Of a stretch of 41,141 bases of DNA, positions 1-41,141 are shown in pieces. The stretch comes from a virus: positions 1 to 41,141 of the IMG/VR virus record IMGVR_UViG_3300044644_000407; one strand, given 5' to 3'. Every line of letters begins with the position of its first letter. Position 1 is the stretch's first letter. Made by a program: the position numbers and the translations under genes. Under the pieces are notes generated by a model. It was not told where the DNA came from and ran no database searches. It was given only the letters and a program-made list of their open reading frames with translations.

Positions 1-77
1 CTAACGCCGACTTTCAGGCCCTCAGCGGTATTGCCATCACCGACTTGGTACCCATCACCAACCATTGGAAGTCCCAT
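1..77 (-). CDS. Partial head-fibre/decoration-like protein, 5' end only
   Basis: Only the first 25 codons are present; the gene runs off the left edge. The start is an ATG at 75-77 with a good AGGAG ribosome site just upstream, 15 bases after the stop of the 85-residue gene. The visible N-terminus (M-x-LP-x-VGDGYQ-x-GDGN) closely matches that of the 102-residue protein at 40600-40908. It is therefore probably a paralog or alternative allele of that head-decoration protein. It lies on the 1-429 stretch that I infer to be a second allele of the region downstream of the coat gene. Confidence 0.6.
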   Translation of the reverse strand, partial: MGLPMVGDGYQVGDGNTAEGLKVGV

Positions 78-92
78 GTTTCAAATCTCCTA

Positions 93-350
93 TTAGGCCG
101 AGCCTTTCCACAGGCCCAGCGCAGTGAGGGTAGCCGCCACTTCAGCCGCAAATTCAGCAACTTTGGAGGCCGCGCTCATCACAGATGATGCGGACACAAC
201 GGACGCCGCTTGGATCGACGCAGCACGCTGCACGACAGGCGTCTGGCCATAAAACCCGACTTTGCCGCCAAGGGCAGGAGCCTTGCCGATGGTGGCATCG
301 TCAAGATCCTGATCCTCGTAGGCTACGCCGATAGGCTTAGTGTAGGACAT
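93..350 (-). CDS. Head-fibre-like small virion protein (85 aa)
   Basis: This small protein follows the coat gene stop by three bases. Its N-terminus (TKPIGVAYED) matches the 81-residue protein at 39638-39883. Its middle carries the KVGFYG-x-x-PVVQRA module shared with that protein and with the 102-residue protein at 40600-40908, and it ends in ALGLWKGSA exactly as the 81-residue protein does. The GFYG-x-x-PV-x-Q signature is common in small phage proteins beside coat genes that are annotated as head fibre proteins. I infer a role as a capsid surface fibre or decoration. The Ala/Ser/Val-rich second half is probably helical or coiled. Function is by family resemblance only. Confidence 0.7.
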   Translation of the reverse strand: MSYTKPIGVAYEDQDLDDATIGKAPALGGKVGFYGQTPVVQRAASIQAASVVSASSVMSAASKVAEFAAEVAATLTALGLWKGSA

Positions 351-353
351 GGT

Positions 354-1556
354 TTACCCCCAAACGCGGACGGCCATTTCGGGACGAATCACCTTGTAGC
401 CGTACAGAACGTCAATACGGCACGGCAGGCGGTCGTTGTTGATGTCGTACTGACGCACGATCCGCATGGAGATGCCGTTGTGGACCTGACGCGAGGCCAT
501 ATCGACGCCTTGCGGCATGATAAGGTCGGCGGTGGCGAAGGTGATGGCGTCGCGGTGATAGGCGAGGTTCTGCGGGTACTGCGACGCAGCCGAGCCAAGC
601 ATCGTGATGTCGGCATCGTTGAGCGGGAAAGCGTCAACGGTAGCCAGCGGGTGCGCAGCGGTGTACAGCGCAGGGGCGAACTTCAGGGTGCCGGTCGAAG
701 AACCCGTCAGATCCTCGGTCACCACGAACTGCTGAAGCGAGCCGGTGGATTCGCGGGTCTGCGGGTTGACCGCAAAAACGCTTTGCATGGTGAACACATC
801 GCCAACTTTCCAAGTCTTTGAAGAACCCGTAAAGGTGATGGCCAGTTGGGACGTGCCCTGCGCGGTCGGGGCGCCGTCAACCTCAATCGCCGTGCCCCAG
901 TCGCCCGTAGTGTGGACCTTCATCGACTGCGACATGGCCAGCTCCTCGAAGCCGAGGATGCCTTCGCCCATCAGACCCGACTTGAACTGACGGGAGATGG
1001 TGCTGACCGGGTTGAACAGGCCCTTCATGCCTTCCACCAGACCGGCGTTCGCAGCCGGGTTGACGGTCAGGTAACGGGGGCTGGCAACCGCCGCCGCTTC
1101 GTTCATCTTTTGCTGGGCCTGGAGCAGGACCAGCGAGGTCGCGGGTGTGGTGCCCGGGGTGCCGACCGAGTTAAAGATGTTCTTGTAGGCGTTGGCGACG
1201 TCAGCGTCGATGCTGGACGCAAGCTGAGAGATCCTCGGCTTGAGCACTCGGTCGGCGAAGTCGTCGAGGGACATCGTAAGCTCAGCGGTCGTGAAGTTCA
1301 CGCCGATGTGCTTCTGGCTGTCCACGGTCAGGGTGACCTGCTGCTGGCTGACGTCCTGCACTTGCAGAGCGGCACCGTCAGTCACCAGAGAGCGGTCCGG
1401 CAGGCGGATACGCAGGCTGGAGCCGATCTTGGCGCCTTCGATGGCGAAGCTGTCATCGTAAGCGCGGTTGACGTTGCGGGTGATTACGAGGTTGTTCTCC
1501 AGAATCTCCAGAGCCTTCCTCGTAATCATGTCGATTGTGAGCAATGAATTCGACAC
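354..1556 (-). CDS. Major capsid protein, P22 coat (gene 5) family
   Basis: The 400-residue product has the organisation of the P22 coat protein family, which builds the icosahedral shell on an HK97-type fold. Recognisable family features are the N-terminal SLLTIDMITRKALEILENN segment, then a GAKIGSSLRIRLP strand, a long middle region, and the C-terminal RIDVLYGYKVIRPEMAVRVWG tail. The start is GTG at 1556 with a purine-rich GAAAGGAAAG ribosome site. The scaffold gene lies just upstream, the usual neighbour. A second copy of the last 67 codons is present at 40939-41141. Its final 127 bases are identical to 430-556, which I read as the point where the circular genome closes. Confidence 0.93.
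   Translation of the reverse strand: MSNSLLTIDMITRKALEILENNLVITRNVNRAYDDSFAIEGAKIGSSLRIRLPDRSLVTDGAALQVQDVSQQQVTLTVDSQKHIGVNFTTAELTMSLDDFADRVLKPRISQLASSIDADVANAYKNIFNSVGTPGTTPATSLVLLQAQQKMNEAAAVASPRYLTVNPAANAGLVEGMKGLFNPVSTISRQFKSGLMGEGILGFEELAMSQSMKVHTTGDWGTAIEVDGAPTAQGTSQLAITFTGSSKTWKVGDVFTMQSVFAVNPQTRESTGSLQQFVVTEDLTGSSTGTLKFAPALYTAAHPLATVDAFPLNDADITMLGSAASQYPQNLAYHRDAITFATADLIMPQGVDMASRQVHNGISMRIVRQYDINNDRLPCRIDVLYGYKVIRPEMAVRVWG
430..556. repeat. 127-bp exact repeat, copy in coat gene
   Basis: Identical to 41015-41141; the preceding base differs (429 g, 41014 a). The other copy ends exactly at the contig edge, so the two mark a join in assembly rather than a biological terminal repeat at both ends. 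Confidence 0.9.
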
Positions 1557-1577
1557 GTTTTCTTTCCTTTCAAAGGG

Positions 1578-2345
1578 TTAGCGCGTTCGCTGTTTGGCTT
1601 CCCACGCCTTGATCTGGCGTTGGCGCTCCTGCTCGATCCACTGGCTCGTCGTCAGCGTTTTCAGCGAACGAGGGTCCGTGGTGTCGTAAGCCGGAGCACC
1701 GCTTGCCCGTGCGCTGACAGGCGCAATCGGCGGGGGCGCGTTCGTTGTCTTCTTGACCGGGGGATTGTCAGCCAGTTTGGCTTCAATCTTGCCGATCTCC
1801 CGAGCCTGCAACAGCGGCGAGAGTTTGGAGATGCGCTCAGCTTCTTTCGGATTGGAGCCGAGGTGATACGCAATCTCGGGGCCAATGTCAGAAGACTGAA
1901 TCGTTTCAGCCATCACGTTAGAGATCGGCAGACGGGTGTTGTAGACGACCTGTTCAAAGTCGTCGTACCGCTCCCGCGCCTTTTCTTCCCGTTCGTGATA
2001 GGCATCCAGCAGAGCCAGACGCTGCCGTTCCGCTTCCTGTTGCTGAAGAAGCTCTTGAGCCTTCTTCGCCGCCAACGCTTCCGCGTAGGCTTCCACAGAC
2101 GGGAATTCGTCTGCGGGCGGCACTTCAACAGGGGTGGCGGCAGGGCGCTGCGACTGCTGGCGCTCCCACTTTCGCTGCTCTCTTGCAAGTCGTTTGGCTA
2201 CGATGGCATCGAGTTCTTCTTGAGTGAAGGTCTTAGCCGTCTCAGCCGCATGTTCTTCCGGCGCAACTTCATCAGCAACAGGCGCAGCCGTTACGTCCTG
2301 TTCTGGCACGGCTTCCGCCGCTGGCACTTCCATTTCTTCGGACAT
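1578..2345 (-). CDS. Scaffolding protein
   Basis: This 255-residue protein is very rich in charged residues. It has an acidic Glu/Ala/Pro/Val-rich first 40 residues, then a KTFTQEELDAIVAKRLAREQ segment and long Arg/Glu/Gln-rich helical stretches with coiled-coil character. The TQEELDAIV-x-KRLARE motif is a hallmark of many phage scaffold proteins. It is encoded immediately before the coat gene, the standard place. It should co-assemble with coat protein to set procapsid size and then leave or be degraded. No protease gene is recognisable nearby, so exit without proteolysis, as in P22, is the likelier mode; that is inference. Confidence 0.85.
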   Translation of the reverse strand: MSEEMEVPAAEAVPEQDVTAAPVADEVAPEEHAAETAKTFTQEELDAIVAKRLAREQRKWERQQSQRPAATPVEVPPADEFPSVEAYAEALAAKKAQELLQQQEAERQRLALLDAYHEREEKARERYDDFEQVVYNTRLPISNVMAETIQSSDIGPEIAYHLGSNPKEAERISKLSPLLQAREIGKIEAKLADNPPVKKTTNAPPPIAPVSARASGAPAYDTTDPRSLKTLTTSQWIEQERQRQIKAWEAKQRTR

Positions 2346-2385
2346 CTTGATTCCTGAGAATCCCTGGCCTACCGGACCAGTGCGG

Positions 2386-2877
2386 TCAAACTGTCAGTGC
2401 CGCCACCTTCGCCTGGAACGCCTTTACTCGGGCGTCGAGGTCCGCACGGTCGCGGTCGAGTTTCTGTTGCAGGGCCTGCAAGTCCGCAGTCTGCTTGGTT
2501 AGCGCCGCTTCGCGGTCGGCCAGCGTCTTGTCCTTCTGCGCGGCGGCAGTGGCCTGCGCGGCCACCTGCTTGTCGAAGTCAGTAATGCGAGCGGTCAGTT
2601 CCTTCTCGCGGGCGTCCTGCGCCTTCTTCTTGGTGGACGCCTCTGCCGCGTCCGCCTTGGCTTCAACCTTTAGCTGCGCGGCCTCGGCCTTCGCTTCGTC
2701 CAGTTCCTTCTTCGCCTGCTCTTTCATCTCAGCGGTCTTCTTGACCGCGTCGATGTTGCCCTGCCGCAGCGCCAGTTCGTCGCGCAGCGCCGCCAGCTTT
2801 GCCAGATCCTGCGGCAGTTGATCCGTGAAATACTTGACGTAGTCCACCGGAGCCGCGTCGTTGAATGTGGTCGGCAT
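2386..2877 (-). CDS. Coiled-coil virion or assembly protein (163 aa)
   Basis: I start this at the ATG at 2877, preceded by GAGG and lying after the stop of the 2885-3190 gene; an upstream ATG at 2931 would overlap that gene by 47 bases. The first 30 residues (MPTTFNDAAPVDYVKYF) look globular. The rest is almost uninterrupted Ala/Lys/Glu/Asp/Gln heptad-rich sequence, so one long coiled coil is expected. It sits between a small structural gene and the scaffold gene. It may be a second scaffold-like or minor head protein. No catalytic motif is visible and I do not recognise a named family. Confidence 0.7.
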   Translation of the reverse strand: MPTTFNDAAPVDYVKYFTDQLPQDLAKLAALRDELALRQGNIDAVKKTAEMKEQAKKELDEAKAEAAQLKVEAKADAAEASTKKKAQDAREKELTARITDFDKQVAAQATAAAQKDKTLADREAALTKQTADLQALQQKLDRDRADLDARVKAFQAKVAALTV

Positions 2878-2884
2878 GTCGGCC

Positions 2885-3190
2885 TCAGACGTAGTAAGAG
2901 ATGTTGAGGACTGCCCCGCCGACTTCTTCAATGAATCGGATCTTGGACAGGTCGCCGTCGTATTGCAGCGTCACGCCTTTGGCCAGCGGCATTCCAATGC
3001 TCGCGGTCGGGGCCACGCCGTCATCGCGCCAGCGGACGTTCTGAGTGTCGGCCACGATCAGCGCCAGCGTCGGCTTGGCGTTCAGACCGTTCTTGTCGGT
3101 CGTCGGCACGGTCAGGCCCGTGGATGCGCTCAGCGAGGTGATCTGCTGGTAGCCCAAGCAGGAAGTAATTGCTTTGACGGCGGTGGACAT
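2885..3190 (-). CDS. Small conserved head-region structural protein (101 aa)
   Basis: The protein is compact and beta-rich by composition, begins MSTAVKAITSCLGYQQITSL and has no charged repeats, membrane segment or catalytic motif. It lies between the repeat protein at 3194-3673 and the coiled-coil protein, inside the leftward capsid operon. The recurring Ser/Thr-Leu/Val strands and short length suit a decoration or tail-pin protein. The assignment is positional; I cannot name a family. Confidence 0.6.
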   Translation of the reverse strand: MSTAVKAITSCLGYQQITSLSASTGLTVPTTDKNGLNAKPTLALIVADTQNVRWRDDGVAPTASIGMPLAKGVTLQYDGDLSKIRFIEEVGGAVLNISYYV

Positions 3191-3193
3191 GAG

Positions 3194-3673
3194 TTACATT
3201 CTCCAGCGTTCGGTCAGTGAACGCAGTGTAATGATTGTATCGATTGGCGTTGCAACTGGCGGTACGCCGCTCCAAGTCAGGGTAACAGGCTGGCCGTTTA
3301 AAGTATACACCCCTGTGTCAAGAGGTATACTGAGCGTAGTGCGAAAAGTTACCGGATTGCCAGTCAGGCTATACGTGCCGGTATCAAGATCTATGCGTCG
3401 TGCCGACGTAAGGCCGACATCTTGGCCTGACAAAAGGTAACTGCCAGCGTTCAGCGACAAGCTGTACGCGGTACCGCCAGCAGGCAAATACGTAAGCGTT
3501 ACATTTTGCCCTGACAGGCTATAGCTGCCGGCGTCGAGCGCGAGGGTGTACGCGCCTGCGGTGGGCAGTTCTCCCGCCCACGGCGCAGCCGCCCAAGGCT
3601 GCGACCCCCAGCCGACATCGATCCCGCCGCCAGATGGCGGCGGTGACGACGGCGAAAACAGCAGCAGAAGCAT
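3194..3673 (-). CDS. Virion protein with four ~23-residue beta repeats
   Basis: After a hydrophobic, Pro/Ser-rich start (MLLLLFSPSSPPPSGGG) and a Trp/Gly/Pro linker, the 159-residue protein contains four tandem units of the form LDAGSYSLSGQNVTLTY. They begin at about residues 40, 68, 95 and 113 (for example LNAGSYLLSGQDVGLT, LDTGTYSLTGNPVTFRT, LDTGVYTLNGQPVTLTW). Each unit should form a small beta-hairpin or layer. Similar units occur in hypothetical phage and prophage virion proteins. Its place beside the kelch-like protein and coat genes suggests an exposed appendage. The hydrophobic start is short and does not make a convincing signal peptide. Confidence 0.7.
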   Translation of the reverse strand: MLLLLFSPSSPPPSGGGIDVGWGSQPWAAAPWAGELPTAGAYTLALDAGSYSLSGQNVTLTYLPAGGTAYSLSLNAGSYLLSGQDVGLTSARRIDLDTGTYSLTGNPVTFRTTLSIPLDTGVYTLNGQPVTLTWSGVPPVATPIDTIITLRSLTERWRM

Positions 3674-3690
3674 GGGCTACACCAGAAACG

Positions 3691-5130
3691 TCAAATGACC
3701 ATTTGACGCAGCAGCACGGTGGACGTGTTAAGGCCCATGTAGATGTAATCTATTTCCGTTGTTCCGTCTTTGTAGGTCACATCAAATGCCGTATCGCCAA
3801 CAAGTGCTGCACCTTGGGTGTAGGTCATTGTGCCCCACGGTTGCATGGCATTTTCGGGGAAATCGTAAGCAAACCAGCGACCCGTAGCTTCTTTTGAAAT
3901 GTAAAGGCGATCTTTTAGATATGCGTACTTTGTGCCGGTCGTAAACGTTTCGGTCGCAGGGGAGTATGTAATTGCGGCCCAAGTGTTTGCTGCAATGTCG
4001 TAACGATCTAGCGCGGCGCTGGCGCCCCCTCTAAGCGAGAAAATGTAGCGCCCATTTAGGATGGCGTTTTCATTGGTCCAATCAGCAGCGGTTGCGCTGT
4101 GAATCCAATGACCGCTGGCCCCTGCGCCGGGCGCCGCGCCGCGAGCAACGCCGGGCGTAAGCGTCGTCCAAGTGTTACCGCTGATGCTGTAGCGGTAGAA
4201 CGTAACGGCGTTGTTGCCCATGAAATAGATAAAATCGTCATTACCCTCGATGCTGTACTGGCTGGTAGCGTCCGGGGTAACAGTCCAGTTTGCTGAAACA
4301 GTGATGACGGTTGCAGTATTGGAAGCAATCGTGCGGATTTGCCCCGCTCCGGTACCTGCGGAAATGCGAATCTGATAGTTAGTCCATTGGTTAACGGTCC
4401 AATTCTTTGCGGAATTGGTGAGCGTCGCCGTGCCGCCCGCCGTAGCGGTGCCAGTCGCAAACGACTTAAATCCAGCGTCAATCCATGCCGGGGTGCTAAT
4501 CAGTCGGCCATCAGTGCCAATGGTTGCCGCAAGACCTGTAATTGCTAGTGTTGTCCAAGTGTTAGTAGCAAAATCGTATTTTCGAAAACTGCCCGCAGCC
4601 AACGTGCCTGCGCCAAGAACATAAAACACTGGCGATATGATGCGATATTGACTGGTAGCATCAAAAGCCACGGCCTCGGCCGCGCCTTCAAACGTGATGA
4701 CGGCGTTAGTTCCGATGGCGTTTGATGCAATAGTCTTTAGTCGGCCAGCGTTTGTGCCCCCGACAAAATAGACACTGTAGCCCCTAAGATACCGCGCAAG
4801 AGTTTGGTTGGTCGTAATAGACGTGGTAGTACCTGCGGTAGCGGTCAGCAAAGACGCAGCGACCGTAGTTCCAGTCGAAAACGCCCCGGCAACGCCGCAC
4901 GCCCCGGCGCCGAACGTACCTGCAAGCGCGGGGCTAGGCACTTGAATCCAACCATCTTCAGATGGGTTGTAAAGAAACGCGCTGGTGTTTGATTGCACCA
5001 GCATTTGCTGCTGCCGGTAGTGGCGGCTAGAAACAGTAAAATGCGCTGCCGCTGTTACACTTGGAAGCGGGGTACAAAACTCCCACCGCTTGAGGTCAAG
5101 GATTTTGCGATTGCCGTTAGTGGTGGGCAT
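3691..5130 (-). CDS. Kelch-like beta-propeller virion protein with duplicated insert domain
   Basis: The 479-residue product contains several kelch-type blade motifs: YDFATNTWTTL, YRYSISGNTWTTL and LDRYDIAANTWAAI. These predict a beta-propeller of the sort phages use in fibres or adhesins. Two inserts resemble each other: about residues 85-165 (AGRLKTIASN then ATSQYRI) and about 225-295 (AGQIRTIASN then ATSQYSI). This indicates an internal domain duplication. There is no signal peptide. It lies in the leftward operon between a Thr-rich small protein and the repeat protein, upstream of scaffold and coat. It is probably a structural component; a receptor- or polysaccharide-binding role is inference. 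Confidence 0.72.
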   Translation of the reverse strand: MPTTNGNRKILDLKRWEFCTPLPSVTAAAHFTVSSRHYRQQQMLVQSNTSAFLYNPSEDGWIQVPSPALAGTFGAGACGVAGAFSTGTTVAASLLTATAGTTTSITTNQTLARYLRGYSVYFVGGTNAGRLKTIASNAIGTNAVITFEGAAEAVAFDATSQYRIISPVFYVLGAGTLAAGSFRKYDFATNTWTTLAITGLAATIGTDGRLISTPAWIDAGFKSFATGTATAGGTATLTNSAKNWTVNQWTNYQIRISAGTGAGQIRTIASNTATVITVSANWTVTPDATSQYSIEGNDDFIYFMGNNAVTFYRYSISGNTWTTLTPGVARGAAPGAGASGHWIHSATAADWTNENAILNGRYIFSLRGGASAALDRYDIAANTWAAITYSPATETFTTGTKYAYLKDRLYISKEATGRWFAYDFPENAMQPWGTMTYTQGAALVGDTAFDVTYKDGTTEIDYIYMGLNTSTVLLRQMVI

Positions 5131-5131
5131 G

Positions 5132-5569
5132 TCAGGTCACCGAGATGTTGCGGCGCATAGAATCCGCGCCTAGTCGCATGAGGGATGGAATCTGTTCAGT
5201 AGCACTCAAACCACCCATGTTAGTCTGGTTTGACACCGTAGAAACAGTGGTTACAGTCGTTACAGTCGTGATCGTTGCCAGCGTCAGCGAAGCACTGATG
5301 GCATCAATTGCGACACGCAGGCGCCCTGCGACATCGGGCATGGCTTGGCCAATAGTGCGAGTAAGCGCCTGAAGCGCAAAACGCTGCGCCTCAAGAGCTT
5401 CGACTAACTCGCCATAGGCAACTGTGGGCAGCGGCGCGGCTTCCGACACAAACGTAACGTTTCCATCCGCGCCAAAAGCAGGTTTAACAACCTGAAAATG
5501 TCGTCCGCCGACCTCGTCGGTGGCGACCGTTGCACCAGATCCTGGCGTTATGTCAATGTTGTCAGCCAT
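5132..5569 (-). CDS. Small virion protein with Thr/Val repeat and C-terminal conserved tail
   Basis: The 145-residue protein starts MADNIDITPGSGATVATDEVGG, a form common in phage structural proteins that carry a small N-terminal strand domain. A middle helical segment (LVEALEAQRFALQALTRTIGQ) is followed by a low-complexity run ATITTVTTVTTVSTVSNQT encoded by imperfect direct repeats at about 5230-5275. It ends with a segment containing MRRNISVT. The TTVTTV run followed by NQTNMGG recurs in hypothetical phage proteins near fibres. It is translated 1 base upstream of the kelch-like gene. No enzymatic role is visible. Confidence 0.65.
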   Translation of the reverse strand: MADNIDITPGSGATVATDEVGGRHFQVVKPAFGADGNVTFVSEAAPLPTVAYGELVEALEAQRFALQALTRTIGQAMPDVAGRLRVAIDAISASLTLATITTVTTVTTVSTVSNQTNMGGLSATEQIPSLMRLGADSMRRNISVT

Positions 5570-5578
5570 TTTTGTTCC

Positions 5579-6004
5579 TTAGTCCGGCCAGCCGCCGATA
5601 ATCAGTTGCTCGACCGCCTCGACGGTGGTGCAGTTGTCCACATCAGATTCCAGCAGGTCGCTGCGAGCGCGTGTAGCTTTGATCCAGTTCCAAATCGCTT
5701 GCATCTGGCTCCATTCCGGGCCGGTGATCTGACCAAGGCTGACCAGTTCAACCGCTCGGGCGGTCAGGTTGGCCTGCCGCCACTCGGGATAGCGGGCGAG
5801 GATGTGGGCCCGCGTTGCGGCTTTGATCTGCTGCTTCTTGGCGGCTTTGGCTGCGGGCAGCGCGGCGGCGGCGATCTCGGCGTCGGTGGGGTGGGGTTTG
5901 TCAGAAAGCCATGTGATGCTAATAATGCCGTCGCCATTTGCCGCAAGAACGAAATCGACGTCCAGCACAAACCCCATAGCAGTCAGAGTGGAGTACAAAT
6001 TCAT
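5579..6004 (-). CDS. Tail-fibre-assembly-like accessory protein (141 aa)
   Basis: I start at the ATG at 6004, which overlaps the TGA of the upstream gene as TGATG; a longer reading from 6031 is less likely. The N-terminal part (MNLYSTLTAMGFVLDVDF) is followed by a helical Ala/Lys-rich region and a Trp-containing C-terminus (GPEWSQMQAIWNWIKATRARSD). This layout resembles small fibre-associated or fibre-assembly proteins encoded just after fibre genes. It lies directly downstream of the 351-residue fibre-like protein, which supports that idea. The family link is tentative. Confidence 0.6.
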   Translation of the reverse strand: MNLYSTLTAMGFVLDVDFVLAANGDGIISITWLSDKPHPTDAEIAAAALPAAKAAKKQQIKAATRAHILARYPEWRQANLTARAVELVSLGQITGPEWSQMQAIWNWIKATRARSDLLESDVDNCTTVEAVEQLIIGGWPD

Positions 6005-7059
6005 CACAGAATCTCCATCGCTGAAAACCAAGTCGTGGAGGTCGATGCATACGCGCTGGCGGCTCCAGACCTTGTCTGCATTTCTATGTATTTGCCAACC
6101 GTAAGGAAATCCGCGTGCGTCGTTGCCATTTGTATTGAGCCAGCAGCACCCTGACCGTATAGCCAGCCTCCGTATTGCGCAGTGCCGTCAGTAAACCTTA
6201 TTGCATTGACCGTCTGGTCCGCAGGCGTACTCGTTGACCCCCAAGAAGCGGTGAACAAGTACGATCCGTCTCGACGCACATTGAACCGAGACGTTGAAGA
6301 ATCGCCGCAATCGCCGATATTTTTGACCACCGTCCAAACGCCATTTACTGATGTTGGCGCGTAGTACGTCCCACCGTTTTTTGTGCCAGATTCGTTTGTG
6401 CTCAAGTCAAGAGACATTTGGCACGGTATTCGCCCGTCATACTCGACGATCCACGCGGAATTAGCGGTCACGCACCTGAAGATCACGCACTCGCCAGTGA
6501 TAAACACGCGGCTCCATTCCGCACCGGCAGCCCCGCCGTTGATCGTGTCCGAGCCGTCCGGCTTTAGCAGCAGTTCGTGGCTTGCATCGCCCACTTCAAC
6601 GAACACGCCAATGCGGTCACCAACCGCGCACGTTGCGGGCAAGACAAAGTCGCGGTCAGCAGTCAGGCCCGCCAGATCCAGAATGTGCATCGTGCCGACG
6701 ACACCAGTCACGTTCGATCCGGTGACAGCCGCCTTGATCTCGTTCAAGCCCCAGTTGTTGCCGCTCGCCGCCGTGGCGATGACGCTGACAATTGCGGTGT
6801 TGTTAAACGTGACCGCGCTGCCGCTGCTGGACGCCTCAAACGTGCCTCGGTCAACCGTAGTGCCAGAATGCGTGTACAGGCAGTTGCGAGCGACTTCCCA
6901 GTTAGTGTTCTCAGTAATGAGGATGTCTACCGTGGCGTTTGCGCTGCTGTAGGCGGTGCCGAACGACTGATAGCCAGAGGTCGCTGCGTTGAGCGTGATC
7001 GTGCCGGTGCCGGGCGTGCCGGACACCGTCATCTGTACGCGGTTGCGATGCAGGCTCAT
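6004..7059 (-). CDS. Fibre-like virion protein with C-terminal C1q/TNF-like domain
   Basis: The 351-residue product is Ser/Thr/Gly/Asn-rich. An N-terminal beta domain (RVQMTVSGTPGTGTITLNAA) is followed by middle segments rich in short strands. The C-terminal third contains F-x-VRRDGSYLFTASWG, a pattern like the C1q/TNF jelly roll used at fibre tips. A related pattern (VSGLYQFNVTVQL) occurs in the 371-residue protein at 33471-34586. Start is ATG at 7059, overlapping the stop of the 134-residue gene by one base. I infer a trimeric virion fibre or decoration. The binding target is unknown. Confidence 0.68.
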   Translation of the reverse strand: MSLHRNRVQMTVSGTPGTGTITLNAATSGYQSFGTAYSSANATVDILITENTNWEVARNCLYTHSGTTVDRGTFEASSSGSAVTFNNTAIVSVIATAASGNNWGLNEIKAAVTGSNVTGVVGTMHILDLAGLTADRDFVLPATCAVGDRIGVFVEVGDASHELLLKPDGSDTINGGAAGAEWSRVFITGECVIFRCVTANSAWIVEYDGRIPCQMSLDLSTNESGTKNGGTYYAPTSVNGVWTVVKNIGDCGDSSTSRFNVRRDGSYLFTASWGSTSTPADQTVNAIRFTDGTAQYGGWLYGQGAAGSIQMATTHADFLTVGKYIEMQTRSGAASAYASTSTTWFSAMEIL

Positions 7060-7463
7060 TAGGTCACCGTGAACAGACCGGAGGCGTTGAAGGTCAGCGT
7101 GAACGTGTCGCCGTTGGCCATGGTGACGCCCCCGGCGCCGTAGTCAAACCACGCCACCAACGGGTCGCCAGCGACCGTGTCGTCGTAAATAACGACGTAA
7201 CGGAAAGTCGGCACAGCACCAGACGCGGTTAGGATCAGGTCGCTGAAGTCCAGCGAAAACGTGCCGCCAGACTGCGACGACGACGCGGTCGTCAGGTTGC
7301 GGGACGACAGGTTGGTGTAGCTGATTTCGGTAATCTGGCTGAGCGTGGCGTTGGTGTTGACCGGAAGCGTGTTCGACAGCGCCACGACAAACTGATCTGT
7401 GCCGCAGTTGACGCCTTCGACTAGATACTCGACCCACGGTTGAAACTTGTTGTAAGTCGCCAT
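7059..7463 (-). CDS. Small structural protein upstream of fibre gene (134 aa)
   Basis: The protein begins MATYNKFQPWVEYLVEGVNCGTDQF and contains the string LSQITEISYTNLSSRNLTT followed by beta-rich sequence ending GDTFTLTFNASGLFTVT. The segment VALSNT followed by ITEISYTNLSSR is common in minor structural proteins of phages and is usually annotated as hypothetical. It overlaps the fibre-like gene by one base (translational coupling), so the two products are likely made together and may form one appendage. There are no catalytic or membrane features. Confidence 0.65.
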   Translation of the reverse strand: MATYNKFQPWVEYLVEGVNCGTDQFVVALSNTLPVNTNATLSQITEISYTNLSSRNLTTASSSQSGGTFSLDFSDLILTASGAVPTFRYVVIYDDTVAGDPLVAWFDYGAGGVTMANGDTFTLTFNASGLFTVT

Positions 7464-7472
7464 GACTGGTCC

Positions 7473-7835
7473 TTACGCGAGAAAGCGGAGTTTGTAGAGG
7501 GTCGAGAGGTACAGCGCGAAGATCTCGTCCATCTGGTTCTGTAGCGGCGTGTCTTCCTTCGGCACGACCTTGTAGCGGCCAGCCTCCAGCCGCTTGAGTT
7601 GGTCGGTCAGGAAGTCCACGATGTTGTTGGACTTCTTGGTGTTCTGCCGCACGACGGGGCCGATCAGGCCGTAGCGCCCCTGATACGCCTCGGCGAAGGC
7701 GTCTGCAAGCTCGACAATGCCCTCGTAGAACTTGTTCAGCGCCTTGTGCTTGGCGTAGCTGCGCGTGTTCAGGTGGACGCTGTGCGCCACGTCGCGGGCG
7801 AGGAATAGCTCGCCCATGAAGACTTCGCAGGTCAT
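7473..7835 (-). CDS. Conserved helical phage protein after portal (120 aa)
   Basis: The start overlaps the portal stop as ATGA. The sequence is mostly alpha-helical with the pattern ELFLARDVAHSVHLNTRSYAKHKALNKFYEGIVELADAFAEAY. The spacing of His, Glu and Asp residues recalls a four-helix ferritin/Dps-like bundle, and similar phage proteins are grouped in a domain of unknown function (DUF5856, as I recall it). No function is established that I know of. Its position right after the portal gene suggests a head or neck role, or a moron-like gene carried in the operon. Confidence 0.65.
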   Translation of the reverse strand: MTCEVFMGELFLARDVAHSVHLNTRSYAKHKALNKFYEGIVELADAFAEAYQGRYGLIGPVVRQNTKKSNNIVDFLTDQLKRLEAGRYKVVPKEDTPLQNQMDEIFALYLSTLYKLRFLA

Positions 7836-9952
7836 TGCATGGTCTCCTGAGGCGCTTCAGCCTCCATCTCACCGCCGCCCAGCATTTGCTGCTCCAGCAT
7901 CCCCATCTGCTCGGGCGACGCCTCGGGCACGACGGGCATCATGTCGTGCGACACCATCGTGTCGCGCAGGGTGAGCATGACGATTTCCTGTACCTGCTCG
8001 GGAGTCATTCCCGCCTGCACCACGCTCAGACGCTTGGTCTCGGCATCGTACTCCTTGATGCGCAGTTCCTGCACTTCCATGCTGTTTGCCACCTGCTTGA
8101 GCATGCCGTGGAGTTGCTCCATCTCTTCGGCCATCTGCTGGATCTGCTGGTTGGCGGCTTGCAGCGCGGGGTCTTCCTCGTCGGCCAGCAGTTTGGGGTC
8201 GATCATCTTCTGCAACCGCTCGGCCAGTTCCTCGGCCCCCGGCCAATCCATGTTCTTGACGAACAGGTCGCCCGCCACCTGCCACAGCGCCGGGTTGCCT
8301 TGCAGGATCTGACTCATGGCGTCCATCGCTTCCTGACGCTTGGTCATGTAGCTGGGGCCGGTGGTCACCACGACGTCGTACTTGCCGACGCTGGGGTTGT
8401 AGATCTTCTCGATCACCACGCCTTGCTCATCCACCACCTTCTTGACTGGCTGCGGTTGCGACGGGTCGATCTTCGCCATGCTGGTCTCGCCGTCGAGGCC
8501 GATGATGCGAGCGATGCGCTGCGTGTCGTAGATCTTCGGGATCAGGTCCACGATCTGCCGCGTGACGTAGCGCACCGCGCGGGCGAGGTTGTCCACGAAG
8601 TGGTACGTCCCCGTGTCGGTCTGCTGCTGGCGGGCCATGATGGCCTTGCCGCTGCGCTCGTTGCTGGTGGCCCCCAGGCTGGGGTCATACTGTCCCGTGG
8701 TGGCCTTGATGTCGTCCGCAGCGCCTAGTTTGGCCTGGATCAGCCCCGTCTGCGGCAGCGGCGGCGCGGCGCGTTGCGGCAGCGGCAGCACAGCCCCCTG
8801 CCCGTCCGTGGCGTCAGGGTTGACCTCCAGGTACGGCCAGTTGGTGACGTTAGCCGTCTTCCACTGGTGCTCGTAGCCTTCAAACTGCCCGCCGTAGCCG
8901 ATGAACGGCGCCTTGGGCGCCAACGCCAGCATCTCGGCTTCCTGGCTGGTCCAGTAGTTGTACATCCGCTGCGCGTCCTTGGCGTTGCGCACCAGACCGC
9001 TGATGTACACCTGCCCTTCGACCTCGTACTCGTTGCCGACCACGCGCACGACCGGGATCCACTTGCCGGGCCAGTCTTGCTCTTCCAGCACCTCGTAGCC
9101 GTTGGTCTTCCACCACTTAACCCGTTTCGCTTGCGCCACGCGCTCGCGCAACGGCTTGAGGCCCATGCCAGCGATCTCGCGGTCCTCTTTCGACCCCGCC
9201 TCGACGGTCACGTTGCCGGGGTACAGGCGCAGTTTCACCGGTTCGTAGACGACATAGAAGTATTCCGCAATCCGTACCGTCTGCTGTTGAATCCACTGGT
9301 TCAGGTCCTGGTCGCCGATGCCTTGCGACATCAGCGTGGAGATCGGCTGCGCGTCCGGGAACAGCCGCTCGAACTCCTCTTTCGGCAGGTCCTCGGTGAT
9401 AAAGCACCAGTTTGCGTCCGCGCCGCAGGGGTCCTGGATCAGCGGGTCCATGAAGACGCTGAACGAGTTGCGCACCCGCCCGATGCGGATATCCTGATCG
9501 AACGTGTTGTCGTCGCAGTACTCGGTCAGAATGCGGATGTAACCTTCGCCATACGTGACTTGGTTCTCGCAGGCGGTGTCGTAGGCCACGTCGGCGTCCG
9601 ACATGTACTCGATGTGGCGTACAATACCGTCGAAGATCTCGGCGACTTCAGGGTCTGCTTTGTCGTCTGCGGGGATGACCTTGCCGCTAGGGCGGTTTTG
9701 CCGCTGGTCGTTGGTCACCTGCTTGACGTGCTGCGGCAGCTTGTTGATCGTCAGGCACGGGCGGGCGTTGATCGTCTGGCCTTGGATCGCGCCCCGCGTT
9801 TGCAGCACGTCGGCGGGCCACTGCCACTGGTTGTCCGGCGATCCGGCGAGAAACTTGAGGTCGTCAAGCTCATTTGAGCGACTTTCCGAATACGCCGACA
9901 GCGCCACCCGCAGGCGCGAGCGCATTTGAGCCAGACGTTCTTCTTTCGTCAT
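7832..9952 (-). CDS. Portal protein, P22-like
   Basis: At 706 residues this is close to the 725 of the P22 portal. It lies directly after large terminase and a tiny basic gene. Supporting features are the N-terminal GSPDNQWQWPADVLQTRG and RPCLTINKLPQHVKQVTNDQRQN segments typical of the P22 portal family, a central region with many aromatic residues, and a long C-terminal helical barrel-like part (EDPALQAANQQIQQMAEEMEQ). It ends in a Met/Glu/Gln-rich tail. The protein should form the dodecameric ring at one capsid vertex, through which DNA is packaged and ejected and to which gp4-like protein attaches. The start overlaps the preceding stop (ATGA). Confidence 0.92.
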   Translation of the reverse strand: MTKEERLAQMRSRLRVALSAYSESRSNELDDLKFLAGSPDNQWQWPADVLQTRGAIQGQTINARPCLTINKLPQHVKQVTNDQRQNRPSGKVIPADDKADPEVAEIFDGIVRHIEYMSDADVAYDTACENQVTYGEGYIRILTEYCDDNTFDQDIRIGRVRNSFSVFMDPLIQDPCGADANWCFITEDLPKEEFERLFPDAQPISTLMSQGIGDQDLNQWIQQQTVRIAEYFYVVYEPVKLRLYPGNVTVEAGSKEDREIAGMGLKPLRERVAQAKRVKWWKTNGYEVLEEQDWPGKWIPVVRVVGNEYEVEGQVYISGLVRNAKDAQRMYNYWTSQEAEMLALAPKAPFIGYGGQFEGYEHQWKTANVTNWPYLEVNPDATDGQGAVLPLPQRAAPPLPQTGLIQAKLGAADDIKATTGQYDPSLGATSNERSGKAIMARQQQTDTGTYHFVDNLARAVRYVTRQIVDLIPKIYDTQRIARIIGLDGETSMAKIDPSQPQPVKKVVDEQGVVIEKIYNPSVGKYDVVVTTGPSYMTKRQEAMDAMSQILQGNPALWQVAGDLFVKNMDWPGAEELAERLQKMIDPKLLADEEDPALQAANQQIQQMAEEMEQLHGMLKQVANSMEVQELRIKEYDAETKRLSVVQAGMTPEQVQEIVMLTLRDTMVSHDMMPVVPEASPEQMGMLEQQMLGGGEMEAEAPQETMQ

Positions 9953-10086
9953 TTTTTCTTGCCTTGCGCCTTGCGTTGCACTGCGTAACTGATCGCTACC
10001 GCCTGTTTTTGCGGTTTTCCAGCGGCAATTTCGGCTTTTACGTTCTTTTTGAACGCAGTTTTGCTAGCGGATTTGGTCAGCGGCAT
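9949..10086 (-). CDS. Tiny basic conserved phage protein (45 aa)
   Basis: An open frame from ATG at 10086 to TGA at 9949-9951 encodes MPLTKSASKTAFKKNVKAEI followed by AAGKPQKQAVAISYAVQRKAQGKKK. It is very Lys-rich with the pattern KPQKQAVAI-Y-V-R, recurrent in short phage proteins beside terminase and portal genes. It fits exactly between large terminase (stop at 10089) and portal (ATGA overlap), which strongly supports expression. Its net positive charge suggests DNA or RNA contact, but the role is unknown. Confidence 0.75.
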   Translation of the reverse strand: MPLTKSASKTAFKKNVKAEIAAGKPQKQAVAISYAVQRKAQGKKK

Positions 10087-10088
10087 GG

Positions 10089-11642
10089 TCAGGCCCCCAT
10101 CCAGGAGTTCGCGGCGGCGCTGCCTTGGTAGGCAACGACCCGTTTTGGCTTCGGATTGTACTCCCTATGCGCCAAGGGGTATGCAAAAGTGACTGCGATA
10201 GCGTCGGCGGCGTCTGGCGAGGCCAAACCGCGCTTCAACATGTCCTTTTTCGCCTCCAGGAACAGCGTGCCGCTGCTGTCAGGCTTGGTTTTGGGGCCGG
10301 TCAGGTCGATCTTGAGCCGTTTGTCGGGCGGCACGGCAGCGGTCTTGAGCCATTCGCGCATCGCACCCCACAGTTCCGCCCGCTTGTTGCCCCACATGAT
10401 CGGATTCTTGGCCTTCCAGCCGAAGTTCACGCCCCTGACCTTGTACCGCTGCTCGGTCAGCCGGTCCAGGATGCCGTACCCCAGTCCGCCCTCGTCAATG
10501 ACCGTCAGCGCGGGCTTGTACTCTTCGATGGCCTCGATGACGTGCCCGACGACCGTCATGGTGTCGTCCCCGTGGTGACGCTTCAGCGCGATCAGGTCGC
10601 GCCCTTGCCGCACCGCGATCACCGTCGAGTCCGCGCCGCTGCGGGCCGGGTCCACGCCGATGACGATGGGCGCTCCGGGGTCCTTGTGCGGCGCTCGCTC
10701 GAAGGCGTCGTTGACCAGTTGCGGGCTGATGAACTGATCGTCGCCTTGGCTGGGGAACTCCCCGTAGACCTCAATCCGCGCCTCGCGGCTGTCCTCGCCG
10801 TACTCCTCGATGATCTGCGCGTAGATGTTCTTGTCGGTGCCCTCGACCGTCCTGGCGTCGATGTTGCGCGACGCCCAGAAGTCCCGCTTGGCGTTGAAGC
10901 ACTCGTAAAAGTAGCCCGTATTGCGCCGTGGGTTGCTGAAGGCGAACCAGTACCTGTCGACGATGTTCTCCGTAAAGAAGCCAGCCGCGACCGACCAGAT
11001 CGTGTCCGGGACCCCAGACGCCTCGTCGAAGATCAACAGCATGCCGTCGTGGTTGTGGACGCCCGCGTAGCTGTCCGGGTTCTCTTCCGACCACAGCTTG
11101 CCCTCTGCCGCCCAGTAGCGCGTCCCCTTCTTCAGGTCGCGCTCCACCAGCGTCGTCAGCCACTGCGCCGGTACCAGCTTGGTCGCGCTGATCTCCCACC
11201 AGTGGCTGTTGATGATCATCGCCGTCCACTTGGTCAACTCGCCCCAGGTGACGCTGCGCAACTGCGCCTCGCTGTTGGCGCTGACGATGGTCGTGCTGCC
11301 GATCCGGGTGGTCAGCATCCACAGGATCAACCAACTGACCAGCGCCGACTTGCCGATGCCTCGCCCCGACGCCGTCGCGTCCCGCAGCGCCTGGAGGACC
11401 GCCGGGGCGTCGGCAGTAGCGTCGGCCTGGATCTCGCGGTTCTTGCGGATGTGGTTGGCCAGATCGCGCAGCACCCCGCGCTGCCACTTGCGCGGGCCTT
11501 GGAAGTGCTCCAGCGGCGTGTTGGGCTGGCCCCACGGGAAGGCCAGCAACACGAACGCCTCAGGGTCGTCCTTGATCCGTGGCGACCACAGACGCGACAT
11601 CAGCAACTGTTCGTCGTCTGGGCTGTAGATGGGCCGTTGCAT
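10089..11642 (-). CDS. Terminase large subunit
   Basis: The 517-residue enzyme packages DNA into the procapsid with an ATPase motor and a headful or site nuclease. A Walker A motif GRGIGKS lies at residues 93-99 and a Walker B LLIFDE at 202-207. The C-terminal RNase H-like nuclease has IGVDPARSGADST (Asp331), TVIDEGG (Asp383) and SPDAADAIAV (Asp477/480). The ATG start at 11642 follows the stop of the inserted HNH gene by two bases. It is separated from the small terminase gene only by that HNH gene. Packaging type (pac versus cos) cannot be read directly; circular closure of the contig and P22-like parts favour headful packaging. Confidence 0.95.
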   Translation of the reverse strand: MQRPIYSPDDEQLLMSRLWSPRIKDDPEAFVLLAFPWGQPNTPLEHFQGPRKWQRGVLRDLANHIRKNREIQADATADAPAVLQALRDATASGRGIGKSALVSWLILWMLTTRIGSTTIVSANSEAQLRSVTWGELTKWTAMIINSHWWEISATKLVPAQWLTTLVERDLKKGTRYWAAEGKLWSEENPDSYAGVHNHDGMLLIFDEASGVPDTIWSVAAGFFTENIVDRYWFAFSNPRRNTGYFYECFNAKRDFWASRNIDARTVEGTDKNIYAQIIEEYGEDSREARIEVYGEFPSQGDDQFISPQLVNDAFERAPHKDPGAPIVIGVDPARSGADSTVIAVRQGRDLIALKRHHGDDTMTVVGHVIEAIEEYKPALTVIDEGGLGYGILDRLTEQRYKVRGVNFGWKAKNPIMWGNKRAELWGAMREWLKTAAVPPDKRLKIDLTGPKTKPDSSGTLFLEAKKDMLKRGLASPDAADAIAVTFAYPLAHREYNPKPKRVVAYQGSAAANSWMGA

Positions 11643-11644
11643 GG

Positions 11645-12121
11645 TTATGTTTTAGGCCGGTGAGTGTGATATTTACTAGCTGCTTCTTGATAGGCTGCTG
11701 AAGCTTGCTCGGGAGTGTCGTAATACCCTAGGTATATAGGCTTGCTATTCACAAAAATAGCGGCACGCCAACGTTTAGCTCGTTTGAAAAACACAACGCC
11801 TTTATACCCTGAAGTATTGTTGCGCTGTTTAATTCTATTGTGTTGATTTTGGCTTCTAGTTACGGCACGTAAATTGTTAAATTTATTGTTAGATGGGTTT
11901 CGGTCAATGTGATCTATTATGGCGGGTAAAGTATCCGTCATATAAAGCCACGCCAGTCTATGTGCGTAGCATTGTCGGCCGTTCACTGTAATTTTTACGT
12001 ACCCGTCGGGCCTAACGGTAGTGGCGTTACGGCCTGTTTTACGCCACGTAAACACGCCGGTTTCAGGATCGTAGTTGAGCAGCATCTTTAACTGCTCTTG
12101 TGTCAGAATGGGGGAAGCCAT
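11645..12121 (-). CDS. HNH homing endonuclease with AP2 DNA-binding domain
   Basis: The 158-residue protein has an HNH_3-type nuclease core: AHRLAWLYMTDTLP, then IDHIDRNPSNNKFNNLRAVT and QNQHNR supply the His/Asn residues. This is followed by a C-terminal AP2-like three-strand DNA-binding module (SGYKGVVFFKRAKRWRAAI then YLGYYDTPEQASAAY). That architecture is typical of freestanding phage homing endonucleases. The gene is visibly more AT-rich than its neighbours, a sign of recent arrival. It lies between the two terminase genes and overlaps the 3' end of the small terminase gene by 59 bases. Its own ATG has a GGAG site about nine bases upstream. Confidence 0.88.
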   Translation of the reverse strand: MASPILTQEQLKMLLNYDPETGVFTWRKTGRNATTVRPDGYVKITVNGRQCYAHRLAWLYMTDTLPAIIDHIDRNPSNNKFNNLRAVTRSQNQHNRIKQRNNTSGYKGVVFFKRAKRWRAAIFVNSKPIYLGYYDTPEQASAAYQEAASKYHTHRPKT

Positions 12122-12575
12122 CAGCCGAGGTCTCCGGTTGGTTGGTCAGAAGCCCAGGACCGTTGGCGCGGCCTTGGGCTTCGTCAATTATAACGCCCTC
12201 GATCACGCGCTCTTCCGCCTGCTTGAGCGCGGTGAGGATGCTGATCTGCTGGCTGACGTCCATCTGTATGTGCTGGGTCGCGGCCCAGTCGTGCTTGTGC
12301 TTGAGGACGTCGAGTGCCACCTTGGCGTCGCCCGCCAGCGCGGCGTTCATCATCACTTCGGACAACTGCGCTTCGGCGTCAGCGCGGCCTTTGGCCTCGG
12401 CCAGTTGCGCCATCGGGTCGAACTCTTGCAAACGCCGCAGTTCCACGGGCAGCAGGTCGGCTTTCAAAGCCAGACTGTCGCCTTTGAGGCCCAGCCGCGC
12501 CGCCTCGTAGATGCGGTTCAGCACGGCCTCAGTCGCCTTGATTTCGCGGACGGTAAGAGGGAGGCTCTTGAACAT
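12063..12575 (-). CDS. Terminase small subunit
   Basis: The 170-residue protein has an N-terminal helical region (REIKATEAVLNRIYEAARLGLKGDSLALKADLLPVELRRLQ), suited to DNA recognition and oligomerisation, then Ala/Glu-rich helices and a QMDVSQQISILTALKQAEERVIEG segment typical of small terminases. It selects phage DNA and stimulates the large subunit. The last 19-20 codons (from GFPHSDTRA) overlap the HNH gene in another frame, so the native C-terminus may have been altered by that insertion. There is no ribosome site before the ATG. Instead an extended -10 box sits just upstream, suggesting leaderless translation. Confidence 0.82.
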   Translation of the reverse strand: MFKSLPLTVREIKATEAVLNRIYEAARLGLKGDSLALKADLLPVELRRLQEFDPMAQLAEAKGRADAEAQLSEVMMNAALAGDAKVALDVLKHKHDWAATQHIQMDVSQQISILTALKQAEERVIEGVIIDEAQGRANGPGLLTNQPETSADGFPHSDTRAVKDAAQLRS

Positions 12576-12581
12576 GCGCGA

Positions 12582-12590
12582 CTTATACCA
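12582..12590 (-). promoter_or_regulatory. Candidate extended -10 promoter for a leaderless small terminase mRNA
   Basis: On the minus strand TG-G-TATAAG lies six bases before the ATG at 12575, so transcription would begin at or near the start codon. No convincing -35 box is present at the matching distance, as allowed for extended -10 promoters. The box is framed by an inverted repeat CGCGAC/GTCGCG at 12577-12582 and 12593-12598, which could be an operator. No Shine-Dalgarno sequence exists. Confidence 0.4.
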
Positions 12591-12654
12591 CAGTCGCGGG
12601 TGTTTGTGTGGCGCGGTCAGGGTTGCTATTAAATGTTAGACAGGTGCTGTTTGC

Positions 12655-12697
12655 TATTAAAAAATAAAAATTTTGTCTGGGGGCTCCTGAACCAGAC
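12655..12697 (-). terminator. Terminator-like hairpin after the Zn-binding gene
   Basis: On the minus strand GTCTGG and CCAGAC (12692-12697 and 12675-12680) pair across an 11-base loop. They are followed by AAAATTTTTATTTTTT, a long T-rich tract. The stem is only six pairs, though flanked by G/C runs. It would end the short transcript from the promoter at 13060-13089 before the terminase gene. Confidence 0.4.
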
Positions 12698-12830
12698 CGG
12701 GCGGGCGCCGGCCCTACCCGGGGGCTTTGCGCGGGACGCGATCCGCCGACGGCGCCCGGGCACGCGGATTGCTAGGGCCAGCCGGGTGGCACGAGTCTTG
12801 CAGTCGGGATTTGCGGCACGGGGCTGGTGC

Positions 12831-13016
12831 TTATCCTGCCGCTAGCGTGTCGGCACAAGGGATGCACAGCTTATACGTCGCCCTCGTGCGGCCCTCTATG
12901 GGCTCATTAGTGTCCCAGTACGTTGCGTGCATAGGGATGCTAACGTTGCAATCTGCGCACTGTTGAGGATTACGTTTGGCGACGCGCCAGACACCAGATA
13001 AAAGCCAGGGATGCAT
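12831..13016 (-). CDS. Small Cys-pair (zinc-ribbon-like) protein
   Basis: A 61-residue protein with CADC at about residues 20-23 and CIPC at about 53-56, the spacing of a four-cysteine zinc ribbon. Between them lies IPMHATYWDTNEPIEGRTRATYKL. The ATG at 13016 has GGAG seven bases upstream, and the best sigma-70 promoter I see in the window lies 44 bases further up. This supports a real, strongly and probably early expressed gene. It may be a small regulator or a host-protein-binding factor. The function is unknown, and the zinc binding is inferred from the cysteines. Confidence 0.7.
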   Translation of the reverse strand: MHPWLLSGVWRVAKRNPQQCADCNVSIPMHATYWDTNEPIEGRTRATYKLCIPCADTLAAG

Positions 13017-13032
13017 GCTGTTCTCCGTTGTT

Positions 13033-13051
13033 GCCTGCCAACGCGGCAGGC
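13033..13051. promoter_or_regulatory. Perfect hairpin at the 5' end of the Zn-binding gene mRNA
   Basis: GCCTGCC and GGCAGGC form a seven-pair perfect stem with a five-base loop. It lies within a few bases of the predicted transcription start and about 16 bases before the start codon. It could stabilise the mRNA or serve as an operator. There is no T-tract, so it is not a terminator. Confidence 0.5.
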
Positions 13052-13059
13052 ATGTGCAG

Positions 13060-13089
13060 ATAATAGTTGAGCAGCCGTCAGGCTGTCAA
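13060..13089 (-). promoter_or_regulatory. Sigma-70-type promoter driving the Zn-binding gene
   Basis: On the minus strand a perfect -35 box TTGACA (13084-13089) is followed after 18 bases by TATTAT (13060-13065), one mismatch from the consensus -10. The start would fall near 13053. This is a host-RNA-polymerase promoter, consistent with the lack of a phage polymerase gene. It is a good candidate for an early promoter. Confidence 0.7.
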
Positions 13090-13181
13090 CAAGTTTCTTG
13101 CATCTTTTTGCGCGAGTGCCCAGGCAGCTAGCTGGCGACTGCGCGCACCCGCTAGCGCCGCCCCGATGCGCCCGGGCGGAT

Positions 13182-13258
13182 AGATACATAGATCACAAAT
13201 GCAATGTATCTGCTGTGCTGCTGAACAGATATATTCCATTCCAAATGCAATGTATCTG
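13182..13258. repeat. Paired inverted and direct repeats (iteron- or operator-like)
   Basis: CAAATGCAATGTATCTG occurs twice as an exact 17-base direct repeat (13196-13212 and 13242-13258, 46 bases apart). Each copy is preceded by an inverted partner of its ATGTATCT half: AGATACAT at 13182-13189 (perfect) and CAGATATATT at 13226-13235 (one mismatch against the matching ten bases). The result is two similar dyad units, as expected for a regulator or initiator binding in cooperative pairs. Confidence 0.65.
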
Positions 13259-13369
13259 TTTTCCCGCATTGTGGGAAAAGTAGGGGCGGAGGGCTATTTG
13301 CGCGGCTTTTGGGGCCGTTTTGTGTCGATTCTGGCCGACTACTGTATGGCCATTCAGTGTTTTGGGTAC

Positions 13370-13385
13370 TTTGGGTATACCCAAA
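13370..13385. promoter_or_regulatory. 16-bp perfect palindrome, likely operator
   Basis: TTTGGGTATACCCAAA reads the same on both strands. A further half-site TTTGGGTA lies at 13361-13368 and CCCAAA at 13441-13446. On the minus strand TTGTTA lies 19 bases upstream of the central TATACC, so the palindrome may overlap the -10 of a weak leftward promoter. A dimeric repressor site is the natural reading; no repressor gene is recognised. Confidence 0.55.
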
Positions 13386-13567
13386 AACTTTTTTATTTTA
13401 ACAACCGTTCACCTCTTGCTTTTTTAGGGGGTGACAATAACCCAAAGCTCATCTCAATCTACCCGCAAGCGCCGCGTAAACAAGCACTTGCCCCTCACCC
13501 CTCGATTGTCACGCTTTCCCGCGACAGTACCTCAACCGCTGTCTGGAGTACCCAGGCTGTAAACTCC

Positions 13568-13596
13568 TTTACACCATGCTGCAAAGTGTGTAGCAT
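13568..13596 (+). promoter_or_regulatory. Candidate promoter for the rightward early genes
   Basis: TTTACA (13568-13573) and TAGCAT (13591-13596) are separated by 17 bases. The -35 is one mismatch from consensus but the -10 is weak. It lies about 70 bases before the first rightward gene. The intervening leader carries a tandem repeat CTACAAA-TACATT (13628-13641 with one extra base, 13645-13657), whose role is unknown. Confidence 0.35.
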
Positions 13597-13668
13597 CTCT
13601 ACATGCCGGCTGCGCACCGCGTCCAGGCTACAAAGTACATTTGACTACAAATACATTCGGAGAATGAC

Positions 13669-14370
13669 ATGCAAACACAACCCACAGGCCTGATCGTCTA
13701 CGAGGGTCCGTCCCGCCTGGACGGGCAACCTATCGTCGCCATCCTGACCACGCATTCCGAGAACCGTAAGACTGGCGATATGTGCCAACTGTGGATTATC
13801 CGTAGCGACATGTCGCCAGTAGCCGCAATCAAGACAGGCGCGGATGCGTCCATCTGTGGCGATTGCATCCACCGTGGCGATGGTACCGGCGCCAAGCGCT
13901 CCTGCTATGTGAATGCCGGGCAAGCACCGAACAGCATCTTCCGCACGTACATTAACGGCGGTTACCCCCTGGCGACCGCGCAAGCCCTCCGCGATGCCAC
14001 CACTAACAGAATGGTGCGCCTAGGCGCCTATGGTGACCCCGCTGCGTTGCCGATCCAGACCATCCGCGCGGTTACCCGTCATGCCACCGGCTGGACGGGT
14101 TATTCGCACCAATGGCGCATCCGACCAAGCCTGCGCCCTTACATCATGGCGAGCGTAGACTCACCCGCTGAGGCTGCACAGGCTCGCGCTCGTGGCTGGC
14201 GCTACTTCCGGGTCTCGCGGCTCGCGGATCGCGCTCTGGGTGAGGCTATCTGTCCGTCCGACAAGGGCGTGCAGTGCATCGATTGCGGCCATTGCAACGG
14301 CCATGCATCCGGCCGGCGGGGTTCCGTTGTCATTCAAGTGCACGGCTCTGGCGCCGTCCACTTCAACTAA
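13669..14370 (+). CDS. Conserved Cys-rich phage protein of unknown function (233 aa)
   Basis: The ATG follows a CGGAG ribosome site. The protein belongs to a family that I recognise from many phages but that has no established role. Its features are an N-terminal VYEGPSRLDGQPIVAILT, then KTGDMCQLWI, then CGDCIHRG (about residues 63-70) with a further Cys in SCYVN, then VRLGAYGDPAALP and a GYSHQWR segment. A C-terminal CP-x7-C-x2-C-x2-C cluster (ICPSDKGVQCIDCGHCNG) follows. The two cysteine clusters could bind zinc or an iron-sulfur cluster. The central part may be a nuclease- or radical-SAM-like fold, but I see no firm catalytic motif. It is the first gene of the rightward unit, so it is probably made early. 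Confidence 0.8.
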   Translation: MQTQPTGLIVYEGPSRLDGQPIVAILTTHSENRKTGDMCQLWIIRSDMSPVAAIKTGADASICGDCIHRGDGTGAKRSCYVNAGQAPNSIFRTYINGGYPLATAQALRDATTNRMVRLGAYGDPAALPIQTIRAVTRHATGWTGYSHQWRIRPSLRPYIMASVDSPAEAAQARARGWRYFRVSRLADRALGEAICPSDKGVQCIDCGHCNGHASGRRGSVVIQVHGSGAVHFN

Positions 14371-14386
14371 CCTAGAGGACATGACC

Positions 14387-14521
14387 ATGAAGCAAACTGA
14401 AATCACCCGCGCCCGTACCATCGCCCGATCCCTTGGCCCAAGCGTAGCCGCCCGTTACCTCAAAAAGCGAGGATGGTCCATCGAGGCGGCGTTCTGGATT
14501 CTGTTCCGCAAGGCGGTCTGA
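14387..14521 (+). CDS. Small basic helical protein (44 aa)
   Basis: I chose the ATG at 14387, eight bases after an AGAGG ribosome site; the ATG at 14381 is too close to it. The product MKQTEITRARTIARSLGPSV followed by AARYLKKRGWSIEAAFWILF is basic, with a helix-turn-helix-like or amphipathic helical character. This is a common phage small-protein pattern (ARYLKKRGWS-EAA). It sits between the Cys-rich gene and the clamp-like gene. Function unknown. Confidence 0.65.
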   Translation: MKQTEITRARTIARSLGPSVAARYLKKRGWSIEAAFWILFRKAV

Positions 14522-14533
14522 TCGCCTAGCCTC

Positions 14534-14554
14534 AAGCGCCCCCACCGGGCGCTT
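14534..14554. other. Perfect intercistronic hairpin
   Basis: AAGCGCCC and GGGCGCTT form eight uninterrupted pairs around a CCACC loop, 13 bases after the stop of the 44-residue gene. No T-tract follows, so it is more likely an mRNA-stabilising or processing element than a terminator. Confidence 0.5.
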
Positions 14555-14603
14555 CGGGCTGTGCGATCCTGCCAGCGTCAATCAACTAGAGGACAATTGA
14601 ATC

Positions 14604-15254
14604 ATGTTCACACTCGACCATGACGTTATCAAAGCCCTTCTGATCGCGGCACCAAAACGAGACGTCCGGTACTACCTTGTCGGAGCCTGCATCGACGTTC
14701 GCGAAAGCGATATCACCCTCGTGGCCACGGACGGCCATATGCTTCTTGCCGTCCCGGTACCGCAGCAGAACATCGAGTCTGCTATCCCTCCCGGACAGTA
14801 CATCATCCCTCGCGCTACGCTTGAGGCCGTCAAGCCTGCGAAGGTCGGGCGCACTACGCTTCCCATTCGGGTCTCGGTCCACGTCCCGGAACCGGCACCC
14901 GACCCTGACCGTCCGGGTGTCATGCTGAAGCACGCGCCGACAATCACCCTCGAGGGTGCGACTACCGCCACCACGGCACCCGTGGACGCCCGATTCCCGG
15001 ACTGGCGCAAGGTTCTCCCCACTACGTCTTCTGGTGAATTGCAACAATTCGACCCTGCCTTGATCGCTCGCTGGGACCAGATTCATTCCACGCTTGGCGC
15101 TAGCGAGAACAGTTTCCCTCGCATCCACCATAACGGCGCGAATCCTGCCTTCATCGGCAATCTGTGGCGGGACGCCATCGGCGTCCTGATGCCTGTGCGC
15201 GATGACACTGACGTAGCGAAACGCGACCCCCTGCCGTCCTGGGCCGTGGCGTAA
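14604..15254 (+). CDS. DNA polymerase sliding clamp-like protein (DnaN-like)
   Basis: The 216-residue protein has the pattern of phage beta-clamp-like proteins: an N-terminal LIAAPKRDVRYYLVGACIDV strand-helix unit, then the typical LVATDGHMLLAVPV, then IIPRATLEAVK and a PVDARFPDWRKVLPT segment. These occur in the DnaN domain of bacterial clamps. The protein is shorter than bacterial DnaN (about 370 residues), so a full ring would need more subunits or fewer domains. It presumably tethers the phage family A polymerase (19259-21220) to DNA, or competes for the host clamp loader. The ATG is preceded by AGAGGAC about 12 bases upstream. Confidence 0.72.
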   Translation: MFTLDHDVIKALLIAAPKRDVRYYLVGACIDVRESDITLVATDGHMLLAVPVPQQNIESAIPPGQYIIPRATLEAVKPAKVGRTTLPIRVSVHVPEPAPDPDRPGVMLKHAPTITLEGATTATTAPVDARFPDWRKVLPTTSSGELQQFDPALIARWDQIHSTLGASENSFPRIHHNGANPAFIGNLWRDAIGVLMPVRDDTDVAKRDPLPSWAVA

Positions 15255-15265
15255 TCGACCATCTG

Positions 15266-15287
15266 ACCGCGCCCCTCGGGGCGCGGT
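15266..15287. other. Perfect 10-bp-arm hairpin after the clamp-like gene
   Basis: ACCGCGCCCC and GGGGCGCGGT are exact inverted repeats with only two bases between them. It follows the stop by 11 bases and precedes the next ribosome site by about 8. No T-tract follows (AACCTACC). Likely an mRNA 3'-end stabiliser or a pause site. Confidence 0.5.
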
Positions 15288-15306
15288 AACCTACCGGAGC
15301 ACGAGC

Positions 15307-15627
15307 ATGTACATCATCGAGCAGCGATATCACGGTCGTTGGGAACCGGTCCCGAATGGCGAATTCAAAGCCCGCGATGCAGCGGAGTCCGCTATGGGCG
15401 AGCTATACGATATGGGGTGGCACAGTCTAAGGATCGTTGAGGAAATCCGCGATCCGTACCCGCCCGGGCTGACCGGCGAATCGGCGCATTACGCATGCGA
15501 TGGCCCTCGGGACCAAGTGATCGCCGATCTGCGGCGCATCCTGGATGCCTGCGTTGATTGGGGCACTCCCGAGGCGGAAAATCTCCGCGATGAGTGCCGC
15601 GACTACCTCGATGACATGGGAGCCTGA
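15307..15627 (+). CDS. Hypothetical acidic protein (106 aa)
   Basis: The ATG follows a CCGGAG site. The product starts MYIIEQRYHGRWEPVPNGEF, reads as a short beta domain and then an acidic helical C-terminal half with DCR-x-YLDDMGA at the end. Coding is supported by its tight fit between the clamp gene and the next gene (two bases to the next ATG). I do not recognise a family; the early-gene position suggests a host-takeover or replication accessory role. Confidence 0.65.
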   Translation: MYIIEQRYHGRWEPVPNGEFKARDAAESAMGELYDMGWHSLRIVEEIRDPYPPGLTGESAHYACDGPRDQVIADLRRILDACVDWGTPEAENLRDECRDYLDDMGA

Positions 15628-15629
15628 CC

Positions 15630-15959
15630 ATGAGAACAGCACGCTTAGACTACCGACCCGGCGCCACGCTGGCGCCCATAGGCTTTCACAAACCTAAACA
15701 AGACATAGCACCCACGCCCATCCGCAAAGCCCCCACAAAGGCGGCGCCAGAACACAAGCCTGTCGAGTTGGACGCCGACACGCGCTCGCGCCTTCGGGAC
15801 CTCTTGGAGGTCCTGGGGACGCAGCAGACGGCCAAAGCGTTAAAGACTGGCACCACGCACATAATGGACTGGTGGACCGGGCGCCGCCCGATTCCGGAAA
15901 GCATGCCTGCGACCATCCGCAAGGTTCACAAGCTAATCATCGGCGAGGACGGACTATGA
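15630..15959 (+). CDS. Putative helix-turn-helix DNA-binding protein (109 aa)
   Basis: An N-terminal Pro/Lys-rich unstructured stretch (about residues 1-48) is followed by RSRLRDLLEVLGTQQTAKAL and KTGTTHIMDWWTGRRPIPES. This reads as a helix-turn-helix in the style of Cro/CI or DNA-binding transfer-region regulators: LLEVLGTQQTAKAL as helices one and two, HIMDWWTGRR as the recognition helix. It could be the regulator acting on the palindromic sites at 13.2-13.4 kb. It overlaps the next gene by four bases (ATGA). Confidence 0.6.
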   Translation: MRTARLDYRPGATLAPIGFHKPKQDIAPTPIRKAPTKAAPEHKPVELDADTRSRLRDLLEVLGTQQTAKALKTGTTHIMDWWTGRRPIPESMPATIRKVHKLIIGEDGL

Positions 15960-16672
15960 GCACCATTACTGCTACGCAACAAACAGCAATTGCCGAATAC
16001 CTTAATGGCCGACACCTCGGGTCCGGCATCGGCACGGCGGAAGAACCATGCAGCATTGCAGCGATTAACTTGGCCTTGTCGGGACGTCTGACCGATGACA
16101 TCCCCGATTGCATGAGCCCGGCTGTCGGTCGATGGATTATCCGCATTCAAGATGCGATGCCGGATGACCTCAGGAACAGTGAGCGGTGGCGATCACTGCT
16201 GCCGCTGGCGGCAGAGACTGGACGGAACCACGAGGCGGAACGGGCGGCGGCGTTGTTGGATTGGTTGTGGGGCGCAGTTTTGCCTCGATTGCAGCCCCTC
16301 GCCGATGCGAACGGTTTTGGCGCTGCATGGACAGCTATGCACCAAAGCCGAACCGCAGCGGCAGCACGGGAAGCGGCGAGGGAAGCGACGCGGGGGGCGG
16401 TGGCGCGGGCGACGGAAGTGGCGGCGTGGGTGGGGCGGATATTGGCGGTGGAAACGGCAGACGCGGCGGCGCGGGCGGAGGCGGAAGCGACGGCGTGGGC
16501 GGGGGCCGCAGGGGCAACGAAAGAAACGGCGGAAGCGACGGCCTGGGCGGCGCGGGCGGTGGAAGCGGCGCGGACGACGGCGCGAGCGACGAAGGCAAGC
16601 TCAGACTATTGGACCGCCGTTGACCCTTGCGCCATGCTGGATCAATTGATCAACATCGGAACCGAATCATGA
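15956..16672 (+). CDS. Conserved phage protein with Ala-rich helical repeat tail (238 aa)
   Basis: The ATG overlaps the preceding stop (ATGA). The first 140 residues form a conserved phage domain: CSIAAINLALSGRLTDDIPDCMSPAVGRWIIRIQDAMPDDLRNSERWRSLLPLAA, then LDWLWGAVLPRLQPLAD. From about residue 140 to 225 the sequence becomes Ala/Glu/Thr/Arg/Trp-rich with repeated AEATAWA units, probably a long helix. The repeats are mirrored by a 22-base near-identical DNA repeat. The purine-rich repeat region leaves long open frames in other phases that I discount. Function unknown. Confidence 0.75.
   Translation: MSTITATQQTAIAEYLNGRHLGSGIGTAEEPCSIAAINLALSGRLTDDIPDCMSPAVGRWIIRIQDAMPDDLRNSERWRSLLPLAAETGRNHEAERAAALLDWLWGAVLPRLQPLADANGFGAAWTAMHQSRTAAAAREAAREATRGAVARATEVAAWVGRILAVETADAAARAEAEATAWAGAAGATKETAEATAWAARAVEAARTTARATKASSDYWTAVDPCAMLDQLINIGTES
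16481..16550. repeat. 22-bp coding direct repeat in the Ala-rich protein
   Basis: GCGGAAGCGACGGCGTGGGC (plus G) at 16481-16502 recurs with one change at 16529-16550. The two copies lie 48 bases apart and encode the AEATAWA units. Such repeats expand or contract by slippage or recombination, so length variation between isolates is expected. Confidence 0.6.
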
Positions 16673-16794
16673 TCCCCACCAGCTGGCCATTCCCTCGCTG
16701 GCGCTACGACGCCAAGCTAAAACGCTGGGTTCCCATCCTGAAACGGCTACCGAAACCCGACCCCACGGAGGGGGCCGAACCATGCATATTTTGA
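16669..16794 (+). CDS. Short Pro/Trp-rich protein (41 aa)
   Basis: The start overlaps the previous stop as ATGA. The product begins MIPTSWPFPRWRYDAKLKRW and continues with KRLPKPDPTEGAEPCIF. It is basic, aromatic and proline-rich. It overlaps the next tiny gene by 13 bases. No family recognised. Coding is supported by coupling and by the GGAGGGGG ribosome site it carries for the next gene. Confidence 0.5.
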   Translation: MIPTSWPFPRWRYDAKLKRWVPILKRLPKPDPTEGAEPCIF

Positions 16795-16850
16795 TGCCGC
16801 TCATCGTGATCTTGCTAGTTATCATCGCAGTGATTACACTGGACTTGTGA
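16782..16850 (+). CDS. 22-residue single-pass membrane peptide
   Basis: ATG at 16782 is preceded by GGAGGGGG with a spacing of 7-9 bases. The product MHILMPLIVILLVIIAVITL-DL is essentially one transmembrane helix. It is the last gene of the rightward early unit, directly before the terminator. Small membrane peptides of this sort can act on host envelope or secretion functions; here the role is unknown, and the open frame could be fortuitous despite the strong ribosome site. Confidence 0.45.
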   Translation: MHILMPLIVILLVIIAVITLDL

Positions 16851-16881
16851 CTCCCCTCCGCCCTCTGACCCGGGGCACTCA

Positions 16882-16920
16882 AGGCCGACGCGCCCCCTCC
16901 TCGCGTCGGCCTCTTTTTTT
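16882..16920 (+). terminator. Rho-independent terminator of the rightward early operon
   Basis: AGGCCGACGCG (16882-16892) pairs perfectly with CGCGTCGGCCT (16902-16912) across a nine-base loop, followed by C and a run of seven T. This is a textbook intrinsic terminator on the plus strand. It stands 31 bases after the last early stop and directly abuts the 3' end of the convergent primase-helicase gene. Confidence 0.88.
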
Positions 16921-19249
16921 ACTTCACCACTTTCAACGCTCCTGGCGGCACGTCTTCGACTAGCCTGCGGATGTCCGACTTCTTCATCGACCGCACCACG
17001 TCAGGCGCAGCGAAGACGTGCTTCTTCGTGCTGTACTCTGACGATGCCAGACGCCCCATGTCTATCCAGCCTGCCTCGCTGAAGGCGTGCAGCAGCGCAG
17101 CCTGATAGACTTTAGCACCTGGAGGCGCCATTGCCTGGATGCGCTCGCAGAGCGCCCCATAGGGGCCGCAGACCGCGCCTTTTGAGAATTCGCCATGACG
17201 CCCGCGAATTAGCCCCACGAGGAACGATTCAGTCTGGCTCATCGAATGTTCGATCAAGGAATACTTATAATCCGTCCACTTCGGCGACGCCCCAGCATCG
17301 AACGCCGACACGTCTCGGCGCCAGAGCCACGCAGCCACGGCGGCAAAACCCCCACGGCGGAACCACTGCCAGAGGGCTTTCCCCTCGCCGTCATGCATGA
17401 TCGGCGCGTGAGACCATATGCAAAACCAGCGCCTGTCCTGCGAGTCAATGCTGATCGGGACGTGATAGTTTGAAAATGCGAGCACAAAAACCCTGTTCAT
17501 CACCTCATACGGGTGTTTATGTTTCCTGTTCACCGTCAGGGTCAGGGGCGGGGCCGCGATGATAGGTTTCAGTCGGTTGGCCAGTGCCCTACGCTCTGAC
17601 GCTGCCGATTCGTGAAGCTCATTCAGGACGATCACTTCCGACTCCAACGCATAACCCCACTGACTCTCTAAATCTGCCACGTCCATCTTCTGATGGTTTC
17701 GCAACGCTTCGACGTCCCGGCCACCGCAAACGGCCCACTGAAACGGTGCCCACATAGAGTCTTTGCCGCAACCCTGCGTCCCGGCGTGAAGGACCGCATG
17801 GTTTATTTTCGTCTCCGGATGCTGAAGCTTGAACGCCATCACGTCCCATAGGTGTTCCAATTCTGACCGCTCCGGCACCAGGCGCTCGCACAGTTCCAGC
17901 CACGGGCTGATATCCGCATCGACCTCGCGGTCGACCATCGCCCTGGCATCGCGCCAACGATTGCCGAAGACCTCGCCGTCGCTGTTGGTCACAAGCGCCG
18001 ATTCCCCTGCGGCATACGTCATGCCGCTAAGCACGCGACCGCCTGCTGCGCTGCGGTTTTCGTCGAAGCAAACGCTTGCTTCGACCCGCCTTCCGTCATG
18101 GATGGACCGGCAACCTATGTGCCGATAGAGGGCGTTGAAGCCCCTGCGGTCCAGTTCGCGCCGGGTCTCTAGGTGATAGTAGGAATCGTCGGCCAGCACA
18201 TACGCAAAGCGTTCGAACCATTGGCCCTTCTCGATGCGCCCAAGCTCTTTCAATTCCACTTCCGCGACCACGGCGGCAGCGGCTTCGGTCAACTCGGCGG
18301 GCGGCTCGGGCAGTTGGCTTAACGTTGACGCCAGCCGGGTCGCCACTAGTTCCTCGCGCAATCCTGGTTCATGTTTCGGACCACCGTTGACCGCCACCCA
18401 TCGCAAGAATGCCCGCGAGTCCAGATGCAGACAGTGCGAGTGGAGGCAGCAGAACGAACGCGATGCCGGGTGATAACGGCCCTCCGGCGAGCCGTCGGTA
18501 TGCTCTGCCGCGTTAGGGCAAGCGACCCCCATCCAGCCGGTCGAGTTCGGCCTTGAGTACACCAGCCCCTGCCCCACCAGCCACGCCGCGACGTCATCGC
18601 CGCCGTCATCGACCACGTAAACGGGCGCTGGACCACTCCCGCCCGCCTCGGGGTCATACGTGACGCCGAGGGCGGTGCAAATCTCATCGAGGGTGTATTC
18701 CCGCGACGGCGAGAACTCCACCAGCCGAGCCGCAAACTCGCCACGCCCCTGCTTGAGGTTAACGCTCCCTGGCAGGCGGAAGTTACGAACGGGATTACAG
18801 GCGCCCGGGTCCGTGAACCCCGCCTCGGCAATGGCAGCGATGGCGGCGGCGAAGTCCTTCTTCGCCGGCTGTTCCGAAAACGCATAGCCCCATTGGAAGT
18901 TACCCGGCGACGTCTCCATGATCCACGTCGGCGGCAAGGGCGGCTCTGTGGACTTGGTGCCGACGTCATCCAGCACCATGACCAGCACGAACTCGCAATT
19001 CTTGGCGGCTACCGACACCCGCTCGCGCATCCGGTCGAGGATGAACGAAGCGGTGTTCCCATACCACGATTGGCCCTCGCGCATCGCCCTAGCACCCGGC
19101 CCTGGCATGACGGCGGGCCACGTCGCTTTGACGGCGCCGTCGGCGTGATACTGAAGCGGCGTGAGCGGCTTCTGTCTGACCAACAGCGCCGTCTCGCCCT
19201 CCGGCGCCAGCCCTGAAAACCAACGTATGAACTCTCCAGTCGTTGTCAT
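16919..19249 (-). CDS. Primase-helicase (prim-pol-like plus SF3/D5-type helicase)
   Basis: The 776-residue protein combines an N-terminal primase-like part with a C-terminal ring helicase. Residues about 86-122 carry VLVMVLDDVGTK (Asp94/Asp95) and TSPGNFQWGYAF, the pattern of RepB/archaeo-eukaryotic-type primases. Residues 244-273 hold a Cys/His cluster (CPNAAEH then CCLHSHC) resembling a zinc ribbon. The helicase Walker A is GTQGCGKD (490-497) with Walker B VIVLNEL (about 539-545), as in D5/SF3 helicases. It should unwind the fork and prime synthesis for the phage polymerase, whose gene ends nine bases upstream. Start ATG at 19249. The domain names are from motifs, not a search. Confidence 0.85.
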   Translation of the reverse strand: MTTTGEFIRWFSGLAPEGETALLVRQKPLTPLQYHADGAVKATWPAVMPGPGARAMREGQSWYGNTASFILDRMRERVSVAAKNCEFVLVMVLDDVGTKSTEPPLPPTWIMETSPGNFQWGYAFSEQPAKKDFAAAIAAIAEAGFTDPGACNPVRNFRLPGSVNLKQGRGEFAARLVEFSPSREYTLDEICTALGVTYDPEAGGSGPAPVYVVDDGGDDVAAWLVGQGLVYSRPNSTGWMGVACPNAAEHTDGSPEGRYHPASRSFCCLHSHCLHLDSRAFLRWVAVNGGPKHEPGLREELVATRLASTLSQLPEPPAELTEAAAAVVAEVELKELGRIEKGQWFERFAYVLADDSYYHLETRRELDRRGFNALYRHIGCRSIHDGRRVEASVCFDENRSAAGGRVLSGMTYAAGESALVTNSDGEVFGNRWRDARAMVDREVDADISPWLELCERLVPERSELEHLWDVMAFKLQHPETKINHAVLHAGTQGCGKDSMWAPFQWAVCGGRDVEALRNHQKMDVADLESQWGYALESEVIVLNELHESAASERRALANRLKPIIAAPPLTLTVNRKHKHPYEVMNRVFVLAFSNYHVPISIDSQDRRWFCIWSHAPIMHDGEGKALWQWFRRGGFAAVAAWLWRRDVSAFDAGASPKWTDYKYSLIEHSMSQTESFLVGLIRGRHGEFSKGAVCGPYGALCERIQAMAPPGAKVYQAALLHAFSEAGWIDMGRLASSEYSTKKHVFAAPDVVRSMKKSDIRRLVEDVPPGALKVVK

Positions 19250-19258
19250 TTTTTGATC

Positions 19259-21220
19259 TCAGCAGTAACGGTCCATAACCTCTGCCTTCGCGTCGAGCGG
19301 CAACCCTTCCGCCCACGGCGGCGGCTCCCGCATGATCGCCAGCAGATCCTCCTGCGCGGCTTCCGCCTTGCGGCGGGGCACCTCCAGCACCACTTCGTCA
19401 TGCACGTGCAGGACCGCCGACCAACGCCCCTCCAGCCGCCGCAGCGCCGACCGCAGGATGTCGTTTGCCGCTGCCTGCGTAACGTTCTCGCACTGCAACC
19501 CAGCCCACAGCCGCGCCCTCGGCCACTCGGTCGCGTCCGCTGATGGCTTCCACGCCGCCTTGGCGTAACTGATGCTGCCGTCATCGTCAAAGCGAGCGTA
19601 GGGGTAGCGCAGGATGCGGCCAGACGGCAGGATGTACCACAGGTGCTCGCGGTCATAATAATAGGTAACCCTAGCAGCGGTCACTTCCTTACCCGGCGAG
19701 CGCATAGCGGCGCGGGCGGCGGCGTCCAGCCGCCAGCCGTGCTCCTGCGCCCACGGGTTCGCCTGCCGCCAGCCGTCCACCGCACGGCGGGCTTCGGCGG
19801 GCGCCACGCGCACGCTATACGCTCTGCCGAACGTCTCAAAAGCCCCAACGCCACCGAGGAAACCTAGCGCGAGTTCCTGCACCTTGCCGATCTGACGCTG
19901 CTCGCCTGTGACGTCCTCATAGCGCACCCCGAACGTGGCGCTGGCGTTGACCTTGTACGGGTCTAGCCCCTGCCGAAACACGTCCAACTTGCGCTCGCCC
20001 GCAGGCGAGTCCGACAGCCACGGGTGGACTCTCCCCTCAATGGCGGACCAGTCCGCGCCCACGAAGACGTGCCCCGGCGCCGGGATCAGCGCGGGCCGAA
20101 GCATCCCCCGCAGGACGTCGGTCACCCTGGCGCCGAAGCGCGGCACGATCTCATGTCGTCGCACCATCGCCTCGCGGACCGCTGCCGGGTTCTCTGCCAC
20201 CTTGCGGGTGAAGTTATGCACCTGGGCGCCGTACGACGAAGCCCGCCCCGTCGCAGCGCCGCCAGCGAAGACGAACGCCCCACGGACGCGAGCGTCCTCG
20301 ATATCCGCTAGCGCCTGAAGGCGGGCGAACTTGGCGACACTGCTGGCCCACAGATCATCGGCGCACTGGAGCACGTCGGCCACGTCGGGCGGCACCTCGG
20401 CGGGGTCTTCCTCGGCCAGCGACAGCAGGTTAGCTCGCACGCTCTTGTCGAGGCTGTCCTTCTCCTGCTCGCCCTTAGTGACCTTGGCTAGCTTGCGGGC
20501 CTCGGGGCCGACGCGCTCCAGCACCCATTGGCGCATCCGAGGCGAGCGCACGGACGTCACCTCACCCTTGGTGATGTCCCGCACCAGCGCCTCGATCTCC
20601 ACCCGCTCAGCCTCGGCGTACACCTGGGCAGCAGCGCACAAGGGCACGTCCACCCGGACGCCTCGGTCGTTGATGCGCTCATTCACGTGATAGTCGGCCA
20701 GTTCCTCGTCCGACAGGTCGCGCAGCGCCTTGGAGATCTCCCGCATGGTGCGGACGTCCTGTTCGCAGTAGGCGATCATCTCTCGCATCAGCGCCGGGTC
20801 TTCCCGGAACGTCCCGTCGGCTTGCGGGATGCAGAGCAGTCGGATCAACTGCGCCCCTCGGTGGTCCTTCCGCATGTCAGAGCTGGCGAACCTTCCGACG
20901 TCCTCCAGCGAGCCGGGAGCGCAGTTAGCGCGAGCCTGTGCGCTGGTGCAGTAGAACTGCTCCAGCCGGAACGGGATCTCCAGCACATGCCAGAAGATGA
21001 GCCGCTCGAACGCGGCGTTGTGAGCGCGGATCTGGCCCTGGTGATTTAACACGTTCGCCGGAAATGGTGAATCTGGCGTCCATGTCTTAACAGGTTCATC
21101 GTCGAACGCGTAGGACATGCACAGCACCTCAGTGCTGGCGTCGAGCGCATATTTGTGGGTGCCCGCCGCCTTGAGGTCACAGCGGCTGCGGGTCTCGAAG
21201 TCGCAGAACAAAGTACGCAT
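19259..21220 (-). CDS. DNA polymerase, family A, with 3'-5' exonuclease
   Basis: I start at ATG 21220; a TTG two codons upstream is less likely. Positions below count from that TTG. The exonuclease has FCDFETR (about residues 7-13), AHNAAFE and YCEQDVRTM. The polymerase has motif A GADWSAIEGR (about 390-399), motif B RQIGKVQELALGFLGG (444-459) and motif C HVHDEVVLEVP (from about 608). Motif A differs from the common DYS-x-IELR form by Trp, Ala and Gly. The length of 653 residues fits phage replicases. An intrinsic-terminator-like hairpin lies directly before the start and no ribosome site is visible, so expression may be limited relative to upstream genes. Confidence 0.95.
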   Translation of the reverse strand: MRTLFCDFETRSRCDLKAAGTHKYALDASTEVLCMSYAFDDEPVKTWTPDSPFPANVLNHQGQIRAHNAAFERLIFWHVLEIPFRLEQFYCTSAQARANCAPGSLEDVGRFASSDMRKDHRGAQLIRLLCIPQADGTFREDPALMREMIAYCEQDVRTMREISKALRDLSDEELADYHVNERINDRGVRVDVPLCAAAQVYAEAERVEIEALVRDITKGEVTSVRSPRMRQWVLERVGPEARKLAKVTKGEQEKDSLDKSVRANLLSLAEEDPAEVPPDVADVLQCADDLWASSVAKFARLQALADIEDARVRGAFVFAGGAATGRASSYGAQVHNFTRKVAENPAAVREAMVRRHEIVPRFGARVTDVLRGMLRPALIPAPGHVFVGADWSAIEGRVHPWLSDSPAGERKLDVFRQGLDPYKVNASATFGVRYEDVTGEQRQIGKVQELALGFLGGVGAFETFGRAYSVRVAPAEARRAVDGWRQANPWAQEHGWRLDAAARAAMRSPGKEVTAARVTYYYDREHLWYILPSGRILRYPYARFDDDGSISYAKAAWKPSADATEWPRARLWAGLQCENVTQAAANDILRSALRRLEGRWSAVLHVHDEVVLEVPRRKAEAAQEDLLAIMREPPPWAEGLPLDAKAEVMDRYC

Positions 21221-21221
21221 A

Positions 21222-21247
21222 AACAAAAACGGGGGCCGAAGCCCCCG
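21222..21247 (-). terminator. Terminator or attenuator between ssDNA-binding-type gene and DNA polymerase
   Basis: On the minus strand CGGGGGC-TTCG-GCCCCCG (21247 down to 21230) forms a seven-pair stem with a stable UUCG loop, followed at once by TTTTTGTTT and then the polymerase ATG. It has all parts of an intrinsic terminator. In the middle of a replication operon it would act as partial attenuation, lowering polymerase and primase levels. Confidence 0.8.
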
Positions 21248-21262
21248 CCCTCCGCAGGTGGG

Positions 21263-21922
21263 TTAGGCTGCGACGCGACGACGACGGCGCGGCTGCTCGG
21301 CGTCCTCTGCCGCCTCGACTTCCGGCTCGGCGTCGGCGTCAGCCGCGTCCTCGCCCGTCATCGAGACCCAATCCACAACCCCAAATTCCGGGGTGTAAAT
21401 CCTGCCGTACTGCTTGTGTTGATAATGGCTCTTCGACAGCGTGACCACCGGCACCGGCTTGCTGGGGTCCTTCTCGACCTGCTCGGCGATCTTCAAGGCC
21501 AGTTCCTGCACGGCGCGTTTGCCACCGACCGAGGTAGTGGCGTACCGCACCTCCAGCCCTTCGTCCTCACCGCTGGTGCACTTGGCTTGCAGGCCGACCT
21601 GCAACTCCCAGCCTTTGCGGGCGCCGGGCGGCGCAGCGTCCACCTCCGGCAGCGGCTGGGTGATCGGCACCAACTTTTCGGCAAGAACATCACCCTCGCC
21701 CCAAGCGATAAAGCCGTGGACGAAACCGAAGGGGTTGATGGCCCACTTGCTGCCCTCCTCCACCTCGGTTTGATCGGCGCCGAAAACCCAATGGCCCCCT
21801 TTGTCCATCTTGAGGATGGCGCTACCGGCGGGGCCGACGTCGGCTTGGATGGCCCGAAGGGCGGTGGACAGGCTAGCGACTGCGGGAAGGTTTGCTCCAG
21901 CGAACTTAACAAGACCAGTCAT
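21263..21922 (-). CDS. Putative ssDNA-binding-type protein with acidic tail
   Basis: The 219-residue protein begins MTGLVKFAGANLPAVASLSTAL after a GGAG site. A central beta-rich region (AILKMDKGGHWVFGADQTEVEEG then WAINPFGFVHGFIAWG) is followed by a C-terminal run of Glu/Asp/Ala that ends RRRRRVAA. It lies between the RecB/Cas4-like nuclease and the DNA polymerase, where phages usually encode their ssDNA-binding protein. The acidic tail fits that role, though the final basic cluster does not. No OB-fold signature is certain. Its expression is probably higher than that of the genes beyond the attenuator. Confidence 0.7.
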   Translation of the reverse strand: MTGLVKFAGANLPAVASLSTALRAIQADVGPAGSAILKMDKGGHWVFGADQTEVEEGSKWAINPFGFVHGFIAWGEGDVLAEKLVPITQPLPEVDAAPPGARKGWELQVGLQAKCTSGEDEGLEVRYATTSVGGKRAVQELALKIAEQVEKDPSKPVPVVTLSKSHYQHKQYGRIYTPEFGVVDWVSMTGEDAADADAEPEVEAAEDAEQPRRRRRVAA

Positions 21923-21934
21923 TTCAGAACTCCA

Positions 21935-23020
21935 CTAGACGATTTTAGAGAGGGCAGCGGTCAACTGCCGCCCGATTTGCACGACGGCGGGCCGGGGATC
22001 AGCCTCGGTCGCCAGCGTGACGCCTGACGACACCGCCACAATCAAGTCATCCGGCAGTGTCTCCTTGCGTTTCTTCAGCACCTTCTCGACCTGGGCGGGC
22101 GTCATCAGCGAACGCTCGACGAACTCCTCACCCAACACCTCCAGTGCTCGGGCCTCATCGACCCATTTCCTTCGCGCCTGCTTCTGCACCAACTTCCACC
22201 CTGGCACGGCGACGGTGTTCTCCAGCATCTGCTGGCCCAGATCGCGCACCGACTTGATCCAGTCCTCCAGCAGATCCGCCTGCTGGAGGTGCTCGCCAAT
22301 GGCGGCAGCGTCGAGGCCCTCCAGCGAGGCCCGCAGCGCACGGTCCGCCGCACCCGTCATCATAGGGCAGATCGGCTTGGCCGCACACCACCGGCAGTGC
22401 GACCCCAAGGCCATCGGCGGCTCGGCGGACTGGGCCAACTTGACCGCGATCAGCAAGTCCGTTTCGAACTGGTCCACTCGCGCCCAGTCGGTCTGCCACT
22501 CGCGGACGTAGGGCGGCTGGACGATGATGAGGCGCAGGCGGCTGGTGCCGTGCAGATGCCCCGAGGCGCGAGCGGCAGCAGCGTAAAACAGAAGTTGCTC
22601 GTTCTCGATGGCGTCCACCGCCACGCCGTCGCCGAACTTCCAGTCGAGAATGATGCCGGTCTCGCGGCGCTGGCCCAGCAGGTCCACGGTGCCGTAAACG
22701 CCTGCAAGCGCACCGTCGAACCCGACCCTTGCCTCAATCTTCCAGTAAGTGTCAAACAGCGGGTCAATCAGGTCGAGCGTTTCCTCGCAGAACCGGATCT
22801 TCTCGATCTGGCGGTCCGTCAGGCCCATTTCCAGCCCGACGTCCACCGCCGACTCGCCTGTGTCGAGCACAGTCTGGATAGCCAAGTGCAGGAGCGTACC
22901 CTCCTCGGCGTAGGGGCTGGGCGGCTGCGGCGGCATCTTGGCGCAGAGCGCCACGCTGCCGGGACAAGCGATAACGCGCTTGGCGGTGCTGCCGCCGACG
23001 ATAGAACTATGCGCGGTCAT
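21935..23020 (-). CDS. RecB/Cas4-like PD-(D/E)XK nuclease with Fe-S cysteines
   Basis: The 361-residue protein has the nuclease core His45 (GTLLHLAIQ), Asp113 (YGTVDLLG) and Asp126-x-Lys128 (IILDWKFGDG), followed by a QLLFYAAAA helix, as in the RecB exonuclease superfamily and phage DUF2800 proteins. One Cys lies near the N-terminus (Cys19, IACPGS) and three near the C-terminal side (Cys209-x2-Cys212-x5-Cys218). This is the 4Fe-4S arrangement seen in Cas4 and AddB. It probably trims DNA ends for recombination-dependent replication or degrades host DNA. The start overlaps the next upstream stop (ATGA). Confidence 0.85.
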   Translation of the reverse strand: MTAHSSIVGGSTAKRVIACPGSVALCAKMPPQPPSPYAEEGTLLHLAIQTVLDTGESAVDVGLEMGLTDRQIEKIRFCEETLDLIDPLFDTYWKIEARVGFDGALAGVYGTVDLLGQRRETGIILDWKFGDGVAVDAIENEQLLFYAAAARASGHLHGTSRLRLIIVQPPYVREWQTDWARVDQFETDLLIAVKLAQSAEPPMALGSHCRWCAAKPICPMMTGAADRALRASLEGLDAAAIGEHLQQADLLEDWIKSVRDLGQQMLENTVAVPGWKLVQKQARRKWVDEARALEVLGEEFVERSLMTPAQVEKVLKKRKETLPDDLIVAVSSGVTLATEADPRPAVVQIGRQLTAALSKIV

Positions 23021-23316
23021 TTCATCGCCCTCCCAATCTCTGCCGCAGCCCTGACGATGGCGCGGCGGGTGGCGGCGAAGGGGTCTGAATCACCAAGCGC
23101 CTCAATCCAAGCAAGCGTCATGAACGGCGCACCAAGCAACCCCAATTGCACCGCCAGCCGCAGCGCATCGCCGTCATCGGTGAGGGGGTTCCAGACATGG
23201 TTGAAAACGAATCCGCCGTCCGGTGAAGTTTTCGCCATCGTGTTCCATGCGTCGCACCATTGATGCGGCAACCCCGCCGCTTTCGCAGCCAGTTCTAGCA
23301 GTTCGCGGTCAGTCAT
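23017..23316 (-). CDS. Phage hypothetical protein (99 aa)
   Basis: The start is the ATG at 23316, preceded by AAGGAGG; the open frame upstream is ignored. The sequence MTDRELLELAAKAAGLPHQW continues with WNPLTDDGDALRLAVQLGL, a pattern well known from small phage proteins (ELLELAAKAAG, then W-PL-DDGDALRLAV) often annotated DUF2591-like. It overlaps the nuclease gene as ATGA. Its biochemical role is not established. Confidence 0.75.
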   Translation of the reverse strand: MTDRELLELAAKAAGLPHQWCDAWNTMAKTSPDGGFVFNHVWNPLTDDGDALRLAVQLGLLGAPFMTLAWIEALGDSDPFAATRRAIVRAAAEIGRAMK

Positions 23317-23464
23317 CTGTCGCCTCCTTGGTCTCGACGGTGATCTTGCGCAGATATCCATAGCCGCAATCGAACTCGACGGCGCTCCACTGCGCAGGGA
23401 ACACTTCCCGAATGTGGCGCAGCACGATGTCCTTCACTTCACTCTCAGTCAACTCAAGTTTCAC
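23309..23464 (-). CDS. First small gene of the replication operon (51 aa, GTG start)
   Basis: A GTG at 23464 lies eight bases after AAAGGAGAG and reads MKLELTESEVKDIVLRHIRE, then VFPAQWSAVEFDCGYGYLRK, to a TGA that overlaps the next start by eight bases. The product is acidic with a helix then a short strand region. The good ribosome site, coupling to the next gene and the promoter just upstream support it as the leading gene of the replication operon. Unknown function. Confidence 0.65.
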   Translation of the reverse strand: MKLELTESEVKDIVLRHIREVFPAQWSAVEFDCGYGYLRKITVETKEATDD

Positions 23465-23496
23465 GGCACTCTCCTTTGGTTGGCACTGCTGGACGA

Positions 23497-23526
23497 ACTC
23501 TAGCGCAAAACTTAGGGGTTGTGCAA
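23497..23526 (-). promoter_or_regulatory. Promoter for the leftward replication operon
   Basis: On the minus strand TTGCAC (23521-23526) and TAGAGT (23497-23502) are separated by 18 bases, with the start expected about 25 bases before the GTG at 23464. The match is fair (-35 four of six, -10 four of six). The 90-base gap between the divergent replication and VRR-NUC units is the only space for such a site; the rightward promoter is not clear. Confidence 0.45.
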
Positions 23527-23554
23527 CACTTTTTTGTATGGCAAGCTGTGCAGC

Positions 23555-23827
23555 ATGGAACTAGAGAAAGACATCGAAGCCTACCTCGTCCGCCGCGTGC
23601 GGGAGCAAGGAGGCGTAGCGTACAAGTTCGTTTCACCCGCGCATAGGGGCGTGGCGGACCGCGTCGTGTGCCTGCCGGGGCAGACGTGGTTCGTTGAAGT
23701 TAAGCGCCCTGGTGGCAGGTTGACCGGCTTGCAAACGCTGTTTGGCCGAGAGATGCAGCGGCTCGGGCAACGGTACATTGTCGTATGGTCTAAAGAGGAG
23801 ATCGACGCATGGCTCTCATCATGTTGA
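23555..23827 (+). CDS. VRR-NUC domain nuclease
   Basis: The 90-residue protein is a single VRR-NUC domain, a member of the PD-(D/E)XK group found in phages as Holliday-junction or flap-type nucleases. Key residues are the N-terminal E-x-D-x-EAYLVRRVRE helix, Asp35 in HRGVADRVV, Glu48-x-Lys50 in TWFVEVKRPGG and Gln60 in GLQ. I start at ATG 23555, not at an upstream ATG in the intergenic region. It opens the rightward cluster with the methyltransferase and helicase, consistent with DNA processing during replication or recombination. Confidence 0.88.
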   Translation: MELEKDIEAYLVRRVREQGGVAYKFVSPAHRGVADRVVCLPGQTWFVEVKRPGGRLTGLQTLFGREMQRLGQRYIVVWSKEEIDAWLSSC

Positions 23828-23928
23828 TAGCGTTAGGTTGGGCGGTCGTGGTGCTCTACAGCACCGGTCACTGGATTATCGCGTCGCTGCTGGTCGGCGG
23901 CGTCATCATGAGCATGTTCGACTTATGA
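23809..23928 (+). CDS. Small membrane protein (39 aa)
   Basis: The open frame starts at ATG 23809 inside the end of the VRR-NUC gene, downstream of AAGAGGAG, and overlaps the next start by four bases (ATGA). The product (MALIMLIALGWAVVVLYSTG then WIIASLLVGGVIMSMF) has two closely spaced hydrophobic segments. Coupling on both sides supports its reality. Function unknown. Confidence 0.6.
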   Translation: MALIMLIALGWAVVVLYSTGHWIIASLLVGGVIMSMFDL

Positions 23929-24476
23929 GAGTCCTCGTAGCGTGTGAATACAGCGGCGCGGTGCGGGATGCGTTTATCGCTCGGGGACATGCCGCCATGT
24001 CCTGCGACCTGTTGCCGACCGACGCGCCGGGGCCGCACTATCAAGGCGACGTCCGGGACGTGCTGGGTGACGGGTGGGATCTGATGGTAGCGCACCCGCC
24101 CTGCACGCATCTGGCGGTTAGCGGCGCTCGCTGGTTCAAGGACAAGCAGGTCGAGCAGGCGGAGGCGCTGGACTTCGTGCGCCTTCTGCTGGCCGCGCCG
24201 ATACCGCGCATTGCGCTGGAAAACCCGGTCAGCATCATCAGCAGTCGCATCCGCAAGCCTGATCAGGTGATCCAGCCGTGGCAGTTTGGGCACGGCGAAA
24301 CAAAAGCGACTTGTCTGTGGTTGAAAAATCTCCAGAAACTGACACCCACCAACATCGTAGACGGGCGCGAGGCGCGGGTGCATCGCATGGCGCCAAGCCC
24401 GACACGTTGGAAAGAACGCAGCAAGACTTACGCAGGTATCGCTGCCGCGATGGCGGACCAGTGGGGCGCCCTATGA
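23925..24476 (+). CDS. Cytosine-C5 DNA methyltransferase-like protein
   Basis: Start ATG 23925 overlaps the preceding stop (ATGA), giving 183 residues. MRVLVACEYSGAVRDAFIARGH resembles motif I of cytosine methyltransferases. AHPPC at residues 56-60 holds the catalytic-type PC motif, and ALENP at 97-101 is the ENP motif VI. The protein is about half the length of a normal C5 methyltransferase and lacks an obvious target recognition domain. It belongs to a phage-specific short family. It may modify phage DNA against host restriction, or have drifted to another nucleobase. It is co-transcribed with a VRR-NUC nuclease and a SNF2 helicase. Confidence 0.75.
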   Translation: MRVLVACEYSGAVRDAFIARGHAAMSCDLLPTDAPGPHYQGDVRDVLGDGWDLMVAHPPCTHLAVSGARWFKDKQVEQAEALDFVRLLLAAPIPRIALENPVSIISSRIRKPDQVIQPWQFGHGETKATCLWLKNLQKLTPTNIVDGREARVHRMAPSPTRWKERSKTYAGIAAAMADQWGAL

Positions 24477-25759
24477 CCCTGCGCCCTTACCAGCGAGCCG
24501 CTGCCGACTTCCTGTACGACAACGACCGGGCGATGGTGCTGGCGCCGGTCGGCGCGGGCAAGACGGCCACGGCGCTGGACGCGATCTATAGTCTGGTGCA
24601 GGACGCCGGCTACCGGGTGTTGGTGCTGGCGCCGCTGCGGGTGGCGCAGCACGTCTGGCCTGCGGAAGCGGAGAAGTGGGCGCCAGAGTTGCACGTCGAG
24701 GTCGCCTGCGGCTCGCCCAAGGAGCGCATCGAGGCGCTGCGGTCGCGGGCCGAGGTGGTCGTCACGAACTACGACAGCATCGAGTGGCTGGTGCAGCAGC
24801 CGGAGATCGAGACGTTCCGGGCTGTGGTGTTCGACGAACTCACGCGGCTGAAGAACCCGAGCGGCAAACGCTTCAAGGCGCTAGAGAAGGCGATCAAACA
24901 CATCGAGGTGCGCTGGGGCCTGACGGGCAGCTTTACCAGCAACGGTCTGGAGGACGTCTTCGGGCAGTGCAAGATCGTCCAGCAGACGATGCTGGGCCGC
25001 AGCAAGGGCGCCTTCTTGCAGCTGTACTTCCACTGCGTCAACCAGGAGTTCGGCCAGTGGTCGGCGCGGCATGGCGCGCTGGAGCACGTCATGGGTCGCA
25101 TCCGCCCGTGGACCTACCTGCTGGAGGCGGGCGTGTACACCGACACCCTGCCGCCGCTGCACACGGTCGAGGTGCCGTGCCAGATGGACATGACCGACTA
25201 CCGCAAGATGCAGAAAGAGTTCGTGCTGGAGTTTGAGGGCCAGACCATCAGCGCCGTGACCGCTGCGGCGGCGGGGCAGAAATTGCAGCAGTTAGCGGCG
25301 GGGTTCGTGTACGACGAGGAGCGCGAGGCGCACTGGACGCACACGGTCAAGTTGGACCGGCTCGCGGAACTGCTGGAGGAGAACCAGCGAGCGCCCACCA
25401 TCGTGTTCTACCAGTTCCAAGCCGAATACGACGCCCTACGCCAACGCTACCCGCACGCCGGGACGGTGGACGACATCGACCTCTGGAACCGTGGCGATCT
25501 GGAAGTCTTGCTGCTGCACCCCGCAGCCGCAGGGCATGGGCTGAACCTCCAGCACGGCGGGCACCATGTCGTGTTCCTGTCGCTGCCGTGGTCGCTGGAG
25601 CTATACGAACAGGCTATCGGGCGACTGCACCGCAGCGGTCAGCAGCACCCGGTCTGGTGTTATGTCATGTTGATGGAGGGTACCGTGGACGAGAAGATGT
25701 GGACTGCATTACGGAACAAACGCAGCGTGTCGGACGCTGCACTGGAGGCGCTGCGATGA
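24473..25759 (+). CDS. SNF2-type DNA helicase/translocase
   Basis: The 428-residue protein starts at ATG 24473 (ATGA overlap). A Q-motif-like LRPYQRAAADFL is followed by Walker A APVGAGKTATAL (residues 24-35), motif II VVFDELTRLKN (about 118-128), motif III LTGSFTSNGLED, and the C-terminal QAIGRLHRSGQ motif VI near residue 380. This is a compact SNF2-like superfamily 2 ATPase as found in many phages. It probably remodels recombination or replication intermediates, distinct from the primase-helicase. Confidence 0.92.
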   Translation: MTLRPYQRAAADFLYDNDRAMVLAPVGAGKTATALDAIYSLVQDAGYRVLVLAPLRVAQHVWPAEAEKWAPELHVEVACGSPKERIEALRSRAEVVVTNYDSIEWLVQQPEIETFRAVVFDELTRLKNPSGKRFKALEKAIKHIEVRWGLTGSFTSNGLEDVFGQCKIVQQTMLGRSKGAFLQLYFHCVNQEFGQWSARHGALEHVMGRIRPWTYLLEAGVYTDTLPPLHTVEVPCQMDMTDYRKMQKEFVLEFEGQTISAVTAAAAGQKLQQLAAGFVYDEEREAHWTHTVKLDRLAELLEENQRAPTIVFYQFQAEYDALRQRYPHAGTVDDIDLWNRGDLEVLLLHPAAAGHGLNLQHGGHHVVFLSLPWSLELYEQAIGRLHRSGQQHPVWCYVMLMEGTVDEKMWTALRNKRSVSDAALEALR

Positions 25760-25917
25760 GCTTCAAACGAACCTTGGTGAGCCTTTTTTGGACCGCGTGT
25801 CTTCTAGCAATGACGGTTGGTGTTTTTGCTTTTATTGGTTTAGGGCTGTACGCACACCTCGACGCATGCGGCTGGCGAGGACTCTTCGTTGAATGTCGGA
25901 TAGAGGCAAAGCCATGA
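25756..25917 (+). CDS. Single-pass membrane protein (53 aa)
   Basis: Start ATG 25756 overlaps the helicase stop (ATGA). The N-terminal MSFKRTLVSLFWTACLLAMT and following VGVFAFIGLGLYAHL form one long hydrophobic helix after a short basic head. The tail contains two Cys (DACGWRGLFVECRIEAKP). The basic head predicts the tail outside the cytoplasm. Function unknown. Confidence 0.65.
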   Translation: MSFKRTLVSLFWTACLLAMTVGVFAFIGLGLYAHLDACGWRGLFVECRIEAKP

Positions 25918-26129
25918 CCCAAGGCGACATCATCCGCATGGCGCGGGAGGCTAACGCTGATAAGTTTATAACCGAAAACTTTTGGATTTTTGATGGCAGT
26001 GAGCTTGAACGCTTCGCCGCCCTTGTCGCCGCCGCCGAGCGCGAGGCGTGTGCGAAGGTGTGCGAGGAATCAAATGCTTTTGATTGGCCGGAATGCGCCG
26101 CCGCCATCCGCGCAAGGGGGCAGGGATGA
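25914..26129 (+). CDS. Small phage protein (71 aa)
   Basis: Start ATG 25914 (ATGA overlap). The sequence MTQGDIIRMAREANADKFIT continues with ELERFAALVAAAEREACAKV and ends CAAAIRARGQG. This pattern is extremely common in Burkholderiales and other proteobacterial phages, always small and of unknown role. It overlaps the next gene by four bases. Confidence 0.75.
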   Translation: MTQGDIIRMAREANADKFITENFWIFDGSELERFAALVAAAEREACAKVCEESNAFDWPECAAAIRARGQG

Positions 26130-26311
26130 AAGACCCGATCACCGCGCCCGTGGCGTACTGGCGCGACCCGGATGAAGACCCACCACCCCGCGCCCGCAAG
26201 CTGCTGCTGCTCACCAAGGGCGGCGTGGCGGTGCTGGGGCACTGGGGCGACGACTGCGTGGCGTGGTCGCCGCTGCCGAAGATTCCACAACGACTGAAGG
26301 AGAAATTATGA
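26126..26311 (+). CDS. Small phage protein (61 aa)
   Basis: ATG 26126 overlaps the preceding stop (ATGA). The product MKDPITAPVAYWRDPDEDPP then RARKLLLLTKGGVAVLGHWG and DDCVAWSPLPKIPQRLKEKL resembles the DUF551-like phage proteins (W-D--CVAW-PLP--P). Its role is unknown; it is one of a run of coupled tiny genes. Confidence 0.7.
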   Translation: MKDPITAPVAYWRDPDEDPPPRARKLLLLTKGGVAVLGHWGDDCVAWSPLPKIPQRLKEKL

Positions 26312-26601
26312 AAGACGCAACTGCAAAATTGATTGCTGCACTCCGCGAAGAAATCAAAGAATTGAGAATGCAAGCCGTAGGCGATGCAGGCACAAGATAT
26401 TGGTTACACATGCTTCTTGAAGCCAAACATACAGAAATTCAAGAAGTGAGGGATAGGCATCAAATGATGCTAGAAGCTATACAAGAGATACACCCAATTC
26501 TTGAGGAACTTATGGGCGACGACGAAACGCCGCCGCGCCCCGGCACTCCTCAACATATTCTTAATTCTGCTATTAACAAAGTTATGAGGGCAAACCCGTG
26601 A
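26308..26601 (+). CDS. Coiled-coil hypothetical protein, AT-richer than neighbours (97 aa)
   Basis: ATG 26308 overlaps the preceding stop (ATGA). The product is acidic and helical (LIAALREEIKELRMQAVGDA, then HTEIQEVRDRHQMMLEAIQE). Codon use is visibly more AT-rich than in the flanking genes, which suggests a more recent origin. Its stop overlaps the next start. No family recognised. Confidence 0.65.
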   Translation: MKDATAKLIAALREEIKELRMQAVGDAGTRYWLHMLLEAKHTEIQEVRDRHQMMLEAIQEIHPILEELMGDDETPPRPGTPQHILNSAINKVMRANP

Positions 26602-26783
26602 ACTGGCGCCAAATGAACCAAAGATTGCCCGACCTGAGCGAGACCGAACTGTACGAACTGATTCAGGCGGAACGGACCGGCGCCCGCCGCAAGACCGTGA
26701 TGCTACGGCTCCACCAGCGGTACTGCGTCTTGCGCGACGCCCGCGAGCGGCAGGAAATCATGGGAGACGGCGATGCGGCGTGA
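26598..26783 (+). CDS. Small helical protein (61 aa)
   Basis: It starts GTG/ATG-coupled at 26598 directly over the preceding stop. The product MNWRQMNQRLPDLSETELYE continues LIQAERTGARRKTVMLRLHQ and RYCVLRDARERQEIMGDGDAA. This LSETELYELI-x-ER-G-RR-TV-LRLHQRYC pattern is a known small phage family of unknown role. It overlaps the next small gene by 11 bases. Confidence 0.75.
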   Translation: MNWRQMNQRLPDLSETELYELIQAERTGARRKTVMLRLHQRYCVLRDARERQEIMGDGDAA

Positions 26784-26931
26784 CCTTTTGACCCGCGCCT
26801 GCCGCCTCTGGCGCTCCGGTGACAAGAACTTGGATCGGTACAACCGCCGCGCTTGGCTGCGGTCTATTCGCATCCTTGGCGACAAATGGATTCTTGCGAG
26901 GCCCATCAATGAACGTCAGACCAACATCTGA
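26773..26931 (+). CDS. Last small gene of the rightward operon (52 aa)
   Basis: ATG 26773, inside the end of the preceding gene, reads MRRDLLTRACRLWRSGDKNL, then DRYNRRAWLRSIRILGDKWI, ending in TGA at 26931. It is basic, and the NRRAWLRS-R-LGD-W motif is shared by small phage proteins. It overlaps the 3' end of the convergent endolysin gene by 16 bases, with no obvious terminator between the two units. Function unknown. Confidence 0.65.
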   Translation: MRRDLLTRACRLWRSGDKNLDRYNRRAWLRSIRILGDKWILARPINERQTNI

Positions 26932-27431
26932 GTGGCAACAGCTTCCACTTCCCTTACCCGAGCCGACCAGCCCCGGCCAAACACCGAAAACGTCCGCAGG
27001 CCTTGAAGGAACTCCAGCCGCTCCTGACAATAGCGCCGGATCAGTTCCGCCTTGGGGAAGTCTCTTGCCGCATCCAGCGTAACGAGACCGACCGCGCCGT
27101 CTTGTGGCACACCCAAGACTTCCTGTAGCCACTTGGCGGCGCGGCCAGGACCGCTGTTCACTGCCGCGTCGAAGACGCAGTAGTCCACGCCTAGCGGCAG
27201 GTCATCGCCCCTTACGCGGTCCCAGAAGCGCCTGCGGTAGAGCGGCTCAACGTCGATGGGCTTCAGCCGCCGCATCTCCGCCGTTGTTACCGGGCGCCCG
27301 CGCCACTCTTGCCAGACTGCCTTGGTAACGCCTAGGTTCGTGGCGCCACCGGGGTCCTGCGGGTGGTTGACGAACCCGCCTTCGTGCGCCAGCACCAAGG
27401 CGAGGCAGCGGTCGAAGTTAGTTATGGCCAT
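26916..27431 (-). CDS. Endolysin, glycoside hydrolase family 108 lysozyme
   Basis: I start at the ATG at 27431; the product is 171 residues. The N-terminal HEGGFVNHPQDPGGATNLGVT is the signature of GH108 muramidases, with Glu17 the expected catalytic acid. The C-terminal half (GVDYCVFDAAVNSGPGRAAKWLQEVLGV, then QDGAVGLVTLDAA) matches the paired peptidoglycan-binding_3 domain. There is no signal peptide, so it depends on the holin encoded just upstream. It cleaves host peptidoglycan at lysis. This is the last gene of the leftward late unit. Confidence 0.93.
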   Translation of the reverse strand: MAITNFDRCLALVLAHEGGFVNHPQDPGGATNLGVTKAVWQEWRGRPVTTAEMRRLKPIDVEPLYRRRFWDRVRGDDLPLGVDYCVFDAAVNSGPGRAAKWLQEVLGVPQDGAVGLVTLDAARDFPKAELIRRYCQERLEFLQGLRTFSVFGRGWSARVREVEAVATQMLV

Positions 27432-27591
27432 CCGGCAGCAGCACACCCAGCAGACCGGCGACGCCCAGCCCCGCCGCCACGATAGCCTCGGCCAGTTGCG
27501 GAGCCAGCGGCACGCCCAGCGCCGTGAGGAACAGCGTAATGCCGCGCCACGTTGACGCCTCTTTCGATCTAGCCAGCAGGAACGCTCTCAT
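27418..27591 (-). CDS. Holin (57 aa)
   Basis: ATG 27591 overlaps the stop of the preceding gene as ATGA. The product MRAFLLARSKEASTWRGITL continues FLTALGVPLAPQLAEAIVAA and GLGVAGLLGVLLPDGHN. Two hydrophobic segments flank a Pro-containing turn. The short length, membrane segments and overlap with the endolysin start make it the holin that times lysis. A longer open frame upstream is a shadow of the previous gene. Confidence 0.8.
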   Translation of the reverse strand: MRAFLLARSKEASTWRGITLFLTALGVPLAPQLAEAIVAAGLGVAGLLGVLLPDGHN

Positions 27592-27812
27592 AGCTTGTCC
27601 ACCTTTGCGTCGAGTTTGTCGAAAAGTTTGCTCAGCATGTCCTTGATGTCCTTGATGTCGTCGCGGTAGTCGCTGCGCGACACGTAGGTGTGCGGCATGG
27701 CCCGCACGTCCTGGTCCAACCGCTCGAGGGACCGATAGATGCTGTTCAGGATCCACCCGCCGAAGCCGCCCGCCAGCGCGACGGCGATGTTGAATAGGGT
27801 CTGAAGGTCCAT
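27588..27812 (-). CDS. TM plus coiled-coil lysis-associated protein (74 aa)
   Basis: ATG 27812 follows a GTGGAG site. An apparent start four codons earlier is a TTG. The N-terminal MDLQTLFNIAVALAGGFGGW forms one membrane helix, followed by SIYRSLERLDQDVRAMP and the charged heptad region YRDDIKDIKDMLSKLFDKLD. This layout is common just before phage holins and is often annotated as XhlA-like or holin-associated. It may be an antiholin or membrane anchor for lysis; no direct evidence. Confidence 0.7.
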   Translation of the reverse strand: MDLQTLFNIAVALAGGFGGWILNSIYRSLERLDQDVRAMPHTYVSRSDYRDDIKDIKDMLSKLFDKLDAKVDKL

Positions 27813-27813
27813 G

Positions 27814-29412
27814 CTACTCCACAACCAGCGCGTTCGTCGGATCTTGAAAGTACGGCGAGGACATGGCGCCTCGCGCAGCCGTGATCGGCACTGCGTCGAA
27901 CGGCCCTTGAATTATGCCGGGACGCTGGCCCAACCGCATCTGTTCCGCCAGCCGGTTGACGTCGCGGGTGCGGAGTTGACCGCCCAGTTGACGGGCGGCA
28001 AGCCCCGCGCCTGCCAGCCCAGCACCGTAAGGGCCAGAGACAGCGGTAAAGATAGCAGCGGCGGGCGTCATCGGCGTGAACTTAGCCACAACCCGCATCA
28101 TGTCCTGCAACTTGCCGCCCTTCGCCGCCGCCTTGATCTGCTCCTGCTCATCGGGCGTGAATACGCGCATACGCCGCTTGTTGCGGGCCAGTTGTTGCAG
28201 CGCGGTCGTCAGCGCCTGCTCCTTGCCAGCAGTGGTAAAGTCGGCGTTCTCAATCATGTCCTGGAACACCTCGCTCTTCTTCATGCGAGAGTAGTCCTTC
28301 CGCGCCTGCTCCCACGCCTTGAGGACATCTGTGCGGCCCGCGACAATGTCGCTGGAAGGGGCGTTTACGATGTAGTCGTCAAAGCGGTCCATCAGTTCAG
28401 ACGCGATTAGACGCTCCTGCGCGTCTGTACTGCCTTTCGCGCCTTGAATCATCTTGCGCAGGCCTTGCAGTTCCGCCACGTCTTTAGGCATCGCAGCGGA
28501 CATTTCCTCGACTATCGCCGCGATGCGCGGATACGCCGTCGGCGTGTAGCCGACCGTGCGCCGCATGTCCGCTGCCTCGTTTGCCATGCGAGCGGCGAAC
28601 TTGTCAGCGTCCATGCGGAAGCCAGACTTGTCGAGGATCTGATAGTTCTGCTTCGCTTTCTTAGTCAGATCTTCGGCGGACGGCACCGCCTCGCGCACCG
28701 TCTTGCGCACCCCGGTCGCCCCGCCAGCTACAGTGCCCGCCGCCAAGCCCGCCAGCGGGCTGTCGGTGGCCTCGACCGTCGCCTGCCCTGCGACGCCTGC
28801 TGCCGGGGCCGCAATCATCTGCCGGGTCGGCTCTGCGCCAACCACACGCCCGACCGCCTGTGCAGCGGGCCGACCGGCGCTGGCCAGCACCCGCGCAGCG
28901 CCGACCTGCGGCGCCGTGCCCAGCAGCGCCTCGGCGCCGGAGGAGAACACACGCTCGCCTGCCGTCTCTGGTGTCGGTCCTGGCAGGTAATTGCGGATGA
29001 TGTCGGACGGCAACCGCACCTGCCCGCCCATCAGCGCGTTGTACGCCATCACACCTGCGTCGGCGACGGGCACGGCCAGCCCGCCGATCAGCGCCCCCGC
29101 CGCCATGCCGGGAGGGCCCGCAGGAGATCCCAGCAGCGTCCCAGCCGTTGTACCAATGGCCGCAGGCGCAGCGGCTTTGCCTGCCAGACCTCCAAAGCGG
29201 GCGACGGTGCCCAACACACCCCGTTTTTGCGGCGCGGCGGCGGGCGCCGGGGCGCTTCCCGGCGACAAGAACTGCATGATCTCCTGCGACGAATAGCCTT
29301 CCTTCAGCGCCCGCTCGACCTTGGGGTCTTTGCTGCGTAGATGCTGAATGATCTCGTCGTCGGCGTAGCCTTGCCGCCGCGCTTCGTCTATCTGTGTCTG
29401 ATAGTCAGCCAT
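27814..29412 (-). CDS. Ejection protein with N-terminal GYxDxEI repeats
   Basis: The 532-residue protein begins with two short repeats (ARRQGYADDEIIQHL and ALKEGYSSQEIMQFL), a motif known from phage ejection and tape-measure-like proteins. An Ala/Gly/Pro-rich hydrophobic region follows (GLAGKAAAPAAIGTTAGTLL and others) that may cross membranes. The C-terminal half is a long helical region. It is the third of three large proteins encoded after the cupin. In P22-like phages the matching position holds ejection proteins gp7, gp20 and gp16, which form a channel through the envelope. Specific equivalence is inferred from order only. Confidence 0.75.
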   Translation of the reverse strand: MADYQTQIDEARRQGYADDEIIQHLRSKDPKVERALKEGYSSQEIMQFLSPGSAPAPAAAPQKRGVLGTVARFGGLAGKAAAPAAIGTTAGTLLGSPAGPPGMAAGALIGGLAVPVADAGVMAYNALMGGQVRLPSDIIRNYLPGPTPETAGERVFSSGAEALLGTAPQVGAARVLASAGRPAAQAVGRVVGAEPTRQMIAAPAAGVAGQATVEATDSPLAGLAAGTVAGGATGVRKTVREAVPSAEDLTKKAKQNYQILDKSGFRMDADKFAARMANEAADMRRTVGYTPTAYPRIAAIVEEMSAAMPKDVAELQGLRKMIQGAKGSTDAQERLIASELMDRFDDYIVNAPSSDIVAGRTDVLKAWEQARKDYSRMKKSEVFQDMIENADFTTAGKEQALTTALQQLARNKRRMRVFTPDEQEQIKAAAKGGKLQDMMRVVAKFTPMTPAAAIFTAVSGPYGAGLAGAGLAARQLGGQLRTRDVNRLAEQMRLGQRPGIIQGPFDAVPITAARGAMSSPYFQDPTNALVVE

Positions 29413-29421
29413 CGTCGCGGG

Positions 29422-31023
29422 TCACTTGAAGATGTCGCCAAGCGGCTTTCGCTGCCCGCCGGCAGTGGGCGCGGCAGGAGCTTTGCCGCCAGTAGCAGGC
29501 GCGTATTTTTTCAGCGCCGGGTCATCAAAAATAGATTTGCTGGCAGGGCCTTCCACCCAAGCGTCTTCGGCACCGTCGTAAGTCTTGTTCTTGCGATACC
29601 AGTCAGCATAGAACTTACGTTCGGCAATATCGCGGTTTGCCAAGGCCGTAGTAACCGCCAAAATAAACTCGTTAGCCTCGCGTTCGTTAGTGAGCGAAGC
29701 GGCTGTTTGGTCGAGCCGTTTAGCGTCGTTATCAGTTTGCGGGCCTTTCTGAGCCAGCATTTTTTCCTGAACAGTTTCGCGGGCCATCGCCAAAAACGAC
29801 TGAGCGTTTGCCGCGTATTTTTCGGCGTCTTTACTAAGGCCCAACGCGCTAAGCACCGAAGCCGCTGACGCCTGCGCCTCAGCACCCCACCCAGTTCTAA
29901 AACCTCTATCAAGCACGGACTTGGCTATGTCTACCCGCGCTATAGTACGCCGCGCTTGGTCGGCCCGCTGACTGATAGTCTTAAACGTATCCATCAAAAA
30001 TCCGCCGCGCTGCGTCTGTTCAGCGGTTTGCGACGGAGGAAGTTTAACCGTTGTGCTGGCGGCGCTTGCCTTGCGCTTTTCAAGTTCGTATCGACGGAAA
30101 CCTTCGTCTGCTTTAGCGAGCAGATACTCCCGGTATTCCTGTGGAACAGATTGCGTCAACTTCTGCGCCAGCCCCATGAAAGTCTCGGCCAACTTGGCGT
30201 TGCCCTTCTCCATCGCCAGTTCCGCAGATATCTGATGCTGCAAGATCTGGTTGGCGGTCGTGGCCATAACCCCAGGCGCACCCACCATAGGCTTGCCGTC
30301 GGGGCTAATTTCCAGACTGGTAGCCGCGCCGGTTAGCCGTGCGCCTTCACGGCCTTTCATCTGCGCCAAAATGTCGCGGGCCTCGCGGGTTACGTAGCCA
30401 AACTGCGCTTCGTCTTGAAGACGCCCAGCGACTACGTCTGCGGCTTGCGAGGTTTTCGCTTGCCAAGCCTGAAAACCTTCCGGCCCCGCTGCATTTGCGG
30501 CGTCAAGTTCTTTCAGCGACGCCTCCTCACTGCCGCCTTGCGACTTAATAAATTCCGCTACATCTTCATCCGCATACAGCGCCACAACCCCGGCTCGGGC
30601 GGCTTCCGGCGTAGTCACCCGGGCCATGTTGTCGCGGTACTGTTGTATTTTCTTACCCAGCAACTCAAAGCGGGCAGTTTTCTGCTTGAGTCCTGCTTCT
30701 TCGGCTTCCCGCCGCGCCTTCTGCTGCGACAGCGACAACTCAAAGAACTTCGGCGCCAGCCCGCCCGCGCCCTGCTCACCAAGTACGGCAAAAGCCCCCG
30801 GCTTAATCTGTCCGGTCGTCGGGTCGATGACGTCGGGATTCGACAGCAGCGCGTTCATCTGCTCCTCGCGCTGCATCTCCCGCTGCGCCTTCTGCATCTG
30901 AAGCGTGTTCATCGCAAGCTGCGACTGCGACGCCATCAATTGATTGGCGCGGGCTTGCGACTCCAGCAGCGACGGCCCTTGCGGCAGCGGCTGCGGGCGA
31001 AGAATGGAAACGTCAATTGGCAT
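29422..31023 (-). CDS. Ejection protein, helical (533 aa)
   Basis: The N-terminal MPIDVSILRPQPLPQGPSLL is followed by Gln/Met/Arg-rich helical sequence (QLAMNTLQMQKAQREMQREE). This N-terminal form (PLP-G-S---Q-RA-QL---QLA---LQM) is typical of internal virion or ejection proteins of podoviruses. The remainder is predominantly helical, with Ala/Glu-rich stretches and a C-terminal Pro/Ala/Gly linker. No enzymatic motif is visible. It lies between the other two ejection-type genes and should sit inside the capsid near the portal. Confidence 0.75.
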   Translation of the reverse strand: MPIDVSILRPQPLPQGPSLLESQARANQLMASQSQLAMNTLQMQKAQREMQREEQMNALLSNPDVIDPTTGQIKPGAFAVLGEQGAGGLAPKFFELSLSQQKARREAEEAGLKQKTARFELLGKKIQQYRDNMARVTTPEAARAGVVALYADEDVAEFIKSQGGSEEASLKELDAANAAGPEGFQAWQAKTSQAADVVAGRLQDEAQFGYVTREARDILAQMKGREGARLTGAATSLEISPDGKPMVGAPGVMATTANQILQHQISAELAMEKGNAKLAETFMGLAQKLTQSVPQEYREYLLAKADEGFRRYELEKRKASAASTTVKLPPSQTAEQTQRGGFLMDTFKTISQRADQARRTIARVDIAKSVLDRGFRTGWGAEAQASAASVLSALGLSKDAEKYAANAQSFLAMARETVQEKMLAQKGPQTDNDAKRLDQTAASLTNEREANEFILAVTTALANRDIAERKFYADWYRKNKTYDGAEDAWVEGPASKSIFDDPALKKYAPATGGKAPAAPTAGGQRKPLGDIFK

Positions 31024-31025
31024 AA

Positions 31026-31844
31026 TTAAGGTCTCCCAACTCGCGACCAGTCATAAGCCCCGCCACCCGTAGAGCCGGGAATAAATGTCGATCCGCCGCC
31101 CGACATGCGGTTAAGCCGCTGCGTCTCAAGGTCCAGCAGTCGGTTCTGGAAGCCTTGCATCTGGTTCATGGCGGCATAGTCGCCGAACGCTCCCGCTGCA
31201 CCTTGCAGCGCCCCACCCAACGCCTGCGCCCGCCCCATGTACTGGCTGGCGCGGATGTTGCCCAAAGACGTCAGTCCTTCCGCTGCCTGCTGACCGTAGG
31301 TGCCTGCCGCGCCGGTCGTAACGTTGGTGGCGGACTGGCCCGCACCCATCAGCGACTGAAGCGGGTTGAGCCGCGCCTGCCGCTCGATTTGGTAGCGATT
31401 GAAGGCATTCTGGTACTCTTGACTCGCCAGATCCTGACCGAAGCGCGTGATGCCGCGCAGCGCCCCGCCGGACAGCATACCACCCCGCGCTGCGGCTGAC
31501 CGTTCCAGCGCCTTCATGCCTTCGCTCATGCGGAAGGCGTAACCGGGGTCGTTCTCAAACTGCTCCATGCCGAACGGCTGCGCCGCCGAACCGTAGTCGG
31601 CAGCAGTTGTGTCGCCGCCCAGCCCAAGCAGTTGCATCAGGCGGTTCTGCCCGGTCAGTCCGGCCTGCCGGAACGGCTCTTGCAGTTCCATTTGGCGGTT
31701 GAACATGCGCTCCTGCGCCGCCATCGCGTCGGCTTGCGCTCGCGCTTGCGCGTCGGCGGCTTTACCCGCAGCGCGGCCTTGAATAAGCCCGCCGAGTATC
31801 TGCGCCCCACCCATAATTCCAGCAGCGGCAGCGATCATTGACAT
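31026..31844 (-). CDS. Ejection/DNA transfer protein, small (272 aa)
   Basis: The N-terminus MSMIAAAAGIMGGAQILGGL is a glycine-rich hydrophobic segment, followed by IQGRAAGKAADAQARAQADA and repeated Gln/Ala/Met-rich helices (MEQFENDPGYAFRMSEGMKALERSAAARGG). This pattern is characteristic of the small phage DNA transfer proteins in P22 gp7-like positions (FENDPGYAFR-SEG---LERSAAARGGLLSG). It lies before the 533- and 532-residue ejection-type proteins in transcription order. It overlaps the cupin gene end by ten bases. Confidence 0.82.
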   Translation of the reverse strand: MSMIAAAAGIMGGAQILGGLIQGRAAGKAADAQARAQADAMAAQERMFNRQMELQEPFRQAGLTGQNRLMQLLGLGGDTTAADYGSAAQPFGMEQFENDPGYAFRMSEGMKALERSAAARGGMLSGGALRGITRFGQDLASQEYQNAFNRYQIERQARLNPLQSLMGAGQSATNVTTGAAGTYGQQAAEGLTSLGNIRASQYMGRAQALGGALQGAAGAFGDYAAMNQMQGFQNRLLDLETQRLNRMSGGGSTFIPGSTGGGAYDWSRVGRP

Positions 31845-32269
31845 GGCAGCACCTTTAGCTTGTTGCCGACCAGAAACGGGCAGGTCGGATCGTATTCCAC
31901 CAGTTCATCTTCCGCCGCCGCGACATCCGTTTCGTCGGTGCGGTGGACGGTCATGTACAGCGTGTCGGTGATCGCGTAGATCGCCCGCTTGTCGCCCGGA
32001 TGGCTGGTCAGCAGGAACGGGGCGCGTATCTCTTGCGCCTCCTCGCCGACCGACACCGCAACGCATCCCGACACCACCATGAAGAAGTGTTCCTTCTTGT
32101 GGACCTTGCCGACGATTATAGTCCCAGCCGGTTGCCACACCTGACGGCAATACATGCCGCCGTGGAAGATGTGCTCAGTCGGCAGTTCCACTTGGGGCTG
32201 CTTGAGGATCTCTTCTTGCAGCGCCTGCACTTTGCCGCGCATCTGCGCGGTCTGAACGCCCGCGCTCAT
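31835..32269 (-). CDS. Cupin-fold protein (144 aa)
   Basis: ATG 32269 overlaps the previous stop (ATGA); a longer open frame upstream is a shadow. After a helical segment (VQTAQMRGKVQALQEEILKQ) the protein has the conserved double-stranded beta-helix pattern: HIFHGGMYCRQVWQPAGTII, then KVHKKEHFFMVVSGCVAVSV and SHPGDKRAIYAITDTLYMTV. His residues in KVHKKEHF and HPGDKRAIY could hold a metal, as in cupins. Similar genes occur in the tail regions of several podoviruses. A structural or sugar-modifying role is possible; none is established. Confidence 0.75.
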   Translation of the reverse strand: MSAGVQTAQMRGKVQALQEEILKQPQVELPTEHIFHGGMYCRQVWQPAGTIIVGKVHKKEHFFMVVSGCVAVSVGEEAQEIRAPFLLTSHPGDKRAIYAITDTLYMTVHRTDETDVAAAEDELVEYDPTCPFLVGNKLKVLPCQ

Positions 32270-33462
32270 TCGTAGAGGATGTTCACGGAGCCTGTGTCGA
32301 ACGTATCCGTACCGTTGATGTACAGCCGAATGCGGGTAAGCACAGACCCAAGCGACTTGTAGCCAACGCATAGATTAGGCGTCAAACCGCCGTTAAGCTG
32401 AAGAATCTGGCCCGTACCAACCCAAGTATTGGCGCTGGCGTCGATCAGGTTAAACTCAAACTTGCCGCCATAAGTGTTCACCGCCGCAAGGTTGCCCGCC
32501 AGCGGCCAGCCGCTAGTGACAGCGGCGGACGATCCAACGCCGATGTACTGGATGGCAGTTGTGTAGCCAGTTACTTCATAGGCAGTGGCTGTGCCCATCT
32601 GAATTAGCGGCTGGGTGTTGTTCGATGCGGACAAACCAGCAAAAGCCATTGTGATACGTTTAGCCCAAGCAGGAATGCTTAAGAATTCAAGTTCTGTTTG
32701 CGACACAGCGGTTAGCATCGTTCCCGCAGTCGGGATAGACGCAAACGACAACGTTCCGCTGCCATTGCTTATCAGCGTCTGCCCCGCAGCACCGACACTA
32801 TCCGGCAACGTCAGTACACGGTTAGATGCTATCGACGAAGGCGCGGTCAACTGCACATAGTTGGTGCCGGTGTCAGTATCCTCGTACAGCCGCACGATGC
32901 CGCCGCTGCTGCTGGTGCCGGTAGCGTTGACGATTGGTGCGTTGACCGTGGCGCTGCCGGTGACGTCCTGAGCCGAGACGTCGTTGTCTTTCAGCAGCAC
33001 GCCGTCGATGGTCACGCCGAAGCCGGGGGTGGCTTCGTTGATGACGTCTACCGCTGGGGTCACCAGCGTGGGGGCGTTGGCAAACACCAGCGCCCCCGTG
33101 CCGGTCTCATCCACCATCGCGGTGCGCAGATTGGCGGACGTCGGATTGCCCAGCCACGTCTGGATGCCGGTGGCCAGATCGGCCACGGACAGTTGCGAGC
33201 CGATGTCGTCTACCGACCAGACCTCGACGTCCGCCGCCGTGGCCAGCTTGAGCTTGTAGGTGCCAGGGCCGAACCAGACGTTCGCCTCGCCGCGAGAGTC
33301 GAGGATGACCGGATTGGTGTTGGTGACCGTGCCGGTCTCGTCGGTGAACGTCGCCTGCGGCGTGGTCGTCCCAGCGACGTAGGTGTAGAGCCTGCCGCCC
33401 GACAGCGGGTTGCCGTTGTTGTCGAAGAACTGAAGTTTCGGCTGCGGGGCCAGAGTTGCCAT
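32266..33462 (-). CDS. Tail fibre/receptor-binding protein (398 aa)
   Basis: The first 80 residues (QFFDNNGNPLSGGRLYTYVA then TNPVILDSRGEANVWFGPGT) match the virion-anchoring beta domain that opens many podoviral tail fibres and spikes (FFD--G-PLSGGRLYTY-AGT). The middle carries repeated short strands. The C-terminal part (TGYTTAIQYIGVGSSAAVTS, then IRLYINGTDTFDTGSVNILYE) looks like a distal fold. It is a credible receptor-binding fibre. It is followed, overlapping, by the cupin gene. Confidence 0.78.
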   Translation of the reverse strand: MATLAPQPKLQFFDNNGNPLSGGRLYTYVAGTTTPQATFTDETGTVTNTNPVILDSRGEANVWFGPGTYKLKLATAADVEVWSVDDIGSQLSVADLATGIQTWLGNPTSANLRTAMVDETGTGALVFANAPTLVTPAVDVINEATPGFGVTIDGVLLKDNDVSAQDVTGSATVNAPIVNATGTSSSGGIVRLYEDTDTGTNYVQLTAPSSIASNRVLTLPDSVGAAGQTLISNGSGTLSFASIPTAGTMLTAVSQTELEFLSIPAWAKRITMAFAGLSASNNTQPLIQMGTATAYEVTGYTTAIQYIGVGSSAAVTSGWPLAGNLAAVNTYGGKFEFNLIDASANTWVGTGQILQLNGGLTPNLCVGYKSLGSVLTRIRLYINGTDTFDTGSVNILYE

Positions 33463-33470
33463 GTCGGTCC

Positions 33471-34586
33471 TTACTGTTGAGTCTGCTGCACGGTCAGCAC
33501 GATAGCAGGCGCGGTGGGTGCAGACGCCGCCAGACCAGAGACGGTGTTGATCGAGACGTCGATATTATTCGATGCGTAGGCCAGTTCAACGTAATCGTTC
33601 GCGTTCAGCGAGAACGTCTCGATGAACGCCAGTGGGGTGTACCCGTTATTGATGTTGCTCGTCACCAGCCGCGACGTGTTGGCGATATTAACGCCGTTCT
33701 TTTTGAACCAGAACCAGACGTTTTTCGAGCTGGCGCTGCTGCTGGTCAACTGCACGGTGACGTTGAACTGATACAGCCCCGACACCGGCACGACAACACG
33801 CGACGCGGGCGTGCCGAGCGCCACCCCGTTAGCGACTTGGGTGGAACTGAAAGCTAACAGATACTCGGTGTTTGTGACCGCAGGCGTCACCGTGTCGGTC
33901 TTCACAAACACGCCGTAGTACTGCTGCTGTTGGATAGTCGGGCGCACAAAGATGACGCCGTTCGTGCCGACGCTCATCACCGCCGCCACCGGGATAACGT
34001 TGTTTGGCGCCGTGGGCTTGACGTTGGTGTACGCGCCCGCCACCGTGGTCGAGGGGTAGAGGATGTCGCCCGCGCTGAACAGCGTTGTGTTGATGCCTGC
34101 TATCGCGCCCCAGACGGTGCAATAGCCCTGCTGCCCGCTGTTGGGCAGGTCATGGGCCATGACGCCGAGGATGTACAGCGACGGCTGCGAGCCGTCCGCG
34201 AGGTACGGCGCCACGGCCAGCGTGTTGCCGGTGCCGACGCCCGCGAAGCCGACGACCGTGCCGCGAGGGATCGTAATGCCGGTCTGGTTCTCCACGCGGG
34301 CGTACAGGTCCAGCCCGATCTGCTGGACCACGCCGTAGTTCATGCCGAGGTCGAGCGTCGCGTCTGTCCCGCCCCACGCCAGCGTGCCGGAGGAGTACAC
34401 GACCGGCGGAGAGGGCGTGTTGTCGAAGTTGATCCGGCGAACGTTGTCAAAGTTGACCGAGTCCGCTGACGTCGCGTCCGTCTGAAGGTTGACGAAGAAG
34501 CGGTACCACTCCCGCGCCATCAGCCCTGTGGCGGCGTCGAGCAGCGGCACCCGCGCTGCCGGAAGTTGAGTGTTAGCCTCAGCCAC
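33471..34586 (-). CDS. Virion fibre or tail-needle-like protein with C1q-like end (371 aa)
   Basis: The N-terminus (PLLDAATGLMAREWYRFFVNL) is a form commonly seen in tail appendage proteins next to gp10-type genes. A central beta-rich portion (GVVQQIGLDLYARVENQTGI) is followed by a C-terminal C1q/TNF-like jelly roll (VPVSGLYQFNVTVQL then WFWFKKNGVNIANTS). In P22 the gene near gp10 encodes the needle gp26, so this may be a functional counterpart, but the sequence does not show a long coiled-coil needle. It overlaps the gp10-like gene by eight bases. Confidence 0.65.
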   Translation of the reverse strand: MAEANTQLPAARVPLLDAATGLMAREWYRFFVNLQTDATSADSVNFDNVRRINFDNTPSPPVVYSSGTLAWGGTDATLDLGMNYGVVQQIGLDLYARVENQTGITIPRGTVVGFAGVGTGNTLAVAPYLADGSQPSLYILGVMAHDLPNSGQQGYCTVWGAIAGINTTLFSAGDILYPSTTVAGAYTNVKPTAPNNVIPVAAVMSVGTNGVIFVRPTIQQQQYYGVFVKTDTVTPAVTNTEYLLAFSSTQVANGVALGTPASRVVVPVSGLYQFNVTVQLTSSSASSKNVWFWFKKNGVNIANTSRLVTSNINNGYTPLAFIETFSLNANDYVELAYASNNIDVSINTVSGLAASAPTAPAIVLTVQQTQQ

Positions 34587-36204
34587 TGGTTGGACTCAGT
34601 TGCAGTTCCGCGCCCAGCAGCGCGATCTTGACCGGATCGGTCCCGCTGACCTCGTACACGCGGTCGCGCAGCTTGAGCGTCATGCCCAGCCGCCGCCAGA
34701 TGACGCGGTGGCTGTGCTCGCCGATGCGGCCCATCTCCCGCCAATGCTCATTGCTCCAGGTGTGCCCGCCGTCGTCGCTCCAGCGCAGCATGACGCGCGG
34801 CACGGCACCGACCGTAGCCACCGAGTCGAGGATGTTGATGTTGATGTCCGACTCGGTCGCCAGCGGCGTGGAAACTGCCGCCGGGTAATACTCGGTATAG
34901 AACAGGGCGCCGTCTTCGGCGCTCAGCGTGTCGCCGCTCTCCAGCAAAAGGTATTCGTAAACCTCGGGGCTGTCCTCAGTCGCAAGGTCGATGAAGTCGA
35001 ACTCGTCGTTGCCGTTCAAGCCGACGCCCGTCTCGCAGTCCAGTTGCAGCGCGTGGTGCGCGGTACGGTTCAAGTTGTTCTGCCCCGTCGGCAGCGCCCG
35101 CCAGGACCGCACCCACTTCTGGATCTCGCCCGCGTCCGAATGGACGTCCATGTCGAAGGCGTAGACCTTGCCGTTTTGGTAGTCGCCTACCAGCACTTCG
35201 CCGTTGTACGCCATCTGGCAGTTGCTGCGGTGCCGCCCCAGCCGGTTGGTGATCCAACTGGCCCGCTCATGCCACGCCCCAGTCGCCACGTCGAACACCC
35301 AAGTAGCGTTGGCCGTCGGGAACGTCAGCACATAGAAGGAATGCCCGTCCTGCTGGTAGGTGTAGCCGATGGCATCATCGATGCGACTGTAGCTCTGAAT
35401 CTGCCACTCGATAGCGTGGGTGCTGACCCGCGTGCCGGTGTAGCCGTTGCTGCGGTAGACGATGCCCTTGCCGCGAGCGTCTGCGCCCAGCCAGAACAGC
35501 GCGTTGTCGAGCTTGGCGACTGAGTACGCCGCAGCGCAACCGAGTTCGTTGAACGCACCCTGAATCCGCTCCAGCGGAAAGTCCACGCCTCCGGCGTTGT
35601 ACCAGACCTCGACCGAGGACGTGCCAAACAGCCACACCTCGCGGTGATCGACAATCAGCGACACCAGCCGGTCAGGCGATCCTTCGGCGCTGGCGAAGTC
35701 CAGCGGATCGACCGAAGTGCCGTCGAGCAGACTTGTCACCCAGAACTTCTGCGAGTCGGGCTGGCTGAAGACGAAATAGCCGTCCAAGAACGAGACCGTC
35801 TTCGCGCCGGGGAAGTCTGGGTCGGTGATTTCCTGAAAGACGCCTGTCGTCGCGTTGTAGATGTAGCTCTTCGGATCGCAGGCGACGAACAACTGGTCGC
35901 CGTTGTCCGCCATGCTGACCGGCCCCGAGCCGCTGACCGTGCCGAGCAGCGTGACGTTGTAGTACTGGTCGATGCGGTACAACTCCACGCCGCTGACGAC
36001 GTAGCCGAACCCGCCGTAAGCCAACATCCCTCGGATCGGCCCGGCACCCACGGTCGTCACCAGACGCAGGCCCGGAGCACGGGTCAGGAACGCCGCCTCC
36101 TTGCCACCCTCGGCGAGAATTTCCGGGTACAGGTTCACCATGCGGTTGTCCGCAGCGTTTACGCTGCGGGCCACATAGCTGGAGCCGAGGAACGGTGTCT
36201 TCAT
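34579..36204 (-). CDS. Head-closure/DNA stabilisation protein, P22 gp10-like
   Basis: The 541-residue product begins MKTPFLGSSYVARSVNAADN, then RMVNLYPEILAEGGKEAAFL and TRAPGLRLVTTVG, the signature of the P22 gp10 packaged-DNA stabilisation family. Blade-like repeats follow (GFGYVVSGVELYRID, DQLFVACDPKSYIYNATT), consistent with the beta-propeller-like fold of gp10. It closes the portal channel after DNA packaging and links gp4-like protein to the rest of the tail. The start overlaps the stop of the beta-helix gene (ATGA). Confidence 0.88.
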   Translation of the reverse strand: MKTPFLGSSYVARSVNAADNRMVNLYPEILAEGGKEAAFLTRAPGLRLVTTVGAGPIRGMLAYGGFGYVVSGVELYRIDQYYNVTLLGTVSGSGPVSMADNGDQLFVACDPKSYIYNATTGVFQEITDPDFPGAKTVSFLDGYFVFSQPDSQKFWVTSLLDGTSVDPLDFASAEGSPDRLVSLIVDHREVWLFGTSSVEVWYNAGGVDFPLERIQGAFNELGCAAAYSVAKLDNALFWLGADARGKGIVYRSNGYTGTRVSTHAIEWQIQSYSRIDDAIGYTYQQDGHSFYVLTFPTANATWVFDVATGAWHERASWITNRLGRHRSNCQMAYNGEVLVGDYQNGKVYAFDMDVHSDAGEIQKWVRSWRALPTGQNNLNRTAHHALQLDCETGVGLNGNDEFDFIDLATEDSPEVYEYLLLESGDTLSAEDGALFYTEYYPAAVSTPLATESDININILDSVATVGAVPRVMLRWSDDGGHTWSNEHWREMGRIGEHSHRVIWRRLGMTLKLRDRVYEVSGTDPVKIALLGAELQLSPTSG

Positions 36205-37523
36205 ACCCTAACGGTGCGGGGCAGGACAGCCATGTAAGCGCCGATGGGCACGAACCCAGGGCGCAGGCGACCGTTGGCAAGCGTGACGCCGGAGACGTAG
36301 GTGCCTGCGGTGGCGCAGGGCGATGATGCCGGGATGCCGCCGTCAGATTGCACTCGCGGATCTTGCGTGACCGCAGACCCTTCTATCGACCCGCCGCTGC
36401 CAAGCGACAAGAAATTAGTGGTGTTGCTGAAGTAACAGTTCGTCGTCTTTGTGATCGTGCCGATGGCCGCGATGCCGACACCGCAATAGGCCGCGATGTT
36501 ATTAGTGATGGTCGGCGTGCCGCCGCCGGTAAAGACGCGGAAGCCTTGATCGGTTGAGTAAAGCACGGTGTTGTTGGCAATGACGTTCGTGCCGCCGTTG
36601 CTGACAATGCCTTGCCATGCGTGCATCACGACGTTGGAAATTATTCGGCAGTCTGGCGTCGTTCCATCAAGCCAGATGCCGTGGTCGCCCCCAATGATGA
36701 CGTTACCCTGGATCGTAACGCCCGGCTGGTCGTTGAAAACGTTCTTAACAGAACCGCTGCCCGTGGTGCCGGTTGGCATACGGCAGATGTTGTGAGCGAA
36801 CAATCCGCCGCTGCCAAGAGACGCTCCGCTGCAAATGAACACCTGCTTAAGGTATTTTGGCTGCGTGAGGTCGTTGTAGCAAACGCTAAAACCGGAGCAG
36901 TTGCCGTTCAACTGAATGGGATCGCCCGCGACGTTGTTGCTCTGCGACACATCGTAAATGCGATTGCGCCAGATGCGAGGTCGCAGCCCTTCACCATACA
37001 TGCCATCGTCACCAATGTTGAAGATTTCGCAGTCTTCAACGACCGCATCGTCGCTGTAGAAGTTGAGACCACCGGACACATTGGCGCCGCTGGACTGCAC
37101 ATCATGCAGCCGCAGACGCAGGCATTTGAGGTTGTTCGCCTTCGACCCAGACGACCCTGCGTCCATGCAGGTTCTGATGCCGACGCCGTTGCCGCCAACG
37201 ATGTCCAGATCTTGAACGGTCACGAAATTGACCGACCCGGCTACTCGCAGCCCGCGCAAGTTTCCAGAAGTGCTGGCGTCAATAAACGCTTTATTAGTCG
37301 TGGCCGCGCCAGTCACCGGGTCATAAGACCCAACGATTACCCGTGTCGCTTCAGACGACCCGCCCACATTGACCGTGATGGTGCCAAAAAAAGTCGTCCC
37401 GGCTTTCTGCAAATAGGTGTTGCCGGCAGCAAAAAACGCGATAGACGCCCACGATTTATACGGATCGCCGAACGTGCCCGTGCCCGTCCCTGACACCGTC
37501 GGGTCAATGTAGAAGGTCGCCAT
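36201..37523 (-). CDS. Parallel beta-helix spike-like protein (440 aa)
   Basis: ATG 37523 forms TGATG with the previous stop; a longer frame upstream is not used. FYIDPTVSGTGTGTFGDPYKSW is the typical opening of secreted or viral pectate-lyase-like beta-helix proteins. Repeats of short strands with stacked Asn follow (NNLKCLRLRLHDVQS, DDAVVEDCEIFNI, RPRIWRNRIYDVS, IQGNVIIGGDHGIWLDG, RIISNVVMHAW, IANNTVLYS). This predicts a right-handed parallel helix of about 12 rungs. It is probably a tailspike that binds or cuts surface polysaccharide. Catalytic residues cannot be fixed by eye. Confidence 0.82.
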   Translation of the reverse strand: MATFYIDPTVSGTGTGTFGDPYKSWASIAFFAAGNTYLQKAGTTFFGTITVNVGGSSEATRVIVGSYDPVTGAATTNKAFIDASTSGNLRGLRVAGSVNFVTVQDLDIVGGNGVGIRTCMDAGSSGSKANNLKCLRLRLHDVQSSGANVSGGLNFYSDDAVVEDCEIFNIGDDGMYGEGLRPRIWRNRIYDVSQSNNVAGDPIQLNGNCSGFSVCYNDLTQPKYLKQVFICSGASLGSGGLFAHNICRMPTGTTGSGSVKNVFNDQPGVTIQGNVIIGGDHGIWLDGTTPDCRIISNVVMHAWQGIVSNGGTNVIANNTVLYSTDQGFRVFTGGGTPTITNNIAAYCGVGIAAIGTITKTTNCYFSNTTNFLSLGSGGSIEGSAVTQDPRVQSDGGIPASSPCATAGTYVSGVTLANGRLRPGFVPIGAYMAVLPRTVRV

Positions 37524-37894
37524 CAGGTAAACGCCCCCACCGCGATAACCGACACGCCCGCGCCAGTCGTCACTTTCCAACCGGCTCCAGTACACTTAGC
37601 ACCGACCGGAATCACATAGGTGCCAATGCCGCCGCCGGGGCTGTTGGGCAGCACGGTGATGGCGCTGCCGCTGCCGTCCTTGATTTGCGTCTGCGCGGTC
37701 GCGGCAGTCGCCACCACACAGATCAGCTTGCCAAGGTAGTCGCCCGCCGCGCCCGTGCTGCCGAGCACTTGGTCAGTCTGGCTGGCGGCAACCGTCTCGT
37801 AATCACCGATGCCGTCGATGACTTCCAGTGCGCCAAGGCTCTGATTCTCCCCGCTAATCAGGGTCGTCAGGTTTACGGGATAGCCGGTGCTCAT
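37523..37894 (-). CDS. Small virion protein (123 aa)
   Basis: The protein begins MSTGYPVNLTTLISGENQSL, runs through ALEVIDGIGDYETVAASQTD and DYLGKLICVVATAATAQTQI, and ends in a glycine-rich, beta-strand-rich part (YVIPVGAKCTGAGWKVTTG). The composition suggests a compact jelly-roll. It is coupled to the spike gene downstream and overlaps the 127-residue gene upstream (ATGA). Presumably a tail or spike-adaptor component. No named family. Confidence 0.65.
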   Translation of the reverse strand: MSTGYPVNLTTLISGENQSLGALEVIDGIGDYETVAASQTDQVLGSTGAAGDYLGKLICVVATAATAQTQIKDGSGSAITVLPNSPGGGIGTYVIPVGAKCTGAGWKVTTGAGVSVIAVGAFT

Positions 37895-38274
37895 GCCAGA
37901 ACCTCCAAGGTGACCCCTGCCGGGTAGGTGGCTCGCATCTCGACAGCCGCGTCGCCCAGGTACGGGAATTCGATCTGATTGGTGGCGCCGGAGACCGTGT
38001 AGGTCTCAACGGCAGTGGTGATGGTGCCCAGCCGGTCGCGGGAATCCAGAGTGACCGTGCCGGTGCCGACAATCCGCAGCCGGAAGAGGCTTGGCGCACC
38101 GATCCACTCGCCTGAATAGCTGGTGCCAGTCCAAGTAGTCTGCCCCCGCACCGCGTTGATGAGTTGATCGACGGTCGTGCGTTCCGTCGCCCCGCCCTGC
38201 ACCAACGGCACTAGCTCGTCGCCAGTCAGGGGCGTCGATGCGACCGGCAGTTGAGAAATCTTGATGTTTGCCAT
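37891..38274 (-). CDS. Small tail/fibre adaptor-like protein (127 aa)
   Basis: The N-terminus KISQLPVASTPLTGDELVPL then VQGGATERTTVDQLI is a motif widespread in phage tail fibre and structural proteins (ISQLP-A---T-DE-VPVVQ-G-T-R-TV). The rest is beta-rich (FRLRIVGTGTVTLDSRDRLG, then IEFPYLGDAAVEMRATYPAG). It lies directly after the gp4-like gene with a one-base overlap, so it probably joins appendages to the tail hub. Confidence 0.7.
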   Translation of the reverse strand: MANIKISQLPVASTPLTGDELVPLVQGGATERTTVDQLINAVRGQTTWTGTSYSGEWIGAPSLFRLRIVGTGTVTLDSRDRLGTITTAVETYTVSGATNQIEFPYLGDAAVEMRATYPAGVTLEVLA

Positions 38275-38987
38275 TAGTATGATCCGGCGTAGATGTTGTA
38301 CCGGCCCCGCCGCGCCACGATGCTGTAGGGCATGGACATGACGTCGTCGGGGAAGTTGACCCGCTTGAGGTTACGCTTGCTGGTCATAGCGATCCGCTGC
38401 ACGGTCGGCGGCGGCTCGATGCCAAACTCGTTAGCGATCTCGCAGGCGAGGCTGTACTTGAAGCAGCGCAGGTATCCTGGCGGGAAGGCCAGCACGGTCG
38501 CTGCGTTGACAGGCTGGGTCAGCGGCTCCACGGACACGAAATGCCACTCCAACGGCCTTGTAGCCACCGGGTAGATGGTCATCTCGATGTCGGGGTTCGT
38601 GAAGTTCGGCCATATGACCTGCGGGTAGGTTGCCGTAACCGTTTTGAGCGCGATGCCGTTGTACTGCTGCTGGTTGATGATCTTGATGCCGTAGCTCAAA
38701 CCATTCGCCGGATCGCGGAAGTAGGTGGCGTCGTCGAGCTTCACGGGGCGCCCACCTACAAAATTGCCCGTGGGGCCGAGTGTGCGTGTCGCCACGCCTT
38801 GCGGCCAAGTGAAGACTTGGTCTTGCGTGGCGTAGACCATTAGCCGCTCAAGGTTCCAGCTATCGATCATCTGCTGCATCGCCGCGAGAGCGTCTTGTGT
38901 CGTCGCAGCGGAGGGCACCTCGCCTTCGGCTAGTTGCCCGATCAGGCGCAGCGCCGCGTTAATCTGGTCCCCGGCGGTCGTGCTCAT
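38274..38987 (-). CDS. Tail accessory/head-to-tail adaptor, P22 gp4-like
   Basis: The 237-residue protein opens with DQINAALRLIGQLAEGEVPS, then AATTQDALAAMQQMIDSWNL and ERLMVYATQDQVFTWPQG, the pattern of the P22 tail accessory factor gp4 family. Later conserved parts are RPVKLDDATYFRD, QQYNGIALK, YPVATRPLEWHFVS and AFPPGYLRCFKYSLACEIANEFG. It binds the portal ring to begin tail assembly. P22 gp4 also has muramidase activity; I see no basis to claim it here. It overlaps the small upstream gene by 29 bases. Confidence 0.88.
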   Translation of the reverse strand: MSTTAGDQINAALRLIGQLAEGEVPSAATTQDALAAMQQMIDSWNLERLMVYATQDQVFTWPQGVATRTLGPTGNFVGGRPVKLDDATYFRDPANGLSYGIKIINQQQYNGIALKTVTATYPQVIWPNFTNPDIEMTIYPVATRPLEWHFVSVEPLTQPVNAATVLAFPPGYLRCFKYSLACEIANEFGIEPPPTVQRIAMTSKRNLKRVNFPDDVMSMPYSIVARRGRYNIYAGSY

Positions 38988-39150
38988 TGGTCACCCTCGG
39001 TCGGCCACGCCGCGCCACGACAAGCTCGTTGGGCGCAACTTCTTCGCCGGGAGTATACCGCTCCCAGCCGTTTTTCTCATCTGCTTCCGCTTCCATGTCC
39101 ATCGTCGCAACCTTGTGGCCGTGAACGGGGTGCTTGAGATGGATAATCAC
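38959..39150 (-). CDS. Small phage protein before gp4-like gene (63 aa, GTG start)
   Basis: The GTG start at 39150 overlaps the methyltransferase stop as GTGA. The product MIIHLKHPVHGHKVATMDME continues AEADEKNGWERYTPGEEVAP and ends NEHDRRGPD. This HP-HG-KVATM--EA--DE-NGW-RY pattern is common in small phage proteins encoded just upstream of gp4-like genes. Its function is not established. The 29-base overlap with the gp4-like start suggests coupled translation. Confidence 0.75.
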   Translation of the reverse strand: MIIHLKHPVHGHKVATMDMEAEADEKNGWERYTPGEEVAPNELVVARRGRPRVTNEHDRRGPD

Positions 39151-39641
39151 TTAAACCCCACGCCCAAAAGGTTGTTGAACGCCGTGCGCTTGATATGCAC
39201 TTCCGAAAACTGTTTCAGGCTGTCTCGTAGCGTGTCCGACACAAAACCGCAGTGGTGCGCCATGTACGGGTTGTTTTCAAGCGCGGTGCGCAGCCCGTAC
39301 ATCAGGTCTAGGCCAGTAATTGGCCCTGCCGGAGACACGTACAGCACATCTTCCGTCGGATAAACGTCTTCCAGATCCGGCACAAGAATGACGGCCTTAC
39401 CGCCGGGCTTTAGAACCCGATAGATCTCCGAGACTGCTTGCGGTACTTCGTGCGGGTAGACGTGTTCCAGCACATGCGAGCAGTACACGATGTCAAATTC
39501 GCCCACAGCACCCATGTCGGTGATGCTGGCGACGATGTCCGGCTCACACTCGGCGCAGGCGTCGAGCCGCACTTCTTCGCAAGCGGGGAACCACTCAGGA
39601 AGTGGCCCCCGCCCGCAGCCTGCGTGCAAGACTCGGATCAA
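39147..39641 (-). CDS. Class I SAM-dependent methyltransferase (Methyltransf_11-type)
   Basis: The product has motif I VLHAGCGRGPLPEW, an acidic LDACAE at the end of the second strand, DIVYCSHVLEHV (motif II with the HVLEH signature) and LKPGGKAVILVPD (motif III). These are marks of small-molecule or sugar methyltransferases. I use the TTG at 39641, which overlaps the preceding stop as TTGA after GGAAAGG; a GTG at 39656 is the alternative. It lies in a cassette with a glycosyltransferase and two head-fibre-like proteins, so methylation of a glycan is a reasonable inference, not shown. Confidence 0.85.
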   Translation of the reverse strand: MIRVLHAGCGRGPLPEWFPACEEVRLDACAECEPDIVASITDMGAVGEFDIVYCSHVLEHVYPHEVPQAVSEIYRVLKPGGKAVILVPDLEDVYPTEDVLYVSPAGPITGLDLMYGLRTALENNPYMAHHCGFVSDTLRDSLKQFSEVHIKRTAFNNLLGVGFK

Positions 39642-39883
39642 GCCGAGCCTTTCCACAGGCCAAGCGCGGACAGCGTGTTCATGATTTCCTGAACCGCTGC
39701 CAGTTGCGTAGCCCCAAACGATGCGGACGTTGCAATGTTGGTAGTCGCTTGCACGCTTGATGCACGCTGTGTAACGGGCGCTTTGCCATAAAATCCCACA
39801 GTGCCGCCAGACGTGCCGATGATGGCATCGTTGAGCACTGGGTCTTCAAAGGCCACGCCGATTGGCTTGGTGTTTTGAGGCAT
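39638..39883 (-). CDS. Head-fibre-like protein, paralog (81 aa)
   Basis: N-terminal QNTKPIGVAFEDPVLNDAII is nearly that of the 85-residue protein at 93-350. The middle TVGFYGKAPVTQRASSVQA and SASFGATQLAAVQEI match the 102-residue protein at 40600-40908. The end ALGLWKGSA equals that of the 85-residue protein. It thus looks like a mosaic of both. Probably a capsid surface fibre or decoration. It lies between glycosyltransferase and methyltransferase genes. Confidence 0.72.
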   Translation of the reverse strand: MPQNTKPIGVAFEDPVLNDAIIGTSGGTVGFYGKAPVTQRASSVQATTNIATSASFGATQLAAVQEIMNTLSALGLWKGSA

Positions 39884-39885
39884 GT

Positions 39886-40566
39886 CTACTCCACGTAGAG
39901 GTCGCCGCCGGGTTGCTGACGCAGGTACGTATGAAAGTTACCTTCGTAAGCCTTCTCGGTGGTGTGATGCGTAATGTCAAGGTCGGGCACGATAATCAGT
40001 TCCCCGCCCGCATCCCGCCAGTTACGACAGAATGCGTAGTCTTCACCGTACCACACGCCTTTGTGCGCCCCATGATTGAACAAGTCGATATACGGGTTAA
40101 ATTTATCGCCGTATGCCAGTTCCGGGTAGGCAGTCATGAACTTGTTGACCGCCTGCTTGGTTATCTTCAGAAACCCCGCTGGCGCAGAGAACGCCAGCAA
40201 CGCGCCGTCATCCCGCACCAGAGGCGAGCCGTCAGCGTCGGTAAGCACCGACCCCATGTACTCGACTTCGTCTCTCTTGAAGCGATACGTCCCCGCAACC
40301 ACGTCGCCTTTGGTTTCAATCAGGGTCAGAAGGTCTTGAGGCTTCCAGGAAAGATCGTGGTCGATAAACACAATAACGTCTGCTTTTACGTCGAGCGCCT
40401 TGCGCAGCATGGTGGCCCGAGCGGCTGAGATGTAGGGGCAGCCGATTTCGGACACCATGCCTTCCTCCCATCCCGCTGCTTGAATCAACGGAACAGAAGC
40501 CGCAAGGCTATCGAGCGTTTGCTGGTACGGTTTTTTAAGCGTTGGGATGCAGAAGATAACTTTCAT
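39886..40566 (-). CDS. Glycosyltransferase, GT-A-type
   Basis: The 226-residue protein starts MKVIFCIPTLKKPYQQTLDS, typical of the nucleotide-sugar-binding first strand, and has the metal-binding acidic motif IDHDLSW at about residues 73-79, with VVAGTYRFKR and WYGEDYAFCRNWRDAGG further on. ED in GEDYAFCR is the usual acceptor-side catalytic position in GT-A enzymes. There is no membrane segment, so it acts in the cytoplasm, on a virion protein or a host glycan. Lying between two head-fibre-like genes, it may glycosylate those proteins; this is inference. Confidence 0.85.
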   Translation of the reverse strand: MKVIFCIPTLKKPYQQTLDSLAASVPLIQAAGWEEGMVSEIGCPYISAARATMLRKALDVKADVIVFIDHDLSWKPQDLLTLIETKGDVVAGTYRFKRDEVEYMGSVLTDADGSPLVRDDGALLAFSAPAGFLKITKQAVNKFMTAYPELAYGDKFNPYIDLFNHGAHKGVWYGEDYAFCRNWRDAGGELIIVPDLDITHHTTEKAYEGNFHTYLRQQPGGDLYVE

Positions 40567-40575
40567 GGGTTGTCA

Positions 40576-40591
40576 GGGGGCCGAAGCCCCC
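40576..40591. other. GC-rich UUCG-type hairpin between head-fibre and glycosyltransferase genes
   Basis: On the minus strand GGGGGC-TTCG-GCCCCC forms six pairs with a very stable tetraloop, 10 bases before the glycosyltransferase ATG. No T-tract follows, so it is not a clear terminator. The same stem-loop recurs before the DNA polymerase gene (21230-21247). Confidence 0.6.
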
Positions 40592-40599
40592 CCGCAAAG

Positions 40600-40908
40600 T
40601 TACGCAGTGGCGTAAATGCCCAGACCAATCAGCGTCAGTTGGATCTCTTGCAGCGCGGCCAGTTGGGTCGCGCCGAAAGAAGCTGACGTTGCAATGGCGC
40701 TGGTGGCGTGGACAGCGGAGCTATACGCCCGCCGGACCACCGGAACCTTGCCGTAAAAGCCGACTTTCGACGTCCCAGCAGAGCCCAGCCTTACGCCCCC
40801 GGCGCCGTTGGCAACTTGAACGACCTGCCCCGATGCGCCTACGTTGAGTACCTCGTCGAGATTGCCATCACCAGTTTGATAGCCGTCACCAACCTTCGGA
40901 AGTGCCAT
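40600..40908 (-). CDS. Head-fibre-like protein (102 aa)
   Basis: The ATG has a GAGAGGAA site. The N-terminal ALPKVGDGYQTGDGNLDEVL matches the partial gene at 1-77. A Gly/Ala/Val-rich link leads to the shared KVGFYGKVPVVRRA module, then SASFGATQLAALQEI and an unusual end (GLGIYATA). It directly follows the second copy of the coat 3' end. It is the first gene after the coat in the circular reading and should decorate the capsid. Confidence 0.72.
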   Translation of the reverse strand: MALPKVGDGYQTGDGNLDEVLNVGASGQVVQVANGAGGVRLGSAGTSKVGFYGKVPVVRRAYSSAVHATSAIATSASFGATQLAALQEIQLTLIGLGIYATA

Positions 40909-40938
40909 GGTGTATTCCTCTCAGTGATTCGATTGACC

Positions 40939-41141
40939 CTAGCCCCAGACGCGCACAGCCATCTCAGGACGGATCACCTTGTAGCCGTACAGCACATCAA
41001 TACGACACGGCAGACGGTCGTTGTTGATGTCGTACTGACGCACGATCCGCATGGAGATGCCGTTGTGGACCTGACGCGAGGCCATATCGACGCCTTGCGG
41101 CATGATAAGGTCGGCGGTGGCGAAGGTGATGGCGTCGCGGT
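40939..41141 (-). CDS. Major capsid protein 3' end (partial, second copy)
   Basis: The last 67 codons of a P22-type coat gene with a TAG stop. They encode the same C-terminal residues as 354-556. The first 76 bases next to the stop differ from the other copy at about a dozen positions, mostly synonymous, while the remaining 127 are identical. In a circular reading this is the true 3' end of the coat gene whose 5' part is 557-1556. Confidence 0.85.
   Translation of the reverse strand, partial: RDAITFATADLIMPQGVDMASRQVHNGISMRIVRQYDINNDRLPCRIDVLYGYKVIRPEMAVRVWG
41015..41141. repeat. 127-bp exact repeat, copy at right end of the contig
   Basis: Identical to 430-556 and ending at the last base of the window. 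The length is a typical maximum k-mer setting of short-read assemblers, which supports an assembly join. See the entry at 430-556. Confidence 0.9.

Follow-up and report, generated by a model that had tools for sequence, protein, structure and literature searches.

We have identified, at one end of an uncultured virus record of 41,141 bp (IMGVR_UViG_3300044644_000407, analysed over its full length and referred to here as the window), a block of genes that probably represents an exchangeable virion self-glycosylation cassette acting on small surface proteins, a reading to which we assign a probability of about 0.6. The block follows a P22-type major coat gene and encodes a glycosyltransferase (GT), a methyltransferase (MT) and two proteins of 102 and 81 aa (small proteins 1 and 2). 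Across related loci, presence of the GT goes with one type of domain in the small proteins, and the whole block is exchanged between near-identical phages.

Two enzymes embedded beside the coat gene

Proteins encoded in the window include a P22-type portal (PF16510, E 4e-177), scaffold, coat, the product of an adaptor-like gene and a family A DNA polymerase. The minus strand of the right-hand end carries, in order, the coat gene's 3' end, small protein 1, the GT, small protein 2, the MT, a 63-aa ORF and the adaptor-like gene. The initial annotation had placed four ORFs between 39147 and 40908, directly after the coat gene, and all four are present there and intact. The features of this end are:

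40939–41139, minus: 3' end of the P22-type major coat gene, which runs off the window (PF11651, E 1.8e-9; phrog_283, E 2.9e-17)
40600–40908, minus: small protein 1, 102 aa, anchor A plus GFYG/QR domain (ORF; 76 relatives; dN/dS 0.08–0.14)
40852–40908, minus: anchor A, residues 1–19 (MALPKVGDGYQTGDGNLDE), a putative capsid anchor; the same N-terminus occurs on decoration-like proteins of GT-less relatives
40603–40758, minus: GFYG/QR C-terminal domain of small protein 1, residues 51–102, proposed acceptor (co-varies with the GT)
39886–40566, minus: GT-A-fold glycosyltransferase, 226 aa (model pLDDT 96.5; STIV A197 Z 17.2; PF00535 sub-threshold)
40354–40362, minus: GT DXD motif D69-H70-D71 (D69 and D71 invariant in 40 homologues)
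40039–40047, minus: GT G174-E175-D176, candidate catalytic base (invariant in 40 homologues; role by analogy with A197 Asp151)
39638–39883, minus: small protein 2, 81 aa, anchor B plus GFYG/QR domain (ORF; dN/dS 0.06–0.10)
39827–39883, minus: anchor B, residues 1–19 (MPQNTKPIGVAFEDPVLND), putative; the same N-terminal peptide occurs on other C-terminal domains in GT-less relatives
39641–39793, minus: GFYG/QR C-terminal domain of small protein 2, residues 31–81, proposed acceptor (A and B domains within a cassette matched above random pairings)
39147–39656, minus: class I SAM-dependent methyltransferase, 169 aa, GTG start (Methyltransf_11, 47.7 bits against a cut-off of 21.2)
38959–39150, minus: conserved 63-aa ORF containing the right-hand limit of the exchanged block (homologues in the survey; identity resumes at about 39094)
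38274–38987, minus: adaptor-like gene, conserved flank (phrog_12985, E 9.4e-44, a weak head–tail adaptor match)

The gaps or overlaps of one to four bases described initially are found between the GT and small protein 2 (gap of 2 bp) and between the MT and the next ORF (overlap of 4 bp), but the remaining junctions are longer, with gaps of 30 bp between coat and small protein 1 and 33 bp between small protein 1 and the GT, and an overlap of 19 bp between small protein 2 and the MT that is also present in relatives such as L015. A survey beside P22-type coat genes, which had been suggested from the outset, finds that about 100 viral loci share this gene set and operon, and dN/dS is 0.03–0.14 for the small proteins and the GT where dS is computable. 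Thus, this gene order is not a product of chance. Elsewhere in the window, near the head genes, a 479-aa ORF (3691–5130) has kelch-repeat matches.

The 226-aa protein is, on the basis of its model, a GT-A-fold glycosyltransferase (GT2-like) by predicted activity. Structural prediction, also part of the original proposal, bears this out: the AlphaFold model (pLDDT 96.5, with 40 homologues in the input) is a single compact GT-A domain with no membrane segments, and it matches many GT-A structures, the best among realigned Foldseek candidates being A197 of Sulfolobus turreted icosahedral virus (STIV; PDB 2c0n), with Z 17.2 over 163 of 191 residues, 2.4 Å and 21% identity. The next matches are LH3, Mnn9, COLGALT1 and Mimivirus R699 (second-best Z 15.4), of which LH3 and COLGALT1 are protein glycosyltransferases. 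Residues D69, D71, E175, D176 and H200 are invariant in the 40 homologues, and D176 is a candidate catalytic base by analogy with the position of A197 Asp151. Against the curated family PF00535 (Glycos_transf_2) the protein scores 17.6 bits, below the cut-off of 23.3, and its placement therefore rests on structure; a GT profile search up to E 10 did not find A197 (2c0n). As the best 80 of 292 GT relatives were surveyed, the family is wider than the survey. A cellular origin was considered and rejected: a genome scan gave one phage contig binned with a metagenome-assembled genome (MAG) and two distant matches, and a plasmid scan gave only distant matches.

The 169-aa protein is a class I SAM-dependent methyltransferase that passes the Methyltransf_11 cut-off and has an invariant SAM-binding GxG motif (G13-C14-G15). 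The initial annotation of these proteins as a glycosyltransferase and a methyltransferase is thus supported: both are encoded among capsid-proximal genes, the former being of GT-A type with its active-site residues conserved and the latter of class I.

Small proteins and their co-variation with the glycosyltransferase

Small proteins 1 and 2 have different N-terminal peptides and a common C-terminal domain of the form GFYG..P..[QR]R (the GFYG/QR domain). Their relatives carry two N-terminal peptide types, A (MALPxxGxGYQxGDGN) and B (NTKPIGVAYEDPQLD-like), and the same peptides open decoration-like proteins at the same locus in GT-less phages, where they are joined to other C-terminal domains. 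For this reason we read A and B as probable capsid anchors and the C-terminal part as the displayed domain. The A and B domains of one cassette match each other at 74%, versus 58% for random pairings (38 non-redundant cassettes; 0 of 5000 permutations as high).

The small proteins had initially been called head-fibre or fibre-like, and this identity was not upheld: searches of Pfam (E ≤ 1) and PHROGs (E ≤ 0.1) with 45 relatives gave no head-fibre family, and neither relatives nor a convincing solved structure came from Pfam, PHROG, NCBIfam or PDB. A weak match to phrog_5711 (E 0.022) came only from a GT-less relative, L192. The AlphaFold model of small protein 1 is poor (pLDDT 66, with only two C-terminal helices). 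Because they have no structural family and a poor model, the small proteins are placed on the capsid, provisionally, by their position and shared N-termini. No solved relative was found by sequence for the decoration-like protein of about 135 aa in sister phages. In loci L178–L334, anchors A and B occur after the coat gene on several C-terminal domains (a beta type, a 'QGTVTQATSKST' type and a coiled-coil type), which suggests that this clade has a modular locus for capsid decoration in general.

Loci were sampled by GT, by small protein, by MT and by coat, the last being blind to the other three. In the resulting set of 172 non-redundant complete loci, the GFYG/QR domain was present in 69 of the 70 loci with a separate GT gene and in 0 of the 102 others. 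The 70th GT locus, L144, pairs a divergent GT with a divergent GFYG domain. One locus counted among the 102, L177, has a GT inside a 425-aa protein that exceeds the GT length limit, and its small protein is of GFYG type without the Arg. Coat-sampled sets alone contained GT loci in 7/55 and 0/66 cases, and sampling by small protein alone recovered a GT in 77/77 and 62/63 loci with room for one, these samples overlapping each other and the earlier ones. The sole exception, L462, has a GFYG/QR domain with only a truncated GT. Its ORF at L462:1467-2240 is an in-frame deletion fusion of the first part of an MT with the last ~86 residues of a GT, from which the DXD part is missing, and it is either a natural deletion or a misassembly.

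A coat tree of 129 sequences requires at least 12 changes of GT state, nine of them forced by supported branches, and in every independent pair (9/9, p 0.004) the domain type switches with the GT. As the tree is quick, with some long branches, and the genes are neighbours, this is a strong association and not proof of an enzyme–substrate pair. Physical linkage could explain part of it. The block occurs in several gene orders, however, among them A-GT-B-MT, B-A-GT and B-A-MT-GT, and some blocks have just one small protein, whether or not an MT is present. In addition, 43 of the 70 GT loci lack the MT while the GT and the GFYG/QR domain stay together; both observations disfavour simple linkage. 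We therefore propose the GFYG/QR domain as the GT acceptor, for which such co-variation would be expected. An invariant Arg60 or near-invariant Thr92, positions at which GT-less GFYG domains differ, was considered as the acceptor residue but not adopted. Since L144 and L177 pair GT homologues with GFYG domains that lack the Arg, we name no acceptor residue from conservation.

The MT is present in 27/70 loci with a separate GT gene and in 0/102 others. As it is never found without a GT, and given precedent in other viruses, its most likely role is to methylate the sugar that the GT would add. In L177 (MW202691), the 425-aa protein (L177:5956-7233) combines the GT homologue with a weakly recognised methyltransferase-like C-terminal domain, and nearby are an HNH-like gene and, following the coat gene, a small GFFG protein.

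Cassette exchange and a proposed mechanism

The left end of the window (1–1556) is the same locus as the right end with another cassette, in the order coat, B, A, as in L187–L190. Its features are:

354–1556, minus: complete coat gene of the second allele (202-bp 3' end in common with the right end at 94.6%)
93–350, minus: anchor B small protein of the left-end allele, 85 aa, GFYG/QR domain (same allele as L187–L190)
1–77, minus: start of the anchor A small protein of the left-end allele, cut by the contig end

Positions 1–556 and 40940–41141 overlap by 202 bp of coat gene, 94.6% identical, before continuing into different cassettes. L187–L190 continue beyond the small proteins with an MT and then a GT, whose DNA is about 66% and 69% identical to the right-end copies. 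We rejected a true terminal repeat because the two copies match at no more than 94.6% and lead into unlike cassettes. The most economical view is of a circular or permuted genome round which the contig passes, so that its ends represent two alleles co-existing in the sample; an assembly chimaera of two strains is the alternative.

The window also allows comparison with L181, which carries a beta-type cassette and no GT. The coat side at the left end of the window is 97.5% identical to L181 over 2.6 kb and the downstream side at the right end is 98.8% identical over 3.6 kb, and between these flanks the window has 1.76 kb and L181 has 0.76 kb of mutually unrelated sequence. Variation of this region between alleles, anticipated in the initial annotation, is thus evident as exchange of the cassette between near-identical phages and in the two alleles at the window ends. 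Such exchange fits selection on an exposed surface.

We suggest that anchors A and B would attach small proteins 1 and 2 to the outside of the capsid, where both would display the same type of GFYG/QR domain. The GT would move a sugar from a host nucleotide-sugar onto the displayed domain in the cytoplasm, before or during head assembly, and the MT, where present, would cap the added sugar by methylation. No sugar-biosynthesis gene was recognised among the window proteins scanned, and the donor is therefore assumed to be host-derived. A 219-aa protein (21263–21922) matches a PHROG nucleotidyltransferase family (E 8.7e-17). Recombination may replace the whole block with a different surface cassette, the coat gene and anchor A providing homology at one edge and the 63-aa ORF and adaptor at the other. 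The benefit would probably be altered adsorption or a shielded surface.

More tentatively, and with chances that we place slightly short of even, these phages may undergo population-level surface switching, in which two anchor peptides of P22-type phages carry interchangeable domains and one cassette class brings its own domain-specific GT, with an optional MT. If so, virions of nearly identical phages would differ in both their protein and their glycan surface.

Alternative targets and known systems

The GT could instead glycosylate the major coat protein, with the small proteins as unrelated, co-inherited decorations. Its median position 571 bp downstream of the coat gene favours this, as does A197, a candidate for glycosylating the STIV coat (PMC10551542). 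However, coats that are ~99% identical occur with and without a GT (L006 versus L178), which makes the coat the less likely acceptor. Furthermore, a GFYG/QR domain without an intact GT is seen only in L462, and the GT tracks domain type and not coat lineage; we consider a coat target unlikely. A separate explanation is that the target of the GT and MT is a glycan of the host surface (O-antigen or capsule), whose modification might serve, for instance, in superinfection exclusion; the position of the two genes would then be an accident of how cassettes are built. Phage glycosyltransferases are known to cause seroconversion, and one list of weak GT-domain relatives includes the polysaccharide enzymes WrtF and chondroitin polymerase. 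Against this, coat and small protein lie upstream of the GT, within the head operon, in 52/52 GT-sampled loci with enough upstream sequence; the modelled enzyme is compact and has no membrane segments; and close GT relatives outside viral records are almost absent. Modification of a host glycan would also not predict coupling to a virion domain type, and seems to us distinctly improbable.

The GT, MT and small proteins might also form one recombination block with no enzyme–substrate relation, the GT having some other target. Because the block is swapped as a unit between near-identical phages, some co-occurrence is expected from linkage. Yet the genes of the block stand in widely differing orders, and the MT, although just as closely linked, is often missing where GT and domain persist, so that we give linked inheritance by itself little credence. 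Other phages have well-known DNA-modifying glycosyltransferases and methyltransferases, and the enzymes could conceivably glycosylate or methylate bases of the phage genome. No base-hypermodification gene was recognised among the window proteins scanned, however, and coupling to a surface-domain type would be left unexplained; DNA modification is thus very improbable. We accordingly retain self-glycosylation of the small surface proteins as the preferred reading.

Viral self-glycosylation is already known, and each step proposed here has a precedent. STIV A197, like the GT, is a small single-domain viral GT-A enzyme with a DXD motif and an Asp base, although it belongs to an archaeal virus with a double-jelly-roll coat, and we know of no small GFYG proteins or MT in STIV. 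The gene is described as essential in STIV, and A197 is a candidate for glycosylating its coat or virion (PMC10551542, PMC4187194). Mycobacteriophages Che8 and Rita are tailed phages reported to have capsid-protein glycans and phage-encoded glycosyltransferases (Freeman 2023 as cited in PMC11256854; such glycosylation is also cited in PMC12691614). The acceptor in the mycobacteriophages is the major capsid protein, the GTs of Maravista lie near the genome 3' end and not beside the coat gene (PMC11256854), and we found no exchangeable cassette of GT and surface domain described for them in the literature consulted. In chlorovirus PBCV-1, virus-encoded GT and MT activities of A064R and A061L build a methylated capsid glycan, and the virus likewise encodes a GT-A glycosyltransferase and SAM methyltransferases; it is, however, a large eukaryotic DNA virus with multi-domain enzymes and a large N-glycan on its major capsid protein (PMC9614988). 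The genes of the present cassette are small and separate, and fused only in MW202691.

In the literature searched we found no description of an enzyme–acceptor cassette in P22-type phages, and a clearly related cassette occurs in only two of 50,697 phage records, both uncultured: MW202573 and, more distantly, MW202691, with its fused GT and MT-like domain. MW202573 (ctTUS972, Manatee Spring; circular, the same as L174) has, in this order, coat, small GFYG protein, MT, GT, a 69-aa ORF and adaptor, and its GT is 69% identical. It differs in its single small protein and in having the MT upstream of the GT, which is labelled only as an 'A197' transferase.

As documented cases of phage virion glycosylation are few, the cassette offers useful material. 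Because the co-variation names a specific small acceptor domain and an enzyme, the acceptor, sugar and benefit are testable in a small reconstitution, and phages that have or lack the cassette yet share ~98% identity on either side of it are natural matched pairs. Additionally, a compact GT with a cognate domain of ~50 residues is a possible protein-glycosylation tag. Two database records bear on how such loci are filed. MW202573 was deposited as 'Myoviridae sp.' yet has P22-type portal, coat, adaptor and stabilization genes. The contig L335 (VFKX01000066.1) is assigned to a Candidatus Falkowbacteria MAG and encodes coat, a small GFYG protein, MT and GT; it looks like phage DNA that was co-binned with this MAG, or else like a phage with a Candidatus Falkowbacteria host.
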